Shown in pieces: positions 1 through 64,000 of a stretch of 64,000 nucleotides of DNA (positions are counted from its first letter, which is position 1; each line of letters starts with the position of its first letter). The DNA comes from Flavobacteriales bacterium (lineage in GTDB: Bacteria > Bacteroidota > Bacteroidia > Flavobacteriales > Flavobacteriaceae). The stretch spans positions 1-64,000 of the forward strand of contig SGZB01000002.1 in assembly GCA_004321735.1 (NCBI GenBank), written 5' to 3'. Under the pieces are notes generated by a model that was not told the origin of the DNA, did not search any database, and saw only the letters and a program-made list of their open reading frames with translations. The position numbers were made by a program, and so were the translations under genes.

Positions 1-14
1 ATTCTGGAGGCTAG

Positions 15-689
15 CTAAATCGAAAGTAATTTTTTCAGATTTTCAGCATACTTAGATTTCTTAATATCATCACTTAAAGATTTATATATTGTATCCATTA
101 TCTTTTTTGATTCCTTTAAATCTGTAATCGCGATATAAGGAGATACTTCAAAATCAGAATGTCTTAATGCAAAATTAGCATTATATAAAAATTGTCTTTT
201 ATTCAAACTGATCAACATCTCATCAATTTTTGCTAAACTATCTTCATCAACTTGATTATTTACTTCAAATGATGTCTTAATAAGATCTAATTTTTGGTCA
301 TTAAATTTGCGATTGAAAGCAACATAATCTCGTAATAGGGAATCGTTTTTAGACCCCGAAACATTAATTTCATACCCAAATTTATCCAATGAAGAGACTA
401 CTTTAATCTTTTTTTGTTCAGCAAAAAAAGATAGTGTCTTGTATGAATTACCATCATTAAGAATTAGATCCACATATAAAATTTGAGGCTCAGAAAGGTT
501 ACTTTTAAATTTTACTAAATTATCACCTTTTATAAATACAGAGTCAATTATAACACCTGTACTATCATTAACTTTTGATAAAATAACTTTTCCTTTTTTT
601 AAACCTTTTATTTCAAGCTCTAATTCAAAATTATTAGTTGAGCTACATGAAATAAAAAAAACACTAAGCAGAATTAATCTTAAATACAT
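15..689 (-). CDS. DUF4369-like lipoprotein
   Basis: A 224-residue secreted protein of unknown role. The N-terminus is a short hydrophobic stretch followed by a lipobox-like FFISC (Cys15), so it is probably a lipoprotein. Residues about 22-110 are beta-rich and resemble the DUF4369 domain that precedes thioredoxin-like domains in Bacteroidota. No CxxC thioredoxin motif follows; the rest is charged and helical. It starts 25 bases after the htpG stop on the same strand, so it may be cotranscribed with htpG. The DUF4369 assignment is from general resemblance only. Confidence 0.6.
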   Translation of the reverse strand: MYLRLILLSVFFISCSSTNNFELELEIKGLKKGKVILSKVNDSTGVIIDSVFIKGDNLVKFKSNLSEPQILYVDLILNDGNSYKTLSFFAEQKKIKVVSSLDKFGYEINVSGSKNDSLLRDYVAFNRKFNDQKLDLIKTSFEVNNQVDEDSLAKIDEMLISLNKRQFLYNANFALRHSDFEVSPYIAITDLKESKKIMDTIYKSLSDDIKKSKYAENLKKLLSI

Positions 690-714
690 TTATCAAAACT
701 AATTAAAAGTATAT

Positions 715-2589
715 TTATTTGATAAGATCAAAGCTTCTTTTTATGAAATTAGTTAAATCTTGACCTTTTAAAAGATTTTGAGATAATTTAGCTAGATCTA
801 GCGATTGATTAATCAATCTTTCTCTCTTGTTTTTTGTCTTTGTATTTAGAATATTCGTTATAAGATCGCTATTAGTATTAACAACAAGATTATAGATCTC
901 AGGCATATTTCCAAACATCCCACCAACTCCAGTAGCTTGCATGTCTTTCATTCTTCTCATAAACTCAGGAAGAGTTATCATAAATGGCGGAGTATTACTG
1001 TCAGAAGCTTCAAGTTGAATTGTAAATTTTTCTTTTGGAATAATCTCCTCTAGGTATGAATTTAATGTTTCCTTTTCCTTTTCGTTAAGTTTAGAAACAT
1101 TCTCCTCTTCCTTTTTAATAAGATTTTCAATTGTATCAGAATCTACTCTTGCAAAAGAAATTTTTTCTTTCGTTGTCTCTAGTTTTTGTAATAAGTGAGA
1201 AATTATAGGAGAGTCTAAAAGTAACACTTTATATCCTTTATCTTCTGCTATTCTTATAAATGAATCTTGTTCTTTAACATTTGTAGAATAAAGTATTACT
1301 GTCTTACCATCCTTATCAGTCTGATTATCTTTGATTTCTTCAATCAGTTCATCATAAGTAAAGTATTTACTATCCGTTGTTGGATAAAGTGAGAATTTTT
1401 CAGCTTTTTCAAAGAATTTTTCTTCGCTCAACATTCCATATTCAATTATAACTTTGATGTCATTCCACTTTTCCTCAAACATTTTTCTGTCCTTTTTGAA
1501 TAAAGAATTTAATTTATCACCAACTTTTCTAGTTATATAATTAGTAATTTTTTTGACTGCAGAATCAACTTGTAAGTAACTTCTTGAAACATTAAGTGGA
1601 ATATCAGGTGAATCGATAACACCTCTCAATAGTGTTAAAAACTCAGGAACAATTCCTTCAACATTATCTGTAACAAAAACTTGATTCTGATATAGTTGGA
1701 TTTTATCCTTTTGAATATTAATATCATTAGATAATTTTGGAAAGTAAAGAATACCAGTTAAATTGAATGGATAATCTACATTTAGATGAATATTGAAAAG
1801 AGGTTCTTCAAAATTCATCGGGTATAAATCTCTATAGAATTGCTTGTAATCCTCGTCCTTTAATTCAGAAGGTTGTTTTGACCAAGCTGGTTCAGTAATA
1901 TTTATAATATCATCGACTTGTTCCTTTATTTCTTTTTTATCATCACCCTCACCTTCATTTCTAGTTATTTCTTTAGTTCCAAACTTTATAGGAATTGGCA
2001 TGAACCTATTATATTTTTTAAGTAAATCTCTTATTTTAGATTCCTCCAAATAATCTTTAGAGTCTTTAGAAATATTTAAAATTATTTCAGTTCCAACTTC
2101 TTTTTTGTTATGTTTTTTAAGAGTAAATTCCGGTGAACCATCACAAGACCAATGAATCGCACTTTCATCTTTGTATGATTTAGAAATGATTTCAACTTTA
2201 TCAGCAACCATAAATGCAGAATAAAACCCTAAACCAAAATGGCCTATAATTCCACTGTCTTTAGCAGTATCTTTATACTTTTCTAAAAATTCTTCAGCTC
2301 CTGAAAAAGCTACTTCATTAATATATTTTTTAACTTCTTCCGCAGTCATTCCAATTCCTTGGTCAATAATATGTAGTTTTTTTCCTTTTTTATCGACCTT
2401 AACTTCAATCAATGGGTTTTCTACATTAACTTTTGATTCGCCAATGTTAGATAGGTGTTTTAATTTTAGTGTTGCATCAGTTGCATTTGAAATTAACTCT
2501 CTTAAAAAAATTTCTTGATCGCTATATAAAAACTTTTTAATTAGCGGGAATATGTTTTCAACTGAAACATTGATTTTACCTTTACTCAT
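715..2589 (-). CDS. htpG: Hsp90-family chaperone HtpG
   Basis: ATP-dependent cytosolic chaperone, 624 residues, close to the usual bacterial length. The GHKL ATPase signatures are all visible: ELISNATDA at 31-39 (catalytic Glu31, Asn35), DQGIGMT at 76-82, and the glycine-rich lid motif GHFGLGFYS at 116-124. Middle and C-terminal dimerisation domains follow. The ATG start fits the family N-terminus. A possible 45-codon ORF lies directly upstream. The upstream region carries a 23-bp element shared with the hsp20 promoter, which suggests common stress control. Confidence 0.98.
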   Translation of the reverse strand: MSKGKINVSVENIFPLIKKFLYSDQEIFLRELISNATDATLKLKHLSNIGESKVNVENPLIEVKVDKKGKKLHIIDQGIGMTAEEVKKYINEVAFSGAEEFLEKYKDTAKDSGIIGHFGLGFYSAFMVADKVEIISKSYKDESAIHWSCDGSPEFTLKKHNKKEVGTEIILNISKDSKDYLEESKIRDLLKKYNRFMPIPIKFGTKEITRNEGEGDDKKEIKEQVDDIINITEPAWSKQPSELKDEDYKQFYRDLYPMNFEEPLFNIHLNVDYPFNLTGILYFPKLSNDINIQKDKIQLYQNQVFVTDNVEGIVPEFLTLLRGVIDSPDIPLNVSRSYLQVDSAVKKITNYITRKVGDKLNSLFKKDRKMFEEKWNDIKVIIEYGMLSEEKFFEKAEKFSLYPTTDSKYFTYDELIEEIKDNQTDKDGKTVILYSTNVKEQDSFIRIAEDKGYKVLLLDSPIISHLLQKLETTKEKISFARVDSDTIENLIKKEEENVSKLNEKEKETLNSYLEEIIPKEKFTIQLEASDSNTPPFMITLPEFMRRMKDMQATGVGGMFGNMPEIYNLVVNTNSDLITNILNTKTKNKRERLINQSLDLAKLSQNLLKGQDLTNFIKRSFDLIK

Positions 2590-2595
2590 AGTTTT

Positions 2596-2733
2596 TTATA
2601 TTGTTCTAAATCTTCTGTATTGATTAAACTTCATTCTTTTGGAGTTTCCCATAAATTTAGTTGAACTAACTCTATTATTAAATTCATTTCTAATTGAATT
2701 TAATTGTGAATTTCCATTATCTTGTTTATTCAT
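2596..2733 (-). CDS. Possible small basic protein (45 aa)
   Basis: ATG-to-TAA ORF of 46 codons, beginning MNKQDNGNSQLNSIRNEF and ending QYRRFRTI. The stop is six bases before the htpG ATG. It is rich in Asn, Arg and Lys and has no hydrophobic segment, so it is neither secreted nor membrane-bound. AAGGA abuts the ATG, too close for a normal Shine-Dalgarno sequence. It is the only ORF in the htpG leader, and the shared stress element lies about 45 bases upstream. I do not recognise it. It could be a real small protein, a leader ORF, or chance. Confidence 0.35.
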   Translation of the reverse strand: MNKQDNGNSQLNSIRNEFNNRVSSTKFMGNSKRMKFNQYRRFRTI

Positions 2734-2777
2734 TCCTTAATAATTATCTTGTTAAATGTTCAAATGATATACCAAAT

Positions 2778-2800
2778 ATTTTTTGATGACAAAATGACAT
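2778..2800 (-). promoter_or_regulatory. Shared chaperone-promoter element upstream of htpG
   Basis: Read on the reverse strand, 23 bases match the element upstream of hsp20 (23732-23754) at 20 positions. The core is TTGTCATC followed by an A-rich tract. Two direct TGTCAT copies (2786-2791 and 2795-2800 on the forward strand as ATGACA) lie 8 bases apart. About 45 bases separate the element from the small ORF start. It overlaps the probable fabH promoter on the other strand. Its function as a stress operator or promoter element is inferred. Confidence 0.5.
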
Positions 2801-2815
2801 TTATTTTTTATCAAT

Positions 2816-3826
2816 ATGTATAATTCAAAAATTTCAGGTCTAGGATATTATGTTCCCAACAACATTGTAACAAATGATGACCTCTCAAAAATTATGGACA
2901 CCTCCGATGATTGGATTAAGGAAAGAACAGGGATCCATCAAAGACGTTGGATTGAAAAGAATAGTGGAGATACTACTTCTATCATGGGAGTTAAAGCAGC
3001 TGAAATGGCAATTAAAAATGCTGGTATAACAAAAGACGATATTGACTTTATCGTGTTTGCGACTCTAAGTCCTGATTATTTTTTTCCAGGTGGGGGTGTG
3101 ATGATTCAAGATATGATGAATATGGGTACCATAGGGGCATTAGATGTCAGAAATCAATGTTCTGGATTTATTTATGCATTATCAACTGCTGATCAATTTA
3201 TAAAAACTGGAATGTACAAAAATATTTTAGTTATTGGATCAGAAACACATAGTCATGGATTAGATAAAACAACGAGAGGTAGAGGAGTTTCTGTAATTTT
3301 TGGAGATGGTGCTGGTGCAGTAGTGCTTTCAAGAGAGGAAAATAATTCAAAAGGAATTCTTTCAACTCATCTGCATTCAGAGGGTAAACATGCAAAAGAG
3401 CTTTCATTAATTTCACCGGGTTTAGGAACTAGATGGGTTACAGATATTGTTGAAGATAATGACCCAAATGATGAAAGCTATTACCCTTATATGAATGGTC
3501 AATTTGTTTTTAAAAATGCAGTTGTAAGATTTTATGAAGTTATTAATGAGGCCTTAAATAAAAATAATTTAACTAAAAAGAATATAAAATTGCTTGTTCC
3601 TCACCAGGCAAACCTAAGAATTTCTCAATTCATTCAAAGAAAATTTCAACTTAGTGATAATCAGGTTTATAATAATATCATGAAATATGGAAATACCACA
3701 GCAGCCTCTATACCGATTGCTTTAGCTGAAGCTCATCAGGATGGTCATATAAAGAAGAATGATATTATTTTATTAGCAGCCTTCGGAAGTGGATTCACTT
3801 GGGGAAGTGCTTTAATTAGATGGTGA
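2816..3826 (+). CDS. 3-oxoacyl-ACP synthase III family protein (FabH-like)
   Basis: A 336-residue thiolase-fold condensing enzyme. The FabH catalytic triad is in place: Cys115 (NQCSGF), His263 (VPHQANLRI) and Asn293 (YGNTTAAS). The family starts a fatty-acid chain by condensing an acyl-CoA with malonyl-ACP. This copy is not next to plsX or rpmF, where the main fabH often lies, so it may be a paralogue with another primer substrate. The 3' end overlaps the convergent symporter gene by 15 bases. A TTG-N16-TATTTTTT promoter-like pair ends just before the ATG. Confidence 0.9.
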
Positions 3827-5278
3827 CTTTTTAATAAAATGTAAACCAATAAATGTGATTAATCCATTAATTGGAAGTAATTCATATCCTATAATGTAAC
3901 CACCTAATAACTCTGAGGGAATTTTACTTAATAAAAACACAGCAATTACTGACAAACAGCATACAATAATAGAATATTTGTCTTTTATTTTATGCTTAGT
4001 TAATATGCCAAAAGCAAATAAACCTAACAGTGGACCGTATGTGTAACCGGCAACTGTAAGTAATCCATCAATTACATTTGTGTTTAGTAGATGTTTGTAA
4101 GAAATTATAACTAAAACTAAAATAAAACTCATTAGGATATGAGTTCTGAATCTTAGTTTTTTTTGATCATTCTCACTTTTTTCACTAATATTTAAAAAAT
4201 CTATACAAAAAGATGTTGTTAATGATGTTAGTGCACTGTCGGCACTACTGTAGGCAGCTGCAATTAGCCCAAGTAAAAAAGTAATTCCAATTAATATTCC
4301 TAAATCAGAGTTAAGTGCAATTTCTGGAAACAGTAAATCAGTATTTATATCGCCATTTAAAACCGGGATATTTATTCCGTTTTTATTTGAATATATGTAT
4401 AAAAGTGCTCCAAGTAAAAGAAATATAAACGTTACTATTGTTAAAACAAAGCTGAAAACGACCATGTTTTTTTTAGCCTCATTTAAGTTTTTACATGTCA
4501 AATTCTTTTGCATCATATCTTGATCTAGGCCAGTCATACATATAGTAATGAACATTCCTCCAATAAATGATTTTACAAAGTGATTTCTCTCAAGAAAGTT
4601 GTCAAAAACAAAAATATTTGAATAGTTTTTTAATTCCTCTGATCTAATAAAATCAGACATAGACCAACCAATTTCTTTATTAATTAAAAATATAGATAAG
4701 CCTACTGCTAAGATCATTAAGAATGTTTGTATAGTATCTGTCCATACAACTGTTTTGATTCCTCCTCTAAAAGTGTAGATCCATATTAATAGAATTGAAA
4801 AACACACAGTAATCTCAAATGGAATATTCCAGGTATCAAAAATGAATTTTTGTAAAACAATTGCAACAAGATATAATCTAAATGCTGCTCCTATTATCCT
4901 TGAAATAAAAAAGAAAAGAGCACCTGTTTTATGAGAAATAGTTCCAAGTCTGTTTCCCAAGTACTCATAAATCGATGTAACGTTGTTTTTATAATAAATT
5001 GGTAAAAGAATATAAGCAACGACAAAGTAGCCAAAGAGATACCCTAAAACAACTTGAAAGTAAGAAAAACCAGATGTTTCAACGTCACCAGGAACAGAAA
5101 TAAAAGTTATTCCTGATAAAGAAGCTCCAACCATACCAAAGGCTACAACATACCATGGAGATTGCTTATCACCAGTAAAAAAAGTTTTATTATTGCCTGA
5201 ACCTTTAGTGAGATTTGATACAATCAGTAAAACCAAAAAGTAACAAATAATTATAGATATAATTAACGTTTCTGACAT
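3812..5278 (-). CDS. Sodium:solute symporter family transporter
   Basis: A 488-residue polytopic inner-membrane protein with about 13 hydrophobic helices, the size and pattern of the SSS family. An early [11 protein letters not shown] segment and the later [15 protein letters not shown] stretch, with small residues and a Ser-Ser pair, match the family's sodium-binding helices. The substrate cannot be told; Bacteroidota members have been linked to sugars, sialic acid, amino acids and others. It stands alone in reverse orientation, and its last 15 bases overlap the 3' end of the FabH-like gene. Confidence 0.9.
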
Positions 5279-5326
5279 CTAATCAATAATAGTAAATATA
5301 AGAATTTATCAAACTGTTTATTCTTC

Positions 5327-5334
5327 TATATTTG
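5327..5334 (+). promoter_or_regulatory. -7 box TATATTTG of recR
   Basis: An exact match to the Bacteroidota -7 consensus TAnnTTTG, followed by only four bases before the recR ATG at 5339. Transcription should then begin at or next to the start codon, giving a leaderless or near-leaderless mRNA. No clear -33 TTG is seen at the expected distance. Confidence 0.55.
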
Positions 5335-5338
5335 CACT

Positions 5339-5950
5339 ATGGAAATTCCTTCAAAAATTTTAGAAAATGCTGTTCATGAAATTTCTAAATTACCTGGAAT
5401 TGGAAGAAGTACTGCCCTCAGACTTGCTTTAAATATTCTTTCAAGAGAAGAAAGTGAAGTAGAGAACTTAACGTTGGCGTTAAATCAATTAAAAAAAAAT
5501 ATCAAGCTTTGCTCCAGTTGTTATAATCTATCTGATTCAGACTTATGTAGTATTTGTTCAAGCAATAAAAGAAACAAATCTGTAATTTGTGTTGTTGAAG
5601 ATATCAGAGATGTTATGGCTATTGAGAACACAAATCAATTTAATGGTTTATATCATGTATTAGGTGGTAAAATATCTCCAATTGAGGGGATTGGCCCTAA
5701 TAAGCTTAAAATTAATGAGCTAATTGAAAGAATTTCTAGAGATGAAGTAAGGGAAGTGATTTTTGCATTGAGTGCAACAATGGAAGGCGATACAACCAGT
5801 TATTTTATTTTCAAAAAAATTAAATTTGAAAATATTAGTTTTAGTACAATATCTAGAGGAATTTCTGTAGGAGATGATCTGCAATATGCTGATGAAATTA
5901 CCTTAGGCAAAAGTATTATTAACAGAATACCATATAATCAAAGCAATTAG
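5339..5950 (+). CDS. recR: Recombination mediator RecR
   Basis: Helps load RecA at gaps in the RecFOR pathway. It is 203 residues, as usual. Visible parts are the helix-hairpin-helix around KLPGIGRSTA (18-27), a four-cysteine zinc finger (Cys58, Cys61, Cys70, Cys73) and a Toprim domain beginning CVVEDIRD near 84-91. It follows a divergent gap from the symporter gene and has a -7 box four bases before the ATG. The E2 gene begins 33 bases downstream with its own -7 box. Confidence 0.97.
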   Translation: MEIPSKILENAVHEISKLPGIGRSTALRLALNILSREESEVENLTLALNQLKKNIKLCSSCYNLSDSDLCSICSSNKRNKSVICVVEDIRDVMAIENTNQFNGLYHVLGGKISPIEGIGPNKLKINELIERISRDEVREVIFALSATMEGDTTSYFIFKKIKFENISFSTISRGISVGDDLQYADEITLGKSIINRIPYNQSN

Positions 5951-5971
5951 TAATCCTAAATATATAATTGA

Positions 5972-5979
5972 TATTTTTG
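5972..5979 (+). promoter_or_regulatory. -7 box TATTTTTG of the E2 gene
   Basis: An exact TAnnTTTG match with four bases (CATA) between it and the ATG at 5984, the same spacing as in front of recR and ruvX. This predicts a leaderless transcript for the E2 gene. No -33 TTG is evident. Confidence 0.55.
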
Positions 5980-5983
5980 CATA

Positions 5984-7249
5984 ATGTCTACAAAAACAAA
6001 ATATAATTTACAGTTACCCAGAATGGGGGAAAGTGTTGATGAAGCAACCATTGTAAGTTGGTTAAAAGAGGTTGGCGATGAAATTAACGTTGATGATTTT
6101 GTTGTAGAAATTGCAACTGATAAAGTAGATTCTGAAGTTCCTAGTGATGTAAGAGGAAAACTTATTGAAAAATGTTTTGAGGTAAATGATGTTGTTAAAG
6201 TTGGTGAAACAATTTGTGTAATTGAATTAAGTGATGATGTTGAAAGAGTAGAAGAAAAAATAATTGACAATATTCCCAATATAGATTTAATTATTCCAAA
6301 GGAAGAACAAGAAAACAATACTAATTCTGAAAAAAAAGAAAATAATGATAAAAGTGAGGCCTACTTTTCCCCACTTGTTAGAAGTATTGCTAATAAAGAA
6401 AATATTTCTGACCAAGAATTAGAAAATATTGCTGGATCAGGGGAAAACAATAGACTAACCAAAAGAGATTTACTTGACTATCTAGATTCAAACAAGAAAT
6501 TAGACAATTCAAGTGCATCTAAAGTTGAATTTAATCCATCAAATCAAACATCTAGAGATTTAACAAGAATGGAGAAAGTTTTAGCTGAACATATGGTTAA
6601 TAGCAAAAAAACATCTCCTCACGTTCAATCATTTATTGAAGTTGATGTTACTGAATTATGGAATTGGAGAGAAAAAGTGAAGAATGATTTTTTTGAGAAA
6701 ACTGGTCAAAAGATTACCATTACTCATGTTATAACTAACATAGTTTCTGAACTTTTAGCAGAATTTCCTATTCTTAATTCAAGTCTAGTTAATGATAAAG
6801 TGATTATAAGAAAAGAAATTAATGTTGGAGTTGCAACCGCTTTAAAAGATGGAAATTTGATTGTTCCTGTAATTAAAAATTGTGACCAACTTAGTTTGGT
6901 TGGGATTATAAATTCCATGAACAAATTAATTCAAAATGCTAGAACAAATAATTTGAGTCCTGATGATGTTTTTGGAGGCACTTACACAATTACTAACGTT
7001 GGAGTTTTTGGAACTCTGGCAGGAACACCAATAATAAATCAGCCTCAAGTAGGTATTTTAGCAATTGGCTCAATAGAAAAAAAACCCTCAGTTATTGAAA
7101 CTAACAAAGGAGATTTTATTGGAGTAAGAAGGAAAATGATTTTATCTCATAGTTATGATCACAGAATAATCAATGGAGCTACTGGTGGTTTATTTATTAA
7201 AAGATTAAAAGAAATTTTAGAATCTTGGGATTCAAATACAATGATTTAG
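5984..7249 (+). CDS. 2-oxoacid dehydrogenase E2 (lipoyl acyltransferase)
   Basis: Dihydrolipoyl acyltransferase core subunit, 421 residues. Domains in order: one lipoyl domain (about 5-80) with the lipoylated lysine in ATDKVDS at Lys47, an E3-binding domain (about 127-167), and a catalytic acyltransferase domain from about 190. A branched-chain or general 2-oxoacid dehydrogenase is most likely. The catalytic motif reads DHRIINGA: His393 is present, but the usual aspartate two residues before Ala is Asn397. No E1 or E3 gene is adjacent. The exonuclease gene starts directly after. Confidence 0.92.
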   Translation: MSTKTKYNLQLPRMGESVDEATIVSWLKEVGDEINVDDFVVEIATDKVDSEVPSDVRGKLIEKCFEVNDVVKVGETICVIELSDDVERVEEKIIDNIPNIDLIIPKEEQENNTNSEKKENNDKSEAYFSPLVRSIANKENISDQELENIAGSGENNRLTKRDLLDYLDSNKKLDNSSASKVEFNPSNQTSRDLTRMEKVLAEHMVNSKKTSPHVQSFIEVDVTELWNWREKVKNDFFEKTGQKITITHVITNIVSELLAEFPILNSSLVNDKVIIRKEINVGVATALKDGNLIVPVIKNCDQLSLVGIINSMNKLIQNARTNNLSPDDVFGGTYTITNVGVFGTLAGTPIINQPQVGILAIGSIEKKPSVIETNKGDFIGVRRKMILSHSYDHRIINGATGGLFIKRLKEILESWDSNTMI

Positions 7250-7250
7250 T

Positions 7251-8033
7251 ATGTCCTTATCTATAAATTTAAAACGGCCAATTTGTTTTTTCGATTTAGA
7301 AACAACAGGAATTAATATAGTTAATGATAGAATTGTAGAAATTTCTATTATCAAAATTAATATTGATAATACTGAAGAGTCAAAAACTTGGCTAATAAAT
7401 CCAACGATTCCAATACCACCAATGACTTCAGCTATTCATGGTATTACTGATGAAATGGTAAAAGATAAACCAACTTTCAAAGAAACCTCAAAAGAAATTT
7501 TTGACTTTATATCCAACTGTGATCTTGCTGGATTTAATTCAAATAAATTTGATGTTCCACTTCTAGCTGAAGAATTTTTGAGGGCTGATTGTGATTTTGA
7601 TATATCTAAAATAAAATTAGTTGATGTTCAAAATATTTTTCATAAAAAAGAAAAGAGAACACTATCTGCTGCTTACAAGTTTTATTGTAATAAGGAACAC
7701 TTAAATGCTCATTCATCTATGTCTGATACTAGAGCTACTTACGAAGTTTTTTGTGCTCAAATTGATAAGTATGATGACTTAGAGAAAAATATAGATTTTT
7801 TATCTAATTTTTCGAAGCAGAAAAAGAACCTTGATTTAGCCGGATTTATTTATGAAAACAGTGATGGAAATCCTACTTTTTCTTTTGGAAAATACAAAGG
7901 AAAGGAACTTGATTTTGTAATTGATAAAGATCCTGGATATTTCAGTTGGATATTAAATGCAGATTTTCCAAGATACACTAAGAATATTCTTAATAAAATA
8001 AGATTAAGTAAAATCAACAATAAACTTTCATGA
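7251..8033 (+). CDS. DEDDh 3'-5' exonuclease with ExoX-like C-terminal domain
   Basis: A 260-residue DnaQ-superfamily nuclease. All five DEDDh residues are identifiable: Asp15 and Glu17 (FFDLETTG), Asp101 (NKFDVPLL), His154 and Asp159 (HSSMSDTR). After the nuclease domain, residues about 205-250 carry FSFGKYKGKEL and DPGYFSWIL, like the small C-terminal domain of ExoX-type exonucleases. It is probably a repair or processing exonuclease, not the Pol III epsilon proofreader. It starts one base after the E2 stop and overlaps the FAH-family gene by four bases, so it is in an operon. Confidence 0.9.
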   Translation: MSLSINLKRPICFFDLETTGINIVNDRIVEISIIKINIDNTEESKTWLINPTIPIPPMTSAIHGITDEMVKDKPTFKETSKEIFDFISNCDLAGFNSNKFDVPLLAEEFLRADCDFDISKIKLVDVQNIFHKKEKRTLSAAYKFYCNKEHLNAHSSMSDTRATYEVFCAQIDKYDDLEKNIDFLSNFSKQKKNLDLAGFIYENSDGNPTFSFGKYKGKELDFVIDKDPGYFSWILNADFPRYTKNILNKIRLSKINNKLS

Positions 8034-8641
8034 AAATTATCTGTGTTGGACAAAATTATTTAAAGCATATTGAAGAATTAAAATCTAAAAAAACTTCTTC
8101 ACCCGTAATTTTTCTAAAGCCTGATTCATCATTAATCGCTAAAAATCAACCATTTTTTATTCCAAAATTTTCAAATGAAATCCATTATGAAATAGAATTG
8201 ATTTTAAAATTTAATAGGGTAGGAAAACATATTTCAAAAGATTTTGCATATGAATACTTTGATCAAATTTCATTAGGTGTTGATTTTACAGCAAGGGACC
8301 TTCAAAAAAAACTTAAGAGTAATGGCCATCCTTGGGAAAAAGCAAAAGCATTTGACAACTCTGCCTTGATTGGTAGTTGGATTGATGTAGAAAAATTCAA
8401 AAATTTATCTAATATTAATTTTTATTTAAAGAAAAATGGTAAAGTAGTTCAATCTGGAAATTCCTCAAATATGATTTGGAAAATTGATGAATTAATTTCA
8501 GAGGTTTCAAGTTATTTTACAATAAAAATTGGAGATGTTATGTTTACCGGAACACCCGAAGGTGTTGGTAAAGTTTCAATTGATGATGTTCTTGAGGGAT
8601 ACCTTGAAGATCAAAAAGTATTTAATATCAAGATTAAGTAA
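8030..8641 (+). CDS. Fumarylacetoacetate hydrolase family protein
   Basis: A 203-residue FAH-fold protein. The conserved features are an acidic metal site around NEIHYEIELIL, the segment GVDFTARDLQ, and the C-terminal TGTPEGVGKV. Family members hydrolyse, decarboxylate or isomerise 2-oxo acids such as acylpyruvates and oxaloacetate; the substrate here cannot be read from sequence. It overlaps the upstream exonuclease by four bases (ATGA), and its final base is the first base of the cinA-type ATG, so the three genes are translationally linked. Confidence 0.9.
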   Translation: MKIICVGQNYLKHIEELKSKKTSSPVIFLKPDSSLIAKNQPFFIPKFSNEIHYEIELILKFNRVGKHISKDFAYEYFDQISLGVDFTARDLQKKLKSNGHPWEKAKAFDNSALIGSWIDVEKFKNLSNINFYLKKNGKVVQSGNSSNMIWKIDELISEVSSYFTIKIGDVMFTGTPEGVGKVSIDDVLEGYLEDQKVFNIKIK

Positions 8642-9105
8642 TGCTTAAAAACATAATTCAATTTTTAAAAAAAGAAAAACAAACCCTCTCAGTTGCTGAG
8701 AGTATTACTGGTGGAAACTTGTCAAGTTCTTTTGTTTCTGAATCGGGTGCATCTATTTTTTTTTTAGGTTCAGTGGTTACTTACTCAAAAAACTCTAAAA
8801 TAGAAATTTTAAATATTAGCTCTGAAGATTTACAAAATAACTCATTAGTAAGTGAATATGTGAGTAAGAATATGGCAGAATCTTGTAAAAAACTATTTAA
8901 ATCCTCCTATTCAATATCTACAACAGGAAATGCGGGACCAAAAACAAATGATTCAGTTTCTAATATTGGTCAAGTTTTTATTTCTGTAGCATCAAAAAGC
9001 GGAATTTTCACTGAAGAGTTTAATTTCAAGGGTTCTCGAAAAGAAATTATAGAGCAAACAGTGGAAAATGCACACAAAATTTTATACAAAAATCTAATAA
9101 AATAA
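8641..9105 (+). CDS. CinA C-terminal domain protein (NMN amidohydrolase-like)
   Basis: A 154-residue protein matching only the C-terminal domain of CinA, the part equivalent to PncC nicotinamide-mononucleotide deamidase. It shows AESITGGNLSSSF near 19-31 and SVVTYSKNSK, both typical of the family. The N-terminal MoCF domain of full-length CinA (about 415 residues) is absent. In related genomes a full-length cinA often lies directly upstream of rpmB, so this looks like a domain-reduced version at the same locus. The usual Cys of AESCTGG is Ile here. Confidence 0.88.
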   Translation: MLKNIIQFLKKEKQTLSVAESITGGNLSSSFVSESGASIFFLGSVVTYSKNSKIEILNISSEDLQNNSLVSEYVSKNMAESCKKLFKSSYSISTTGNAGPKTNDSVSNIGQVFISVASKSGIFTEEFNFKGSRKEIIEQTVENAHKILYKNLIK

Positions 9106-9158
9106 ATTTGTTATAAGTGTAAAATGTTGTTTATTTGCACACCGAAAGGATAAAAGTT

Positions 9159-9395
9159 ATGTCTAAAGTTTGTCAGATATCAGGTAAAAAAGTTCAATTT
9201 GGTAACAATGTTTCCAAAGCAATTAATAAGACAAGAAGAAGATTTAATGCCAATATTATTTCCAAGAAATTTTATATTCCTGAAGAAGATAAATGGATTA
9301 AGCTTAAGGTTTCCACATCTGTTTTAAAGACTATCAATAAAAAAGGAATATCTGCTGTCCTTAAAGAAGCTAAAGAAAAAGGTATAAAATTATAA
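9159..9395 (+). CDS. rpmB: 50S ribosomal protein L28
   Basis: A 78-residue large-subunit protein. I chose the ATG at 9159 (MSKVCQISGKKVQFG) over an in-frame upstream TTG, because the eight extra residues do not match the family. A promoter-like TTG-N19-TTTATTTG lies about 20-50 bases upstream. It heads the rpmB-rpmG-DUF4295 cluster, a very common order in Bacteroidota. Confidence 0.97.
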   Translation: MSKVCQISGKKVQFGNNVSKAINKTRRRFNANIISKKFYIPEEDKWIKLKVSTSVLKTINKKGISAVLKEAKEKGIKL

Positions 9396-9398
9396 TCA

Positions 9399-9581
9399 AT
9401 GGCAAAGAAAGGTAATAGAGTTCAAGTTATTTTAGAATGTACTGAGCACAAGGATTCTGGTATGCCAGGAACTTCTAGGTATATTTCTACTAAGAATAAA
9501 AAAAATTCCCCTGAAAGATTAGAGTTGAAAAAATTTAATCCTGTTCTTAAAAAATACACACTGCATAAAGAGATCAAATAA
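9399..9581 (+). CDS. rpmG: 50S ribosomal protein L33
   Basis: A 60-residue large-subunit protein with the family pattern [18 protein letters not shown] and [16 protein letters not shown]. The zinc-binding CxxC pairs of the C+ form are missing, so it is the zinc-free (C-) type. It begins three bases after rpmB, and its stop codon overlaps the ATG of the next small gene (TAATG). Confidence 0.97.
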
Positions 9582-9733
9582 TGGCAAAGAAAACAGTAGC
9601 TACATTACAAACTGGTTCCAAGAAGCTTACTAAGGCAATTAAAATGGTAAAAAGCCCAAAAACAGGAGCTTATACCTTCTCTGAAGGAATTATGTCAGCA
9701 GATCAAGTTAACGATTGGTTGTCTAAAAAGTAG
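9581..9733 (+). CDS. DUF4295 family small protein (50 aa)
   Basis: A 50-residue basic protein starting [18 protein letters not shown] and ending DWLSKK. Its position directly after rpmG and the start MAKKxVA match the small DUF4295 proteins found at this place in many Bacteroidota. The ATG shares its first base with the rpmG stop. The role is unknown; the context suggests a ribosome-associated factor. A run of eight Ts about ten bases downstream may help end transcription, although I see no strong stem. Confidence 0.85.
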   Translation: MAKKTVATLQTGSKKLTKAIKMVKSPKTGAYTFSEGIMSADQVNDWLSKK

Positions 9734-9778
9734 ATTTCTCTTTTTTTTCTATTTAATTTTAATAACTATCTTTCTTAA

Positions 9779-10732
9779 ATGAACTTTTTGAAGAAGATAT
9801 TTAGAAAATCTAATAATGATAAATTAGATAAAAGCCTTGAAAAGACTAGTTCATCCTTTATAGAAAAAATCAAAAAAGTAGTTGTTGGTAAGACTAAAGT
9901 TGATGCTACAACTCTTGATGATCTTGAAGAAGTCTTAATAACCTCTGATGTTGGAGTAAAAACCACTTTGAAAATTATTGATTCAATTGAAGAAAGAGTT
10001 AAGAAAGAGAAGTATACGAATGCACAAGAGCTAGATACAATCCTCAAAGAAGAAATTTCAAATATTATATTTGATAACTCAGATTCTGATGCATATGAAA
10101 TTAAAGAAAAACCACACGTAATTCTTGTTGTTGGAGTAAATGGTGTTGGAAAAACTACTTCCATTGGTAAACTAGCAAATTTTTTTAAAAATCAAGGATT
10201 ATCAGTTATGATAGGTGCTGCGGATACTTTTAGAGCTGCAGCAATTGAGCAGTTAGAAGAATGGGCTATTAGATCAAATGTTGACATTGTTAAGCAGGAG
10301 ATGGGTAGTGACCCCGCTTCTGTTTCATATGATACTTTAAATTCAGCTATAAATAAAAATCATGATATTGTTATTATTGATACTGCAGGGAGGCTGCATA
10401 ACAAGGTAAATCTCATGAACGAACTTTCTAAAATCGGAAGAGTTCTAAAAAAATTAAATATAAATGCTCCTCATGAAATTTTACTTGTTTTAGATGGTTC
10501 GACAGGTCAAAATGCATACGAACAAGCAAAACAATTTTCTGAAGCAACAGAAATTACATCAATGATGGTAACAAAATTAGATGGTACTGCTAAAGGTGGT
10601 GTTGTAATTGGAATTTCAGATCAGCTAAGTATTCCAATCAAGTTTATTGGAACTGGTGAATCTATTGATGATATAGAGATTTTTGACAAGAAACAATTTG
10701 TCGAGTCTTTTTTCAAAAAAAAAATTAAATGA
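9779..10732 (+). CDS. ftsY: Signal recognition particle receptor FtsY
   Basis: SRP receptor GTPase for cotranslational membrane targeting, 317 residues with a short N-terminal part and the NG domain. Motifs: P-loop GVNGVGKTT at 119-127, DTFRAAA near 149-155, DTAGR at 201-205, and TKLDGTAKGG near 267-276. A near-match -7 box (TATCTTTC) sits four bases before the ATG. The 3' end overlaps rimO by four bases, so ftsY, rimO and bshC form an operon. Confidence 0.97.
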   Translation: MNFLKKIFRKSNNDKLDKSLEKTSSSFIEKIKKVVVGKTKVDATTLDDLEEVLITSDVGVKTTLKIIDSIEERVKKEKYTNAQELDTILKEEISNIIFDNSDSDAYEIKEKPHVILVVGVNGVGKTTSIGKLANFFKNQGLSVMIGAADTFRAAAIEQLEEWAIRSNVDIVKQEMGSDPASVSYDTLNSAINKNHDIVIIDTAGRLHNKVNLMNELSKIGRVLKKLNINAPHEILLVLDGSTGQNAYEQAKQFSEATEITSMMVTKLDGTAKGGVVIGISDQLSIPIKFIGTGESIDDIEIFDKKQFVESFFKKKIK

Positions 10733-12030
10733 GAACAAGAACATTTAATAAGAATAAAATCAATGTAGTTACACTTGGATGCTCTAAAAATCTTTATGAT
10801 TCTGAGGTTTTGATTTCACAATTAAAAGCTAATAACAAGAATGTTGTTCATGAAGGTGATGGTAATATAGTTGTAATAAATACTTGTGGATTCATTGATA
10901 ATGCTAAACAACAATCAATTGATACAATTCTTGAATATTCAGATAAAAAAAATCAGGGAAAAATAGATAAGCTATATGTTACTGGATGTTTAAGTGAGAG
11001 ATATAAAGATGATCTTGAAAAAGAAATTCCTGACGTTGATAAGTATTTCGGGACAACAGATTTACCTCACTTACTAAAGCATTTAAGGGCTGATTACAAA
11101 AGCGAATTAATTGGAGAGAGATTCTTATCTACACCAAAAAATTACGCTTACTTAAAAATTTCTGAAGGATGCGATAGAAAATGTTCTTTTTGTGCTATTC
11201 CACTTATGAGAGGAAAGCATAAATCTAGAAGTATAGAAGATATAGTTCATGAGGCTAAAAAAATGGCTTCACAAGGTGTAAAAGAACTAATTTTGATAGC
11301 TCAAGAATTGACTTATTATGGTCTCGACTTGTATAAAGAAAGATCAATCTCTAAGCTTCTAAAAAAAATATGTGATTTAGAAGGAATTGAATGGGTTAGG
11401 CTACATTATGCATATCCCTCTGGTTTTCCTAATGAATTGATCGATACAATAAAAAATGAAGAAAAGATTTGTAATTATTTAGATATCCCTCTTCAGCATA
11501 TTTCAGATGAAATTCTCAAATCAATGAGGAGAGGTTCAACTAAACTTAAAACAAATAATCTAATTACAAATCTTAGAAAACAGATACCTGAAATCTCAAT
11601 AAGAACAACCTTAATTGTTGGTTACCCTGGTGAGACAAAAACTCATTTTAAAGAGTTGTGTGATTGGGTTAAGGAAATGAAATTTGAAAGACTAGGATGT
11701 TTTAAGTATAGTCATGAAGAAAATACTCATGCTTATAATTTGGTTGATGATGTAACAGAGATTGAAAAACAAAGACGGTTGGAGAAAATCATGTCTATTC
11801 AAAAAGAAATCTCTAGAGAATTGAATCAAAAAAAGATTGGAAATGAAATTAGATGCTTAATTGATAGATTTGAAAGTGGTTATTACATTGGAAGATCAGA
11901 ATATGATTCACCTGACGTCGATAACAATATTTTGATTAAATCAGATAATATTCATTTGAGAATTGGAGAATTTTATAATGTAATTATAGATGATGCATCA
12001 GATTATGACTTATTTGGAACTATCAAATGA
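10729..12030 (+). CDS. rimO: Ribosomal protein S12 methylthiotransferase RimO
   Basis: Radical SAM enzyme that methylthiolates an aspartate of ribosomal protein S12, 433 residues. The N-terminal cluster cysteines are Cys18 (GCSKNLYDSE), Cys53 (NTCGF) and Cys87 (TGCLSE). The radical SAM motif CDRKCSFC gives Cys148, Cys152 and Cys155. A C-terminal TRAM-like domain ends the protein. The CSKNLYDSE form is typical of RimO, not MiaB. It overlaps ftsY and bshC by four bases each. Confidence 0.97.
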   Translation: MRTRTFNKNKINVVTLGCSKNLYDSEVLISQLKANNKNVVHEGDGNIVVINTCGFIDNAKQQSIDTILEYSDKKNQGKIDKLYVTGCLSERYKDDLEKEIPDVDKYFGTTDLPHLLKHLRADYKSELIGERFLSTPKNYAYLKISEGCDRKCSFCAIPLMRGKHKSRSIEDIVHEAKKMASQGVKELILIAQELTYYGLDLYKERSISKLLKKICDLEGIEWVRLHYAYPSGFPNELIDTIKNEEKICNYLDIPLQHISDEILKSMRRGSTKLKTNNLITNLRKQIPEISIRTTLIVGYPGETKTHFKELCDWVKEMKFERLGCFKYSHEENTHAYNLVDDVTEIEKQRRLEKIMSIQKEISRELNQKKIGNEIRCLIDRFESGYYIGRSEYDSPDVDNNILIKSDNIHLRIGEFYNVIIDDASDYDLFGTIK

Positions 12031-13619
12031 AAAATTCTATATCCATTGAAATAAATACCTCTAATCATCTCCCTATGATAACAAAAGATTATGTCTTAAA
12101 AAATAATCTTAAAGAATTTCACTCCTTTGAAAACAATATTGATAATTATAGCGAACAAATTATTGTAAGAAATAATTTTTCAACGGAAAAAAGAAACTCC
12201 CTAGTCGAAGTTTTATTAGATCAAAATAAGGGTTTTAGTAAAAATATAATAGATAATATATTAAAACTTAGAGATTCAAAAACATTCACGGTAACTACAG
12301 GGCATCAGTTGTGTTTATTTACAGGTCCTATGTATTTTATTTATAAAATTTTACAAACAATAAAATTGAGTAAAACTTTAAAGAAGAAATATCCAGAAAA
12401 TAATTTTATACCTGTTTATTGGATGGCATCTGATGATCATGATTTCGAGGAAATTAAATTTTTTAACTCATATCAAAAAAAGTTCACTCATGAGATTAAT
12501 AGTGAAAACCTTTGTACTGGAAATATTAAAACTAAAAATCTAGATAAAGTTTATCGGGATCTAGAAATTGAATTTTCTAATAAAAAAAATATAAATCAAT
12601 TACTTCAGATTTTTAAAGAATCTTATTTGTCTAATAAAACATATTCGTCTGCTAGTAGACATCTCGTTTACGAGCTATTTAAAGATTATGACATTGTTGT
12701 TTTAGATCCTAATGAAAAGAGGCTAAAGACACATTTTAAATCGATTATAATTGATGAAATTTCAAACTTCAGTACATATAGAATAGTTAGCGAAACAGTT
12801 GGGAAGATTTCTGAAACATATCAAGGAAAATTTAAACCTCAAGTAAATCCTAGAAAAGTAAATTTATTTTACATTGAAAATAAAAAAAGATTTAGAATAG
12901 ATTTTAAAAACGGTCTTTTTAAGATTTTCAATAAAAATTATTCAAAGGAGGACCTTTTAAAAATCGTTGAATCTAATCCTGAAAATTTTTCTCCTAATGT
13001 ACTATTACGCCCTTTGTATCAAGAATCAATTTTGCCAAATCTTGCATATGTTGGAGGTGGTTCAGAAATTTCTTATTGGCTGGAGTTAAAAGATCTTTTT
13101 ATTTTTTATAAAATTCCTTTTCCTATTTTATCACTAAGGTGTTCACTGTTACTCTTAAATGAAAAAGATATTGATCAAATTTCGAAAAATAATCTTTCTG
13201 TTAGTGATTTTTTTGAACAGTTAGATTTTATTGAAAAAAAATATATTTCTAAAAAAAATACAGGTAAATACAATTTTACCAATTTTATAAAAGAATATAA
13301 TCTTCTATTAGATAATCAGTTTAGTCAATTATTAAAAATTGATAAGAATTTAAACCCAATTTTATCATCTTTAAAAAAGCGTCATCATAATGATTTTGAT
13401 AATTTGAATAAAAAAATTATTAAATCTTTGAAGACAATGGATGAAACTTCTATTAATCAAATTCGAAAATTATATTATAAAATATTCCCTAATGGAGTTC
13501 AACAAGAGAGATATATTAATTTTTCACATTTTTATTCAATCATGGGTACTGAATTAATTGATGAGTTGTTTTCAGTTATAGATCCATTTGAACCAAAATA
13601 CAAAGTCTGTATAATATAA
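12027..13619 (+). CDS. bshC: Putative cysteine ligase BshC (bacillithiol biosynthesis)
   Basis: A 530-residue protein of the BshC family, which adds cysteine to GlcN-malate in the last step of bacillithiol synthesis. Recognisable segments are TTGHQLCLFTGPMYFIYK near 91-108 and the nucleotide-binding-like stretch PVYWMASDDHDFEEI near 130-145, with a C-terminal coiled-coil region. It implies that this organism makes bacillithiol as its low-molecular-weight thiol; bshA and bshB are not in the window. It is the last gene of the ftsY-rimO-bshC operon. Confidence 0.93.
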   Translation: MKNSISIEINTSNHLPMITKDYVLKNNLKEFHSFENNIDNYSEQIIVRNNFSTEKRNSLVEVLLDQNKGFSKNIIDNILKLRDSKTFTVTTGHQLCLFTGPMYFIYKILQTIKLSKTLKKKYPENNFIPVYWMASDDHDFEEIKFFNSYQKKFTHEINSENLCTGNIKTKNLDKVYRDLEIEFSNKKNINQLLQIFKESYLSNKTYSSASRHLVYELFKDYDIVVLDPNEKRLKTHFKSIIIDEISNFSTYRIVSETVGKISETYQGKFKPQVNPRKVNLFYIENKKRFRIDFKNGLFKIFNKNYSKEDLLKIVESNPENFSPNVLLRPLYQESILPNLAYVGGGSEISYWLELKDLFIFYKIPFPILSLRCSLLLLNEKDIDQISKNNLSVSDFFEQLDFIEKKYISKKNTGKYNFTNFIKEYNLLLDNQFSQLLKIDKNLNPILSSLKKRHHNDFDNLNKKIIKSLKTMDETSINQIRKLYYKIFPNGVQQERYINFSHFYSIMGTELIDELFSVIDPFEPKYKVCII

Positions 13620-13640
13620 TTTTATTTTAAGTTTTTGATG

Positions 13641-13648
13641 TATTTTTG
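13641..13648 (+). promoter_or_regulatory. -7 box TATTTTTG of guaA
   Basis: An exact TAnnTTTG match that ends three bases before the guaA ATG at 13652. The predicted transcription start falls on or beside the initiation codon. The intervening AGG could also act as a rudimentary ribosome signal if transcription starts further upstream. Confidence 0.5.
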
Positions 13649-13651
13649 AGG

Positions 13652-15178
13652 ATGCAAGAAAAGGTATTAATTCTTGATTTTGGTTCTCAGTATACACAAT
13701 TAATAGCCAGACGAGTTAGAGAATTAAATATCTATTGTGAAATTTTTCCTTTTGATAGTAAAAAATATATTTTCAATCAATATAAGGCTATTATACTTTC
13801 AGGATCCCCTTATTCAGTTAGAGCTGATAATTCTTTAAAGCTTGATTTGAGTTCTGTGAAGGGAAAAATACCATTGCTAGGTATTTGTTATGGAGCTCAA
13901 TTATTAGCAAATAATTATTTAGGAGAAGTAAAAGCTTCAAATAAAAGGGAATATGGTAGAGCTAATTTAAATTCAATCATACAAAGTGAATTATTAGATG
14001 GAGTGATAAATGGTTCTCAAGTTTGGATGAGTCATGCAGATACTATTTTTAAGTTACCAGCCAATTCAAAAAGAATAGCAAGTACTGCTGAAGTAGAAAA
14101 TGCTGCATTTAAGTTCAGTAATGAAAACACCTACGGTATTCAATTTCACCCAGAGGTTTATCATTCAATTGATGGAAAAAAGATTTTATATAATTTTTTA
14201 ATTAATATTTCTAAAATAAAGCAATCCTGGACTGCTAGTTCATTTGTTGAAAGTACTATTAGAGAATTGAGATCTAAAATCAAGGATGAGAAAGTGATCT
14301 TAGGTTTATCAGGTGGAGTTGATTCATCAGTAGCTGCAGTAATTTTAAATAAAGCTATAGGTGAAAATTTGTATTGTGTTTTTATAGATAATGGTTTGTT
14401 AAGAAAAAATGAATTTGATTCTGTTTTAGATCAATATAAAGGTATGGGTCTAAATGTCATAGGTGTTGATGCTAAGCAAAGATTTTACAATGAATTAAAA
14501 GGTGTTAGTGATCCTGAACAAAAAAGAAAAGCAATAGGAAAAATATTTATTGATGTTTTTGATGACGAAGCATCAAAAATTAATGATGTTAAATGGCTTG
14601 CACAAGGAACAATATATCCTGATGTAATAGAATCAATCTCAGTTAAAGGTCCTTCAGCTACAATTAAATCACATCATAATGTTGGTGGTCTTCCAGACTA
14701 CATGAAACTGAAAGTAGTTGAGCCATTAAGAATGCTTTTTAAGGATGAAGTAAGAAATGTTGGAGCTGAGCTAAATATATCTAATAAAATTTTAATGAGA
14801 CATCCTTTCCCAGGACCAGGCCTTGCTATTAGAATTCTAGGTGATATAGATGAGAATAAAGTAAGAATATTACAGGATGCAGATGATATTTTTATTGGTG
14901 AGTTGAAAAAACATAATCTTTATTCAAAGATTTGGCAAGCTGGTGTTATGCTATTGCCTGTTCGGTCAGTCGGTGTAATGGGGGATGAAAGAACATATGA
15001 AAATTGTGTTGCTTTAAGAGCTGTTACATCAACCGATGGTATGACAGCAGATTGGTATAATTTACCATATGATTTTTTACAGGACGTTTCGAATAAAATT
15101 ATAAATAACGTGAAGGGGATAAATAGAGTAGTTTATGACATTAGCTCAAAACCGCCTGCGACAATAGAATGGGAGTAA
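13652..15178 (+). CDS. guaA: GMP synthase (glutamine-hydrolysing)
   Basis: Converts XMP to GMP. The N-terminal glutamine amidotransferase has the triad Cys79 (LLGICYGAQ), His166 and Glu168 (QFHPEVY). The ATP pyrophosphatase P-loop SGGVDSS is at 220-226, and the C-terminal dimerisation domain ends [10 protein letters not shown] start at ATG 13652, giving 508 residues; an in-frame TTG at 13646 lies inside the promoter box and adds two residues. The 3' end overlaps the LysM gene by ten bases. Confidence 0.97.
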
Positions 15179-16590
15179 AAAATATTTTTTCATTTTTTGT
15201 ATTACTTTTTTCTTTGTTTTTATGTGGACAAACAATTGAGGAAAATGAAATTCAATATGATTCAATTGTAAGTCATGAGGTGCAGAAAAAAGAAACATTA
15301 TTTAGTATCTCTAAAATTTATGGTATCTCTGTTGTAGATTTATTGAAGGCTAATCCCGATATAAAAACAGATAAGCTAAAAAGAAAATCCATATTAAATA
15401 TTCCTTTGAAAAAAGTAGTAAAAATTACTGCTATTAATGATAGAAATGAAGAGTTGGATTCTGTGTTAGTAATAAGTGAAAAAGACAACTCATTGTTTAG
15501 TAAAAAATTTAAAAGAAAAAATTTAAATGTTGCATTGCTTGCACCACTTAAATTAAATTCGATATTATTAGATTCCGTTGAATTAACAAAAAAAACTTTA
15601 AGTGAGCTTAATCTTACAACTATATCCATAAGTTTTTTAAATGGTCTAAAGGGCACAATTAAAGAACTAGAGGAACGCGGTGTTAAGATTGATTTAAGTA
15701 TTTATGATACTGAAAATAACATCAATAAAATTAAAGAACTAAAAGCTCAAGATTTTAGTTCTTATGATTTAGTTATTGGGCCATTTATAAATAGAAATTT
15801 TAATGAATTTGCTCAGGATTTTGATAATTTGATTGTTTCTCCTTTAGTAAATAATGGAATTAAATTAAAAAATAATGTCATTCAGACTATTGGTCCAGAT
15901 TCATTAAAAAGAAAATCAATATATAAAATGATTGATGATAGAATTAATGAAACAGAAGATCAATGTGCCATAATTATTTCAGATTTGAATAACATTTCTT
16001 CTGCTAACAAATTACTAGAAAAATTTCCAAACGCAGAGCATATAAAAATAGATAATGAAAATTTGTTTGTTGATCCAAAAATTACAGATTCCTTAATGGG
16101 TATAAATAAACAAAATTGGGTTTTTCTTGAAACTTCAAAATCTAATGTTATTTCAAGTGTAACTTCAATGTTAAGTTCTCAAAAGAATAATGAAAGAGAT
16201 ATAAAATTATATTCTACAGTTTCTGGTGAAAATTATGAAAACCCAAATAGTAGTTTAGATAAACTAGGTAAGATTTCTTTTATTTATCCATCAAATTCTA
16301 AACCTAATTACAATAATTCATTCCAGATTTTCTATGATTCATATATTGATATGTTTGGTAATGAACCTGATAGAATCTCAGTCAGGGCTCGAGATTTAAC
16401 TATGGATTTATTTTTAAGAATTTTAGTTTATAGAAGACTTGAAAATTCTTTTAATCACGGTGAGACTGAATATCTTCAAAATAAATTTAATTATGTTATT
16501 GGGCCAAATTCAATATTAAATAAATCATTTTTTATATTGGAGCATGTTGATCTGAAGGTATTAGATTATAATTCTAAAAATGAAGATTAA
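15169..16590 (+). CDS. LysM domain protein with periplasmic-binding-like region
   Basis: A 473-residue exported protein. A signal peptide (about 1-20) is followed by a LysM peptidoglycan-binding domain at about 36-80 ([19 protein letters not shown], then [10 protein letters not shown]). The rest, about 115-470, resembles a type I periplasmic binding fold: [29 protein letters not shown] and a FIYPSNSKP stretch. It lies between guaA and pyrG, a gene order often seen in Flavobacteriia. It may bind the cell wall and sense or assist envelope assembly; that role is inferred. It overlaps guaA by ten bases. Confidence 0.8.
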
Positions 16591-16599
16591 TAGTTTTTG

Positions 16600-16607
16600 T
16601 ATTTTTG
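16600..16607 (+). promoter_or_regulatory. -7 box TATTTTTG of pyrG
   Basis: An exact TAnnTTTG match, 14 bases before the pyrG start. Here a short leader of roughly 5-10 bases is expected, unlike recR or ruvX. Confidence 0.45.
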
Positions 16608-16621
16608 AAAATCTTTAAAAA

Positions 16622-18250
16622 TTGAATAGTTCACCGAAATATGTTTTTGTTACAGGAGGAGTAAGTTCTTCTCTTGGGAAAGGTATAATATCTGCGTCAT
16701 TGGCAAAACTTCTTCAATCAAGAGGTTTGAATGTTACAATACAAAAATTTGATCCTTACATAAATATTGATCCTGGAACATTGAATCCTTATGAGCATGG
16801 AGAGTGTTATGTGACAGATGATGGAACTGAAACAGATTTGGATTTAGGTCATTACGAAAGATTTCTAGATATTAAAACTAGTAACTCTAACAACGCTACT
16901 ACCGGACAAATCTATCAAACTGTAATCAATAAGGAAAGAAAAGGTGATTTCTTGGGAAAAACAGTTCAAGTTATTCCACATATTACAAATGAAATTAAAA
17001 GAAGAATTCAGCTAATTGAATCAGAAAAGGAATATGATATTATTATTACCGAGCTTGGTGGTACTGTAGGTGATATTGAATCCTATCCTTTTATAGAAGC
17101 TGTTAGACAGTTTAGGTGGGAGTTAGGTATTGCAAATAGTATTGTAATTCATCTTACACTATTGCCATTTCTTGCTGCTGCTGGAGAACTAAAAACAAAA
17201 CCAACTCAACACTCGGTCAAAAAATTAATGGAATCAGGAGTGAATGCAGATATAATAGTTTGTAGAACAGAACATGAAATGAATGAAGAATTGAGAAGTA
17301 AAATTGCTTTGTTTTGTAATGTTGACGTGGAATCAGTTATTCAATCAATAGATGCAAGTACAATTTATGAGGTTCCAATTTTAATGCAAGAAGAGAAACT
17401 TGATCAAGTAGTTTTAAAGAAGTTAAATATTAAAAATTCCAATAAAACTGAATTTAAAAAATGGAAAACTTTTGTTCAAAAAGTAAAAAACCCAAATGAT
17501 ACTGTTGATATAGGTTTGATTGGTAAATATGTTGAATTACAAGACTCATATAAATCAATACTTGAATCATTTGTTCATGCAGGTGCTGAAAATGAACTTA
17601 AGGTAAATGTAATTCCAATTCATTCTGAAGAAATTAATAAATCAAATTTAATTGAATTACTTTCTAGCTTAGATGGAATTCTTGTAGCTCCTGGTTTTGG
17701 TGAAAGAGGGATTGAGGGTAAAATATGTGCAATACAATTTGCCAGGGAAAATAACATTCCATTCTTGGGTATTTGTTTAGGCATGCAGATGGCTGTTATT
17801 GAGTATTCAAGAAATGTTTTAAATCTTTCCGATGCTAATTCAACTGAGATGAATACCGAAACCTCAAATCCTGTTATTTCTCTAATGGAAAATCAAAAGA
17901 ATATTACTGAAATGGGCGGAACAATGAGGCTAGGATCATGGAAGTGTGATTTAATTGAAAATTCTTTAGCTCAGAGAATATATTCAAAAAGTAAAATAAA
18001 AGAAAGGCACAGACACAGATATGAACTTAATTTTGAGTACATGGATTCTCTCAAAAGCAAAGGTTTAGTTTTTTCAGGACTTAATCCAGATACCAATTTA
18101 GTTGAGATAATTGAATTAGAAAATCATCCATGGTTTTTAGGTGTTCAATTTCATCCTGAGTATAAAAGTACAGCATTAAACCCTCACCCTATTTTTATAT
18201 CATTTGTCGAAGCTTCTTACAAAAAAAAAATAAATAATGGAAGAAAATAG
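16622..18250 (+). CDS. pyrG: CTP synthase
   Basis: Makes CTP from UTP with glutamine, 542 residues. The N-terminal synthase domain begins MNSSPKYVFVTGGVSSSLGK. The C-terminal class I amidotransferase has its cysteine in FLGICLGMQ and the His/Glu pair in QFHPEY. The start is TTG; there is no in-frame ATG or GTG that preserves the conserved N-terminus. The last 14 bases overlap yidC, so the two genes are probably cotranscribed. Confidence 0.97.
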   Translation: MNSSPKYVFVTGGVSSSLGKGIISASLAKLLQSRGLNVTIQKFDPYINIDPGTLNPYEHGECYVTDDGTETDLDLGHYERFLDIKTSNSNNATTGQIYQTVINKERKGDFLGKTVQVIPHITNEIKRRIQLIESEKEYDIIITELGGTVGDIESYPFIEAVRQFRWELGIANSIVIHLTLLPFLAAAGELKTKPTQHSVKKLMESGVNADIIVCRTEHEMNEELRSKIALFCNVDVESVIQSIDASTIYEVPILMQEEKLDQVVLKKLNIKNSNKTEFKKWKTFVQKVKNPNDTVDIGLIGKYVELQDSYKSILESFVHAGAENELKVNVIPIHSEEINKSNLIELLSSLDGILVAPGFGERGIEGKICAIQFARENNIPFLGICLGMQMAVIEYSRNVLNLSDANSTEMNTETSNPVISLMENQKNITEMGGTMRLGSWKCDLIENSLAQRIYSKSKIKERHRHRYELNFEYMDSLKSKGLVFSGLNPDTNLVEIIELENHPWFLGVQFHPEYKSTALNPHPIFISFVEASYKKKINNGRK

Positions 18251-20036
18251 AATTGACCCCTATCAGATAGTAGGTTTTTTACTTTTAATTGCTTGTGCTG
18301 TATGGGTTTTCTACTTTACACCTGAGCAGGCTCTGAATATTGATGAAACTGAGTCAGCTATTGAATTCAGTGACGATCAAGCTTCAAAGCCTGAGGAGAA
18401 CATACAATCTAATGATTTAGAATTTTCTATTACTGAAATTCAACAAGAACTCATTACACTAGAGAATAATGATTTAAAACTTGTGGTTTCGAACAAGGGT
18501 GGAGAAATAGTTGAGTCATTATTGAAAAATTACTATGATAAAGAGGGTAATAAAATAAAAATTAATGATAGTAATCAAATTTTTAATCTAGTTTCAAGTA
18601 ATAAATCTTTAAGAGCTTTTGATTCTTCTAAAATCATCTTTGAATCTCAATTAACTGAAAACTCGGAAGGTTATAGTTTAAATTTAGTTCATAGAGAAAA
18701 TGGATCTGAATTATTGAGTTTAACATATTTTTTACCAAAGGATGGATTCATGGTTGATATTACAGTAAATGTAAACAACAGAGATCTATCAAACTTAAAC
18801 TTAAGGTGGGACTTGCTTTCAATTCATAACTCAAGAAGTGCTTCTTACGAAAATAGATATACATATATCAATTATAAAAATGAAGATAACAATGTAAGAG
18901 ATCTAAGCGCATATTCTGACGATGATGAGTCAGGTAATGCAAGCTGGATTTCATACAGTCAACATCTTTTCAATTCTATATTGATTTTTAATGAACTAAA
19001 AAATGATATTAGTTTTTCTTCATTCAACTTAGAAAGTACATCTAATTCAAACTCACAACTTTATGAAATTGATGGTGAAATAAAATATTTAAAAAAGTTT
19101 GAAACTACAATTCCATTAGAAAATTTTTCTGACTCTTTTAAGCTTTATATAGGTCCAAATGATTATTATATTTTAAATGATACATATGATGGAATTTCTG
19201 ATTCTATATGGTTTGGTTGGGGAATTTTTGGATGGATTAACAGAAATATATTTTTTCCACTTTATTATTTTTTAAGTTCATTTCTTTCTGCTGGATTTGC
19301 AATTATAGTTATGGTTATAATTACACGTTTAGCCATGTCACCTGTTCAATACAAAATGTATGTAGGACAGGCTAAGATGAAAATACTTCGTCCAGAAATA
19401 ACAGCTGCAACGGAAAAGTATAAAGATGATCCCATGAAAAGGAATCAAGAAACAATGAAAATATATAATCAAGCGGGAGCTAATCCACTTTCTGGTTGCG
19501 TACCTGCCTTATTGCAGCTTCCTGTTTTTTATGCTCTTTTTTGCTTTTTTCCAGTTGCATTTGCTTTAAGAGAAGAATCCTTTCTTTGGGCTGATGATTT
19601 AAGTTCATATGATGTGATTGCTGAGTTACCATTCTATATACCTTTTTATGGAGATCATATTAGTTTATTTCCAATAACAGCAGCTATTGCAATGTTCTTT
19701 TATACTAGAATGTCAGGTAGTCAACAAATGCAACCTCAACAACCAGGAATGCCTAACATGAAATTTATCATGTATGTAATCCCCTTTACTTTGTTGATAT
19801 TCTTCAATAATTTTGCTAGCGGACTTTCTTTATATTATACAGTTTCTAATATTCTTACGATCTTAATTATGCTCACGATCAAGAATTTAATTCTAGATGA
19901 AAAGAAAATATTAGCTACAATTGAAGAAAAAAAGAAACAACCCACTACAGAGAATAGATTTCAGAGAAGAATGAGAAAAATGCAGGAGATGATGGAAGAA
20001 GCTGAAAAAAAACAAAAACTTAAAAGAAAACGTTAA
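18237..20036 (+). CDS. yidC: Membrane protein insertase YidC
   Basis: Inserts and folds inner-membrane proteins, with or without SecYEG. It is 599 residues: an N-terminal membrane anchor (about 9-27), a large periplasmic beta domain (about 60-345), then the conserved insertase core of five helices from about 350, with NPLSGCVPALLQLPVFYAL and a basic C-terminal tail. This is the long form typical of Gram-negative bacteria. It overlaps pyrG by 14 bases; mnmA begins at the next base after its stop. Confidence 0.97.
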   Translation: MEENRIDPYQIVGFLLLIACAVWVFYFTPEQALNIDETESAIEFSDDQASKPEENIQSNDLEFSITEIQQELITLENNDLKLVVSNKGGEIVESLLKNYYDKEGNKIKINDSNQIFNLVSSNKSLRAFDSSKIIFESQLTENSEGYSLNLVHRENGSELLSLTYFLPKDGFMVDITVNVNNRDLSNLNLRWDLLSIHNSRSASYENRYTYINYKNEDNNVRDLSAYSDDDESGNASWISYSQHLFNSILIFNELKNDISFSSFNLESTSNSNSQLYEIDGEIKYLKKFETTIPLENFSDSFKLYIGPNDYYILNDTYDGISDSIWFGWGIFGWINRNIFFPLYYFLSSFLSAGFAIIVMVIITRLAMSPVQYKMYVGQAKMKILRPEITAATEKYKDDPMKRNQETMKIYNQAGANPLSGCVPALLQLPVFYALFCFFPVAFALREESFLWADDLSSYDVIAELPFYIPFYGDHISLFPITAAIAMFFYTRMSGSQQMQPQQPGMPNMKFIMYVIPFTLLIFFNNFASGLSLYYTVSNILTILIMLTIKNLILDEKKILATIEEKKKQPTTENRFQRRMRKMQEMMEEAEKKQKLKRKR

Positions 20037-21194
20037 ATGTCTATCTCGTCTACAAGGGTTGTTATAGCTCTTTCAGGAGGTGTTGACTCAAGTGTTGCTG
20101 CATACCTTTTAAAAGAAAAAGGCTATGATGTCTTGGGTGTTTTTATGAAAAATTGGCATGATGAGAGTGTTACAATTTCGGAAGAATGTCCATGGTTGGA
20201 GGATAGTTATGATGCAATGCTGGTTGCGCAGAAATTGAACATACCCTTTAAAGTAATTGACTTAAGTGATCAATACAAAGAAAAAATAGTTGATTATATG
20301 TTTAATGAATATGAAAGCGGAAATACTCCAAATCCAGATGTTCTATGTAATCGTGAAATTAAGTTTGATGTTTTTTTAGAGACTGCAAAGCAATTAAATG
20401 CTGACTTCATAGCTACTGGACATTATGCAAGAGTTTTGAGTATTGATAAATCTAATAAGACTTATTTTGGTTTAAAAAGTGGTATTGATGTTGAAAAAGA
20501 TCAGTCATATTTTTTATGTCAATTAAATCAATATCAATTAAGCAAAACATTGTTTCCAATTGGAAATCTTAAAAAAGATGATGTAAGAGAAATAGCTAAA
20601 AAACAAGGATTGATAACAGCTGAGAAAAAGGACTCTCAAGGTTTATGTTTTATAGGAAAAGTTAAATTGCCAGATTTTTTACAACAAAAGCTTGTAAGAA
20701 AGAAAGGTAATGTAATATTAATATCAAGAGATAACGATATGTACAAAAAAGATTTTGGTTATGATGATTATGCTTATCAAAAACAAGACGGAAAAATTAT
20801 TGGAAATCATATTGGGTCTCATTTTTTTACTATTGGCCAAAGAAAAGGACTTTCAATTGGTGGAATGAAAGAGCCGTTATTTATACTTGCAACTGATACA
20901 ATAAATAATTTAATATACGTTGGTGAGGGAAGTGATCATCCTGGTTTGTACAGAAAATCTTTGAAAGTTTATGCAGATAATTTTCATGTAGTAAATCCTT
21001 ACTATAATATTTTAAATTTAAATAAATTAAAGGCAAGAATACGTTATAGACAAGCACTTCAGGAAGTTTCGATAAGTGCTGATAAGGATTGTTTTTATTT
21101 TGATTTCACTAAAAAACAAAAAGCCATCGCGCGTGGTCAGTTTATTTCTATTTATAAAGGTGATGAACTAATAGCATCAGGTGTAATTGACTAA
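20037..21194 (+). CDS. mnmA: tRNA-specific 2-thiouridylase MnmA
   Basis: Thiolates U34 of Glu, Gln and Lys tRNAs, 385 residues. It has the PP-loop [10 protein letters not shown] (11-20) and the two catalytic cysteines: Cys104 in NPDVLCNREIKF and Cys204 in DSQGLCFIGK. A C-terminal beta domain includes the GQRKGLSIGG element. The sulfur would come through a cysteine desulfurase such as the one at 45438. It is the last gene of the pyrG-yidC-mnmA run, and its 3' end overlaps the convergent lysA by four bases. Confidence 0.97.
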   Translation: MSISSTRVVIALSGGVDSSVAAYLLKEKGYDVLGVFMKNWHDESVTISEECPWLEDSYDAMLVAQKLNIPFKVIDLSDQYKEKIVDYMFNEYESGNTPNPDVLCNREIKFDVFLETAKQLNADFIATGHYARVLSIDKSNKTYFGLKSGIDVEKDQSYFLCQLNQYQLSKTLFPIGNLKKDDVREIAKKQGLITAEKKDSQGLCFIGKVKLPDFLQQKLVRKKGNVILISRDNDMYKKDFGYDDYAYQKQDGKIIGNHIGSHFFTIGQRKGLSIGGMKEPLFILATDTINNLIYVGEGSDHPGLYRKSLKVYADNFHVVNPYYNILNLNKLKARIRYRQALQEVSISADKDCFYFDFTKKQKAIARGQFISIYKGDELIASGVID

Positions 21195-22396
21195 AAGCTA
21201 AGCTCTATTTGATTAATTAGTAAATCTTCAATTTTCTCTCTTTCTCTTATAAGTAAAACTTTATCATCAATATAAAAAGCTTCAGCTGGTTTGAATCTTG
21301 AATTATAATTGCTGCTCATACTGAAGCAATATGCTCCAGCATTGCTGAAAGATAAGATGTCACCTGGTGAAATTGATGATATTTTTTTGTTTGTAGCAAA
21401 AGTGTCAGTTTCACATATATATCCTACTACACTATAGTATCTTTCCATATCATCGGGATTTGATATGTTTTCAATATGATGATTAGATCCATACATCATA
21501 GGTCTAATAAGATGATTAAAACCGGTATCAACCTGTGCAAATACTGTAGATGTTGTCTGTTTTATGGAATTAACTCTACATAAAAATTTTCCAGCTTGGC
21601 TCACTAGAAATTTACCTGGCTCAAAAATTAATTTTAGTTCTTTTCCATATTCGTCACAAAATAAATTAAATCTTTCGGTCAGTTTTACCCCTAATTCATC
21701 AATGTTTGTTTCAGAATCGCCAGGATAATATGGTACTTTAAAACCACTTCCAAAATCAATAAATTCTAAATTTTTAAATTTTTTAGCAATTTTAAATAAT
21801 ATTTCTGCAGCATTTAGAAAAACTTCAACATCCAAAATATCACTTCCAGTATGCATGTGAACTCCATTGATATTGATTTTAGTATTTTCAACTATTCTTA
21901 AGATGTGTGGTGTTTGGTGAATGCTAATACCAAATTTAGAGTCAATATGACCAACACTTATTTTTGAGTTTCCTCCAGCCATTATATGTGGATTAATCCT
22001 TATACATACAGGAATATCGGGATTTAGATTGCCAAACTGTTCTAAAACCTCTAGATTATCAATATTTATACTAACACCTAGTTCAGATACTTCTTTTATT
22101 TCTTCTATTGATACTCCATTTGGTGTGTATAATATTTTTTTTGGATTAACCCCAGCCTTAAGTGCAAGTATAACTTCTTGAATAGATACTGCGTCAATTC
22201 CTGAGCCCATGTTTATCATATATTTCAAAATTGAAATATTTGAAAGAGCTTTTACAGCATAGTTAATCTGAAGGTTTTTAACATCTTTAAATGATTGTTT
22301 AAGTCTGTTATACTGACTTTTAATCATGTTTGAGTCATAAATGTAAAGAGGGGTTCCAAATTTATCTACTGCTTCTAAAAGTACTTTATTTTTCAC
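21191..22396 (-). CDS. lysA: Diaminopimelate decarboxylase
   Basis: Last step of lysine synthesis, a PLP enzyme of the alanine-racemase fold, 401 residues. The PLP lysine is Lys49 in INYAVKALSN; GVHMHTGSDI and FEPGKFLV are the conserved barrel and phosphate-binding segments, and GYICETDTF holds the substrate-contact cysteine. The start is GTG. It is monocistronic and convergent with mnmA. dapD, from the same pathway, is at 30313. Confidence 0.95.
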   Translation of the reverse strand: MKNKVLLEAVDKFGTPLYIYDSNMIKSQYNRLKQSFKDVKNLQINYAVKALSNISILKYMINMGSGIDAVSIQEVILALKAGVNPKKILYTPNGVSIEEIKEVSELGVSINIDNLEVLEQFGNLNPDIPVCIRINPHIMAGGNSKISVGHIDSKFGISIHQTPHILRIVENTKININGVHMHTGSDILDVEVFLNAAEILFKIAKKFKNLEFIDFGSGFKVPYYPGDSETNIDELGVKLTERFNLFCDEYGKELKLIFEPGKFLVSQAGKFLCRVNSIKQTTSTVFAQVDTGFNHLIRPMMYGSNHHIENISNPDDMERYYSVVGYICETDTFATNKKISSISPGDILSFSNAGAYCFSMSSNYNSRFKPAEAFYIDDKVLLIREREKIEDLLINQIELSF

Positions 22397-22522
22397 GATG
22401 CTAATGTAAAATATTCTACATTAAATAATACGATATATTTTATTTGTAATAAATTAATGACCAACAGTTAAATTTGAAACAAAATAATTTAGTTCTTGAA
22501 TAAGCTTTTTTCTTTTTTTAAG

Positions 22523-22530
22523 TAATTTTA
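22523..22530 (+). promoter_or_regulatory. Near-match -7 box (TAATTTTA) of sucC
   Basis: It matches TAnnTTTG except for the last base and sits four bases before the sucC ATG, the same spacing as the exact boxes of recR, the E2 gene and ruvX. The 138-base gap between lysA and sucC otherwise holds only T-rich sequence. Confidence 0.3.
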
Positions 22531-22534
22531 TCGA

Positions 22535-23728
22535 ATGAATCTTCACGAATATCAAGCTAAAAAATTATTATCTGATTTTAATGTACCAATCCAGAGAGGA
22601 AGGGTGGTTGACAACTTAGATGATCTTATTAAAAACTCAGAGTCATTGTCTAAAGAAACAGGTACTTCATGGTATGTTGTTAAGGCTCAAATACACGCTG
22701 GTGGCCGAGGAAAAGGAGGAGGAGTTAAGTTGGCTAAAAATATTGACGAATTAAAGAAGTTTTCATCTGATATTTTAGGAATGATGTTAAAAACACCTCA
22801 AACTCCACCTGAAGGTAAGCTAGTAAAAAAAATATTAATTACCGAAGATGTTTATTATCCAGGTGATGAAGAGCCAGATGAGTTTTATTTTTCAATCTTA
22901 CTTAACAGAAATACTTCAAAGTTTATGGTAATGTATTCAAAACAAGGTGGTATGGATATAGAGCAAGTGGCAGAGGACACCCCTCATTTAATTTATTACG
23001 AAGAAGTAGATCCTCTGTTAGGATTAATGCCTAATCAATTAAGAAAAATAGCTTTTAATCTTGGTTTGTCAGGAATTGCTTTTAAAAACATGGTGAGTTT
23101 TAGTAAAAACTTATTTAATGCTTTTGTAAAAACTGATGCTTCATTAGTTGAAATCAATCCAGTTTTAAAAACATCTGATAGTAAAATTTTAGCAGTTGAT
23201 GCGAAAATGGTATTAGATGACAATTCTTTATTTAGACATAAAGACTTTGAAAATTTAAGAGATATTTCTGAGGAAAATCCCATTGAAGTTGAAGCTAAAG
23301 AGGCCGGACTTAACTATGTAGATTTAGATGGTAATATTGGATGTATGGTTAATGGAGCAGGATTAGCGATGGCAACTATGGATTTAATTAAACAATCCGG
23401 TGGTGAGCCTGCAAATTTCTTAGATGTAGGAGGCACAGCAGATGCTAAAAGAGTTGAAGCAGCATTTAAGTTAATATTAAAAGACCCAAAAGTTAAAGCT
23501 GTATTGGTAAATATTTTTGGAGGTATTGTTCGTTGTGATAGAGTTGCAAATGGTATCGTAGATGCATACAAAAATATGGGTGATCAAATCAAGGTTCCTA
23601 TCATTGTTAGATTACAAGGAACTAATGCTGTTGAAGCAAAAGAAATCATAGATAACAGCGGATTAAAAATATTTAGTGCTGTAGAATTTAGCGAAGTTCC
23701 TTTAAGGATAAAAGAAGTCCTTTCATAA
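22535..23728 (+). CDS. sucC: Succinyl-CoA synthetase beta subunit
   Basis: TCA-cycle enzyme that makes ATP or GTP from succinyl-CoA, 397 residues. An N-terminal ATP-grasp domain starts MNLHEYQAKKLL and contains KAQIHAGGRGKGGGVK (residues 50-65). The C-terminal ligase domain has FLDVGGTAD and NIFGGIVRCD. The alpha subunit (sucD) is not adjacent, so the two subunits are unlinked here, as often in Flavobacteriia. A promoter-like box lies four bases before the ATG. Confidence 0.97.
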   Translation: MNLHEYQAKKLLSDFNVPIQRGRVVDNLDDLIKNSESLSKETGTSWYVVKAQIHAGGRGKGGGVKLAKNIDELKKFSSDILGMMLKTPQTPPEGKLVKKILITEDVYYPGDEEPDEFYFSILLNRNTSKFMVMYSKQGGMDIEQVAEDTPHLIYYEEVDPLLGLMPNQLRKIAFNLGLSGIAFKNMVSFSKNLFNAFVKTDASLVEINPVLKTSDSKILAVDAKMVLDDNSLFRHKDFENLRDISEENPIEVEAKEAGLNYVDLDGNIGCMVNGAGLAMATMDLIKQSGGEPANFLDVGGTADAKRVEAAFKLILKDPKVKAVLVNIFGGIVRCDRVANGIVDAYKNMGDQIKVPIIVRLQGTNAVEAKEIIDNSGLKIFSAVEFSEVPLRIKEVLS

Positions 23729-23731
23729 TAT

Positions 23732-23754
23732 ATGACATATTGTCATCTAAAAAT
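23732..23754 (+). promoter_or_regulatory. Shared chaperone-promoter element upstream of hsp20
   Basis: Agrees with the htpG element (2778-2800, reverse strand) at 20 of 23 positions. Its first half forms a perfect inverted repeat, ATGACA-TAT-TGTCAT (23732-23746). A partial second copy, ATGACATAATGGC, starts at 23764, exactly 32 bases on, about three helical turns. The hsp20 ATG is about 86 bases downstream. The likely role is an operator or alternative-sigma recognition site for stress genes. Confidence 0.5.
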
Positions 23755-23840
23755 TACTTTTTTATGACATAATGGCTTAAAAATTAATTTGGTTCATTTT
23801 TAGATTATTGTTAATCGTATAACAAAAAAATTTAAAAATT

Positions 23841-24242
23841 ATGAATTTAATTACACACAATTTAAGACCTATTTTATTTGATGATTTTATTAATGATTTT
23901 TTCGGAAACATAAATCAAAACAATACTCCTTTATACAATATTTTTGAAAATGATAAAGAGTATAAAATTGAATTTTCTGTTCCCGGTTTTGATAAAAAAC
24001 AATTCTCAGTTGAAATAGAAAATGATATTTTAAGGGTCTCTAATACTTCAGAAGATGAAGTTTCTGATAAATATTATAAGAGACAATTTAATTACTCAAA
24101 TTTTTCTAAAACATTTAATCTTCCTGAGATAGTTAATCTTGACAAGATTAGTTCAGAATATAAAAACGGGATTTTAAGAGTTATTTTACCTAAGGTGAAA
24201 GAAATTAAAAATGATAAAATCAAGAGTATTGAAATTAAATAA
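23841..24242 (+). CDS. Small heat-shock protein (Hsp20/alpha-crystallin)
   Basis: ATP-independent holdase, 133 residues. The alpha-crystallin domain spans about 35-125, with EYKIEFSVPGFDKKQF, the beta-strand segment VEIENDILRVS and the signature KNGILRVILPK near the end. A C-terminal IxI-like tail (KSIEIK) follows. It is preceded by the element shared with htpG and followed 8 bases after the stop by a strong hairpin terminator. It is monocistronic. Confidence 0.95.
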   Translation: MNLITHNLRPILFDDFINDFFGNINQNNTPLYNIFENDKEYKIEFSVPGFDKKQFSVEIENDILRVSNTSEDEVSDKYYKRQFNYSNFSKTFNLPEIVNLDKISSEYKNGILRVILPKVKEIKNDKIKSIEIK

Positions 24243-24250
24243 TGTTTTAA

Positions 24251-24277
24251 AAGGCGGGTATTACCCGCCTTTTTTAT
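24251..24277. terminator. Bidirectional hairpin terminator between hsp20 and uvrB
   Basis: AAGGCGGG and CCCGCCTT pair around a TATTA loop, with a T run on the forward side (24270-24275) and an A/T-rich flank on the other. It serves hsp20 forward. On the reverse strand, its right-hand arm lies inside the last uvrB codons (Lys-Gly-Gly) and the uvrB stop falls in the loop. Confidence 0.85.
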
Positions 24278-26240
24278 ATTCTGAAATTAAGTCCCTTAGT
24301 CTGGCTGCCTCCATAAAATCTAAATCTTTAGCAGCATTCTCCATTTCTTTTCTCAAATCTCTTATAATTTTTTCTTTTTTCTCTTTTGGTAAATTTAAGT
24401 CAATATGAACTTTATTTCTTTTATTTGATTCCTGTTTAGAGTCTATTGAGTTAACTTTCTCGAACACTTCTTTCACATTTTTAATTATTTGTTTTGGAAC
24501 AATTTTATTTTTAACATTAAATTCCTGTTGCTTTTTTCTTCTTCTTTCAGTGATTTCTATTGTGTCTTTCATGCTATTTGTAATTCTGTCTGCATACATA
24601 ATAGCCATTCCATTTAAGTTTCTTGCAGCTCTACCAATTGTTTGAATTAATGATTTTTTACTTCTAAGGAATCCTTCCTTATCAGCATCTAATATTAGTA
24701 CTAATGAAACCTCAGGAAGATCTAATCCCTCTCTCAATAAATTTACCCCAACTAAAACATCAAAACTTCCAGCCCTTAATTGATTTAGGATTTCAACCCT
24801 TTCTAATGTATCAACATCACTGTGAATATATCTAGATTTTATATTAATATTTAAAAAATACTTATTGAGCTCTTCAGCCATTCTTTTAGTTAATGTTGTG
24901 ATTAATGTTCTTTCATTCTTGTCAATTCTGTTTTGAACCTCATTAATAATATCATCAATTTGGTTTTTTGTTTTTCTAACTTCAATTATTGGATCTAATA
25001 GTCCAGTTGGTCTCAATATTTGCTCAGTAATTATTCCTTCGCATTTTGATAGTTCATATTCAGAAGGTGTTGCACTAACATAAATTATTTGATTCTGAAG
25101 AACTTCAAACTCTTCAAATTTTAAGGGTCTATTATCAAGTGCTGCTGGTAATCTAAATCCATATTCAACTAAATTCTCTTTCCTGCTTCTGTCTCCTCCA
25201 TACATAGCTTTAATTTGAGGAATTGTAACATGGCTTTCATCAATGATTGTTAGAAAATCTTCAGGGAAGTAATCAATTAAGCAAAAAGGTCTTGTCCCAG
25301 GATTTCTACCATCAATATATCTTGAGTAATTTTCAATACCCGAACAATAACCAAGTTCTTGCATCATTTCCAAATCAAATAAGGTTCTTTCCTCGAGTCT
25401 TTTTGCTTCAAGATGCTTACTAATTTCTTTAAAATAACTTACTTGATGTCCTAAATCTATTCTTATCTGATCCATTGCCTTCATTAATACATCATTTTGA
25501 GTAGCAAACATGTTAGCGGGATAAATAGTAACAGAATCCATTTTTGTCTTAGATCCTTCTGTAAATTCAATTATTGATTCTATTTCATCACCAAAAAAAT
25601 CGAATCTTATTTTAGAATCTCTATAGCTTAAATTTACTTCTACAACATCACCTTGAACTCTAAAAGTTCCAGGTTCTAATTCGACTTGACTTCTACTGTA
25701 TAGTGAATTGGATAAGTTTTTCATTAGATCTGTTCTAGATATATTAGATTCTAATGAAATATGTAGAGTATTTTTTTTATACTCAATTGGATTTCCAATA
25801 CCATATAAACATGAAACTGAGGCTACAACTATAACATCTCTTCTGCCACTCAATAAACTAGAGGTTGTACTAAGCCTTAGTTTTTCAATCTCATCATTAA
25901 TTGATAAATCTTTTTCTATATAAGTATTGGTTACTGGAATGTATGCTTCGGGTTGATAGTAATCATAGTACGAAACAAAATACTCTACCAAATTTTCAGG
26001 AAAATATTCTTTTAATTCTGTATATAATTGTGCAGCTAATGTTTTATTGTGAGCTAAAACTAGACTAGGTCTTTTTACTTTAGAAATTACATTTGCGACA
26101 GTAAAAGTTTTTCCAGATCCTGTAACTCCTTCAAGGGTTTGATATTTTTCATTATTTTCTATACCATTTACCAAGCTATTTATAGCATTGGGTTGATCAC
26201 CTGATGGACTGTAACTTGATTTTAATATAAAATTTGACAA
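24261..26240 (-). CDS. uvrB: Excinuclease ABC subunit UvrB
   Basis: Damage-verification helicase of nucleotide excision repair, 659 residues. Walker A GVTGSGKT is at 38-45; the DNA-wedging beta-hairpin contains YYDYYQPEAYIP; helicase motifs include IDESHVTIPQ and the motif-VI-like QTIGRAARN. A C-terminal UVR domain (about 625-659) binds UvrC. The start is TTG; an in-frame stop lies two codons upstream and no ATG would keep the conserved N-terminus. The 3' end runs into the shared terminator. Confidence 0.97.
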   Translation of the reverse strand: MSNFILKSSYSPSGDQPNAINSLVNGIENNEKYQTLEGVTGSGKTFTVANVISKVKRPSLVLAHNKTLAAQLYTELKEYFPENLVEYFVSYYDYYQPEAYIPVTNTYIEKDLSINDEIEKLRLSTTSSLLSGRRDVIVVASVSCLYGIGNPIEYKKNTLHISLESNISRTDLMKNLSNSLYSRSQVELEPGTFRVQGDVVEVNLSYRDSKIRFDFFGDEIESIIEFTEGSKTKMDSVTIYPANMFATQNDVLMKAMDQIRIDLGHQVSYFKEISKHLEAKRLEERTLFDLEMMQELGYCSGIENYSRYIDGRNPGTRPFCLIDYFPEDFLTIIDESHVTIPQIKAMYGGDRSRKENLVEYGFRLPAALDNRPLKFEEFEVLQNQIIYVSATPSEYELSKCEGIITEQILRPTGLLDPIIEVRKTKNQIDDIINEVQNRIDKNERTLITTLTKRMAEELNKYFLNINIKSRYIHSDVDTLERVEILNQLRAGSFDVLVGVNLLREGLDLPEVSLVLILDADKEGFLRSKKSLIQTIGRAARNLNGMAIMYADRITNSMKDTIEITERRRKKQQEFNVKNKIVPKQIIKNVKEVFEKVNSIDSKQESNKRNKVHIDLNLPKEKKEKIIRDLRKEMENAAKDLDFMEAARLRDLISEYKKGG

Positions 26241-26315
26241 AACCTAAAGCTGAAATTATAGAAACAAATTATATAACTTTATGAAATTCATTTTCTAATT
26301 GTAAAGTTAAATTAA

Positions 26316-27392
26316 TTGAGTAAAATAGAAGACATCAATATTCAGAAGAAAAAACCTGCATTTAAAGTAAATGATATTTTTTTAAACTATCTAAAAAAAT
26401 ACAATAGGGTAGAAGACATTTCTATTGATTATGATGATTTGATGAGATATGTTGGGTCTGTTGATGTATTAGATAGACAAGATAATCATACTTTGTGGCA
26501 AAGAGTTTATTATAGTGATTCAGAAACAAATGAGTTAAATGATAATTTAAAGAAAATTTACAACATTTTACTTTCTGATGGAAGTAACACTAACACAAGT
26601 GATTTAAATGTGGATGCAGTTGATTATTGTACTTTTGGAAATTCTAATCCTTTTAGGATAAAAATTAGAAATATTTTAAATGACAATTTTACTTATTTCT
26701 ACATAAAAAAAATTGACTCATCAAGAATATATGGTTTAGAGCTAGAACATATTACTTCACCTTATAACTTAAATTTTATTTTAAATAAAAACACATTGAT
26801 AGAGGAACATATTTCTGGGATTCCAGGTGATGATTTTTTTTCTAAAAAACTCATTCATTGTAATGAAATTGAAAAATCACAGATAGCCAAAGAATTTGTA
26901 AAATTTAGTGAAAGATGCATGATTAGACTTTTAGGAGACATGAGAGCATATAACTATGTGATTGTCCCTACTCATGATTTTGATCAGGTTGTGTATAAAA
27001 TCAGAGCGATAGATTTTGATCAACAATGTTATGAAGGTGATTTTATCTTTTATCGTCCACAATTGTTTAAAGATAATTTTCCTGTAACAAGTCTAATAAA
27101 AGACAAGTTACTTCAAGACTCTATAAATCAGTATAAAATTGAGGAGAGAGCTATAATTGTTAAAAGAATTCTCGGTGCTCAAGAAAGAATTGAAAATCTT
27201 TTAAACTCTATGAAAAATGATGTTATTTCAAATGATGAAAATGTAAAACAACTTTCTCAACAAATATATCATTTAACAAAGCATAATAAGTTCAAGTATT
27301 GTTCAAATATGGGAGAAATTATGGATTCAACGATTGATTATTTAATAAACAATTATGAAAATCACGAAATGCTTAGAACTAACGTAATTTGA
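26316..27392 (+). CDS. Unrecognised protein with kinase-like motifs
   Basis: A 358-residue soluble protein that I do not recognise as a named family. Its middle resembles the HipA/aminoglycoside-phosphotransferase kinase fold. FYIKKID (about 128-134) could be the ATP-lysine strand, LIEEHISGIPGDDFF (161-175) the hinge, GDMRAYNYVI (207-216; Asp208, Asn213) the catalytic loop, and AIDFDQQ (231-237; Asp233) the metal-binding motif. There is no signal peptide or membrane helix. The start is TTG, with no near ATG. It stands alone, divergent from uvrB, and overlaps the heme A synthase fragment by 14 bases. Substrate and role are unknown. Confidence 0.65.
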   Translation: MSKIEDINIQKKKPAFKVNDIFLNYLKKYNRVEDISIDYDDLMRYVGSVDVLDRQDNHTLWQRVYYSDSETNELNDNLKKIYNILLSDGSNTNTSDLNVDAVDYCTFGNSNPFRIKIRNILNDNFTYFYIKKIDSSRIYGLELEHITSPYNLNFILNKNTLIEEHISGIPGDDFFSKKLIHCNEIEKSQIAKEFVKFSERCMIRLLGDMRAYNYVIVPTHDFDQVVYKIRAIDFDQQCYEGDFIFYRPQLFKDNFPVTSLIKDKLLQDSINQYKIEERAIIVKRILGAQERIENLLNSMKNDVISNDENVKQLSQQIYHLTKHNKFKYCSNMGEIMDSTIDYLINNYENHEMLRTNVI

Positions 27393-27786
27393 GCAACCAG
27401 TAAAATTGAATACAAAAAATTCCTATAGCAATTATCAAATGTGCTGGTTGAGTTAAAATCGGGAAGTCAAAATAATACATTATTGCTCCAAATAGAATTT
27501 CAATCATAATAAAAGAAAAAATCAATTTAATGTAGATTAAATTAATTTTTAGCTGTGATGAAATGTAGAAAATAAGAGCATTGACAAGTAATATTATTAT
27601 TGAAAATGAACGATGAAAATAAAATTTAAATGTGGCATTTGAGAGCCATAAATTCTTATCTTCCCTGCCAAACAATTTAGATTGATCATCAATAAATTCT
27701 CTAACGCCAGTCCCAATATATATTTGGATAAGCATTAAAAAAATTGAAACTAATAATAGATTTTTAAGAAAACTTTTTTTTATCAT
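27379..27786 (-). CDS. ctaA: Heme A synthase, C-terminal half (frameshift-split)
   Basis: A 135-residue membrane fragment with four predicted helices. It matches the second half of CtaA/Cox15, which converts heme O to heme A for cytochrome oxidase. The conserved heme-ligand contexts are present: FHRSFSI near 57-63 and QPAHLIIA near 113-120. It overlaps the first half by 23 bases in another reading frame. Removing one A from the eight-A run (27774-27781, T on the forward strand) joins the two into one protein of about 330 residues. It is either a real frameshift, a sequence error, or two separate chains. Confidence 0.8.
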   Translation of the reverse strand: MIKKSFLKNLLLVSIFLMLIQIYIGTGVREFIDDQSKLFGREDKNLWLSNATFKFYFHRSFSIIILLVNALIFYISSQLKINLIYIKLIFSFIMIEILFGAIMYYFDFPILTQPAHLIIAIGIFCIQFYWLLKLR

Positions 27787-28372
27787 TTGATTGATTGTAT
27801 AAAAAAATAATTACAGCCAGAATCAAAATTGCCATAAACATATGAATCGTTATTTTATAGGGTGTTAGATTAGAGTCAACCACTTGTTTTCCAAGCCATG
27901 CTTGAAAACCCATTGATAACACAACTAATAGTGATAAAGCTGGAAGAGCAGGTTTTGATTGAATAAATTTTAAGGATATTCCAAGCATGATTAGTGTACA
28001 CAAACCTGCGAGTGCACCAATCAATCTGTTAATAAACTCAAACCAAGTATTAGTCACGCTAAATTCATTATAATCATGAATTGTATACTTCTTCCAATTG
28101 TTTAACGAAATGGTTTTACCTGTTTTAAAGTCATTAAGTGCGACATAAAAATTTTCTTTGTGTAGAATCATCATTCCACTTTCATATTCATAGTTTGGTT
28201 TCCAGTAAACATCTTTTTCATTTGTTGGCGGAATTAAATAACCAAAACATTTTGGCCAGTCAGGGCATCCCATCCCACTCCCAGTCATTCTTACTAAAGA
28301 TCCAGCAAGAATCACAAGAAAAACTGAAATGAAAGAAACTATTACAGAAATTTTAAATAATTTATTGCTCAT
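27764..28372 (-). CDS. ctaA: Heme A synthase, N-terminal half (frameshift-split)
   Basis: A 202-residue membrane protein with four predicted helices, matching the first half of CtaA/Cox15. It has VRMTGSGMGCPDWPKCFG with the paired cysteines Cys36 and Cys42, FEFINRLIGALAG, and the helix-4 histidine in KITIHMFMA. The frame ends right after the eight-A run (SNDKKKFS, stop). The continuing frame encodes SFLKNLLLVS, as in unbroken family members. It overlaps the upstream cca-type gene by four bases, so it belongs to the reverse operon starting at dapD. Confidence 0.85.
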   Translation of the reverse strand: MSNKLFKISVIVSFISVFLVILAGSLVRMTGSGMGCPDWPKCFGYLIPPTNEKDVYWKPNYEYESGMMILHKENFYVALNDFKTGKTISLNNWKKYTIHDYNEFSVTNTWFEFINRLIGALAGLCTLIMLGISLKFIQSKPALPALSLLVVLSMGFQAWLGKQVVDSNLTPYKITIHMFMAILILAVIIFLYNQSNDKKKFS

Positions 28373-29769
28373 AAACCTAATTCTTTTCCCTTTTCAATCA
28401 TCAATTTTAATGCCTCTTCATTTGAATTTTGAATTTTTCCATTTAAAATAGATTCTTTAATATAATTTTTGATCATTCCAATCTCCTTACATGGCTTAAT
28501 ATTGAAATGTCTCATTATTTCTTCACCTGTAACTGGAGGTTGAAAATTTCTGATTCTATCTCTTTCCTCAACAATTTTGATTTTTTCCCTTACAATATTG
28601 AAGTTGTTTAAATATTTTTTTTGTAAAAACTCATTTTTTGTTGTGATATCAGCTTCACACAGAGTTAACAAATCATCTATGTCATCACCTGCATCATATA
28701 TAAGTCTTCTAACAGCGGAATCTGTTGTTGAGTCTTCCGCGATTACAATTGGTCTTGAGCTCAATAGAATCAATTTTGAAACATATTTCAATTTATCATT
28801 CAATGGCAATCTCATCCTTTTAAAAATCTTATTTACCATCTTTGAGCCTATGAATTCATGACCATGAAAAGTCCATCCAACTTCATCATTGAATCTTTTT
28901 GATTTTGGTTTACCTATGTCGTGAAGTAAAGCAACCCATCTTAACCAAATATTATCTGTGTTTTTAGAGATATTATCTACTACTTGAAGAGTATGAAAAA
29001 AATTGTCTTTATGTTTTTTTCCTTCAATTTCCTCAATACCTTTTAGGGAGCAAAGCTCAGGAATTATAACTGATAAAAGCTTTGAATCATACAGTAATTT
29101 AAATCCTATGGAAGGATAATTAGTCATTAAAATTTTATTTAACTCTTCATTGATTCTTTCTTTTGATATAATTTTTATCCTTTCGTGTTCTGACGTAATA
29201 CATTTAAAATCATCAATATCTATCTTGAAATTATGTTGACATGCAAATCTAATTGCTCTAAGCATTCTTAAAGGATCATCATAAAAAGTTTTATGAGGGT
29301 CTTTTGGAGTTTTTAAAATGCCTTGATTTAAATGTTTAATGCCATCAAATAGATCAATTAATTTTCCTTTGTTTGAATTACTCAAGCCTACTGCAAGTGC
29401 ATTAAGTGTGAAATCTCTTCTTGAAAGATCATCTTCTAATGTTCCATCACTCACTGAAGGATTTCTTGAATTTTCATCATAACTTTCTTTTCTTGCACCA
29501 ACAAATTCTAATTGAACTCCATTGACTTTAATCATTGCAGTTCCATAATTTTTGAAAATCTGAACTTTACAATTTAGTTCAGTTGCAATTAACTTAGAAA
29601 ATTTTATTCCATCACCAATGACAAGAATATCAATATCTTTTTTTGTTTTGTTATACAGAATATAATCCCTTACCGCACCACCAACTATGTATGTTTCAAT
29701 TTCATTCTTATCTGAAATATTACTTACTACTTTTAATAGATTGGTATTTATTAGTCCAGCAAAATCCAT
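28369..29769 (-). CDS. CCA tRNA nucleotidyltransferase / polyA polymerase family, HD domain
   Basis: Adds or repairs the CCA end of tRNAs, 466 residues. The nucleotidyltransferase head has GGAVRDYIL (30-38) and the metal-binding DID pair (Asp45, Asp47), followed by RRDFTLNALAV and the RNA-binding neck. A C-terminal HD phosphohydrolase domain has ALLHDIGKPKS. The HD domain suggests added 2',3'-phosphatase activity. It overlaps ctaA by four bases and the tsaC-like gene by one, in the order dapD, tsaC-like, cca-like, ctaA. Confidence 0.93.
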   Translation of the reverse strand: MDFAGLINTNLLKVVSNISDKNEIETYIVGGAVRDYILYNKTKKDIDILVIGDGIKFSKLIATELNCKVQIFKNYGTAMIKVNGVQLEFVGARKESYDENSRNPSVSDGTLEDDLSRRDFTLNALAVGLSNSNKGKLIDLFDGIKHLNQGILKTPKDPHKTFYDDPLRMLRAIRFACQHNFKIDIDDFKCITSEHERIKIISKERINEELNKILMTNYPSIGFKLLYDSKLLSVIIPELCSLKGIEEIEGKKHKDNFFHTLQVVDNISKNTDNIWLRWVALLHDIGKPKSKRFNDEVGWTFHGHEFIGSKMVNKIFKRMRLPLNDKLKYVSKLILLSSRPIVIAEDSTTDSAVRRLIYDAGDDIDDLLTLCEADITTKNEFLQKKYLNNFNIVREKIKIVEERDRIRNFQPPVTGEEIMRHFNIKPCKEIGMIKNYIKESILNGKIQNSNEEALKLMIEKGKELGL

Positions 29770-30326
29770 TATGATCGAACAATTTTTATAGAATTACCAT
29801 TAATTTCAACAATCCTGGATGGTTTTACTTTTTTTGGGAATTTATACTTAACTATATAATTAACATTGCTGATAATTTCATCCTCAATAGATTCGTAGCA
29901 AAATGGTATCTCTCTTCCATGGGTATTTGCTGAGGAAGATGAAAGTGGTTTGCCAAATTCAGTAATTAAATTCTTGCAAAATTCATTATTTGGAATTCTT
30001 ACAGCTAATGAATTATATCCAATTAATTTTTCACTTATTATATTATTAAATATCACAGTTGTTGGAACTTTTGATTCCAGCTCATTGATTGCTAAATCTG
30101 ATATATCATTAACATATTGATTTACCATGTCAATATTATTCATTAAAAAAATTAGAGGCTGATTTTCTTCTCTTTTTTTGATTCTATTAATTCTAGATGA
30201 AACCTCTATGTTTGTAGCATCACCTCCAATTCCATAAACGGTATCTGTTGGATACAAAATTATCCCATTTTTATTTAGTTCCTTGAGACATAAATCTAAT
30301 TCCTTATTTTGATTAAGCAGAAACAT
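29769..30326 (-). CDS. Threonylcarbamoyl-AMP synthase (TsaC/YrdC/Sua5 family)
   Basis: Makes threonylcarbamoyl-AMP for the t6A modification of tRNA position 37. It is 185 residues, a single YrdC domain without the Sua5 extension. Key segments: ILYPTDTVYGIGGDATN near 20-36, the KREENQPL lysine/arginine site, and SSSSANTHGREIPF near 132-145. It overlaps dapD by 14 bases and the CCA-adding gene by one base, so it is in the same operon. Confidence 0.92.
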   Translation of the reverse strand: MFLLNQNKELDLCLKELNKNGIILYPTDTVYGIGGDATNIEVSSRINRIKKREENQPLIFLMNNIDMVNQYVNDISDLAINELESKVPTTVIFNNIISEKLIGYNSLAVRIPNNEFCKNLITEFGKPLSSSSANTHGREIPFCYESIEDEIISNVNYIVKYKFPKKVKPSRIVEINGNSIKIVRS

Positions 30327-31119
30327 TATAATCTCTCAATGCATCATTTAATGATGTTTTTTTGTTTGTGCTTTCTTTTCTTTTACCTATGATTAATGCA
30401 CAAGGAACATTAAATGTGCCAGCATTGAAATTTTTAGGGATTGTTCCTGGAATTACAACTGATTTTTCAGGAACATATCCTCTAATTTCAACAGGCTTAT
30501 CACCAGTCACATCAATAATTTTTGTAGATCCAGTTAAAACAACATTAGCTCCTAATACAGCCTCTTTTTCAACTCTTACACCTTCAACTACTATGCATCT
30601 TGATCCAATGAAACAATCATCTTCTATTATAACAGGCGCAGCTTGGACTGGTTCAAGAACTCCTCCAATGCCAACACCACCACTCAAATGAACATTCTTA
30701 CCAATCTGTGCACAACTACCAACTGTGGCCCATGTATCTACCATGGTACCTGAACTCACATAAGCTCCAATATTAACATAAGATGGCATCAAAACTGCAC
30801 CTTTTTCAATAAAAGATCCATATCTTGAAATAGCATGAGGAACAACTCTTACACCCATTTCTGCATAATTTTTTTTGAGTGCTATTTTATCATGAAACTC
30901 AAAGGGTCCTACTTTGATTGTCTCCATTTTAGAAATTGGGAAGAATAATATAACAGCTTTTTTTATCCATTCATTTACAACCCATTTCCCATCTTTTTTT
31001 TCTGCAACTCGAATTTTTCCTGAATCTAAATCACTTATTACGTCATTAATAATTTTAATGTATTTAGAGTCTTTCAATAATTCTCTGTTATTCCATATTT
31101 CTTGAATAATATCTTTCAT
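30313..31119 (-). CDS. dapD: Tetrahydrodipicolinate N-succinyltransferase
   Basis: Succinyl-CoA-dependent step of lysine and diaminopimelate synthesis, 268 residues. The N-terminal helical domain is followed by left-handed beta-helix hexapeptide repeats (about 100-220: IGAYVSSG, VGSCAQIGKNVHLSGGVGIGG, IEDDCFIGSRC). The start is ATG; a -7 box TATATTTG lies 12 bases upstream. It heads the reverse operon. Its product route ends at lysA (21191). Confidence 0.96.
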   Translation of the reverse strand: MKDIIQEIWNNRELLKDSKYIKIINDVISDLDSGKIRVAEKKDGKWVVNEWIKKAVILFFPISKMETIKVGPFEFHDKIALKKNYAEMGVRVVPHAISRYGSFIEKGAVLMPSYVNIGAYVSSGTMVDTWATVGSCAQIGKNVHLSGGVGIGGVLEPVQAAPVIIEDDCFIGSRCIVVEGVRVEKEAVLGANVVLTGSTKIIDVTGDKPVEIRGYVPEKSVVIPGTIPKNFNAGTFNVPCALIIGKRKESTNKKTSLNDALRDYNVSA

Positions 31120-31131
31120 TAATTTTTTTTA

Positions 31132-31139
31132 CAAATATA
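31132..31139 (-). promoter_or_regulatory. -7 box TATATTTG of dapD
   Basis: An exact TAnnTTTG match on the reverse strand, 12 bases before the dapD ATG, giving a short leader. It shares a 76-base divergent gap with the ruvX promoter. Confidence 0.45.
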
Positions 31140-31183
31140 ATTTATAAGAAGCAATATAAATTTTTATCAACAATAATTAATTT

Positions 31184-31191
31184 TAATTTTG
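31184..31191 (+). promoter_or_regulatory. -7 box TAATTTTG of ruvX
   Basis: An exact TAnnTTTG match ending four bases (TAAG) before the ruvX GTG at 31196, the same spacing as for recR and the E2 gene. This predicts a leaderless transcript beginning near a GTG. Confidence 0.5.
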
Positions 31192-31195
31192 TAAG

Positions 31196-31606
31196 GTGAA
31201 TATTTTAGTTGGACTAGATTATGGTAAAGTTAGGTGCGGTATTGCCATATCAGATCCTAATCACATGATTGCAAGTCCACATAAAACTGTCAACAATAAT
31301 CTTCTTATTGATTCTCTCGTAGAAATTAATAATGAATATGGAATATCTAAACTTATTGTAGGATTACCAAAAAAAATGAATAATCAAATATTTGATTTAG
31401 AACATGAAATACAATCTGTAATAAAAAGAATAAAAAAAAGTATTCCATCCATCATCATTGAAAGAGTGGATGAGAGATTCACATCAAAAATTTCAAAATA
31501 CTTTCTAAATGCTTCTTCACACAAACAAAAAAATAGAAGAAATAAAGAAAATTTAGATAAGATTAGTGCATCTTTAATTTTGCAAACTTATATTGATAAA
31601 AAATGA
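31196..31606 (+). CDS. ruvX: Holliday junction resolvase-like RuvX (YqgF)
   Basis: RNase H-fold nuclease family involved in pre-16S rRNA processing, 136 residues. The N-terminal LVGLDYGKVRCGIAISDP carries the catalytic Asp; LIVGLPKKMN and ERVDERFTSK are the other family segments, with a late acidic residue in NLDKISASLIL. The start is GTG and lies four bases after a -7 box. It overlaps def by four bases. Confidence 0.93.
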   Translation: MNILVGLDYGKVRCGIAISDPNHMIASPHKTVNNNLLIDSLVEINNEYGISKLIVGLPKKMNNQIFDLEHEIQSVIKRIKKSIPSIIIERVDERFTSKISKYFLNASSHKQKNRRNKENLDKISASLILQTYIDKK

Positions 31607-32160
31607 TATTACCCATTGTAGCATATGGTCATCCAGTTCTTAGATGCAAATGTATTGACATTGACAGCTCTTACAAAGATCTTGATAAATTGATAAAAGA
31701 TATGTGGGATACAATGTATAGTTCCGACGGGGTTGGTTTAGCTGCACCTCAAATAGGTAAATCTTTAAGATTATTTATTGTCGATGCTAACCCACTTAGC
31801 GACAACGAGGAGTTTGATGAAAAATTAAAAATGGCAATGATTAATCCAAAAGTTGTTAAATCTTCAGAATCTTTGTCATCTTTTAATGAAGGATGTTTAA
31901 GCATTCCTGATATAAGAGGTGAAGTATTAAGGCCAGAAACCATTGAAATTGAATATTATGATGAAAATTTTAATTTAAAGAGATCTATGTTTGATGGTAT
32001 TATTTCAAGAGTTATTCAACACGAATATGATCATATTGAGGGAAAATTATTTACTGATAAATTATCCAGTTTCAAAAGAAAAATTATTGAAAAGAAATTA
32101 ATGAAAATTAGCAAAGGCAATATCAACACAAGCTACTCTATGAAATTCTTTAAAAAGTGA
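31603..32160 (+). CDS. def: Peptide deformylase
   Basis: Removes the N-formyl group from nascent proteins, 185 residues. All three motifs are intact: GVGLAAPQIG (43-52), EGCLSIP (96-102; metal ligand Cys98) and QHEYDHIEG (139-147; ligands His140 and His144, catalytic Glu141). It overlaps ruvX and mazG by four bases each, in a three-gene operon. Confidence 0.97.
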   Translation: MILPIVAYGHPVLRCKCIDIDSSYKDLDKLIKDMWDTMYSSDGVGLAAPQIGKSLRLFIVDANPLSDNEEFDEKLKMAMINPKVVKSSESLSSFNEGCLSIPDIRGEVLRPETIEIEYYDENFNLKRSMFDGIISRVIQHEYDHIEGKLFTDKLSSFKRKIIEKKLMKISKGNINTSYSMKFFKK

Positions 32161-32924
32161 AAGCACAAAATAATATTTCAAGATTATTAAAGATTATGGA
32201 TGATTTAAGACTGAATTGTCCATGGGATAAAAAACAAACTTTTGATTCTTTAAAGAGGTTAACTGTTGAGGAAACCTACGAATTAAATGATGCAATCGAA
32301 AATAGAAATTTTGAAAATATTAAAGAAGAATTAGGTGATCTTCTATTGCATATTGTATTCTATTCTAAAATCGCCTCTGAGAAAAATCACTTTAATTTTA
32401 ATGATGTAGTTGAAAAAATTTGTGAAAAATTAATTGAAAGACATCCTCATGTTTACGGAGAATTAAAACTTCGTGATGAGAATGAAGTTAAGTATAATTG
32501 GGAGATGATTAAAAAAGAAAAAACCAATAAATCTTTATTGTCTGGTGTTCCTAAAACCTTACCACCAATTTCCAAAGCATACAGAGTACAAGAAAAAGTT
32601 TCCAGCGTAGGTTTTGATTGGAAAAAATCAGAATCTGTAATAGAGAAAATTTTTGAAGAATTCAATGAATTTCAATCTGCAATTAGCTCTAAAAATAAAA
32701 ATGATATTAATGATGAATTTGGCGATATTTTATTTTCTCTCATCAATTATGCGAGACATAAAAATATTGATCCGGAACAAAGTCTTAATTCTTCAACTGA
32801 AAAATTTAAGAAAAGATTTAATACACTTGAAAAAATAGTTGAAAGTAATGGTGTGGAAATTAAAGATATTTCAGAAAAAAAATTAAATGATTTTTGGGAA
32901 AAATCTAAAAAAATTAACTCTTAG
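32157..32924 (+). CDS. mazG: Nucleoside triphosphate pyrophosphohydrolase MazG
   Basis: All-alpha NTP pyrophosphatase, 255 residues with two MazG units. The N-terminal one has CPWDKKQTFDSL and EETYELNDAI plus EELGDLLLHIVF; the C-terminal one has EEFNEFQSAI and DEFGDILFSLINYAR. Acidic ExxE and ExxD pairs bind magnesium. The start is GTG, overlapping the def stop. The last 11 bases overlap the convergent DUF349 gene. Confidence 0.95.
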   Translation: MKAQNNISRLLKIMDDLRLNCPWDKKQTFDSLKRLTVEETYELNDAIENRNFENIKEELGDLLLHIVFYSKIASEKNHFNFNDVVEKICEKLIERHPHVYGELKLRDENEVKYNWEMIKKEKTNKSLLSGVPKTLPPISKAYRVQEKVSSVGFDWKKSESVIEKIFEEFNEFQSAISSKNKNDINDEFGDILFSLINYARHKNIDPEQSLNSSTEKFKKRFNTLEKIVESNGVEIKDISEKKLNDFWEKSKKINS

Positions 32925-34305
32925 AAATTAAGTTAAGATTCTTTTCTAATTTTTCAATTTCCCTTTTGAAAGAATCAATATTAGAGTGAACGTTTGAAAA
33001 AATAGAAGTATCAGATTTTTCTGAAACAAAGGTCAAATTGTTTTCTAATTGAGAAATTTGTTTTTTATAATCTTCAATTTTCTTAATTATTTTATTTTTT
33101 TCATAATTGATTGAATCTTTGTCAAGAATTCTAGACTTTATTTTTGATAGTTCAATTTCAATTTCATCACTTTTTTTATTTTCATTTTCAAGTTCTTTTT
33201 TAATTACAGTTAAAAATTCCTTTTCTTCTTTTATAGAACCGGTATATTCTAAGCTTTTCCATTCTTCTATCTTAGAATTCATGTTCTTGAGATTTAAATT
33301 TTTTAGCAGCTCTCTTTTTTTATTTGAAACTTCTATTTTTTCTTTTTTTATTTCACTTCTTTTAGAATCAATTTTCCCAAATAATTGATTGCATAGAACA
33401 TTAAACTTATCCCAGTTTTCTTTATTTCTTTTAAAAGGAACATTTTTAATTTTCTTAAAATTATCTCTAAAATCTAAAATCTTCTTTTTATCAATTTCAT
33501 TAGATTTAACATATTCCTCTAACTCTTTTAAAATCTCTAACTGTTTATTAATATTTTCAGAGTAATCTTTTTTTAAATTCTTGAAAAATAAATTCTTTTC
33601 TTTTGAAAAATCTCTATTAATATTTTTATAACTTTTCCAAATCTCATTATTTTCATTTCCCTTGATTGGTCCTATATTCATAAATTCTTCCTTTAAAGCC
33701 TTAATATGATTAATTAATTTTAGCCACTCATTTTTTTCTTTTGGGTATTCTTTAATTAGATTTTTAAAATTTTCTAGTATTTGTTTCTTTTTAACAATAT
33801 TTTTTTCATCAAATTCTTCCTTATTTTCTAAGTAAGCTTTTTTTGATTCCTTTATTTTTTTTATGATATTATCAAATTCGTTATTTAAATTTTCTTCAAT
33901 TTTTGGTTCAACTGGACCAATTTGATAATTCCATTTCTTAATTAATGTCAATAACTCTCTGTATGCTTTTAACTTATCTGCATACTTTTCTATTCTTTTT
34001 GAGTTTTCAAGAATTTCCTGCTTTAATTTTTTGTTATTTTCTAAATCTTTTTTTTTGAAATCCTTATCTAAGTATAAGAAATCATAAAAAACTTTAATGT
34101 GATGTCTGTAAGAGTTATTTAATCCAAATGATAAGTGACCAGGTATTTTACCAATTTCAGTCCAAGATTTTTTTAGTTGATTGAATATCTTGTATTTTGC
34201 TTCTATAGAAGAATCTTCAGTAATTAAATTTTTTAATTTTTCAATTATAATTGATTTACTTTCTACGTTTTGTTTATGGTCAATATTTGAGTTGTTTTTT
34301 TTCAA
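32914..34305 (-). CDS. DUF349 domain protein
   Basis: A 463-residue, highly charged, Lys/Glu-rich protein made of repeated helical units, each with a Trp followed by xxIGPIKGNENNEIW-type segments (for example IGKIPGHL, IGPVEP, IGPIKGN, IKNVPFKRNKENWDKF). This is the DUF349 repeat pattern. The C-terminal 150 residues look like a coiled coil. It is cytoplasmic, with unknown function. It starts with TTG and is the last gene of a reverse block; its 3' end overlaps mazG by 11 bases. Confidence 0.85.
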   Translation of the reverse strand: MKKNNSNIDHKQNVESKSIIIEKLKNLITEDSSIEAKYKIFNQLKKSWTEIGKIPGHLSFGLNNSYRHHIKVFYDFLYLDKDFKKKDLENNKKLKQEILENSKRIEKYADKLKAYRELLTLIKKWNYQIGPVEPKIEENLNNEFDNIIKKIKESKKAYLENKEEFDEKNIVKKKQILENFKNLIKEYPKEKNEWLKLINHIKALKEEFMNIGPIKGNENNEIWKSYKNINRDFSKEKNLFFKNLKKDYSENINKQLEILKELEEYVKSNEIDKKKILDFRDNFKKIKNVPFKRNKENWDKFNVLCNQLFGKIDSKRSEIKKEKIEVSNKKRELLKNLNLKNMNSKIEEWKSLEYTGSIKEEKEFLTVIKKELENENKKSDEIEIELSKIKSRILDKDSINYEKNKIIKKIEDYKKQISQLENNLTFVSEKSDTSIFSNVHSNIDSFKREIEKLEKNLNLISKS

Positions 34306-34339
34306 AAAAAATATTAAACACTTAAGTTAATAATATTTA

Positions 34340-35062
34340 TCAACTATTCCATATATCCCAGCTTGCTTCTGCTTGAAATTCAAGCATAGTAAGACCATTT
34401 ATAACATGAGCTCCTTTTTTTTCTGATTCTATTAAAAATCTTGTTTTTTTTGGGTTGTAAATTAAATCATAGCAAGTGTGAGAAGAATCAATTAAATCAT
34501 ATGGAATTTCTAATATGGAGTTTACATTCGGATATGTTCCTACTGGGGTTGTATTAATAATTAAATCAAAACCAGTGATTTTAGTATTAAGATTACTGTA
34601 GCTAAGGTATCTTTTATCATTTTTTCTAGAAACTATTTCTAATGGAATATTAATTTTACTTAGCGCGTGTTGAATTGCTTTTGATGCTCCACCAGTTCCA
34701 AAAATTAAAGCTCTTTTAAATTTCCTTCTAGGTAAGCTTTTTAAAAAACCTATGTAGTCAGTATTAAATCCAATTAATTCTCTTCTGTTTATTTTGATAG
34801 TATTAACAGCTCCGATTTTTTCAGCTTCTGGATCAATTTTATCAAGAAATTTAATGATTTCTGTTTTGTATGGTATAGTAACATTAAAACCATAAACCTC
34901 ATTTAAGTTGATTGTACTTAATTCCTCAATTGATTTTAAATCAAAGTTGACATATTCACAATTAGTTAATTGTAATTTTTTAAATTTTTTGGAAAAATAT
35001 GATCTGGAAAATGAATAGTCGATATTCTTACCTATTAATCCGAAGGTTTTTTTTGTCAACAC
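34340..35062 (-). CDS. aroE: Shikimate dehydrogenase
   Basis: Reduces 3-dehydroshikimate in aromatic amino-acid synthesis, 240 residues, the short form typical of Bacteroidota. The substrate site is NVTIPYK (60-66, catalytic Lys66) and NTDYIGF with Asp102; the NADP loop is FGTGGASKA near 120-129. The start is GTG (or the next codon, TTG). It overlaps the upstream DUF368 gene by 35 bases, a long same-strand overlap. Confidence 0.93.
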   Translation of the reverse strand: MLTKKTFGLIGKNIDYSFSRSYFSKKFKKLQLTNCEYVNFDLKSIEELSTINLNEVYGFNVTIPYKTEIIKFLDKIDPEAEKIGAVNTIKINRRELIGFNTDYIGFLKSLPRRKFKRALIFGTGGASKAIQHALSKINIPLEIVSRKNDKRYLSYSNLNTKITGFDLIINTTPVGTYPNVNSILEIPYDLIDSSHTCYDLIYNPKKTRFLIESEKKGAHVINGLTMLEFQAEASWDIWNS

Positions 35063-35987
35063 TATGATTTATATAAATAATTAAAATAACACTTAATAAT
35101 ATTATCAAAAATGCGAAAATCGTTTCAAAATTTAAAAGATCAGTCTGGCTTATTTCTGTGTTTATTTTGTTCCAGGGCCAAACTACGGGAAGAGTACCGC
35201 TTACAAATCCTATTATCAAATGATTTAGGTGTGTTGGATACTTTTTAGAAATAAAACTTAAAAAATTTGAAAGGATAATCAAGCCCAATACTGATCCTAA
35301 AAAGAAAATTAATAAAATATTAATTAATTCATAATCAATAGTAACTGTTGATTCATTGCTAATTAAGCTAATAATAAAGTTGTAGAGGTTATTGACTGAA
35401 TCAACTAGTAACAACTCATAATTTCCAAGTAAAATGAGTAAAAAACTTCCTGATAAACCTGGTAATGTAATCCCACATATACTTATAAATCCACAAAAGA
35501 AAATAAAAATTAGGTTTCTATTTTCTATCATTGGCTCTGAAAAACTTAGAATTAAACCAAAACCAATTCCAATTAAAAAAATAATTATTTTCAATGAATT
35601 AGTATTTTTTGTTCTTTTTATAATCACATACAAACTTCCTAAGATCAAACCAAAGAATAAAGACCATACATATAATTTATAATTGTATAACAAAAAATCT
35701 AAAAGTCTCGATGTTGTAAAATAACTAACTATCATCCCTATGGATAGAAACAATAAAAAACGTCCATTAATTTTATCTGAAAAGAGAGATAGTCTAAATG
35801 TTAAGAGATCTTTTAAACTTTCTTTATTTATTTTTTTTATAGATAACATAAGATCACTATAAAATCCAATTACAATTGCATAAAGTCCACCAGAAATCCC
35901 AGGCAGTTTATTTATCGTACCCATAACGAGGCCATGTAGGAATACTTCGATTGAGTTAGAATTAATCCAGTTTTTAGTTTGCCTCAT
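35028..35987 (-). CDS. DUF368 membrane protein (undecaprenyl-phosphate translocase family), copy 1
   Basis: A 319-residue protein with about nine predicted membrane helices. It carries the two family repeats, NKLPGISGGLYAIVIGFY and ITLPGLSGSFLLILLGNYE. DUF368 proteins (PopT) have been described as translocases returning undecaprenyl phosphate across the membrane. This copy and the next overlap by 14 bases and are clear paralogues. It would support cell-wall and glycolipid synthesis by recycling lipid carrier. Confidence 0.85.
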   Translation of the reverse strand: MRQTKNWINSNSIEVFLHGLVMGTINKLPGISGGLYAIVIGFYSDLMLSIKKINKESLKDLLTFRLSLFSDKINGRFLLFLSIGMIVSYFTTSRLLDFLLYNYKLYVWSLFFGLILGSLYVIIKRTKNTNSLKIIIFLIGIGFGLILSFSEPMIENRNLIFIFFCGFISICGITLPGLSGSFLLILLGNYELLLVDSVNNLYNFIISLISNESTVTIDYELINILLIFFLGSVLGLIILSNFLSFISKKYPTHLNHLIIGFVSGTLPVVWPWNKINTEISQTDLLNFETIFAFLIILLSVILIIYINHSVDKKNLRINR

Positions 35988-36858
35988 TTTTTTTAAAAAA
36001 TCTGTTCAGTAAAATAACAAATAACACTCCAATTATCATGTAAATATAATCTGTAAGATTTTCCATAAAAAAAACAGTACTAAGATTTTCTAATTTGTGT
36101 GGGTATAGTTCAGGTAAGGAACCGATTATAAGTCCAGTTAGAGAAACAATGGTTGCTTCTTTAAATTTATTTAGAAGAAATTTTACAAATTTTGAAAATG
36201 TTAGAACACCGGTTATAATTCCAACAATAAAAATTAAAATCCACTTAAAATCTTCAAATTCAAAATTGCTCAGAAAATCGTTCAATTTTTGAAGTATAAA
36301 GTCATAAGAATTTAAAATCAAAAGAATATATGCACCAGAAATTCCTGGTAAGATCATTGCACAAGAGCAAATAAAACCACTAAAAAATATATAAAAAATG
36401 GTATTATTTTCATTTTCAAAATAGCCTAAGTTAAGAATAGCTGTAGTGAGAATAATTGAGGCTATAAAAATTAAAAAGTTTTTGATTTTAAATAAACTTA
36501 TATCTCTAATTATGTAAGGAATGCTTGCCAAAATTAATCCAAAAAAAAATGAAAAGACTTTAGTTGGATGAATATCGATTGCATTTGAAATTATTTGACT
36601 AAAAATTATGATACTTGAAATAATTCCCAAGACTATAGTAAATAGTATATCAAACTTGAAATAAGTTAGATTAGTTAAAAAATTCCCCTTAAATAATTTT
36701 ATAATATTTTTTAATTTGATATTGTTTAATGAGTGTATAAAGTCATTATAAATCCCAGTTATTAGGGCAATAGTACCACCTGAAACACCAGGAATTAGGT
36801 CTGAAATACCCATCAACATTCCTTTTAGATAAATTATCAGGTAACTATCTTTTTTCAA
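35974..36858 (-). CDS. DUF368 membrane protein (undecaprenyl-phosphate translocase family), copy 2
   Basis: A 294-residue paralogue of the preceding protein with the same layout: SDLIPGVSGGTIALITGIY at about 17-35 and MILPGISGAYILLILNSYD in the second half, with nine or so helices. The start is TTG. Of the two, this one has the more canonical DUF368 motifs (DLIPGVSGGT), whereas copy 1 has NKLPGISGGL, so copy 1 may have diverged. It lies six bases downstream of the TPR gene. Confidence 0.88.
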   Translation of the reverse strand: MKKDSYLIIYLKGMLMGISDLIPGVSGGTIALITGIYNDFIHSLNNIKLKNIIKLFKGNFLTNLTYFKFDILFTIVLGIISSIIIFSQIISNAIDIHPTKVFSFFFGLILASIPYIIRDISLFKIKNFLIFIASIILTTAILNLGYFENENNTIFYIFFSGFICSCAMILPGISGAYILLILNSYDFILQKLNDFLSNFEFEDFKWILIFIVGIITGVLTFSKFVKFLLNKFKEATIVSLTGLIIGSLPELYPHKLENLSTVFFMENLTDYIYMIIGVLFVILLNRFFKKNEAN

Positions 36859-36864
36859 AATAAT

Positions 36865-37872
36865 TTAATAGTTTTTGGAAATAATACTTAGAGCCATATT
36901 TAAATTTTCAATTGCTTTGTCATGATCATTTTTTCTAAGATGATACTTAGCAATTGAAATCCAAGCTTTTTCATATAGCGGATCAATTTCAACAATTTCA
37001 TTTAAAAACTTTATTGAAGATTCATAATCTCCAATTTTCTCTAGACATCTGGAAAGTCTATACATTGTGAATGGAGATGAGCTTTTCTGTGAATGAACAA
37101 TCTTATAGTAATAAATAGCTCTCTTATAGTTTTCCATTTTTTCATGAACCTTTCCTAACTCTACATGACTTGCTGAAAACGAATCATCACATATTATAGC
37201 AAACTCATGACTTGTTTTACTTTCCTTGTATTTTTTTTTAGAAAAATAGATTTTACCAAGCTCAAACCACGCATATTTTGAGTAAGGATTTTTGTCCAAA
37301 AATTTATTAAGAAAACTTATTGCACCTTCGTAATTTGATGATAGTTTGTAACAAGTTATTAATTTATCTAAAATCATTTTATCCTCTGGGTATAGACTAA
37401 TGATTTTTTTTGCAATTGTTATTGCACTTTCATATTGTTCGAGAATCATATAGTTTTTTAGCTTTAAGTCAGTTACAAAAAACTCAAGAGCGCTATCATA
37501 TTCCAAATCTTTTAAAATTGAATTTGATTTCAAGTACTCTTTTTTAAGATTAAGAATTTTTGCTTTTTGAAAGAGTAAATCCGGATTATTATCATGTTTT
37601 ATTAAAAATTCATCAATAATTATATCTGCTTTAACAATTTGATTATTGATAATTAATAATTCAGAATTAAGAATATTGATGTTTATATTGTTGGGATATA
37701 ATTTAAGTGCATAAAATAAAGCCTTCTCAGCAAGTGAATAGTTTGCGTCATTAAAATAATATAGAATTATGTCTTCAAAATCATCAACATCAAAGAAAAA
37801 GGATTCATTAGTTCTTATGATACTTTCAAACTTAATTACAACATCAAGGATATTTTTATTCTGATCGCGCAT
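36865..37872 (-). CDS. TPR repeat protein
   Basis: A 335-residue, all-helical protein built of tetratricopeptide repeats, seen as repeated pairs such as YSLAEKALFYALKLYPNN, YEGAISFLNKFLDKNP, YKRAIYYYKIVHSQ, YESSIKFLNEIVEIDP and HDKAIENLNMALS. It has no signal peptide, so it is probably a cytoplasmic scaffold. The partner is unknown. It sits between the class III aminotransferase and the DUF368 pair on the same strand. Confidence 0.85.
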   Translation of the reverse strand: MRDQNKNILDVVIKFESIIRTNESFFFDVDDFEDIILYYFNDANYSLAEKALFYALKLYPNNININILNSELLIINNQIVKADIIIDEFLIKHDNNPDLLFQKAKILNLKKEYLKSNSILKDLEYDSALEFFVTDLKLKNYMILEQYESAITIAKKIISLYPEDKMILDKLITCYKLSSNYEGAISFLNKFLDKNPYSKYAWFELGKIYFSKKKYKESKTSHEFAIICDDSFSASHVELGKVHEKMENYKRAIYYYKIVHSQKSSSPFTMYRLSRCLEKIGDYESSIKFLNEIVEIDPLYEKAWISIAKYHLRKNDHDKAIENLNMALSIISKNY

Positions 37873-37948
37873 ATAATTAAAATTATATACTATCCCTGTT
37901 ACCCTAACAAATTAAAACTTCACTTTATCAAATACTTATCAACAGGTC

Positions 37949-39124
37949 TTAGTTGATTTTTTTAAGACATTGAATTATTATGTCACACCCTTGATTTATT
38001 TCATTTTCTGAAATTGTCAATGGAGGAGTAATTCTAACAGCCCTTTTTTCATAAAGTAAAAAAAATAAAATCAGGCCCTTATTCAATGACTCAGAAACAA
38101 GTTGTGACGCAATAGAGCTATTCTTCATTATAAGGCAAAGCATAAGACCACTTCCTCTGATTTCTTCAATTAATTCATGTTTTAATCTATTTCGAAAAAT
38201 CTTTTCTTTTTCAATGGTTTTTAAATGTAATTTTTCTCTCAAGATAATTTGGAGAGTTTTTAATCCTGCTGATGCAATTACGGGGTGTCCTCCAAATGTT
38301 GTTATATGGCCAAGTTCAGGATTTGAAGTAAATTTTGATAATAATTTTCTGTCACTAATTAAAGCACCTATTGGAAAGCCACCACCTAAAGCTTTACCGA
38401 TAACCAATATGTCAGGAACTATCTTATAATTTTCAAATGCAAACATTTTTCCTGTTCTTCCAATACCAGTTTGTAGTTCATCAAAAATTAAAATAACATT
38501 ATGTCTATCACATAATTTTCTAATTTCCTTTAGATATTCATTATTAGCTGAAATAAAACCAGCTCCGCCTTGTATTGGTTCCATGATTACACATGCAGTA
38601 TCATTATCAATAATGGAAAGATCATTTTTTGAGTTAAAATTTATTTGAAAAATATTAGGTAAAAGCGGACGGTATCTTCTTTTTCTCTTTTCATATCCTG
38701 AAACGCTTAAACTTCCATGAGTACTTCCATGATACGCATTGTTCATTGAAACTATTTTTTGTTTACCAGTAATTCTTTTTGCAAGTTTTAAAGATGCTTC
38801 AATAGCTTCAGTTCCTGAATTTGTTAAATATGTGCAATTTAACTTTCTTGGAAGTAACTCTGACAATAGTTCGCACAATTCAATGCTTTTTTCTTGAACA
38901 AACTCCCCATAAACCATTACGTGGGAATACTTGTCTAATTGTTTGGTTATGGCTCTATTTACTTCACTGTTTGAGTGTCCTAAATTATTTACCGATACTC
39001 CTGCAACAAAATCAAGGTATTTTTTATTTTGAGAATAAATGAATGAGCCTTTAGCTTTTTTAATTTCAAGACCTAGTGGATTGCTTGTTGTTTGGGCCTG
39101 ATATTTTTTAAATCTCTTTTTCAA
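37949..39124 (-). CDS. Class III PLP-dependent aminotransferase
   Basis: A 391-residue ornithine/acetylornithine-type aminotransferase. PLP lysine: Lys244 in VIGKALGGGFP. Other signatures are TNSGTEAIEASLKLA near 101-115, YHGSTHGSLSVSG (131-143) and IFDELQTGIGRTG (213-225). The substrate is uncertain; no arginine genes are next to it, so I do not assign argD. The start is TTG. It overlaps the OstA-like gene by 17 bases. Confidence 0.88.
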   Translation of the reverse strand: MKKRFKKYQAQTTSNPLGLEIKKAKGSFIYSQNKKYLDFVAGVSVNNLGHSNSEVNRAITKQLDKYSHVMVYGEFVQEKSIELCELLSELLPRKLNCTYLTNSGTEAIEASLKLAKRITGKQKIVSMNNAYHGSTHGSLSVSGYEKRKRRYRPLLPNIFQINFNSKNDLSIIDNDTACVIMEPIQGGAGFISANNEYLKEIRKLCDRHNVILIFDELQTGIGRTGKMFAFENYKIVPDILVIGKALGGGFPIGALISDRKLLSKFTSNPELGHITTFGGHPVIASAGLKTLQIILREKLHLKTIEKEKIFRNRLKHELIEEIRGSGLMLCLIMKNSSIASQLVSESLNKGLILFFLLYEKRAVRITPPLTISENEINQGCDIIIQCLKKIN

Positions 39125-40721
39125 TTAAATCTGATTTATTTGAAATTTTTTCATCTGACCTATCGATAAAGCCATTAAGGATTGTCTCGTTTGGATCAAG
39201 AAAATTCTCAGGGTACAAAACACCCTCAGGATCTGTTATAAATAGTATCTCGACAATAGACTTATTATTAAAATGAATTTGAATTGAGCTGGAAATAGCT
39301 TTATCAATTCCAATTAAATTGTTTTTATCATTGTACATGTAGTAAATAAGTTCAGCATTTTGATTTATAACAGCATTTTTCAACTTATTATCTAAAAATT
39401 TTCCATCTAACTTTAAACCTTTAATTTGATTAAAATTACTTTCAGAAATGGAGTCTTTCTCTAGAATAAAAACATTATTTGTTATCTTAATTGAGTCTAA
39501 TTCATTCGTATCCAAATTTTCAGTAAAAATTATTTTGTCACCACTTATCTGAGAATAATTATCCCATAGTACAGGATTTTTTTTATTAATTTCTGATTCG
39601 GTGAATATCTGAAGATCTTTTTCTGAAATTTCTTTTCTTTCCATTATTGTAAGTCCTAAAGATTTTTTTATTTCAATAAAATCAGCCTTTCCACTAAAAT
39701 TTCCTTGTAAAAATTTTACATTCCTAATACCTTTCATGGTTCTAGCTCCTTCCTTTCCAACCGAGTATAGTGTATCTGCCTTAACAAATAGTGAATCTCT
39801 TTTTAAAATATTTATTGCTAAAGGGTTTTTAGTAATGATAGCAGAATCTTTTTCTTCAAATAATTCACCGTAATCTCCCGTTAATACTAATTTTTCTTTG
39901 TTGTCAATTATTTTAATATTATTTGAAATACTTGCATATTTTTTTTCTTCATCAAAATAAATACTATCACCATATACAATTCTTTCATTTGATTCTATAA
40001 TTGCATTTTTTTTGAATATTCCAATTAATTCAATAGGATCGTAAAATCCAGCATCACAATTTATTTTGTAATTATCCCCTTTAATAATTGTTTCATCAAA
40101 AAAATATGATTTTTCACTTTCTATATAGTAATGCATTTTTTTTGATTCAATAATTCTGCTATCATTTAAAACCTTTACATTTCTTTCAAATTCATATTTA
40201 TTTTTATCAATCAAATATTTACCGTTAATACTTGAAATCGTACTTTCTTTATCTATTATTTTTCCTCCATTAAAAAAATAAGCCTCATCAATATTTCGAT
40301 CTAATTTTAGTTTGTTTGTTTCCAGGGTCATTCCACTATTAATAAGTCTTACTTTTCCAAATGCAAACATTTGTTTAGTTTTTCCATCATAATTGAGTGA
40401 ATCGCAAAAAAGTTGTAAAGTATCACCTTGAATTAACTTTACTTTTCCATAGGAAATAACAGAATTTTCTTTTTGAAAAAAAATAGAAGTATTGGAATAT
40501 ATATCTAAATCCTCATGTCTAAGGTGAACATTGACATCTTTATCTTTTTTTAAAATATTTCCATCTGGATAGAGTGCTTCATTTCTGTCAAATGAACCAG
40601 CTGATATAATTTCTATCTGCTTGATTTCTTGTGAATAATTAATGCTAAAAAATATTAGAAATATAATATTGATTAATATAAATTTTTTATCGAATGATTG
40701 TTTGTCTTCTGTTTGGTCCAA
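39108..40721 (-). CDS. OstA/LptA-like protein
   Basis: A 537-residue secreted protein. A signal-like hydrophobic segment (about 14-30, ending FSINYSQ) is followed by a long series of short beta-strand repeats (SVISYGKVKLIQGDTLQLFC, KKNAIIESNERIVYGDSIYF), the pattern of the OstA/LptA domains that bind lipopolysaccharide in the periplasm. It is probably part of the LPS bridge to the outer membrane. The only available start is TTG, inside the end of purA (35-base overlap), so the two genes are coupled. Confidence 0.82.
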   Translation of the reverse strand: MDQTEDKQSFDKKFILINIIFLIFFSINYSQEIKQIEIISAGSFDRNEALYPDGNILKKDKDVNVHLRHEDLDIYSNTSIFFQKENSVISYGKVKLIQGDTLQLFCDSLNYDGKTKQMFAFGKVRLINSGMTLETNKLKLDRNIDEAYFFNGGKIIDKESTISSINGKYLIDKNKYEFERNVKVLNDSRIIESKKMHYYIESEKSYFFDETIIKGDNYKINCDAGFYDPIELIGIFKKNAIIESNERIVYGDSIYFDEEKKYASISNNIKIIDNKEKLVLTGDYGELFEEKDSAIITKNPLAINILKRDSLFVKADTLYSVGKEGARTMKGIRNVKFLQGNFSGKADFIEIKKSLGLTIMERKEISEKDLQIFTESEINKKNPVLWDNYSQISGDKIIFTENLDTNELDSIKITNNVFILEKDSISESNFNQIKGLKLDGKFLDNKLKNAVINQNAELIYYMYNDKNNLIGIDKAISSSIQIHFNNKSIVEILFITDPEGVLYPENFLDPNETILNGFIDRSDEKISNKSDLIEKEI

Positions 40722-41958
40722 CTGAAACTATTTTGATTTCTAATTCTAGATTCTTTTCAAGAAAAGTAACATATTTTTTGAAATTATCTGGTAGATCATG
40801 GTAATTATCGATTTGAGTAATGTCCTCATTCCATCCTTCAATTTCTTCATAAATTGGTTCTAGTGAACTGTCATCAATCGTAAACGGTAAATGTTCAAGA
40901 ATTTCATTTTTATATCGATATTTTGTACATATTTTTAATTTTTCCAGACCTGAGAGAACATCACCTTTCATCATTATAAGTTCAGTAACACCATTTACAT
41001 TAATCGAATGCTTTAAAGATACCAGATCTAACCAACCACACCTTCTGGCTCTTCCAGTTGTTGCCCCAAATTCATGTCCAATTTTACCAATTCTTTCACC
41101 AGTTTCATCAAATAGTTCTGTGGGAAAAGGGCCACTTCCAACCCTTGTTGTATATGCTTTAAATATGCCATAAACATTACCAATTTTGTTAGGTGGTATT
41201 CCTAAACCAGTACATGCCCCAGCAGAAGTAGTATTAGATGATGTTACGTATGGATAGGTTCCGAAATCGATATCTAACAACGAACCTTGAGCTCCTTCAG
41301 CAAGAATCTTTTTATTTGATTTTAAAGATGTATGAAAATAGTGTTCACTATCGATTAATGTAAGTGATTTTAAAAATTTGAGTGCATCTAAAAATTCATC
41401 CTTTAATTCATTTATGTTATATTCAATCTCTACATTAAAACTTTTGATTAATCTTTCGTGTTTACTAATCAAATTGTTTAGTTTGTTTTCCCAACCATCT
41501 ATTTCAAGTTCACCAACTCTAAATCCATTCCTGCCTGTTTTGTCCATGTATGTTGGTCCAATTCCCTTTAGCGTAGAGCCAATTTTCTTTTTTCCTTTTG
41601 AAAGTTCTGATGCTTGATCAATTAGTCTATGGGTAGGAAATATAAGATGAGCTTTTCTTGAAACGAAAAGCTTTGAACTTACATCAACACCAAGATTTTT
41701 CAATGTATCAATCTCCTTTTTAAAAATAACTGGATCAATAACAACTCCGTTTCCAATTACATTAATTTTTTTGTCATGGAAAATTCCAGACGGGATAGTA
41801 TGCAGAACATGTTTAATTTCGTCAAATTCAAGGGTGTGTCCTGCATTGGGTCCTCCTTGAAATCTTGCAATTATATCATAATTGTTAGTTAATACATCAA
41901 CAATTTTTCCTTTACCTTCATCACCCCACTGAAGGCCTAATATCAAATCAATTTTCAT
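40687..41958 (-). CDS. purA: Adenylosuccinate synthase
   Basis: GTP-dependent step from IMP toward AMP, 423 residues. Signatures: N-terminal GLQWGDEGKGKIVD (8-21), GGPNAGHTLEF, and RARRCGWLD in the C-terminal half. It begins two bases after the fur-family stop on the same strand and overlaps the OstA-like gene. The order spoT, fur-type, purA is common in Flavobacteriia. Confidence 0.97.
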   Translation of the reverse strand: MKIDLILGLQWGDEGKGKIVDVLTNNYDIIARFQGGPNAGHTLEFDEIKHVLHTIPSGIFHDKKINVIGNGVVIDPVIFKKEIDTLKNLGVDVSSKLFVSRKAHLIFPTHRLIDQASELSKGKKKIGSTLKGIGPTYMDKTGRNGFRVGELEIDGWENKLNNLISKHERLIKSFNVEIEYNINELKDEFLDALKFLKSLTLIDSEHYFHTSLKSNKKILAEGAQGSLLDIDFGTYPYVTSSNTTSAGACTGLGIPPNKIGNVYGIFKAYTTRVGSGPFPTELFDETGERIGKIGHEFGATTGRARRCGWLDLVSLKHSINVNGVTELIMMKGDVLSGLEKLKICTKYRYKNEILEHLPFTIDDSSLEPIYEEIEGWNEDITQIDNYHDLPDNFKKYVTFLEKNLELEIKIVSVGPNRRQTIIR

Positions 41959-41960
41959 TA

Positions 41961-42407
41961 TTAAGATTTATTTTTTTTACCATAAAAATATAGTGAATGA
42001 CTATCGATTTTGACATCAAAAATTTCTTCTATGTTTTGTTTTATTGAGTGTAATCTTGGATCACAAAATTCAATAACTTCACCGGTATCCGTTAAAATTA
42101 AATGATCATGTTGATTGTTAAAATAAGATTTCTCATAATGAGAAATATTAGAATCAAATTGGTGTCTCCTAACTAAACGACACTCAAGCAGAAGTTCAAT
42201 AGTGTTATATAGCGTTGCTTTGCTTATTTTATGCTTTTTATTTGACATTTTTGCATGAAGAGTATCTATATCAAAGTGATCATTTGAATCATATATTTCT
42301 TTTAAAATTGAAAATCTTTCAGGTGTTTTTCTATGAGATTTTGAATCTAAAAATTTTGAAAAAACTTCTTTTACTAATTCTTGATTATTTTTCAGTGTTT
42401 CAGTCAT
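41961..42407 (-). CDS. Fur-family transcriptional regulator
   Basis: A winged-helix metalloregulator of about 148 residues. The DNA-binding half has SKATLYNTIELLLECRLVRR; the dimerisation half has HDHLILTDTGEVIEFCD. The CxxC pairs of the usual structural zinc site are missing: only one cysteine follows the HxH, so it departs from canonical Fur. I start at the ATG at 42407; an in-frame TTG two codons earlier (42413) is possible. Iron, zinc or peroxide sensing cannot be told apart. Confidence 0.88.
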   Translation of the reverse strand: MTETLKNNQELVKEVFSKFLDSKSHRKTPERFSILKEIYDSNDHFDIDTLHAKMSNKKHKISKATLYNTIELLLECRLVRRHQFDSNISHYEKSYFNNQHDHLILTDTGEVIEFCDPRLHSIKQNIEEIFDVKIDSHSLYFYGKKNKS

Positions 42408-42426
42408 TGACAATCAAATTTAATTA

Positions 42427-44610
42427 TTAAAACCTTACTACTTTATCAACTCCAGGAATTTTTTTCAACTTGTCAATAAGCTCATTCAGAATTCTTTTAT
42501 GTTTTACTGTCAATGTGATTTCTCCTTTAAATGTGTCACCTTCTGCAGTAAATACACTTTTCTTCATATTTAGATTTAAATTCTCAGAAATTATCTTTGT
42601 AATTTTATTTAAAAGACCATGATTATCAATGCCTAATATTTCTATAGTTGAAGAATACTCATGATTTAAGGAATCTATCCATTTAGCTTTCACTACACGA
42701 TAGGCAAATTTTGATTGCATGCTAATGGCGTTCTTGCAGCTGTATTTGTGCACAGTTATTCCTTCATTAATAGTTAAAAATCCAAACACGTTATCACCAG
42801 GAATTGGTTTACAACATTTTGGTAATTTATAGTTTAATTTCTCCTCATCTTGACCAAAAACTAATTGATCAAAGCTTATTTTTTCTTCAATTTTTTTATC
42901 CTTGTTACTTCTTCTAAAAAACTTTATTATTCTATTGTTTTGAGCTTTTGCAAATCTTTTTAACTCTAAATTATCAATGTTACCAACACCAACACCATAA
43001 AATAAATCTTGCGTAGTTCTAAGATTAAAAAATACTTGAAGTTTATTGATAATATTATCATTAAATGAAAATTTAAGTTGCTTTAATTTTCTTTTAAGAA
43101 TTTCTTTTCCTTCTTCTGCGATAATTTTTTTATTTTCCTTTAATGCAGATCTAATTTTTGATTTTGCTCTTGACGTTACAACATATTTTAACCAGCTTGC
43201 AGTTGGTTTTGAGTTGTTACTTTTAATAACCTGAACTTGGTCACCACTTTTTAAAACAAAATTTAATGGTACAATTTTTCCATTTACTTTAGTCCCTCTA
43301 GTTTTTAGTCCTAACCCTGTATGAACTGCAAAAGCAAAGTCTAAAGCAGTAGCACCTTTACTTAAAGAAACTAAATCACCTTCAGGTGTAAAAACAAAAA
43401 TTTCATCAGAATACAAGTTAAGTTTAAAATCATCCACAAAATCAACTGCATTTGATTCCTGATTTTCCATAACTTCCTTTAGTCTATTTAACCATTCTTC
43501 AATACCACTTTCATTAGATTCACCTTCCTTATATTTAAAATGAGCTGCGTATCCTCTTTCAGCAATTTCATGCATTCTTTCTGATCTTATCTGAACTTCT
43601 ATCCACTTTTTTTTTGGACCTACAACAGTTGTGTGCAAGGCTTCATATCCGTTGGTTTTTGGATTTGATATCCAATCTCTTAACCTAGCTGGATTAGGCC
43701 TGTAAACATCAGTCACAATTGAATAAATTTTCCAGGCTAGTAATTTTTCATTTTTTTTATCACTATCATATATAATTCTTATTGCAAACCTGTCATAAAC
43801 TTCATTAATTGAAATATTTTTCTTTAGCATTTTATTTCTAATTGAGTAAATTGATTTTCCTCTGCCATTAATAATAAATGATATTCCTTGTGATCTTAGT
43901 TTTTCAGAAATTTTTCTTGAAAAATTTCTTATGTAAAGATTTTGATCAAGCTTTGATTTTTTTAATTCTTCATCAATTTCTTCATAAATTTCTGGTTCAA
44001 TATATTTTAGAGACAAATCTTCTAGCTCGGACTTGATTTCATATAATCCTATTCTGTGAGCTATAGGGGCATATATGTATAATGATTCAGAAGATATTTT
44101 TGTCTGTTTTTCTGATGGCATATAATGCATGGTTTGCATATTATGCAACCTATCAGCTATTTTAATAAGTATAACTCTAACATCGTCATTTAGAGTAAGA
44201 AGCATTTTTCTGAAATTTTCTGCTTGAATGGATAAAATTATATCTTTTTTGAGTTTTGAAATTTTAGTGAGCCCTGAAACAATTTTTGCAATTGTTTCTC
44301 CAAATCTAAATTCAATATCTTCGATTGAATATTTAGAATCTTCAACCACGTCATGTAAAAGTGCAGAAGCTATTCCAACAGAATCAAGTCCAATCTTTTC
44401 TGCAGCAATTTTTGCAACAGCAAGAGGATGAAAAATATAAGGTTCTCCTGACTTTCTATATTGATCTTTGTGAGCATCTATAGCTAAATCAAGAGCATTT
44501 CTTATTAGTTCAACGTCATTCTCGTTGAGATCTTGATAACTAATTTTGAGTAATTTTTTATACTCTCGCGCTATTCTTCTATTAGTACTTTTTTCAGAAA
44601 CTAATTCCAT
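42427..44610 (-). CDS. Bifunctional (p)ppGpp synthetase/hydrolase (RelA/SpoT family)
   Basis: Stringent-response enzyme, 727 residues. The hydrolase HD domain is intact: HPLAVAKIAAE and ALLHDVVEDSKYS near 87-100. The synthetase domain has RAIRIIYDSDK-like and NGYEALHTTVVGP segments. It continues with a TGS domain (VFTPEGDLVSLSKGATALDFA), a conserved cysteine region (KCCKPIPGDN) and a C-terminal ACT domain. Both activities look preserved. It abuts the RNA methyltransferase upstream (one-base overlap). Confidence 0.96.
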   Translation of the reverse strand: MELVSEKSTNRRIAREYKKLLKISYQDLNENDVELIRNALDLAIDAHKDQYRKSGEPYIFHPLAVAKIAAEKIGLDSVGIASALLHDVVEDSKYSIEDIEFRFGETIAKIVSGLTKISKLKKDIILSIQAENFRKMLLTLNDDVRVILIKIADRLHNMQTMHYMPSEKQTKISSESLYIYAPIAHRIGLYEIKSELEDLSLKYIEPEIYEEIDEELKKSKLDQNLYIRNFSRKISEKLRSQGISFIINGRGKSIYSIRNKMLKKNISINEVYDRFAIRIIYDSDKKNEKLLAWKIYSIVTDVYRPNPARLRDWISNPKTNGYEALHTTVVGPKKKWIEVQIRSERMHEIAERGYAAHFKYKEGESNESGIEEWLNRLKEVMENQESNAVDFVDDFKLNLYSDEIFVFTPEGDLVSLSKGATALDFAFAVHTGLGLKTRGTKVNGKIVPLNFVLKSGDQVQVIKSNNSKPTASWLKYVVTSRAKSKIRSALKENKKIIAEEGKEILKRKLKQLKFSFNDNIINKLQVFFNLRTTQDLFYGVGVGNIDNLELKRFAKAQNNRIIKFFRRSNKDKKIEEKISFDQLVFGQDEEKLNYKLPKCCKPIPGDNVFGFLTINEGITVHKYSCKNAISMQSKFAYRVVKAKWIDSLNHEYSSTIEILGIDNHGLLNKITKIISENLNLNMKKSVFTAEGDTFKGEITLTVKHKRILNELIDKLKKIPGVDKVVRF

Positions 44611-45392
44611 TATCTATTAAAATTAATAGATTTTCTTTGATTCATAACCTCATAAAGTATAATTCCTGTAGAAACTGATAAATTAAGTGAATCAACATTT
44701 CCTGTCATTGGAATTTTAAAGCATTCATTACTTTCTCTAATAAATTCTGAGCTAATTGAATCTGATTCTGTTCCCATTATTACAGCACATTTTGAATTAA
44801 AGTTTATTTCATTAATTTTCTTAACGGATTCAATAAGACTACCAAAAATTTTAAAATTATTCTTTTTTAAAAAATTTATTATTCTGTCTTTTTTATCCTC
44901 ATAAATATTTAATCTAAATAAAGCTCCCATGCTTGCACGAATCGTATTTGGATTATAAAGTTCTGTTTTAGTATCAGAAATAAATACATCAGAAAAGCCT
45001 AGAGCATCACATGATCTTAATATTGCTCCAATATTTCCTGGTTTTTCAGGTTTTTCAAGAACTAGAATAAAATTATTTTCATTATGAATATAATTTTCTA
45101 GTGAGTTTTCTTTCTTTGTAACAATTGCCAAAATTTCAGAAGTTTCTCTATAAGTTATCATGTTCATAATTTCCTTTTGAACAAAATTTATATCGGCAAT
45201 ACTAAAATCATTGCACGACTTTTTGTTTGAACAAAGAAGATGATCAATTTTATAATCAGAGTCAAAGCAAAGTTTCAATTCCCTTAAACCCTCAACAATA
45301 AACCTGTTAGTTTTTTTTCTATAGCTAGAATTTTTTGAAAGCTTTTTAACTTCTTTAATTAGTTTGTTATTTGCACTTGAAATTAATTTCAT
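44610..45392 (-). CDS. TrmH/SpoU-family RNA 2'-O-methyltransferase
   Basis: SPOUT methyltransferase, 260 residues. An N-terminal substrate-binding domain is followed by motif 1 (EKPGNIGAILRSCDALG), motif 2 (CAVIMGTESDSIS) and motif 3 (NVDSLNLSVSTGIILYEV) of the knotted SAM site. The target is an rRNA or tRNA ribose; the layout is like RlmB/TrmH, but the exact nucleotide cannot be told. It heads the spoT-fur-purA reverse block. Confidence 0.9.
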   Translation of the reverse strand: MKLISSANNKLIKEVKKLSKNSSYRKKTNRFIVEGLRELKLCFDSDYKIDHLLCSNKKSCNDFSIADINFVQKEIMNMITYRETSEILAIVTKKENSLENYIHNENNFILVLEKPEKPGNIGAILRSCDALGFSDVFISDTKTELYNPNTIRASMGALFRLNIYEDKKDRIINFLKKNNFKIFGSLIESVKKINEINFNSKCAVIMGTESDSISSEFIRESNECFKIPMTGNVDSLNLSVSTGIILYEVMNQRKSINFNR

Positions 45393-45419
45393 AACTATTT
45401 AAGTTCAATATAAAACTCA

Positions 45420-45427
45420 TATCTTTG
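45420..45427 (+). promoter_or_regulatory. -7 box TATCTTTG of the cysteine desulfurase gene
   Basis: An exact TAnnTTTG match ten bases before the ATG, in the 45-base divergent gap with the methyltransferase gene. A very short leader is expected. Confidence 0.4.
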
Positions 45428-45437
45428 AGTCATTCAA

Positions 45438-46586
45438 ATGAACAGGATTTATCTTGACAACGCCGCAACAACTCCCATATCTGACAATGTGCTTAAAGTC
45501 ATGAATGAAGTTATGAAAAATAACTTTGGCAACCCCTCATCAACTCATTCATTTGGAAGAGATTCAAAATCAATAATAGAATTAACAAGAAAAAACATAG
45601 CTAAAGAACTAAAGATTAAGGCTAATGAAGTTTATTTTACATCAGGTGGCACAGAGTCTAACAATATGATTTTTCATTCAGCTATTAATTTTCATGGCGT
45701 TGAACGAATAATATCGACAAAAATCGAACATAAGGCAGTATTAAAATGTATTGATACACATTGCAATAATAAAAATATTGATGCTGTGTATTTGAGTGTT
45801 GATGGAACTGGAAAACCCGATTTGAAAGAGTTAGAAGATTATCTAAGAAATGATAATAAAAAAACTCTAGTATCATTGATGCATATAAATAATGAGATTG
45901 GTACAATCATAGATTTAAAAATAGTTGGTGAAATTTGTAAAAAATACAATTCTCTTTTTCATAGTGATACTGTTCAAACTATAGGTCACTACTTCGTTGA
46001 TTTAGAAAATACATATATTAATTATTTAACATGTTCAGCTCATAAATTTCACGGCCCCAAAGGCGTGGGTTTTGCTGTTGCACTTAATGGCGCAAAATTT
46101 GTCTCATTTATTGAGGGTGGAGAGCAGGAGAGAGGATGTAGAGCTGGAACCGAATCAGTTCATAATATAGCAGGTCTCAATCAAGCATTTAATGATGCTT
46201 ACAATAATTTAGAGAATAAATTAGAAAAAATAAAATCTTTGAAAAATTATTTTATAGAGTCTTTAGGTGATAAAATTAATTTTAAAATTAATGGTGATGT
46301 AGGTCAATCAAGTGATACTATATTGAACTTGCAACTACCTGTTAATATTGAAAAAAAGTCTGTGTTAAATTTTAAAATGGATATTGCTGGAATTGCATGT
46401 TCAGCTGGAAGTGCCTGTCAATCCGGAAGTGATAAGCCATCACATGTTCTTTTAGAAATTCTTGATAAAAATGAAATTAATAATATTTCGCTTAGATTTT
46501 CTTTTTCGCACTATAATACAACAAAAGATATTGATTATACAATTGAGTTTTTAGAAAGTTTTGTAAGTGAGAATCAAGGCTTATAG
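45438..46586 (+). CDS. Cysteine desulfurase (IscS/NifS type)
   Basis: PLP enzyme that releases sulfur from cysteine for Fe-S clusters and tRNA thiolation, 382 residues. YLDNAATTP at 5-13; PLP Lys203 in CSAHKFHGPKG; catalytic loop Cys327 in GSACQSGSDKPSHVL. The lone position, away from isc or suf genes, suggests a role such as sulfur supply to MnmA (20037), but this is inference. The 3' end overlaps the convergent M23 peptidase by 13 bases. Confidence 0.95.
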   Translation: MNRIYLDNAATTPISDNVLKVMNEVMKNNFGNPSSTHSFGRDSKSIIELTRKNIAKELKIKANEVYFTSGGTESNNMIFHSAINFHGVERIISTKIEHKAVLKCIDTHCNNKNIDAVYLSVDGTGKPDLKELEDYLRNDNKKTLVSLMHINNEIGTIIDLKIVGEICKKYNSLFHSDTVQTIGHYFVDLENTYINYLTCSAHKFHGPKGVGFAVALNGAKFVSFIEGGEQERGCRAGTESVHNIAGLNQAFNDAYNNLENKLEKIKSLKNYFIESLGDKINFKINGDVGQSSDTILNLQLPVNIEKKSVLNFKMDIAGIACSAGSACQSGSDKPSHVLLEILDKNEINNISLRFSFSHYNTTKDIDYTIEFLESFVSENQGL

Positions 46587-48217
46587 TAAATCGTTTCATT
46601 ATAAATTGTTTTGTTTCCTAATAGATCTTCTACAACGATAAAAAGTTCATTTTCTTCTTTTAATTGTATATAATCATCAGGGTTAAATTGAATTAAACTT
46701 TTCTTTGGTTCATATTCAAATAATGCCCATTCATTGTTAATTCTAGCAGTGTATTTTTTTATTCCTGTCTCTTCATCTCTAATTAGTAATCTAATTTTTT
46801 TATTGTTAGTACGATCTTTTTTATTGATTTTTTTGATAATTGGTCCAATCGTATCAGTACTAATAAAAAATTTCCCTAATGTTTTGGTTTTATATTCGAA
46901 ATAATCATCCTTTCTGTTGGAGCTGATATAAATTACATTATTGTTTTTATCTAGAGATCCAATAAAGTTTCCCTTATTGTTATCAGGAAATTTTACTTTA
47001 TATGGATTTTTTAAAATAATATTTGGATTGTAAACAGTTAAAGTATCTTTTTCAAAATTTAAGTCAATTGATGTGTCATGGTAAAATGTATTTTTATTGA
47101 AATTAAGCTTTAAATCATTTAATGTGATATTATAATTCAAAGACTTATCAATTTTTTTATCAAACTGATCTTCATATGAATCATAAATAAAATTCTTATC
47201 ACTAGGTTCAATTTCAATATGTATATGTGTATTGTTTTTATTGTAATCTGAAAGAACAATATTTAAGGATATTATTTCATTTTCATTGACTCTGAAAATA
47301 CCTCTGGAGTTGTTTTTGTAGAAATTATAATCATTAGTTTTTTCGTCACGTAATATTATAATTTTGGAATTTTTTTCTATGAATTCTTTATGATCATAAA
47401 ATTCAATGGGTAGTCTTTTTTGGTTAAAATTTAGACTATCAAATTTGTAATGAAATAAGTTAGAATTATTTTCAATTAGTTTAATGTCATAAGTCCCATT
47501 GCGATTATAAGAAAAATTCTGTCTATCAAAAGTTTCAATTCCAAAAAATATAGAATCGTTTGTTTTTAAATTAACGTTGTAAAGAGTATCATTAACCTTA
47601 TTTAAAGCTAATTTTTTTTTTGCTCTAATATTATTTTTTGTGTTGTAGACATACAAACTTCTTATTACGGGACTTATAGTGTCTGGAATTTCATATTTAA
47701 ATTTTAAAGGATTAACAGGAATGTCCTCTTCAGTTCTTATTTCAAAGTGTAGATGAGGACCAAATGAAGTTCCTGTATTTCCAGAATACCCAATTATTTG
47801 ACCTTTTTTTACAATTATTTCATCTTTTTTGAAGTATTTGTTAAAGGTGTAGCTTTTGCGACTATATTGTATTCTTTTAGCAGAGCTGTCTAATTTTTTC
47901 TCGAAATCTCTGAGGTGACCATAAACAGATTTCAAACCATTATTATGATTAATATAGATCACTTTTCCATAACCTGTAGTTGAAACTTGCATTCTAGAAA
48001 TATAACCATCATCTATAGCTTTTATAATTTCTCCTTCTCTACCTTTTGTCTTTATGTCGATTCCAGTATGAAAACCACTTGATCTTAGTTCACCAAAATT
48101 TCCACTCAATAATATTTCATATTCGATTGGAGAAGTATTTATTTGAGCTGATCCTAATTTGTAATTAGAAAGAAAAAATAATAAGAGAAGAGTGTAATAT
48201 AAATTTATAGTTTTCAA
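46574..48217 (-). CDS. M23 family metallopeptidase
   Basis: A 547-residue exported peptidoglycan endopeptidase. A signal peptide (about 1-24) precedes the LytM domain, which lies unusually near the N-terminus: GFHTGIDIK (zinc ligands His50 and Asp54), YGHL with His101, and HLHFEI with His155 and His157. All catalytic ligands are present. The remaining 350 residues are beta-rich, probably substrate-targeting or surface domains. The start is TTG. It is convergent with the cysteine desulfurase and divergent from the coiled-coil/zapA pair. Confidence 0.92.
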   Translation of the reverse strand: MKTINLYYTLLLLFFLSNYKLGSAQINTSPIEYEILLSGNFGELRSSGFHTGIDIKTKGREGEIIKAIDDGYISRMQVSTTGYGKVIYINHNNGLKSVYGHLRDFEKKLDSSAKRIQYSRKSYTFNKYFKKDEIIVKKGQIIGYSGNTGTSFGPHLHFEIRTEEDIPVNPLKFKYEIPDTISPVIRSLYVYNTKNNIRAKKKLALNKVNDTLYNVNLKTNDSIFFGIETFDRQNFSYNRNGTYDIKLIENNSNLFHYKFDSLNFNQKRLPIEFYDHKEFIEKNSKIIILRDEKTNDYNFYKNNSRGIFRVNENEIISLNIVLSDYNKNNTHIHIEIEPSDKNFIYDSYEDQFDKKIDKSLNYNITLNDLKLNFNKNTFYHDTSIDLNFEKDTLTVYNPNIILKNPYKVKFPDNNKGNFIGSLDKNNNVIYISSNRKDDYFEYKTKTLGKFFISTDTIGPIIKKINKKDRTNNKKIRLLIRDEETGIKKYTARINNEWALFEYEPKKSLIQFNPDDYIQLKEENELFIVVEDLLGNKTIYNETIYYKP

Positions 48218-48265
48218 CTTATCAATAAAATAACTAAATTTAAAAATAGATAATAGCAGAGAATT

Positions 48266-48553
48266 TTGAAAGAAAGTTATTTGATAATTAAAGATTTTAA
48301 AGACAATGTAAGAAACCTTATTAAAAAGGTTGATAATCTTAAAATCGAGAATAATAAACTTTCGAATGATTTTAATGTTTTAAATACTTTGTATCAAAAT
48401 ACAATTAAAGACTTTGATGAATTAAAGGTAAAATATGATGCATTAAAAATTGGAAAAGCTGTTATTGGTAGTAACGAAAAGAATAAAACAAAAAGAAAAT
48501 TAAAAAAACTAATTGATCAAATTGATGATTGTCTTGTTGAACTTACATCATAA
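48266..48553 (+). CDS. Small coiled-coil protein upstream of zapA
   Basis: A 95-residue, highly charged protein. The heptad-like pattern through residues 15-60 (LIKKVDNLKIENNKLSNDF) indicates a coiled coil; a basic linker (NEKNKTKRKLKK) precedes a short acidic helix. Start TTG, stop TAA sharing its last base with the zapA ATG (TAATG), so it is translationally coupled to zapA. The function is unknown; by context it may be a division-associated partner. Confidence 0.75.
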   Translation: MKESYLIIKDFKDNVRNLIKKVDNLKIENNKLSNDFNVLNTLYQNTIKDFDELKVKYDALKIGKAVIGSNEKNKTKRKLKKLIDQIDDCLVELTS

Positions 48554-48837
48554 TGCAAAAAATTAAAATTAATATAGCTAATAGAACTTACCCTTTAAGT
48601 GTTGAGGAACATCAAGAGGAAACAGTAAGAAAATCTGCAAAAAAAATTAATGACGCAATAAACAATTATGAAGAAAAGTATGCTGTTCAAGATAAGCAAG
48701 ATAGTTTAGCAATGTATGCTTTACAGATTACAAGTCAATCACAAGATTTAACCAATAGAAAAGAAGAGGATATGAGCAAAATAAATATTGAGTTAAATGA
48801 AATTAATAATATGATTTCTGATTGTTTAAAATCTTAA
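48553..48837 (+). CDS. zapA: Cell division protein ZapA
   Basis: A 94-residue FtsZ-ring stabiliser. The N-terminal strand IKINIANRTYPLSVEEHQEE and the following helix with KKINDAINNY fit the family, and a coiled coil makes up the C-terminal half. It lies directly upstream of a 6S-like RNA and rny, echoing the zapA-ssrS adjacency known from Enterobacteria. Confidence 0.92.
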   Translation: MQKIKINIANRTYPLSVEEHQEETVRKSAKKINDAINNYEEKYAVQDKQDSLAMYALQITSQSQDLTNRKEEDMSKINIELNEINNMISDCLKS

Positions 48838-48860
48838 CGTTCATTAAAATAAATTTTACT

Positions 48861-49020
48861 ACCTACATCAGATTTAATTTGGTAAACTCAACGCGAATTA
48901 ATTAAAAAGAGTGAGTCCAAGCCCTAGAGCGTGCCCTCATCTATTGGGATTTTCGAATGCTTGGTTAGCTTTAATCTTGTATAAATGGAGTTTATACAAT
49001 CAATCTGATTGTAGGTTTTT
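48861..49020 (+). ncRNA. ssrS: 6S-like RNA (6S-Flavo type)
   Basis: The 194-base gap between zapA and rny is far more structured than other gaps. The ends pair: CCTACATCAGATT (48862-48874) with AATCTGATTGTAGG (49002-49015), one bulge, followed by five Ts. Inside, CCAAGC (48917-48922) pairs with GCTTGG (48959-48964), and GTATAAA/TTTATAC makes a hairpin at 48979-48997. A long rod with a central open region is the 6S architecture, which binds RNA polymerase holoenzyme. The position next to zapA agrees. The ends are approximate, and no covariance model was run. Confidence 0.7.
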
Positions 49021-49031
49021 AAATTAAACTT

Positions 49032-50585
49032 ATGAATGAAATTATATTTATTGTAATAGGGGTTGCAATTGGATTTATAGTAACCTATTTATTAAAAAAA
49101 GCATCAAACAAAAAATTACTTAGTGAAAGCCAAACTGAGGCTCAAAAAATTATTAGCAATGCTAAAAATGAAGCTGAAAATTTAAAAGCTAATAAAATTT
49201 TTCAAGCTAAAGAGAAATTTTTAGAGCTAAAATCAGAACACGAGAAGTATATACTTTCAAAAGAATCTGAGCATAATGAAAAAAAGCAAGATCTCAAGAA
49301 CCAAGAGTCAGAAATCAAACAAAATTCAAAAAAGGTTGATAAGCTTAAAATTGAATTAGATGAGAAAATCTCAACCTTTACAAAAAAAACTGAATCACTT
49401 GAAAAAAAGAATAAGGAAATCGATAAAATTAAAAAAGATCAGGTTAAGCAGATAGAAAATATTTCTGGATATACTGCTAATGAAGCAAAAGAAGAGTTGC
49501 TTAAAATTTTAAAAAATGAAGTCAAATCTCAAGCTCTAGAAATATCACAAAATATAATCGATGAAGCTAAACTTTCTGCAAAACAAGAAGCTAAAAAGAT
49601 AATAATTACTTCAATTCAAAGATTAGGCACGGAAGAAGCTATAGATAATTGTGTGTCAGTTTTTAATATTGAATCTGATGATATGAAAGGAAGAATTATT
49701 GGAAGAGAGGGGCGAAATATAAAAGCTATAGAAAGTGCTACTGGTGTTGAGATTATCGTTGATGATACACCAGAGGCAATCATTTTATCGTGTTTTGATT
49801 CAGTTAGAAGAGAAGTTGCTCGACTATCTCTAAAGAAGTTAGTATCAGATGGAAGAATCCATCCTGCTAGGATTGAGGAAGTTGTTAAAAAAACTAGAAA
49901 AGAAATTGAAAATGAAATTATAGATATTGGAAAAAGAACTGTTATTGATTTAGGAATTCACGGTTTACATCCAAATCTAATAAAAGCTGTTGGTCGAATG
50001 AGGTTTAGATCATCTTATGGGCAAAATCTATTACAACATTCAAAAGAGGTTGCTAAACTATGCGGAATAATGGCAGCTGAATTAGGTCTAAATACTAAGC
50101 TAGCAAAAAGAGCTGGATTATTACATGATATTGGAAAGGTTCCTGAAGAGGAAAGTGAAACTCCTCATGCACTACTAGGTATGCAATGGGCAGAAAAATA
50201 TGGTGAAAAAAAAGATGTTTGTAATGCTATTGGTGCACATCACGATGAAATCGAAATGGATAATCTAATCTCTCCTGTAGCTCAAGTATGTGATGCTATA
50301 TCTGGTGCTAGACCTGGTGCTAGAAGACAAGTTATGGAGAGTTATATTCAAAGATTGAAGGATTTAGAAAATATAGCCTATAGTTTTGATGGGGTTAATA
50401 AAGCTTTTGCAATACAAGCTGGAAGAGAGTTACGTGTGATGGTTGAAAGTGAGAAAGTGAGTGATGATCTTTCAAAAAAACTTTCATTTGAAATATCACA
50501 AAAAATTCAAACTGAAATGACTTATCCTGGTCAAGTAAAGGTTACGGTGATTAGAGAGACCAGATCTGTCAATGTAGCTACTTAA
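49032..50585 (+). CDS. rny: Ribonuclease Y
   Basis: Membrane-anchored endoribonuclease that initiates mRNA decay, 517 residues. One N-terminal membrane helix (about 3-20), a long coiled coil (about 25-150), a KH domain around [16 protein letters not shown] (near 218-233), then the HD domain with [10 protein letters not shown] and [11 protein letters not shown]. The 6S-like RNA ends 12 bases before the ATG. The 3' end overlaps galK by eight bases. Confidence 0.97.
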
Positions 50586-51678
50586 TTTCTTTAACACCAT
50601 CAACAATTTTTATTTTTATCGGAGTTATTTTTTTTCCAAATGATTTAAAATATTTAATGTTCAAAGTTTCTAATACAGACTCGTTTATTGTTCCTTTAAT
50701 CAAATTTAAAACTGAACCGCCAAATCCTCCACCCATCATTCGTGAGCCTAAAACATTAGTATTCTTCATCATCTGATCAACTAAGAAATCAATTTCAGTA
50801 CAACTAACATCATATAAATCTCTCAAACCTAAATGTGATTTATAGATCATATCACCAATTATTTTATATTTTTTTTCTTTTATTAAATGGAAAGTATTGA
50901 TTGTCCTTCTGTTTTCTTCAATTACAAATTTTGCTCTGTTGAATTCATTTTGATTTATTGAATCTTTTACTTTATCTAAATCCTCCAACGAATATTGAGC
51001 TAGGTGCTTATGATTGTTATGATAATTATTTAATAATGATCTTACATTATTACATTCAGTTACTCTATCGTTATATTGTGAATGAAGTAAAGAGTGTTTT
51101 ACATTACTATTAATGAGTAATAAACTATGTTCATCTAAATCAAACCTTATAAATTCATGCGTTTTGTTCAAACAGTTGACAAAAATTAAATTATTTTTTT
51201 TTCCATGATTAATAGTGAATTGATCCATAACACCTCCATTTAATCCTAAATATTTTTTTTCAACATAACTCACTGAATCAATTATATGCTCTTTATTTAA
51301 TTTGAATTCAAAAAGATTAATTAATGATTTTGCTACTGCTGAAATTAGTGCTGATGAAGAGCTTATGCCTGCACCAATTGGTAAATTTGAACTAATTTCT
51401 AAGTGAAAGGGTGATATATTAAAACCTTTTTTCTTGAAATAATCTACTGTTCCTAAAATATAATTTTGCCAATGAACAGAGCTTTTATTTGTTTCGTTAA
51501 CATAAAAATTAAACTTTTCATTTAAAGTTTTTGAATGAACTGAGCAGTGTTTTTTATTGTGCTTAAAAATAGAAACTTTAATTCTCTTGTCGATACATCC
51601 TGGTAGAACATATCCTCCATTATAATCTATATGCTCTCCAATAAGATTAATCCTTCCAGGTGCTTCAATTTTTATCAA
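50578..51678 (-). CDS. galK: Galactokinase
   Basis: GHMP kinase that phosphorylates galactose, 366 residues. [15 protein letters not shown] (8-22) is the galactokinase signature, [13 protein letters not shown] the ATP loop (near 96-108), and [13 protein letters not shown] the C-terminal GHMP motif. The start is TTG and overlaps the galE stop (TTGA), which supports it. With galE it forms a two-gene Leloir operon; galT is not in the window. Confidence 0.95.
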
Positions 51679-52700
51679 TCTTTAGAATTTAAGTTTTTTT
51701 CCCATTTCCAAGCTGACTCTAATGCCTCCTCTAAAGTAAGATTAGCTTTCCATTTGAGTTCATTATGTATTTTAGAACAATCAGCGAAAGCTTCAGTAAT
51801 ATCACCATCCCTTCTTCCCCCAAAACTGTAATTAAGTTTAATTTTGTTGACCTTTTCAAATGTATTGACAAGCTCTAATACAGTAGTTCCATTTCCAGTT
51901 CCAACATTAAAAAAACTGTAATGATTTTTTTCATTTAGATTGATTAAATAATTTAATGAATCAATGTGTGAAATAGCCAAATCAATAACGTGAATGTAAT
52001 CTCTAATGCAAGTACCATCTTTAGTTGGATAGTCACTTCCAAAAATTGTTAATTCCTCTCTTATACCAATTGCTGTTTGAGTAATATATGGAACTAAGTT
52101 CTGAGGGACTCCATTTGGTAATTCACCAATCAAAGCTGATTTATGTGCCCCAATTGGATTAAAATATCTTAGTGAAATAGAGTTTAGATTCGTATTCTTT
52201 TTACAAAATTCAGATATTATTTCTTCACACTTTTTTTTAGTTTCTCCATAAGGGGATTCTTGTTTAACAACAGGTGAGTCTTCAGTTATTGGTAGTTTAT
52301 TTGCTTGACCATAAACAGTACAACTTGAGCTAAATATTAAATTGAAGTTCTTTCTAGGGTTACTCTTAATACACTCTAATATATTATTTAATGACCCAAC
52401 ATTATTTTCATGATATAGATTTGGAAATTTTACACTTTCAGATACGGACTTTAAGGCAGCAAAATGAATTATATTTTCAAACTCATACTCATTAAAAAGA
52501 GATTTTACTTCATCCATTTCTCTGAAATCTATGAGTTTAAATAAAGGTCTAAAACCTGTAATTTGTTTAATTTTTTTTAATATTTCAATTGATGAATTCG
52601 ATAGATTATCTGCAATTATAACTTCATATCCTTTTTGAATTAACTCAACAACTGTATGAGATCCAATATATCCTAATCCACCAGTAACAAGAACTTTCAT
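51675..52700 (-). CDS. galE: UDP-glucose 4-epimerase
   Basis: Interconverts UDP-glucose and UDP-galactose, 341 residues, a short-chain dehydrogenase fold. NAD site TGGLGYIGSHTV (6-17); catalytic SSSCTVYG serine/threonine and the YxxxK of SPYGETKKK. The substrate-binding segments SLRYFNPIGAH and RDYIHVIDLA are present. It heads galE-galK, with a -7-like TAATTTTA five bases before the ATG. It may also feed glycan synthesis. Confidence 0.95.
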   Translation of the reverse strand: MKVLVTGGLGYIGSHTVVELIQKGYEVIIADNLSNSSIEILKKIKQITGFRPLFKLIDFREMDEVKSLFNEYEFENIIHFAALKSVSESVKFPNLYHENNVGSLNNILECIKSNPRKNFNLIFSSSCTVYGQANKLPITEDSPVVKQESPYGETKKKCEEIISEFCKKNTNLNSISLRYFNPIGAHKSALIGELPNGVPQNLVPYITQTAIGIREELTIFGSDYPTKDGTCIRDYIHVIDLAISHIDSLNYLINLNEKNHYSFFNVGTGNGTTVLELVNTFEKVNKIKLNYSFGGRRDGDITEAFADCSKIHNELKWKANLTLEEALESAWKWEKNLNSKD

Positions 52701-52743
52701 TATATTAAAATTAATTAAATTTAATGATCAATAAGCCCAAAAA

Positions 52744-54345
52744 ATGAAAAAGCTATTTCTATTATTTATAATTTTATTTACGGTTTCATGTTCGAAAAAA
52801 GATGAAAGACCTAATATTTTATTTATCATGTCTGACGACCATGCATACCAAGCCATAAGTTCATACAGTGATAAATTAATAAATACACCAAACATAGATA
52901 GAATTGCAAATGATGGAATTTTATTTTCAAATGCGTGTGTAACAAACTCTATTTGTGCTCCATCTCGAGCTGTTATATTAACAGGAAAACATAGTCACCT
53001 TAATGGTAAAGTTGATAATGGTTTTCCATTTGACACTACTCAAGTTACTTTTCCACAATTGTTTCAAAAAGCTGGTTATCAGACAGCTATGTTTGGTAAG
53101 CTGCATTTTGGAAATAATCCAAAAGGAGTTGATGATTTCTTAATCTTACCAGGCCAAGGAAGTTATATTAATCCTAAATTTTTAGGTAAAGAGAAAGACA
53201 CTATAATTCAAGGCTATGTAACAGATGTTATTACTGATTTGACTTTAAATTGGTTTAGAGAAAAAAGAGATAAAGAAAAACCTTTTTTGATGATGTATTT
53301 ACATAAAGCACCACATAGACCGTGGTGGCCAAGCCCGGAAAAGTTTGCAGAATTTTATGAAAAAGAATTTCCGGAGCCAGAAACATTATTCGATGACTAC
53401 AGGGGTAGGGGGAGTGCAGCAAAATCTGCAGAGATGAATATTTTGACTCATATGCAGTATATGCATGATAGCAAAATTAGACCATCAACATTAGAAGAGA
53501 TGGGAAAAGTGAGTCCAGAAATAGTTTATTATAGAATTGATGGAACTGAATACAGGCCAGGACCTGGTGGGTTTTTAGTTCCTTTCAACAGAGGAACTCC
53601 TGAGCAAATTGCAAAATATAATGTGACCCTGGATAAAATAAATAATGATTTTAAAGAAAATTGGCCAAAGATGAATGATAAAGAAAAAATGCAGTGGAAA
53701 TTTCAAAGATATATGCAGGATTATTTAGCAACTATCTCTTCGGTTGATGATAATGTTGGAAGAGTCTTGGATTATCTAGAGGAAAATGATTTAGAGGATA
53801 ATACACTTGTAGTTTATACCTCGGATCAAGGATTTTATTTGGGCGAGCATGGGTGGTTTGATAAAAGATTTATATATGACGAATCTTTTAAAACTCCCTT
53901 GCTAATAAAATGGCCAAATAAAATTACGCCTGGAATTACAAGTGATGAAATGGTTCAAAATTTAGATTTTGCTCAAACTTTTTTAGAAGCTGCAGGAATT
54001 TCCTCACCTGAGGACATGCAGGGTGAAAGTTTAATGCCGTTGTTAACTGGTGACGAAGATAGATGGACTAGAGAAGAAGTTTATTATCATTACTATGAAT
54101 ATCCATCTGTTCATATGGTTAAAAGACATTATGGTATTGTTAATAAAGAATTTAAGTTGGTTCGATTCTACTATGATGTTGATGAGTGGGAACTTTATGA
54201 CAGACTAAATGATCCAAATGAAATGAATAATGTGTATGATGACCCGAACTATTCTGAGGTTGTTAAAGATTTAAAAGTTAAGTTGACTGAATTAAGAGTT
54301 AAGTACAAGGATTCCGAAGAACTTGATTATAAATACATGTATTAA
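52744..54345 (+). CDS. Type I sulfatase lipoprotein
   Basis: A 533-residue alkaline-phosphatase-fold sulfatase. A signal peptide ends in a lipobox-like VSC (Cys16), so it is probably lipid-anchored. Metal residues Asp31 and Asp32 lie in FIMSDDH. The modification motif CAPSR starts at Cys71, converted to formylglycine in active enzymes, followed by LTGKH. TSDQGFYLGEHGWFDKR is the C-terminal metal/substrate motif. The substrate is probably a sulfated carbohydrate; no SusC/SusD pair or glycosidase is adjacent. A separate maturase would be needed. Confidence 0.93.
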   Translation: MKKLFLLFIILFTVSCSKKDERPNILFIMSDDHAYQAISSYSDKLINTPNIDRIANDGILFSNACVTNSICAPSRAVILTGKHSHLNGKVDNGFPFDTTQVTFPQLFQKAGYQTAMFGKLHFGNNPKGVDDFLILPGQGSYINPKFLGKEKDTIIQGYVTDVITDLTLNWFREKRDKEKPFLMMYLHKAPHRPWWPSPEKFAEFYEKEFPEPETLFDDYRGRGSAAKSAEMNILTHMQYMHDSKIRPSTLEEMGKVSPEIVYYRIDGTEYRPGPGGFLVPFNRGTPEQIAKYNVTLDKINNDFKENWPKMNDKEKMQWKFQRYMQDYLATISSVDDNVGRVLDYLEENDLEDNTLVVYTSDQGFYLGEHGWFDKRFIYDESFKTPLLIKWPNKITPGITSDEMVQNLDFAQTFLEAAGISSPEDMQGESLMPLLTGDEDRWTREEVYYHYYEYPSVHMVKRHYGIVNKEFKLVRFYYDVDEWELYDRLNDPNEMNNVYDDPNYSEVVKDLKVKLTELRVKYKDSEELDYKYMY

Positions 54346-54412
54346 AAATAAACTTGTTTATAAAAATTATAACATAATGTAATGTTATTCTTAGCTTAAT
54401 TATTAAATAATG

Positions 54413-54441
54413 TAATATCACAATATTGTTGTGTGATATTA
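54413..54441. repeat. Perfect 10-bp inverted repeat over the PAP2 gene start
   Basis: TAATATCACA (54413-54422) and TGTGATATTA (54432-54441) are exact inverses around a nine-base loop. The predicted GTG start of the phosphatase gene (54433) lies inside the right arm. A second, weaker palindrome (ATAACAT/ATGTTAT, 54369-54388) lies just upstream. There is no T run, so this looks like an operator or translation-hiding hairpin more than a terminator. Confidence 0.6.
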
Positions 54442-55074
54442 AATGACCTTCAGAGATTTACGTTTCTTATCTTTTTATGTTTTCCATTTATCTTTTTAGA
54501 TTATGGCTTTTTTGTAAGTAAGTACAATTTATTTAATTATCCAGAATTCATTAATTTTTTTAGATTAATAACAAATATTGGGGATGGTATCCTTCTTTTG
54601 CCATTTTTAGCTTTATTTTTTATTTTATCAAAATTTGGTGTTATTAAAAGAAAAGTTTTTGTTGAATACTTTTGTGGTTCACTAATAACAATTTTTTTAG
54701 TTTTAGTAATAAAAAATCTAATTTTTGATGGTTTGCCTAGGCCTTTTTTATATTTTCAAAATTCAGGCATTATTCCTAGTAATTATGATTCATATGGAAT
54801 AACATTTTATAAGCTTAATTCTTTTCCATCTGGTCATACATCGACTGCTACTTTTTTACTTCTTTTTTTATTGAGGTTTGTAAGAAAAAGGTTTTACAAG
54901 AACATTATTTTTTTACTACTTGTATTAGTTGGTTTTTCAAGAATTTTCTTGTTTCAACATTTTTTTGTTGATGTAGTGACAGGCTTTTGCATCGGTATTT
55001 TATCAATATCACTATCAAATCTAATTTTAATTAATTCATACAAAATCAAAAATAAATTAAAAGTTACATGGTAA
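54433..55074 (+). CDS. PAP2-family membrane phosphatase
   Basis: A 213-residue protein with about five to six membrane helices. Phosphatase motifs: K-x8-RP in KNLIFDGLPRP (the usual spacing is six), PSGHTST, and SRIFLFQHFFVD, which fits SR-x5-H-x3-D. The family dephosphorylates lipid phosphates such as undecaprenyl diphosphate, phosphatidylglycerol phosphate or lipid A. The GTG start is the only in-frame choice and lies in an inverted repeat. It overlaps the GT39-type gene by seven bases, so it probably works in the same lipid-sugar pathway. Confidence 0.88.
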   Translation: MILNDLQRFTFLIFLCFPFIFLDYGFFVSKYNLFNYPEFINFFRLITNIGDGILLLPFLALFFILSKFGVIKRKVFVEYFCGSLITIFLVLVIKNLIFDGLPRPFLYFQNSGIIPSNYDSYGITFYKLNSFPSGHTSTATFLLLFLLRFVRKRFYKNIIFLLLVLVGFSRIFLFQHFFVDVVTGFCIGILSISLSNLILINSYKIKNKLKVTW

Positions 55075-56627
55075 AAAGAATATTTATTTATTATCCTAAT
55101 TCTGTTTTATTTTTAATTTCAGGACTTTTACTTTTTACATTTATTGGTTTCTCACCAATATATATTCTTGATGAGGCTGTTCACGCAGAAGCTGCTCGTG
55201 AAATGTTTGTTCGAGGTGATTACATACTTCCATACTTTAATTCAGAGCTATTTATTGACAAGCCTCCATTTATGTATTATTTTATGATGATATCATATTA
55301 TATATTTGGTTTTACTGCTTTTTCTGCTAGATTTTTTTCAGCAGCATGTGGAGTAATTTTAATTATTGTTACATACAATTATGTTACTAAATTTATTAAC
55401 GGGAGAATTGCGCTAAATACAATTTTTATACTGTTGTCTTCTTTTTGGTTTATGACTGAGTTTCAGATCTCAGTTCCAGACCCGTATTTGATTACAATTA
55501 CAACATGTTTATTATTCTTTTTTTATGATTATTATTTAAATCGTAAAAAGCTTAACCTTTTTTTATTTTATTTTCTTATTGGTCTTTCAAATTTAACAAA
55601 GGGACCCTCTGGTGTTATTCTTCCTCTCATTATTTGTTTTATTTTTATTCTAAGAAATCATGGCATAAAAGAAATATTAAAAAACTATTCACCTTTAATT
55701 GGTCTATTAATAATTTTATTAACATCTGCACCGTGGTATATTTCTGCACATATTCTTACCGATGGAACATGGACTGAAGGATTTTTTTTAAAACATAATT
55801 TTGATCGATTTTCAAATCCAATGGAAGGTCATGGAGGTCCTTTTTATCTTACTTTTTTATATATATTATTGGGTTTATTTCCATTTTCGTTTTTTATTCC
55901 TCAGGCAATAATAATGCGATTCAAAGCTGGTTCAACCAAAAATTTCTATCATTTTTCATTAATAATATTCATCACTTACTTATTATTTTTTTCAATTTCG
56001 TCAACAAAACTCCCGAATTACACAATGCCTTCTTATGTTTTCTTAGCAGTATTAATTGCTAAAATTATAGTAGAAGATAATATGAAAAATTTAAAATTAT
56101 TTTCAATTACTTTAATTTCATTGGTTATTGGATTAATTCCATTTTTATTCAATTACTTTCTCAAAACATCTGAGAATTTATCTTCATTAACTTTTTTATC
56201 ATATTTTTTATTTTTACCCGCTTTTATCTCATTTATTGCATTAGTATTATTCTTTTTAAAGAAAAAATCTTGGTATTTTTTTACAGGATTATCAACAATA
56301 GTTCTTTTTGTTTTATTGCATTCATACATATTTCCTCAGCTCAATAAAAATAACCCGGTCAGTTATATAAATTCTAAATATGAAAATGTTGATTTTATTG
56401 TTTATAAAAGAATGGACCCCGCATTTCCATTTAATAATAAAAAAACCTACAAAATATTTAATGATGAACTCAATTTAATCACTTATTTAAAATTAAATCC
56501 TGACACATATGTTATGACAAACATTAGAAATACTAAAGAAATTGATTCACTAGAGGAATTAAAAATAGTTGATCTTAAAAAATCACTTTTTGAGTATCAT
56601 TTTACAAAAATTTATAAATTAAAATGA
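55068..56627 (+). CDS. GT39/ArnT-like membrane glycosyltransferase
   Basis: A 519-residue protein with about 11-13 membrane helices. The first periplasmic loop has LDEAVHAEAAREM (Asp35, Glu36), the acidic catalytic motif of the PMT/ArnT superfamily, followed by FIDKPPFMYY. Such enzymes move a sugar from a polyprenyl-phosphate donor to a lipid, protein or glycan on the outer face of the inner membrane. The next gene encodes the likely donor-making GT2. It overlaps both neighbours by a few bases. Confidence 0.9.
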   Translation: MVKRIFIYYPNSVLFLISGLLLFTFIGFSPIYILDEAVHAEAAREMFVRGDYILPYFNSELFIDKPPFMYYFMMISYYIFGFTAFSARFFSAACGVILIIVTYNYVTKFINGRIALNTIFILLSSFWFMTEFQISVPDPYLITITTCLLFFFYDYYLNRKKLNLFLFYFLIGLSNLTKGPSGVILPLIICFIFILRNHGIKEILKNYSPLIGLLIILLTSAPWYISAHILTDGTWTEGFFLKHNFDRFSNPMEGHGGPFYLTFLYILLGLFPFSFFIPQAIIMRFKAGSTKNFYHFSLIIFITYLLFFSISSTKLPNYTMPSYVFLAVLIAKIIVEDNMKNLKLFSITLISLVIGLIPFLFNYFLKTSENLSSLTFLSYFLFLPAFISFIALVLFFLKKKSWYFFTGLSTIVLFVLLHSYIFPQLNKNNPVSYINSKYENVDFIVYKRMDPAFPFNNKKTYKIFNDELNLITYLKLNPDTYVMTNIRNTKEIDSLEELKIVDLKKSLFEYHFTKIYKLK

Positions 56628-57550
56628 AAGAAATTTCAGTTATTGTCCCCGTTTTTAATGAAGAAGGGAATTTAGCAGATCTATATAAACGAATCAACGA
56701 TGTATTAATTAAAATAAATAAAAAATCAAGTGTAATATTTATTGATGATGGAAGTAATGATAACTCAAAAAAAATTATTTTAGAACTGCATAAACAAAAC
56801 AATAATATTGAGTATATTTTATTTACAAGAAATTTTGGTCATCAATCTGCAGTTTTTGCAGGATTAATTAAATCTAATTCAAAATGTGTAGTAATTATTG
56901 ATGCTGATTTACAAGATCCACCAGAATTGATTTCTGAAATGTATTCTGAATGGTTGACAAATGAAACTCCAATTATTTATGCACAGCGAATTAAGAGAAA
57001 AGGTGAATCAATCTTCAAAAAAATTACTGCAAAATTTTATTATCGATTTTTTTCAAGCATTATTGATTTTAATATTCCATTAGACACTGGTGATTTTAGG
57101 TTAATTGACAAGAAAGTAGTTAATGAGGTTTTAAAAATGAAAGATTCAAATTTGTTTCTAAGAGGACAGATTTCATGGACAGGATACAGATCAAAAAAAA
57201 TTGAATATGTTAGACAAAAACGTAAATCAGGAAAAACTGGGTACTCGCTAAAAAAAATGATAAGATTTGGATTAGATGGAATAATATCATTTTCTAATTA
57301 TCCTTTGAAATTAATCTCACTAATTGGTTTTTATCTAACAGTAATTTCACTATTATTAATTCTATACGCTTTGAGTTCAAAATTTTATTATGGAAATGTT
57401 ATAGATGGATGGACATCTTTGACAATCATTATAAGTTTTTTTGGTGGAATTCAATTAATAGCTATTGGAATTTTTGGACAGTATCTAGCAAGAATTAATG
57501 ATAACGTATTATCAAGATCACATTATATTATTTCAAGACAAAGTAAATAG
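56624..57550 (+). CDS. Polyprenyl-phosphate glycosyltransferase (GT2, DPM1/GtrB-like)
   Basis: A 308-residue GT2 enzyme. The nucleotide-sugar site is IDDGSNDNS (40-48) and the metal-binding IDADLQDPP (92-100); two C-terminal membrane helices (about 227-250 and 263-288) give the GtrB/ArnC-like topology. It would charge undecaprenyl phosphate with a sugar for the preceding ArnT-like enzyme. The sugar is unknown. It overlaps that gene by four bases and ends one base before the convergent flippase gene. Confidence 0.92.
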   Translation: MKEISVIVPVFNEEGNLADLYKRINDVLIKINKKSSVIFIDDGSNDNSKKIILELHKQNNNIEYILFTRNFGHQSAVFAGLIKSNSKCVVIIDADLQDPPELISEMYSEWLTNETPIIYAQRIKRKGESIFKKITAKFYYRFFSSIIDFNIPLDTGDFRLIDKKVVNEVLKMKDSNLFLRGQISWTGYRSKKIEYVRQKRKSGKTGYSLKKMIRFGLDGIISFSNYPLKLISLIGFYLTVISLLLILYALSSKFYYGNVIDGWTSLTIIISFFGGIQLIAIGIFGQYLARINDNVLSRSHYIISRQSK

Positions 57551-57551
57551 T

Positions 57552-58373
57552 TTATTTATTTTTTAAATAAATAATTCCTGGAGCTGAACTTATGCCTGCA
57601 CAAACAGTAAATAGAAGCCCAATACTTATTGAGAGCTCAGGACTAATATCAATAGTAGAAGCTGCTGTGAGAAAAACATATTCTCTAATTCCAATTCCCC
57701 CAAATGAGAAAATTGATAGAATTGAAGATATTAGGAAAATAAATATTATTTCTATGAAGTTTTTACTTATTCCTAAAGAAAGAAGTATAAAAATTAAACT
57801 TAAAAATTGAGTTAATTGAATAAGTGCTGAATAAGCGTATGCTTTAAAAAACAAAGAATTATTTGAAGTTAATTTCTTTGTGATTATATAACCAACAAAA
57901 ATTAATAATGTGAAAAAAATAAATCTAATTAAAATATTTAGATTTAATAGTAATCCATTTTCAATAAAAATTAAAATCGAAATTAACATTACTAAACCAA
58001 TAAATCTATCAATAAATAATAATTTAATGATGTTTTTTATACTCCATTTAAATCTTTTATTCATTAGATAACCTTTATACGCATCTCCTCCAATTCCGCC
58101 TGGAATAAAAAAATTATAAAACATACCAATCAAATAAAATTGGAAGTTTAATGCTTTAGTAATTTTGAGGTTATTATTATTTAATATGAAATGAAGTCTC
58201 AGTGAAGAAATATATTGTGAAAAAAAATAAGTAATTACAGAAAAAAATAAAAAATTGATATTCAAATCATTAATGATGTTTTTTAATTGAATTAAATTAA
58301 TTTTGGAGAATGTATACCAAACAAAAAAAATGGTTACCGTGATTTGTAAGAAAGAAAAGAATCTTTTTTTCAC
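57552..58373 (-). CDS. UPF0104 / lysylphosphatidylglycerol synthase TM-region protein
   Basis: A 273-residue polytopic membrane protein with about seven to eight helices. The loop FNFFIPGGIGGDAYKGYLMNK-type segment near 85-110 and the late FGGIGIREYVFL are the hallmarks of the UPF0104 (AglD/LPG-synthase N-terminal) family, whose members act in lipid or glycolipid transfer and flipping. No aminoacyl-transferase domain is attached. The start is GTG. Its position back to back with the GT2/GT39 genes suggests the same pathway. Confidence 0.82.
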   Translation of the reverse strand: MKKRFFSFLQITVTIFFVWYTFSKINLIQLKNIINDLNINFLFFSVITYFFSQYISSLRLHFILNNNNLKITKALNFQFYLIGMFYNFFIPGGIGGDAYKGYLMNKRFKWSIKNIIKLLFIDRFIGLVMLISILIFIENGLLLNLNILIRFIFFTLLIFVGYIITKKLTSNNSLFFKAYAYSALIQLTQFLSLIFILLSLGISKNFIEIIFIFLISSILSIFSFGGIGIREYVFLTAASTIDISPELSISIGLLFTVCAGISSAPGIIYLKNK

Positions 58374-58415
58374 TTTTTAAAATTACAATATAAAAAGAAC
58401 TTTCTTCGTTATTTT

Positions 58416-60476
58416 TTGGATTCCCATTCTAATATATTTGTAAAAAAAATAATTATCAGAAACATTTTATTTTTTCTTTTATCTACTTGTATTTTGTTTT
58501 CACAGCGAAACGAAGTCAGAGTTGATTCTTTCAATTTACAAGAAGTTTTTGTTACAGCTAGTAAGGTAGAAAGGCAATTATCTTCAGCACCATTGAACTC
58601 TATAATTATTAAAGAAAATGAAATTCAAAAATTTGGTTCATTTAGGCTTGATGATATTTTAGAAGAACAAAATGGATTATTTATAATTCCAGATCCTACA
58701 GTTCCTGGTATAAGTGGGCTTCAAATGCAAGGTCTTAGCTCTGATTACATACAAGTTTTAATTGACGGTGTTCCTATTATTGGGCGTCTTTCTGGCAACT
58801 TAAATCTTGATAGGCTGAATCTAAATAATATTCAGAGAATTGAAATTGTAAAAGGGCCATCATCTTCATTATTTGGCTCAGCTGCAATAGGAGGAGTTAT
58901 AAATCTTATTACTAAAAAAGATTTTAAAAATAAATTAAAAATAAATCTGGCTCAATCCGTAGCTACTAACAAATCTTATGATACCGATTTAATACTTTCA
59001 AAAAAAATTAATAAAACAGATTTATCATTTTCTCTAAATAGGTACACAACAGAAGGTTATGATTTAGGTATTAATGATGATATTAATACTGTTGATCCTT
59101 ACTCAAATAATTCATTAACCTCGACTATAAAAAATCAATTTAACAAAAGCACAAGTATTATATTGTTCAACAGGTTTTTTAAACAAAAACAAATTTCTTC
59201 AAATCAAAAAGGCATTCAGGAAGATGTTAACTCACATTTAAAGTTTTCAAAAAAGTTTAATAACGATTTAGATTCTGAATTAGAATTTTATAGAACCAAA
59301 TTCACAAATATTGAAGAAAACTTTAACTCTGATAATACTTATTTTGATCACAGAATGGAAAAAATTGAATTGAGATTATTTAAAAGGTTTAATAATTTAA
59401 ATTCTCTAGTTCTGGGTTCATCAGTTGAGAATGAATATGTTTCTAGGTCACTTTTTAGTAACAAAGTAAAATCAAACTTATTTAACGCATTTGTTCAGTA
59501 TGATGGTAAACTTTTAAAAAAAGTCAATTACGTTCTAGGATCTAGGATAGATAATCATTCAGATTATAAAAATAATCTTTCTTCAAAGTTGTCTTTCAAA
59601 TACTATTTCAATGATAAAATATCTCTGAATGCATCTATTGGTCAAGGATTCAAAGCACCAGATTTCAGACAATTATATTTAAACTTTTCTAATTCTACTT
59701 CCGGATACACTGTTTTAGGAAAATATGAAGAAATCAATGGAATTGAAAATCTAAGTTCTAATGATAATTTACTTAGACTATTAATTAATAAAAGTGAATT
59801 AGGTGGTGTATTGATTCCTGAAAAATCGATAGGTATTAATGTGGGTATAAAATTTAAATTAAATAAAAATTTAACAACGATAAATTATTTTAGAAACGAT
59901 ATAGTTAACCTTATTGATACTCGAATTATTGCTTCAAAAAAGAATGGTCAAAATGTATTTGGATATGTTAATATAGATGAAATATTAACCACTGGAATTG
60001 AGTTAGAAAATAATTATAATTTCAGTAAAGATTTAGATTTAAAAATTTCATACCAGTTGCTATTTGCTTATGATAAAAAAAACTACCAGTCAGTAAAGGA
60101 TAATAAAATATTTGCCAGAGATCCTATCACATTAGAAAGTATAGTTATTTCAAAAAATAAATTTATCGGATTGCCAAACCGTTCGAGACATAATATCAAT
60201 GCAAACATTGGTTATAAGGATAAATACTTTCTTAGATTTTTGGTTAGATCTAAGTATGGAGTTTATGACACAAATGGTAATGGATTCATAGATCATTATG
60301 ATTCATCAATAATTAATAATTACTTAAATATTAATTTCTCATATAATGCTGGCCTGACTAAGAATTTAATTTTAAATCTTACAATCAAGAACCTCAATAA
60401 TTTCAAAAATGAATCCCTCATTCCAAATATCTTTGGAAGAGAGTTTATTGGAAGATTGACTTATTCGATTAATTAG
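58416..60476 (+). CDS. TonB-dependent receptor, heme-receptor-like (HmuR type)
   Basis: A 686-residue outer-membrane transporter. After a signal sequence (about 8-30) comes a TonB-box-like VFVTASK (45-51), the plug domain (about 55-165: FRLDDILEEQNGLFI, LIDGVPIIGR, RIEIVKGPSSSLFGSAAIGG) and a 22-strand barrel ending in LTYSIN. The neighbouring HmuY-type lipoprotein suggests heme as substrate. The only reachable start is TTG at 58416. The 3' end overlaps the AraC regulator by eight bases. Confidence 0.9.
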   Translation: MDSHSNIFVKKIIIRNILFFLLSTCILFSQRNEVRVDSFNLQEVFVTASKVERQLSSAPLNSIIIKENEIQKFGSFRLDDILEEQNGLFIIPDPTVPGISGLQMQGLSSDYIQVLIDGVPIIGRLSGNLNLDRLNLNNIQRIEIVKGPSSSLFGSAAIGGVINLITKKDFKNKLKINLAQSVATNKSYDTDLILSKKINKTDLSFSLNRYTTEGYDLGINDDINTVDPYSNNSLTSTIKNQFNKSTSIILFNRFFKQKQISSNQKGIQEDVNSHLKFSKKFNNDLDSELEFYRTKFTNIEENFNSDNTYFDHRMEKIELRLFKRFNNLNSLVLGSSVENEYVSRSLFSNKVKSNLFNAFVQYDGKLLKKVNYVLGSRIDNHSDYKNNLSSKLSFKYYFNDKISLNASIGQGFKAPDFRQLYLNFSNSTSGYTVLGKYEEINGIENLSSNDNLLRLLINKSELGGVLIPEKSIGINVGIKFKLNKNLTTINYFRNDIVNLIDTRIIASKKNGQNVFGYVNIDEILTTGIELENNYNFSKDLDLKISYQLLFAYDKKNYQSVKDNKIFARDPITLESIVISKNKFIGLPNRSRHNINANIGYKDKYFLRFLVRSKYGVYDTNGNGFIDHYDSSIINNYLNINFSYNAGLTKNLILNLTIKNLNNFKNESLIPNIFGREFIGRLTYSIN

Positions 60477-61356
60477 AGTTTAAATATTTTTTGGGTGTTG
60501 TTCCAAACTTATTTTTAAAGGCATTTATGAAGTGACTTGACGTGCTATACCCTAAATGTAGTGCTACTTCATTTACGTTGTAGTTTTTTGATGTCAGTAA
60601 TTGACTTGCAACATTCATCTTATGTTCATATAAATATCCAAACACTGTATTTCCATAAACTTTTTTAAAGCCCTCTTTGAGGTTCTTGAGAGAAATGTCA
60701 ACTTCATTGGAAAGATTATTTAAAGTTGGTGGCTCGGACATTCTTTCAATAATAATTTCTTTTGCTCTTTTAATTTTTTTAAGATTTTTATCATCAGAAA
60801 GGAAAGGACAGAGATCTAAATTTGGATTTTCGGATTTATTAAATAATATACTTAATAGTTCAAATATTTTCCCCTTGAAGTATAGAGATTTAACATTATC
60901 CCCAATATTATCGTTACTAAGTTGGTTAAGTACAGCAAGCATTGAGGGTGTTAATGGATTTTCTTGATAAAATTTATTGTTTATATTTTTTTCACTTAAA
61001 AAAGGGAGTGTTTGATAGTCATTTGAAAATAATCTATGTAATTTATCAATGCTTATAAGTATTGAGATTATCTTGGACCCACTCTCAATATCAATTTCAA
61101 CAGGTAAATCAATTTGAGGATTATATAACAATAGAGAAAATTCATTCTTAAGTGGAAGTATATATCTTCCTCCGTGATAGACAAATTTTGAAGCACCTTT
61201 TAGAGAAAAATGAAATTGAATAAATTTCTTAGAAGTTTCATAATAAATTCTATCATTTTTGTTTTCAAAGTTGGAAAATCTATAAAGGATTAATTCAGGG
61301 TCAACAACGTATTTGTTGTTGGGACTTATTTTGTTATTTTCTATTATTTCAGACAT
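60469..61356 (-). CDS. AraC-family transcriptional regulator
   Basis: A 295-residue regulator. The N-terminal sensor region (about 1-170) resembles the PchR type (FHFSLKGASKFVYHGGRYIL), and the C-terminal double helix-turn-helix covers about 193-293 (LNNLSNEVDISLKNLKEGFK, VNEVALHLGYSTSSHF). It lies between the receptor gene and the HmuY-type gene, divergent from the latter, so it probably controls both in response to iron or heme. That link is from context. Confidence 0.9.
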   Translation of the reverse strand: MSEIIENNKISPNNKYVVDPELILYRFSNFENKNDRIYYETSKKFIQFHFSLKGASKFVYHGGRYILPLKNEFSLLLYNPQIDLPVEIDIESGSKIISILISIDKLHRLFSNDYQTLPFLSEKNINNKFYQENPLTPSMLAVLNQLSNDNIGDNVKSLYFKGKIFELLSILFNKSENPNLDLCPFLSDDKNLKKIKRAKEIIIERMSEPPTLNNLSNEVDISLKNLKEGFKKVYGNTVFGYLYEHKMNVASQLLTSKNYNVNEVALHLGYSTSSHFINAFKNKFGTTPKKYLNSN

Positions 61357-61515
61357 TGCTTAATTATAAACACAATTTGCGTGCCTAATCCTTATCGGCA
61401 GCGGTTTATAAGTTAAAATGTTAAATTTTGAATATAAACCTTTATCGTTATTATTGGTTCTTCTCACGTTATTTAAATATATAGTCTATGTATACTTTTG
61501 ACAAAATTTTTATAA
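61357..61515. promoter_or_regulatory. Divergent araC-hmuY control region
   Basis: A 159-base gap with locally higher GC than other gaps. It contains CCTTATCG (61390-61397) and a near copy CCTTTATCG (61439-61447), plus a CTTAT/ATAAG pair (61391-61412). These could be sites for the adjacent AraC protein. A -7 box TACTTTTG is at 61493-61500, 15 bases before the HmuY ATG. No Fur-type palindrome is obvious. Confidence 0.35.
61493..61500 (+). promoter_or_regulatory. -7 box TACTTTTG of the HmuY-type gene
   Basis: An exact TAnnTTTG match 15 bases upstream of the ATG at 61516. It gives a leader of roughly 8-10 bases. Confidence 0.45.
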
Positions 61516-62121
61516 ATGAAAAAATACACAATCTTTTTAATCGCTTTTTTATTTATTGCTTGTAGTAATGATGAAGAAAGTCTTCCTGTAATTGCTGCTA
61601 AATATAGTAATTTACATGCTCCACAGGCCGGTGGACAAGGTCAACCAATATCTGGACCATTTACAAAATTTAGCTTTGAAACGGGAGAAGTAACTGAAGG
61701 TAATGATTGGGATATTGCTTTTAGAGGAACTGCCATTTTAGTTAATGGAGGTACAGAAGTTGGTTTAGGTGATGAGCCAGCTAGGACTGGACAGGGCTCA
61801 GCTGCTAGTGTCGATGGAGTTTTTTCTTCAGTAATTAGTGCTGATGGATTATCATTCTCTCAAGATTCAGCAAGTGGAACTGCCATTGCTACTGGAAGTG
61901 GTAACGGATGGTATCTATACAATCCCCAAATCATGGTAATAAGTCCAATTCCAGGAAAGGTGTTTGTTTTTGAAACAAACAATGGTCACTATGCTAAAGT
62001 TGAATTTTTAAGTTATTACAAAGATTCACCTGCAAATCCAAATGCATTTCAGGACGAGTCTAGATATTACACTTTTAACTATATCTATAATCCCAACAAA
62101 GGCGAAACTAGTCTACAATAG
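61516..62121 (+). CDS. HmuY-family heme-binding lipoprotein
   Basis: A 201-residue lipoprotein; lipobox FIAC at Cys16. It has the HmuY pattern: an early strand with GNDWDIAFRGT (62-72) and a C-terminal FETNNGHYAKVEFLSYY (152-168) and YYTFNYIYNP (184-193). HmuY proteins capture heme at the surface and pass it to a TonB receptor. Only two histidines are present (His34, His158), so heme ligation would use these or methionines, as in some relatives. It ends at a strong terminator. Confidence 0.88.
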   Translation: MKKYTIFLIAFLFIACSNDEESLPVIAAKYSNLHAPQAGGQGQPISGPFTKFSFETGEVTEGNDWDIAFRGTAILVNGGTEVGLGDEPARTGQGSAASVDGVFSSVISADGLSFSQDSASGTAIATGSGNGWYLYNPQIMVISPIPGKVFVFETNNGHYAKVEFLSYYKDSPANPNAFQDESRYYTFNYIYNPNKGETSLQ

Positions 62122-62148
62122 TTTTTAATTATACATGTGATTTATAAG

Positions 62149-62173
62149 CCCTCACATTTGTGAGGGTTTTTTT
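62149..62173 (+). terminator. Intrinsic terminator after the HmuY-type gene
   Basis: A perfect 8-bp stem, CCCTCACA (62149-62156) with TGTGAGGG (62159-62166), a two-base loop and a run of seven Ts. It closes the hmuY transcript before the next gene, which starts 13 bases later. Confidence 0.9.
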
Positions 62174-62185
62174 ATATATTGAGGT

Positions 62186-62617
62186 ATGATTAAAAAGATT
62201 ATACTTTCCCTTCTTTTTTTTCCGTTATTTACATGCGCTCAAAATCTATCCAGCTCTGATTCATTAAAAATCATTAATGTTTTAGAAAAGCAAAAAATTG
62301 CTTGGAATAATAATGATATTGATGAGTTCATGAATGGATATTTTAATTCTGAAAAGCTTGTTTTTTCTGGACAGTCAGGGCCAGTTTACGGTTGGAAAAG
62401 TACAAAAGAGAGGTACTTAACTAAGTACAATAGTAAAGAATTAATGGGAAATTTAAAATTTGATATTAACAAAATTCTCCTAGTTAAGCGCGGTGTTGTA
62501 ATTCTCCTTGGCAAGTTTTATTTAAAAAGAGAAATTGGTGATTCCTCAGGGTTTTTTACTCTTGTATTTAAGAAAGTTAAAGGAAAATGGTATATCATAA
62601 GTGATCATACATCATGA
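62186..62617 (+). CDS. SnoaL-like / DUF4440 secreted protein
   Basis: A 143-residue protein with a signal peptide (about 1-18, ending FTCAQN). The body looks like the NTF2/SnoaL alpha-beta cone fold: KIINVLEKQKIAWNNNDIDEFMNGYF, then WKSTKERYL and a final strand KVKGKWYIISDHTS. Small stand-alone members usually have unknown roles. Its stop overlaps the ATG of the next gene (ATGA), so the pair is coupled. Confidence 0.78.
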   Translation: MIKKIILSLLFFPLFTCAQNLSSSDSLKIINVLEKQKIAWNNNDIDEFMNGYFNSEKLVFSGQSGPVYGWKSTKERYLTKYNSKELMGNLKFDINKILLVKRGVVILLGKFYLKREIGDSSGFFTLVFKKVKGKWYIISDHTS

Positions 62618-64000
62618 AATTTTTTTACATCATTTTTATTTTAATATCAGTTCAGTTAAATGCGCAATGGACTAGTTTGATTGGTGATGATTTATCAAAC
62701 TGGAGAACTGTTCAAGGAAAAGCGATCTTTGAATTAAATGATGGTATTATAAGTTCAGCTTCACTGCTAAATTCACCTAATACCTTTTTAATTACGAAGG
62801 ACATCTACAGTGATTTTATTTTAGAATTTGAGGTTTTCGTTGAAGAAGGTTTAAATTCAGGAGTACAATTTAGAAGTAAAATTAAAGAAGACCATAAGCC
62901 AGTTCCATTTCCATATGTTTTTGGATATCAATGTGAAATTGATACAAATGAATTTAGAAGATGGACCGGAGGAATATATGATGAGTCAAGAAGTAATTTG
63001 TTTCTATATCCCATTTCTTACAGTAGAAATAGTAGATATTCATTTAACAATAATCAATGGAACAAATTTAGAATTGAAGCTGTAGGTAATTCAATTAAAA
63101 CTTTTGTTAATGGAATACAATGTACAAATCTTCTTGATGATAAGTCTAATCAAGGCTTTATTGGTTTACAACTACATAGTATTCAAAACAAAAATGAAGT
63201 TGGAAAAAAAGTACTTTGGAAAAATATCAGGATTGCAACTGACAAATTAGAGGAACTTGTTTTTGATAATCAAGAACATGCTAGAATTGTAAATAATATT
63301 GATAATTTTTTAAGTGATTATGAAGTTGAAAGGGGATGGGAATTTCTATTTGATGGAAAATCATTTAAAGGATGGAGATCTGCAAAAGGTGATAGTTTTC
63401 CTGAAAAGGGATGGGTTATACAGAATGGACATTTAGTTGTTGAATCATCTGATGGATCTGAATCAACAAATGGAGGTGATATTGTTACGATAGAACAATT
63501 TGATGATTTTGAATTGGAGTTAGATTTTATGGTTTCCAAAGGTGGAAATTCAGGAATAAAATATTATGTTGACACTGAGAAATATAAAGTGCAAGGATCT
63601 TCGATTGGATTAGAATTTCAAATTCTTGATGATTTTAATCATCCCGATGCAAAAAAAAGAGTCAAGGTTTATGAATTAAATTCAGAAAAAGAATATTTGG
63701 TTAAAGACTATGTAAAATCAAACAGAACTGTTGGATCATTATATGATTTAATTGAAGCTAAAAATCTTAACGAGCCAAGATCTAAGAGACCTGTTAAACA
63801 TGACACATGGCATAGAGCTAGAATAATCTCAAATAATGGGAATGTTGAACATTGGCTCGATAATATTAAAGTATTGGAATATAACAGGTATTCCCAAGTT
63901 TTTGATGCTCTTGTTCAATATTCTAAGTATTCCGTATACGAAGATTTTGGAAAATTAAAATCAGGAAATATATTATTACAGGATCATGGAGATCTTGTTA
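62614..64000 (+). CDS. Two-domain DUF1080 (3-keto-disaccharide hydrolase-like) protein, partial
   Basis: It runs off the right edge; 462 codons are visible. A signal peptide (about 1-18, ending LNAQW) is followed by two concanavalin-like DUF1080 units. The first is at about 20-210, with LGDD-like WTSLIGDDLSNW and LEFEVFVEEGLNSGVQFRS. The second starts at about 240, with FLFDGKSFKGW, GNSGIKYYV, LEFQILDD and HWLDNIKVLEY. The family includes glycan-processing hydrolases acting on 3-keto sugars. It is coupled to the SnoaL-like gene by an ATGA overlap. Confidence 0.85.
   Translation, partial: MKFFYIIFILISVQLNAQWTSLIGDDLSNWRTVQGKAIFELNDGIISSASLLNSPNTFLITKDIYSDFILEFEVFVEEGLNSGVQFRSKIKEDHKPVPFPYVFGYQCEIDTNEFRRWTGGIYDESRSNLFLYPISYSRNSRYSFNNNQWNKFRIEAVGNSIKTFVNGIQCTNLLDDKSNQGFIGLQLHSIQNKNEVGKKVLWKNIRIATDKLEELVFDNQEHARIVNNIDNFLSDYEVERGWEFLFDGKSFKGWRSAKGDSFPEKGWVIQNGHLVVESSDGSESTNGGDIVTIEQFDDFELELDFMVSKGGNSGIKYYVDTEKYKVQGSSIGLEFQILDDFNHPDAKKRVKVYELNSEKEYLVKDYVKSNRTVGSLYDLIEAKNLNEPRSKRPVKHDTWHRARIISNNGNVEHWLDNIKVLEYNRYSQVFDALVQYSKYSVYEDFGKLKSGNILLQDHGDLV

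Follow-up and report, generated by a model that had tools for sequence, protein, structure and literature searches.

Sigma54 promoters require a bEBP, which usually binds an enhancer located 80-150 bp upstream of the promoter and depends on DNA looping. In Flavobacterium psychrophilum, sigma54 control of groESL, lon, dnaK, grpE-dnaJ, htpG and clpB (the SM4 set) was described in 2021; groESL, lon, dnaK, grpE-dnaJ and htpG are co-expressed as a single cluster and have mapped start sites of the sigma54 type, no enhancer is described in the main text, and the activator was left open among three PF00158 proteins (PMC9723704). A 2025 survey of predicted sigma54 regulons reported GroEL/ES, DnaK/J, GrpE, IbpA and Lon/Clp as enriched in Flavobacteriia and Bacteroidia; it used promoter scoring only, contains no enhancer motif, and states that EBP specificity is not available for every organism (PMC12316311). 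In sensor-less bEBPs of the PspF kind, a partner protein keeps the activator in check (PMC7057263). The system described here shares its promoter class and its genes with the F. psychrophilum SM4 set (PMC9723704), whereas its host is uncultured and represented by a 1.15-Mb draft genome, and hsp20 is added to the regulon. HrcA/CIRCE and RpoH control act on the same target genes, whereas the promoter here is of the sigma54 class.

The window, that is, the whole analysed stretch of 64 kb, contains two 23-mers, ATGTCATTTTGTCATCAAAAAAT at 2800-2778 (-) and ATGACATATTGTCATCTAAAAAT at 23732-23754 (+), which agree at 20 of 23 positions, as a previous sequence-only reading had stated; 0.017 matches of at least 20/23 to the 23-mer are expected by chance in a 64-kb first-order Markov sequence. 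Two exact copies of TGNCANNNTGNCA are present in the window, one upstream of htpG and one upstream of hsp20 (see the table), compared with 0.68 copies expected from shuffling, and at least two copies were obtained in 12 of 100 shuffles. Because this count is weak by itself, the case is carried by placement and conservation. Of the 23-bp element that had been proposed, the 13-bp palindrome core is conserved, whereas the A-rich tail falls outside the conserved element; the hsp20 copy that had been singled out is a true palindrome but the distal one of two, and the proximal one corresponds in position to the htpG site. The second shared block that had been noticed is real and represents a sigma54 -24/-12 promoter, a class that the earlier reading had missed, and both of its proposals, an operator and a sigma-factor site, apply, with the operator adjoining the sigma54 promoter.

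Table. Elements and genes of the proposed sigma54-dependent heat-shock regulon in the window.
Feature	Position	Strand	Remarks
htpG putative enhancer palindrome TGTCATTTTGTCA, 8/8	2787..2799	-	centre ~-45 from predicted start
htpG sigma54 -24/-12 promoter TGGTATATCATTTG	2761..2774	-	12 bp from palindrome; predicted start 2748
45-codon ORF between sigma54 promoter and htpG	2596..2733	-	conserved in G003 and G012
htpG (Hsp90), putatively regulated gene	715..2589	-	
hsp20 distal putative enhancer palindrome TGACATATTGTCA, 8/8	23733..23745	+	44 bp from -24, centre ~-77
hsp20 proximal putative enhancer palindrome TGACATAATGGCT, 7/8	23765..23777	+	12 bp from -24
hsp20 sigma54 -24/-12 promoter TGGTTCATTTTTAG	23790..23803	+	predicted start 23816
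hsp20, putatively regulated gene	23841..24242	+	

The 45-codon ORF has no Pfam match; most members of the genus lack it and have the promoter immediately before htpG. On the other side, only ~16 bp separate the htpG palindrome from the start codon of a divergent fabH-like gene (window positions 2787-2816), and a protein bound to the palindrome might influence this gene too.

The palindrome core spans 13 bp and reads TGNCA-N3-TGNCA. Among 136 sites, the frequencies of the fixed letters are 0.93 (T), 0.96 (G), 0.99 (C) and 0.97 (A) in the first arm, and 0.96 (T), 0.96 (G), 0.99 (C) and 0.90 (A) in the second arm; since these sites were pre-selected at 7/8 letters, the informative part is the mirrored base preferences at the free positions, which were found at positions 3/11 and 0/14. 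The GT-N7-AC spacing that forms the operator core of E. coli NorR occurs inside TGTCANNNTGACA; NorR senses nitric oxide through a GAF domain, and its operators lie further upstream. Downstream of each palindrome is a GG-N10-G(A/C) sequence (TGGTATATCATTTGA for htpG, TGGTTCATTTTTAGA for hsp20, TGGCATGGTTGATGA for groES and TGGCATAATCATTGA for dnaK), with the GG and G(C/A) dinucleotides 10 bp apart as in the sigma54 consensus TGGCAY...TTGM; forms nearer to the textbook are found at groES in other genomes (TGGCATACTTTATGC in G028 and TGGCACATTTTTTGC in G004). The -24/-12 profile, TGGCAT-N6-TTGA, is in part a product of the scoring selection. The rpoN gene is present in the host genome (G000:C21:13406-13879, E=7.6e-50) and was found in 26 of 30 genomes, including 9/9 near-complete ones. 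Conversely, the CIRCE element (TTAGCACTC-N9-GAGTGCTAA) was found neither in the window nor at the groES locus, even when 3 mismatches were allowed, in line with the earlier remark that no CIRCE-type element is apparent. A sigma54 promoter combined with an operator at the chaperone genes is very well supported.

We compared groES, hsp20, htpG, dnaK, clpB and grpE, each together with the sequence preceding it, in the host genome, 18 genomes of the same genus and 11 other families of the order. At 128 chaperone promoters, we identified 91 exact palindromes, compared with 0.06 expected in shuffled sequence. The heat-shock regulon without CIRCE that the sequence-only reading had envisaged, with sites before further chaperone genes and conservation at htpG and hsp20, is supported: in relatives, the palindrome/promoter pair precedes groES, dnaK, grpE, clpB/clpC, lon and sometimes secA, with strong enrichment at the first five of these loci, and the htpG and hsp20 sites are conserved in close relatives. 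In all readable genus regions of dnaK (18/18) and grpE (13/13), a gap of 11 or 12 bp separates the -24 box from a perfect palindrome, and in 13/13 such regions of htpG a gap of 12-13 bp separates it from a palindrome with at most 1 mismatch. hsp20 is preceded by a pair of palindromes, at distances of 12 and 43-44 bp from its -24 box, and at groES the best palindrome is 42-44 bp from the -24 box in most genomes, with a degraded copy at 12 bp in some; the groES promoter and palindrome were located separately, as the automatic choice of the best composite overlooked the true promoter.

A genome-wide search with the composite pattern identified lon, clpC, secA and a gene for a Bax-inhibitor-like membrane protein as further members (the names lon, secA and Bax-inhibitor-like were read from the sequences, and the clp identity comes from the gene search), while the reversed pattern, used as a control, gave almost no matches in the genus. 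In the host genome, the mismatch-free composite pattern occurs at htpG and dnaK only. For 836 sigma54-like strings from named loci totalling 1.0 Mb, an exact palindrome was present upstream in 50 cases within the groES region and in 10 cases outside it, and these 10 showed no phasing. As a genome-wide probe, the 15-mer of the earlier reading alone was rejected: it gave 35 matches with up to 2 mismatches in the host genome, mostly by chance, so that specificity comes only from the composite with the -24/-12 promoter. Several composite matches with 1 mismatch were also dropped, being located inside coding frames. The secA genes of two other families (L408, L412) carry the composite element with one mismatch, which suggests that protein export is part of the regulon in these families. 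No element was seen at the clpC gene of the host, and no palindrome was found upstream of the promoter of its lon gene (L417, G000:C34). This lon gene has a sigma54-like promoter, TGGCATGGAACTTGA, and a perfect palindrome downstream of that promoter, 8 bp before the start codon.

The distances from the palindrome to the -24 box are 11-13, 23, 32-33, 42-44 and 63-65 bp, with a best period of ~10.5 bp (resultant R=0.93), that is, the palindromes lie on one face of the helix. The phasing holds up when the other families are taken by themselves (p~4e-7) and when each gene/gap pair of the genus is counted only once (p~7e-6), both p-values being approximate, with entries treated as independent. In 74 further groES loci from named organisms, the main spacings were 12, 22, 32-35, 42-44, 52-53, 62-64 and 76 bp. 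Behind the gene that precedes groES, several Flavobacteriaceae (L055, L041, L333 and others) have a hairpin with T runs after it, and the arms of this hairpin are the groES palindrome itself, as if a terminator and an enhancer shared the same sequence. Because the distal groES palindrome resembles a terminator, groES alone is no proof of phasing; no comparable hairpin was found at dnaK, grpE, hsp20 or htpG. Instead of the classical 80-150 bp, the gap is 11-13 bp at htpG, dnaK and grpE (centre ~-45) and 42-44 bp at groES and at the distal hsp20 site. An enhancer at ~-45 that is displaced by whole helical turns suggests direct or short-range contact with the polymerase.

Two bEBPs, EBP1 and EBP2, were found in the draft genome of the host (78% complete), in the gaps of which a further one could be located; the same two were found in relatives of 82-85% completeness. 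The EBP1 gene (G000:C45) precedes groES by ~2.7 kb, and the genes there run miaB-EBP1-lptE-like-small gene-secG-groES-groEL (names other than EBP1 and groES were read from sequence). It consists of a PF00158 AAA+ domain, a lid and a C-terminal Fis-type HTH (PF02954, HTH_8, E=9.4e-13), with no N-terminal sensor domain, the AAA+ match beginning at residue 14; the loop is GAFTGA in the host and GAFTGA or GSFTGA across relatives. The EBP1 linker and HTH were matched in 49/49 sampled Bacteroidia genomes with E of 4e-25 or better, none of these genomes being without EBP1, whereas matches in other classes of the phylum are weaker and often comprise the HTH only. The closest named EBP1, from Flavobacteriaceae bacterium UWMA-0351, is 74% identical. 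Linkage to groES recurs widely: groES is within the fetched stretch in 11 of 20 loci from the wider class, most of which have a recognisable -24/-12 promoter and several a perfect palindrome, and was missing within ~6.5 kb downstream of EBP1 in the other 9, so that the linkage is common but not universal.

The linker of EBP1 is variable except for a conserved helix motif, EREILYKILFDMKKDLNDLKK, at residues ~280-305 (L150), which is found from Flavobacteriaceae to Bacteroidales. An AlphaFold model of an EBP1 orthologue is poor (mean pLDDT 52.8), with only the lid and the HTH usable; it supports a predicted helix in the conserved linker (279-309) as well as the HTH helices. The Fis HTH is near the general consensus, and the sequence specificity of EBP1 is therefore a prediction only. 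Nevertheless, as the only bEBP found with a DNA-binding domain, EBP1 is the only candidate found that would be able to read DNA, and elimination, linkage and conservation point to it as the probable palindrome binder. PspF and HrpS likewise combine AAA+ and HTH domains with no N-terminal sensor domain, and control in trans is expected for such proteins (PMC7057263) and, by the same token, for EBP1. Compared with these proteins, EBP1 is associated with other genes, has a linker of ~110 residues that contains a conserved helix, and would act from enhancers as near as -45.

Our computations establish the promoter elements, the palindrome, its phasing and the set of genes involved, and also that rpoN and EBP1 are present and conserved. 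As judged from these sequence features, the palindrome very probably serves as the enhancer (UAS) of a sigma54-dependent heat-shock regulon, with EBP1 as its putative activator. In this scheme, the closed sigma54-RNA polymerase would be parked at GG-N10-GA, and an EBP1 dimer would bind TGNCA-N3-TGNCA via its C-terminal Fis-type HTH, on the DNA face shared with the polymerase; an EBP1 hexamer would then form near the polymerase, and ATP together with the GAFTGA loop would drive the transition to the open complex. The promoters opened by EBP1 would be those of htpG, hsp20, groESL, dnaK, grpE-dnaJ, lon and clpB/clpC. With regard to the signal, we can only speculate, by analogy, that the conserved linker helix and chaperone titration are involved. 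More tentatively still, EBP1 might be the master heat-shock activator of the class Bacteroidia, held off by free chaperones via the linker helix and freed by unfolded proteins, an extension that we regard as possible but doubtful; if true, EBP1 and sigma54 would match the role of the sigma32-DnaK circuit in E. coli.

The centre of the palindrome at -45, which is unusual for an enhancer, and the repressor-like location of the host lon palindrome downstream of its sigma54 promoter could instead indicate that another DNA-binding protein, such as a repressor or a coactivator beside the sigma54-RNA polymerase, occupies the palindrome while EBP1 acts elsewhere. We consider this unlikely: a bEBP is needed at sigma54 promoters, EBP1 alone among those found carries a DNA-binding domain, and palindromes also occur at ~-56, -66, -77 and -97, in phase, as fits an activator rather than a single fixed repressor site. 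EBP2 (L163:1255-2418 (-), L318) consists of a receiver and an NtrC-like AAA+ domain, with no HTH, is kept across the order and, in the genus, adjoins grpE-dnaJ. Given this location, and given that some bEBPs function without a DNA-binding domain (PMC3844500), EBP2 could be conceived as the true sigma54 activator, working from solution, with the palindrome serving an accessory factor; however, the essential GAFTGA loop is altered in EBP2 of the genus and of most families (GSFTSA, GAFTSA or GAFTTA), whereas EBP1 retains GAFTGA or GSFTGA, and we find this alternative quite improbable. EBP2 could be a partner of EBP1. There is very little to recommend a role of the palindrome as RNA, in a terminator hairpin or a leader thermosensor: the hairpin arms and T runs at groES of several Flavobacteriaceae would fit, but at htpG, dnaK, grpE and hsp20 the palindrome is upstream of the predicted start and has neither a partner arm nor a T run. 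Chance resemblance between two AT-rich upstream regions, which the frequency of two exact palindromes per shuffled window might have suggested, is refuted by conservation over the genus and a dozen families, with far more palindromes than expected, and its probability is negligible.

For F. psychrophilum, control of these chaperones by sigma54 had been described before, and what the present analysis adds is the putative enhancer, its phasing and the activator candidate; we found no report in the main texts of the open-access literature of the enhancer, the phasing, the groES-linked activator or its Bacteroidia-wide presence. A sigma54 enhancer that can lie tight against its promoter and moves only by whole turns represents a natural data set for the EBP-polymerase contact, and the system is kept in a host whose genome is small (1.15-Mb draft, 78% complete) and yielded no more than two such activators. 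Taken together, these findings may offer a named gene and a site for chaperone control in Bacteroidia, including relatives of Flavobacterium, Bacteroides and Capnocytophaga, and make this control directly testable.
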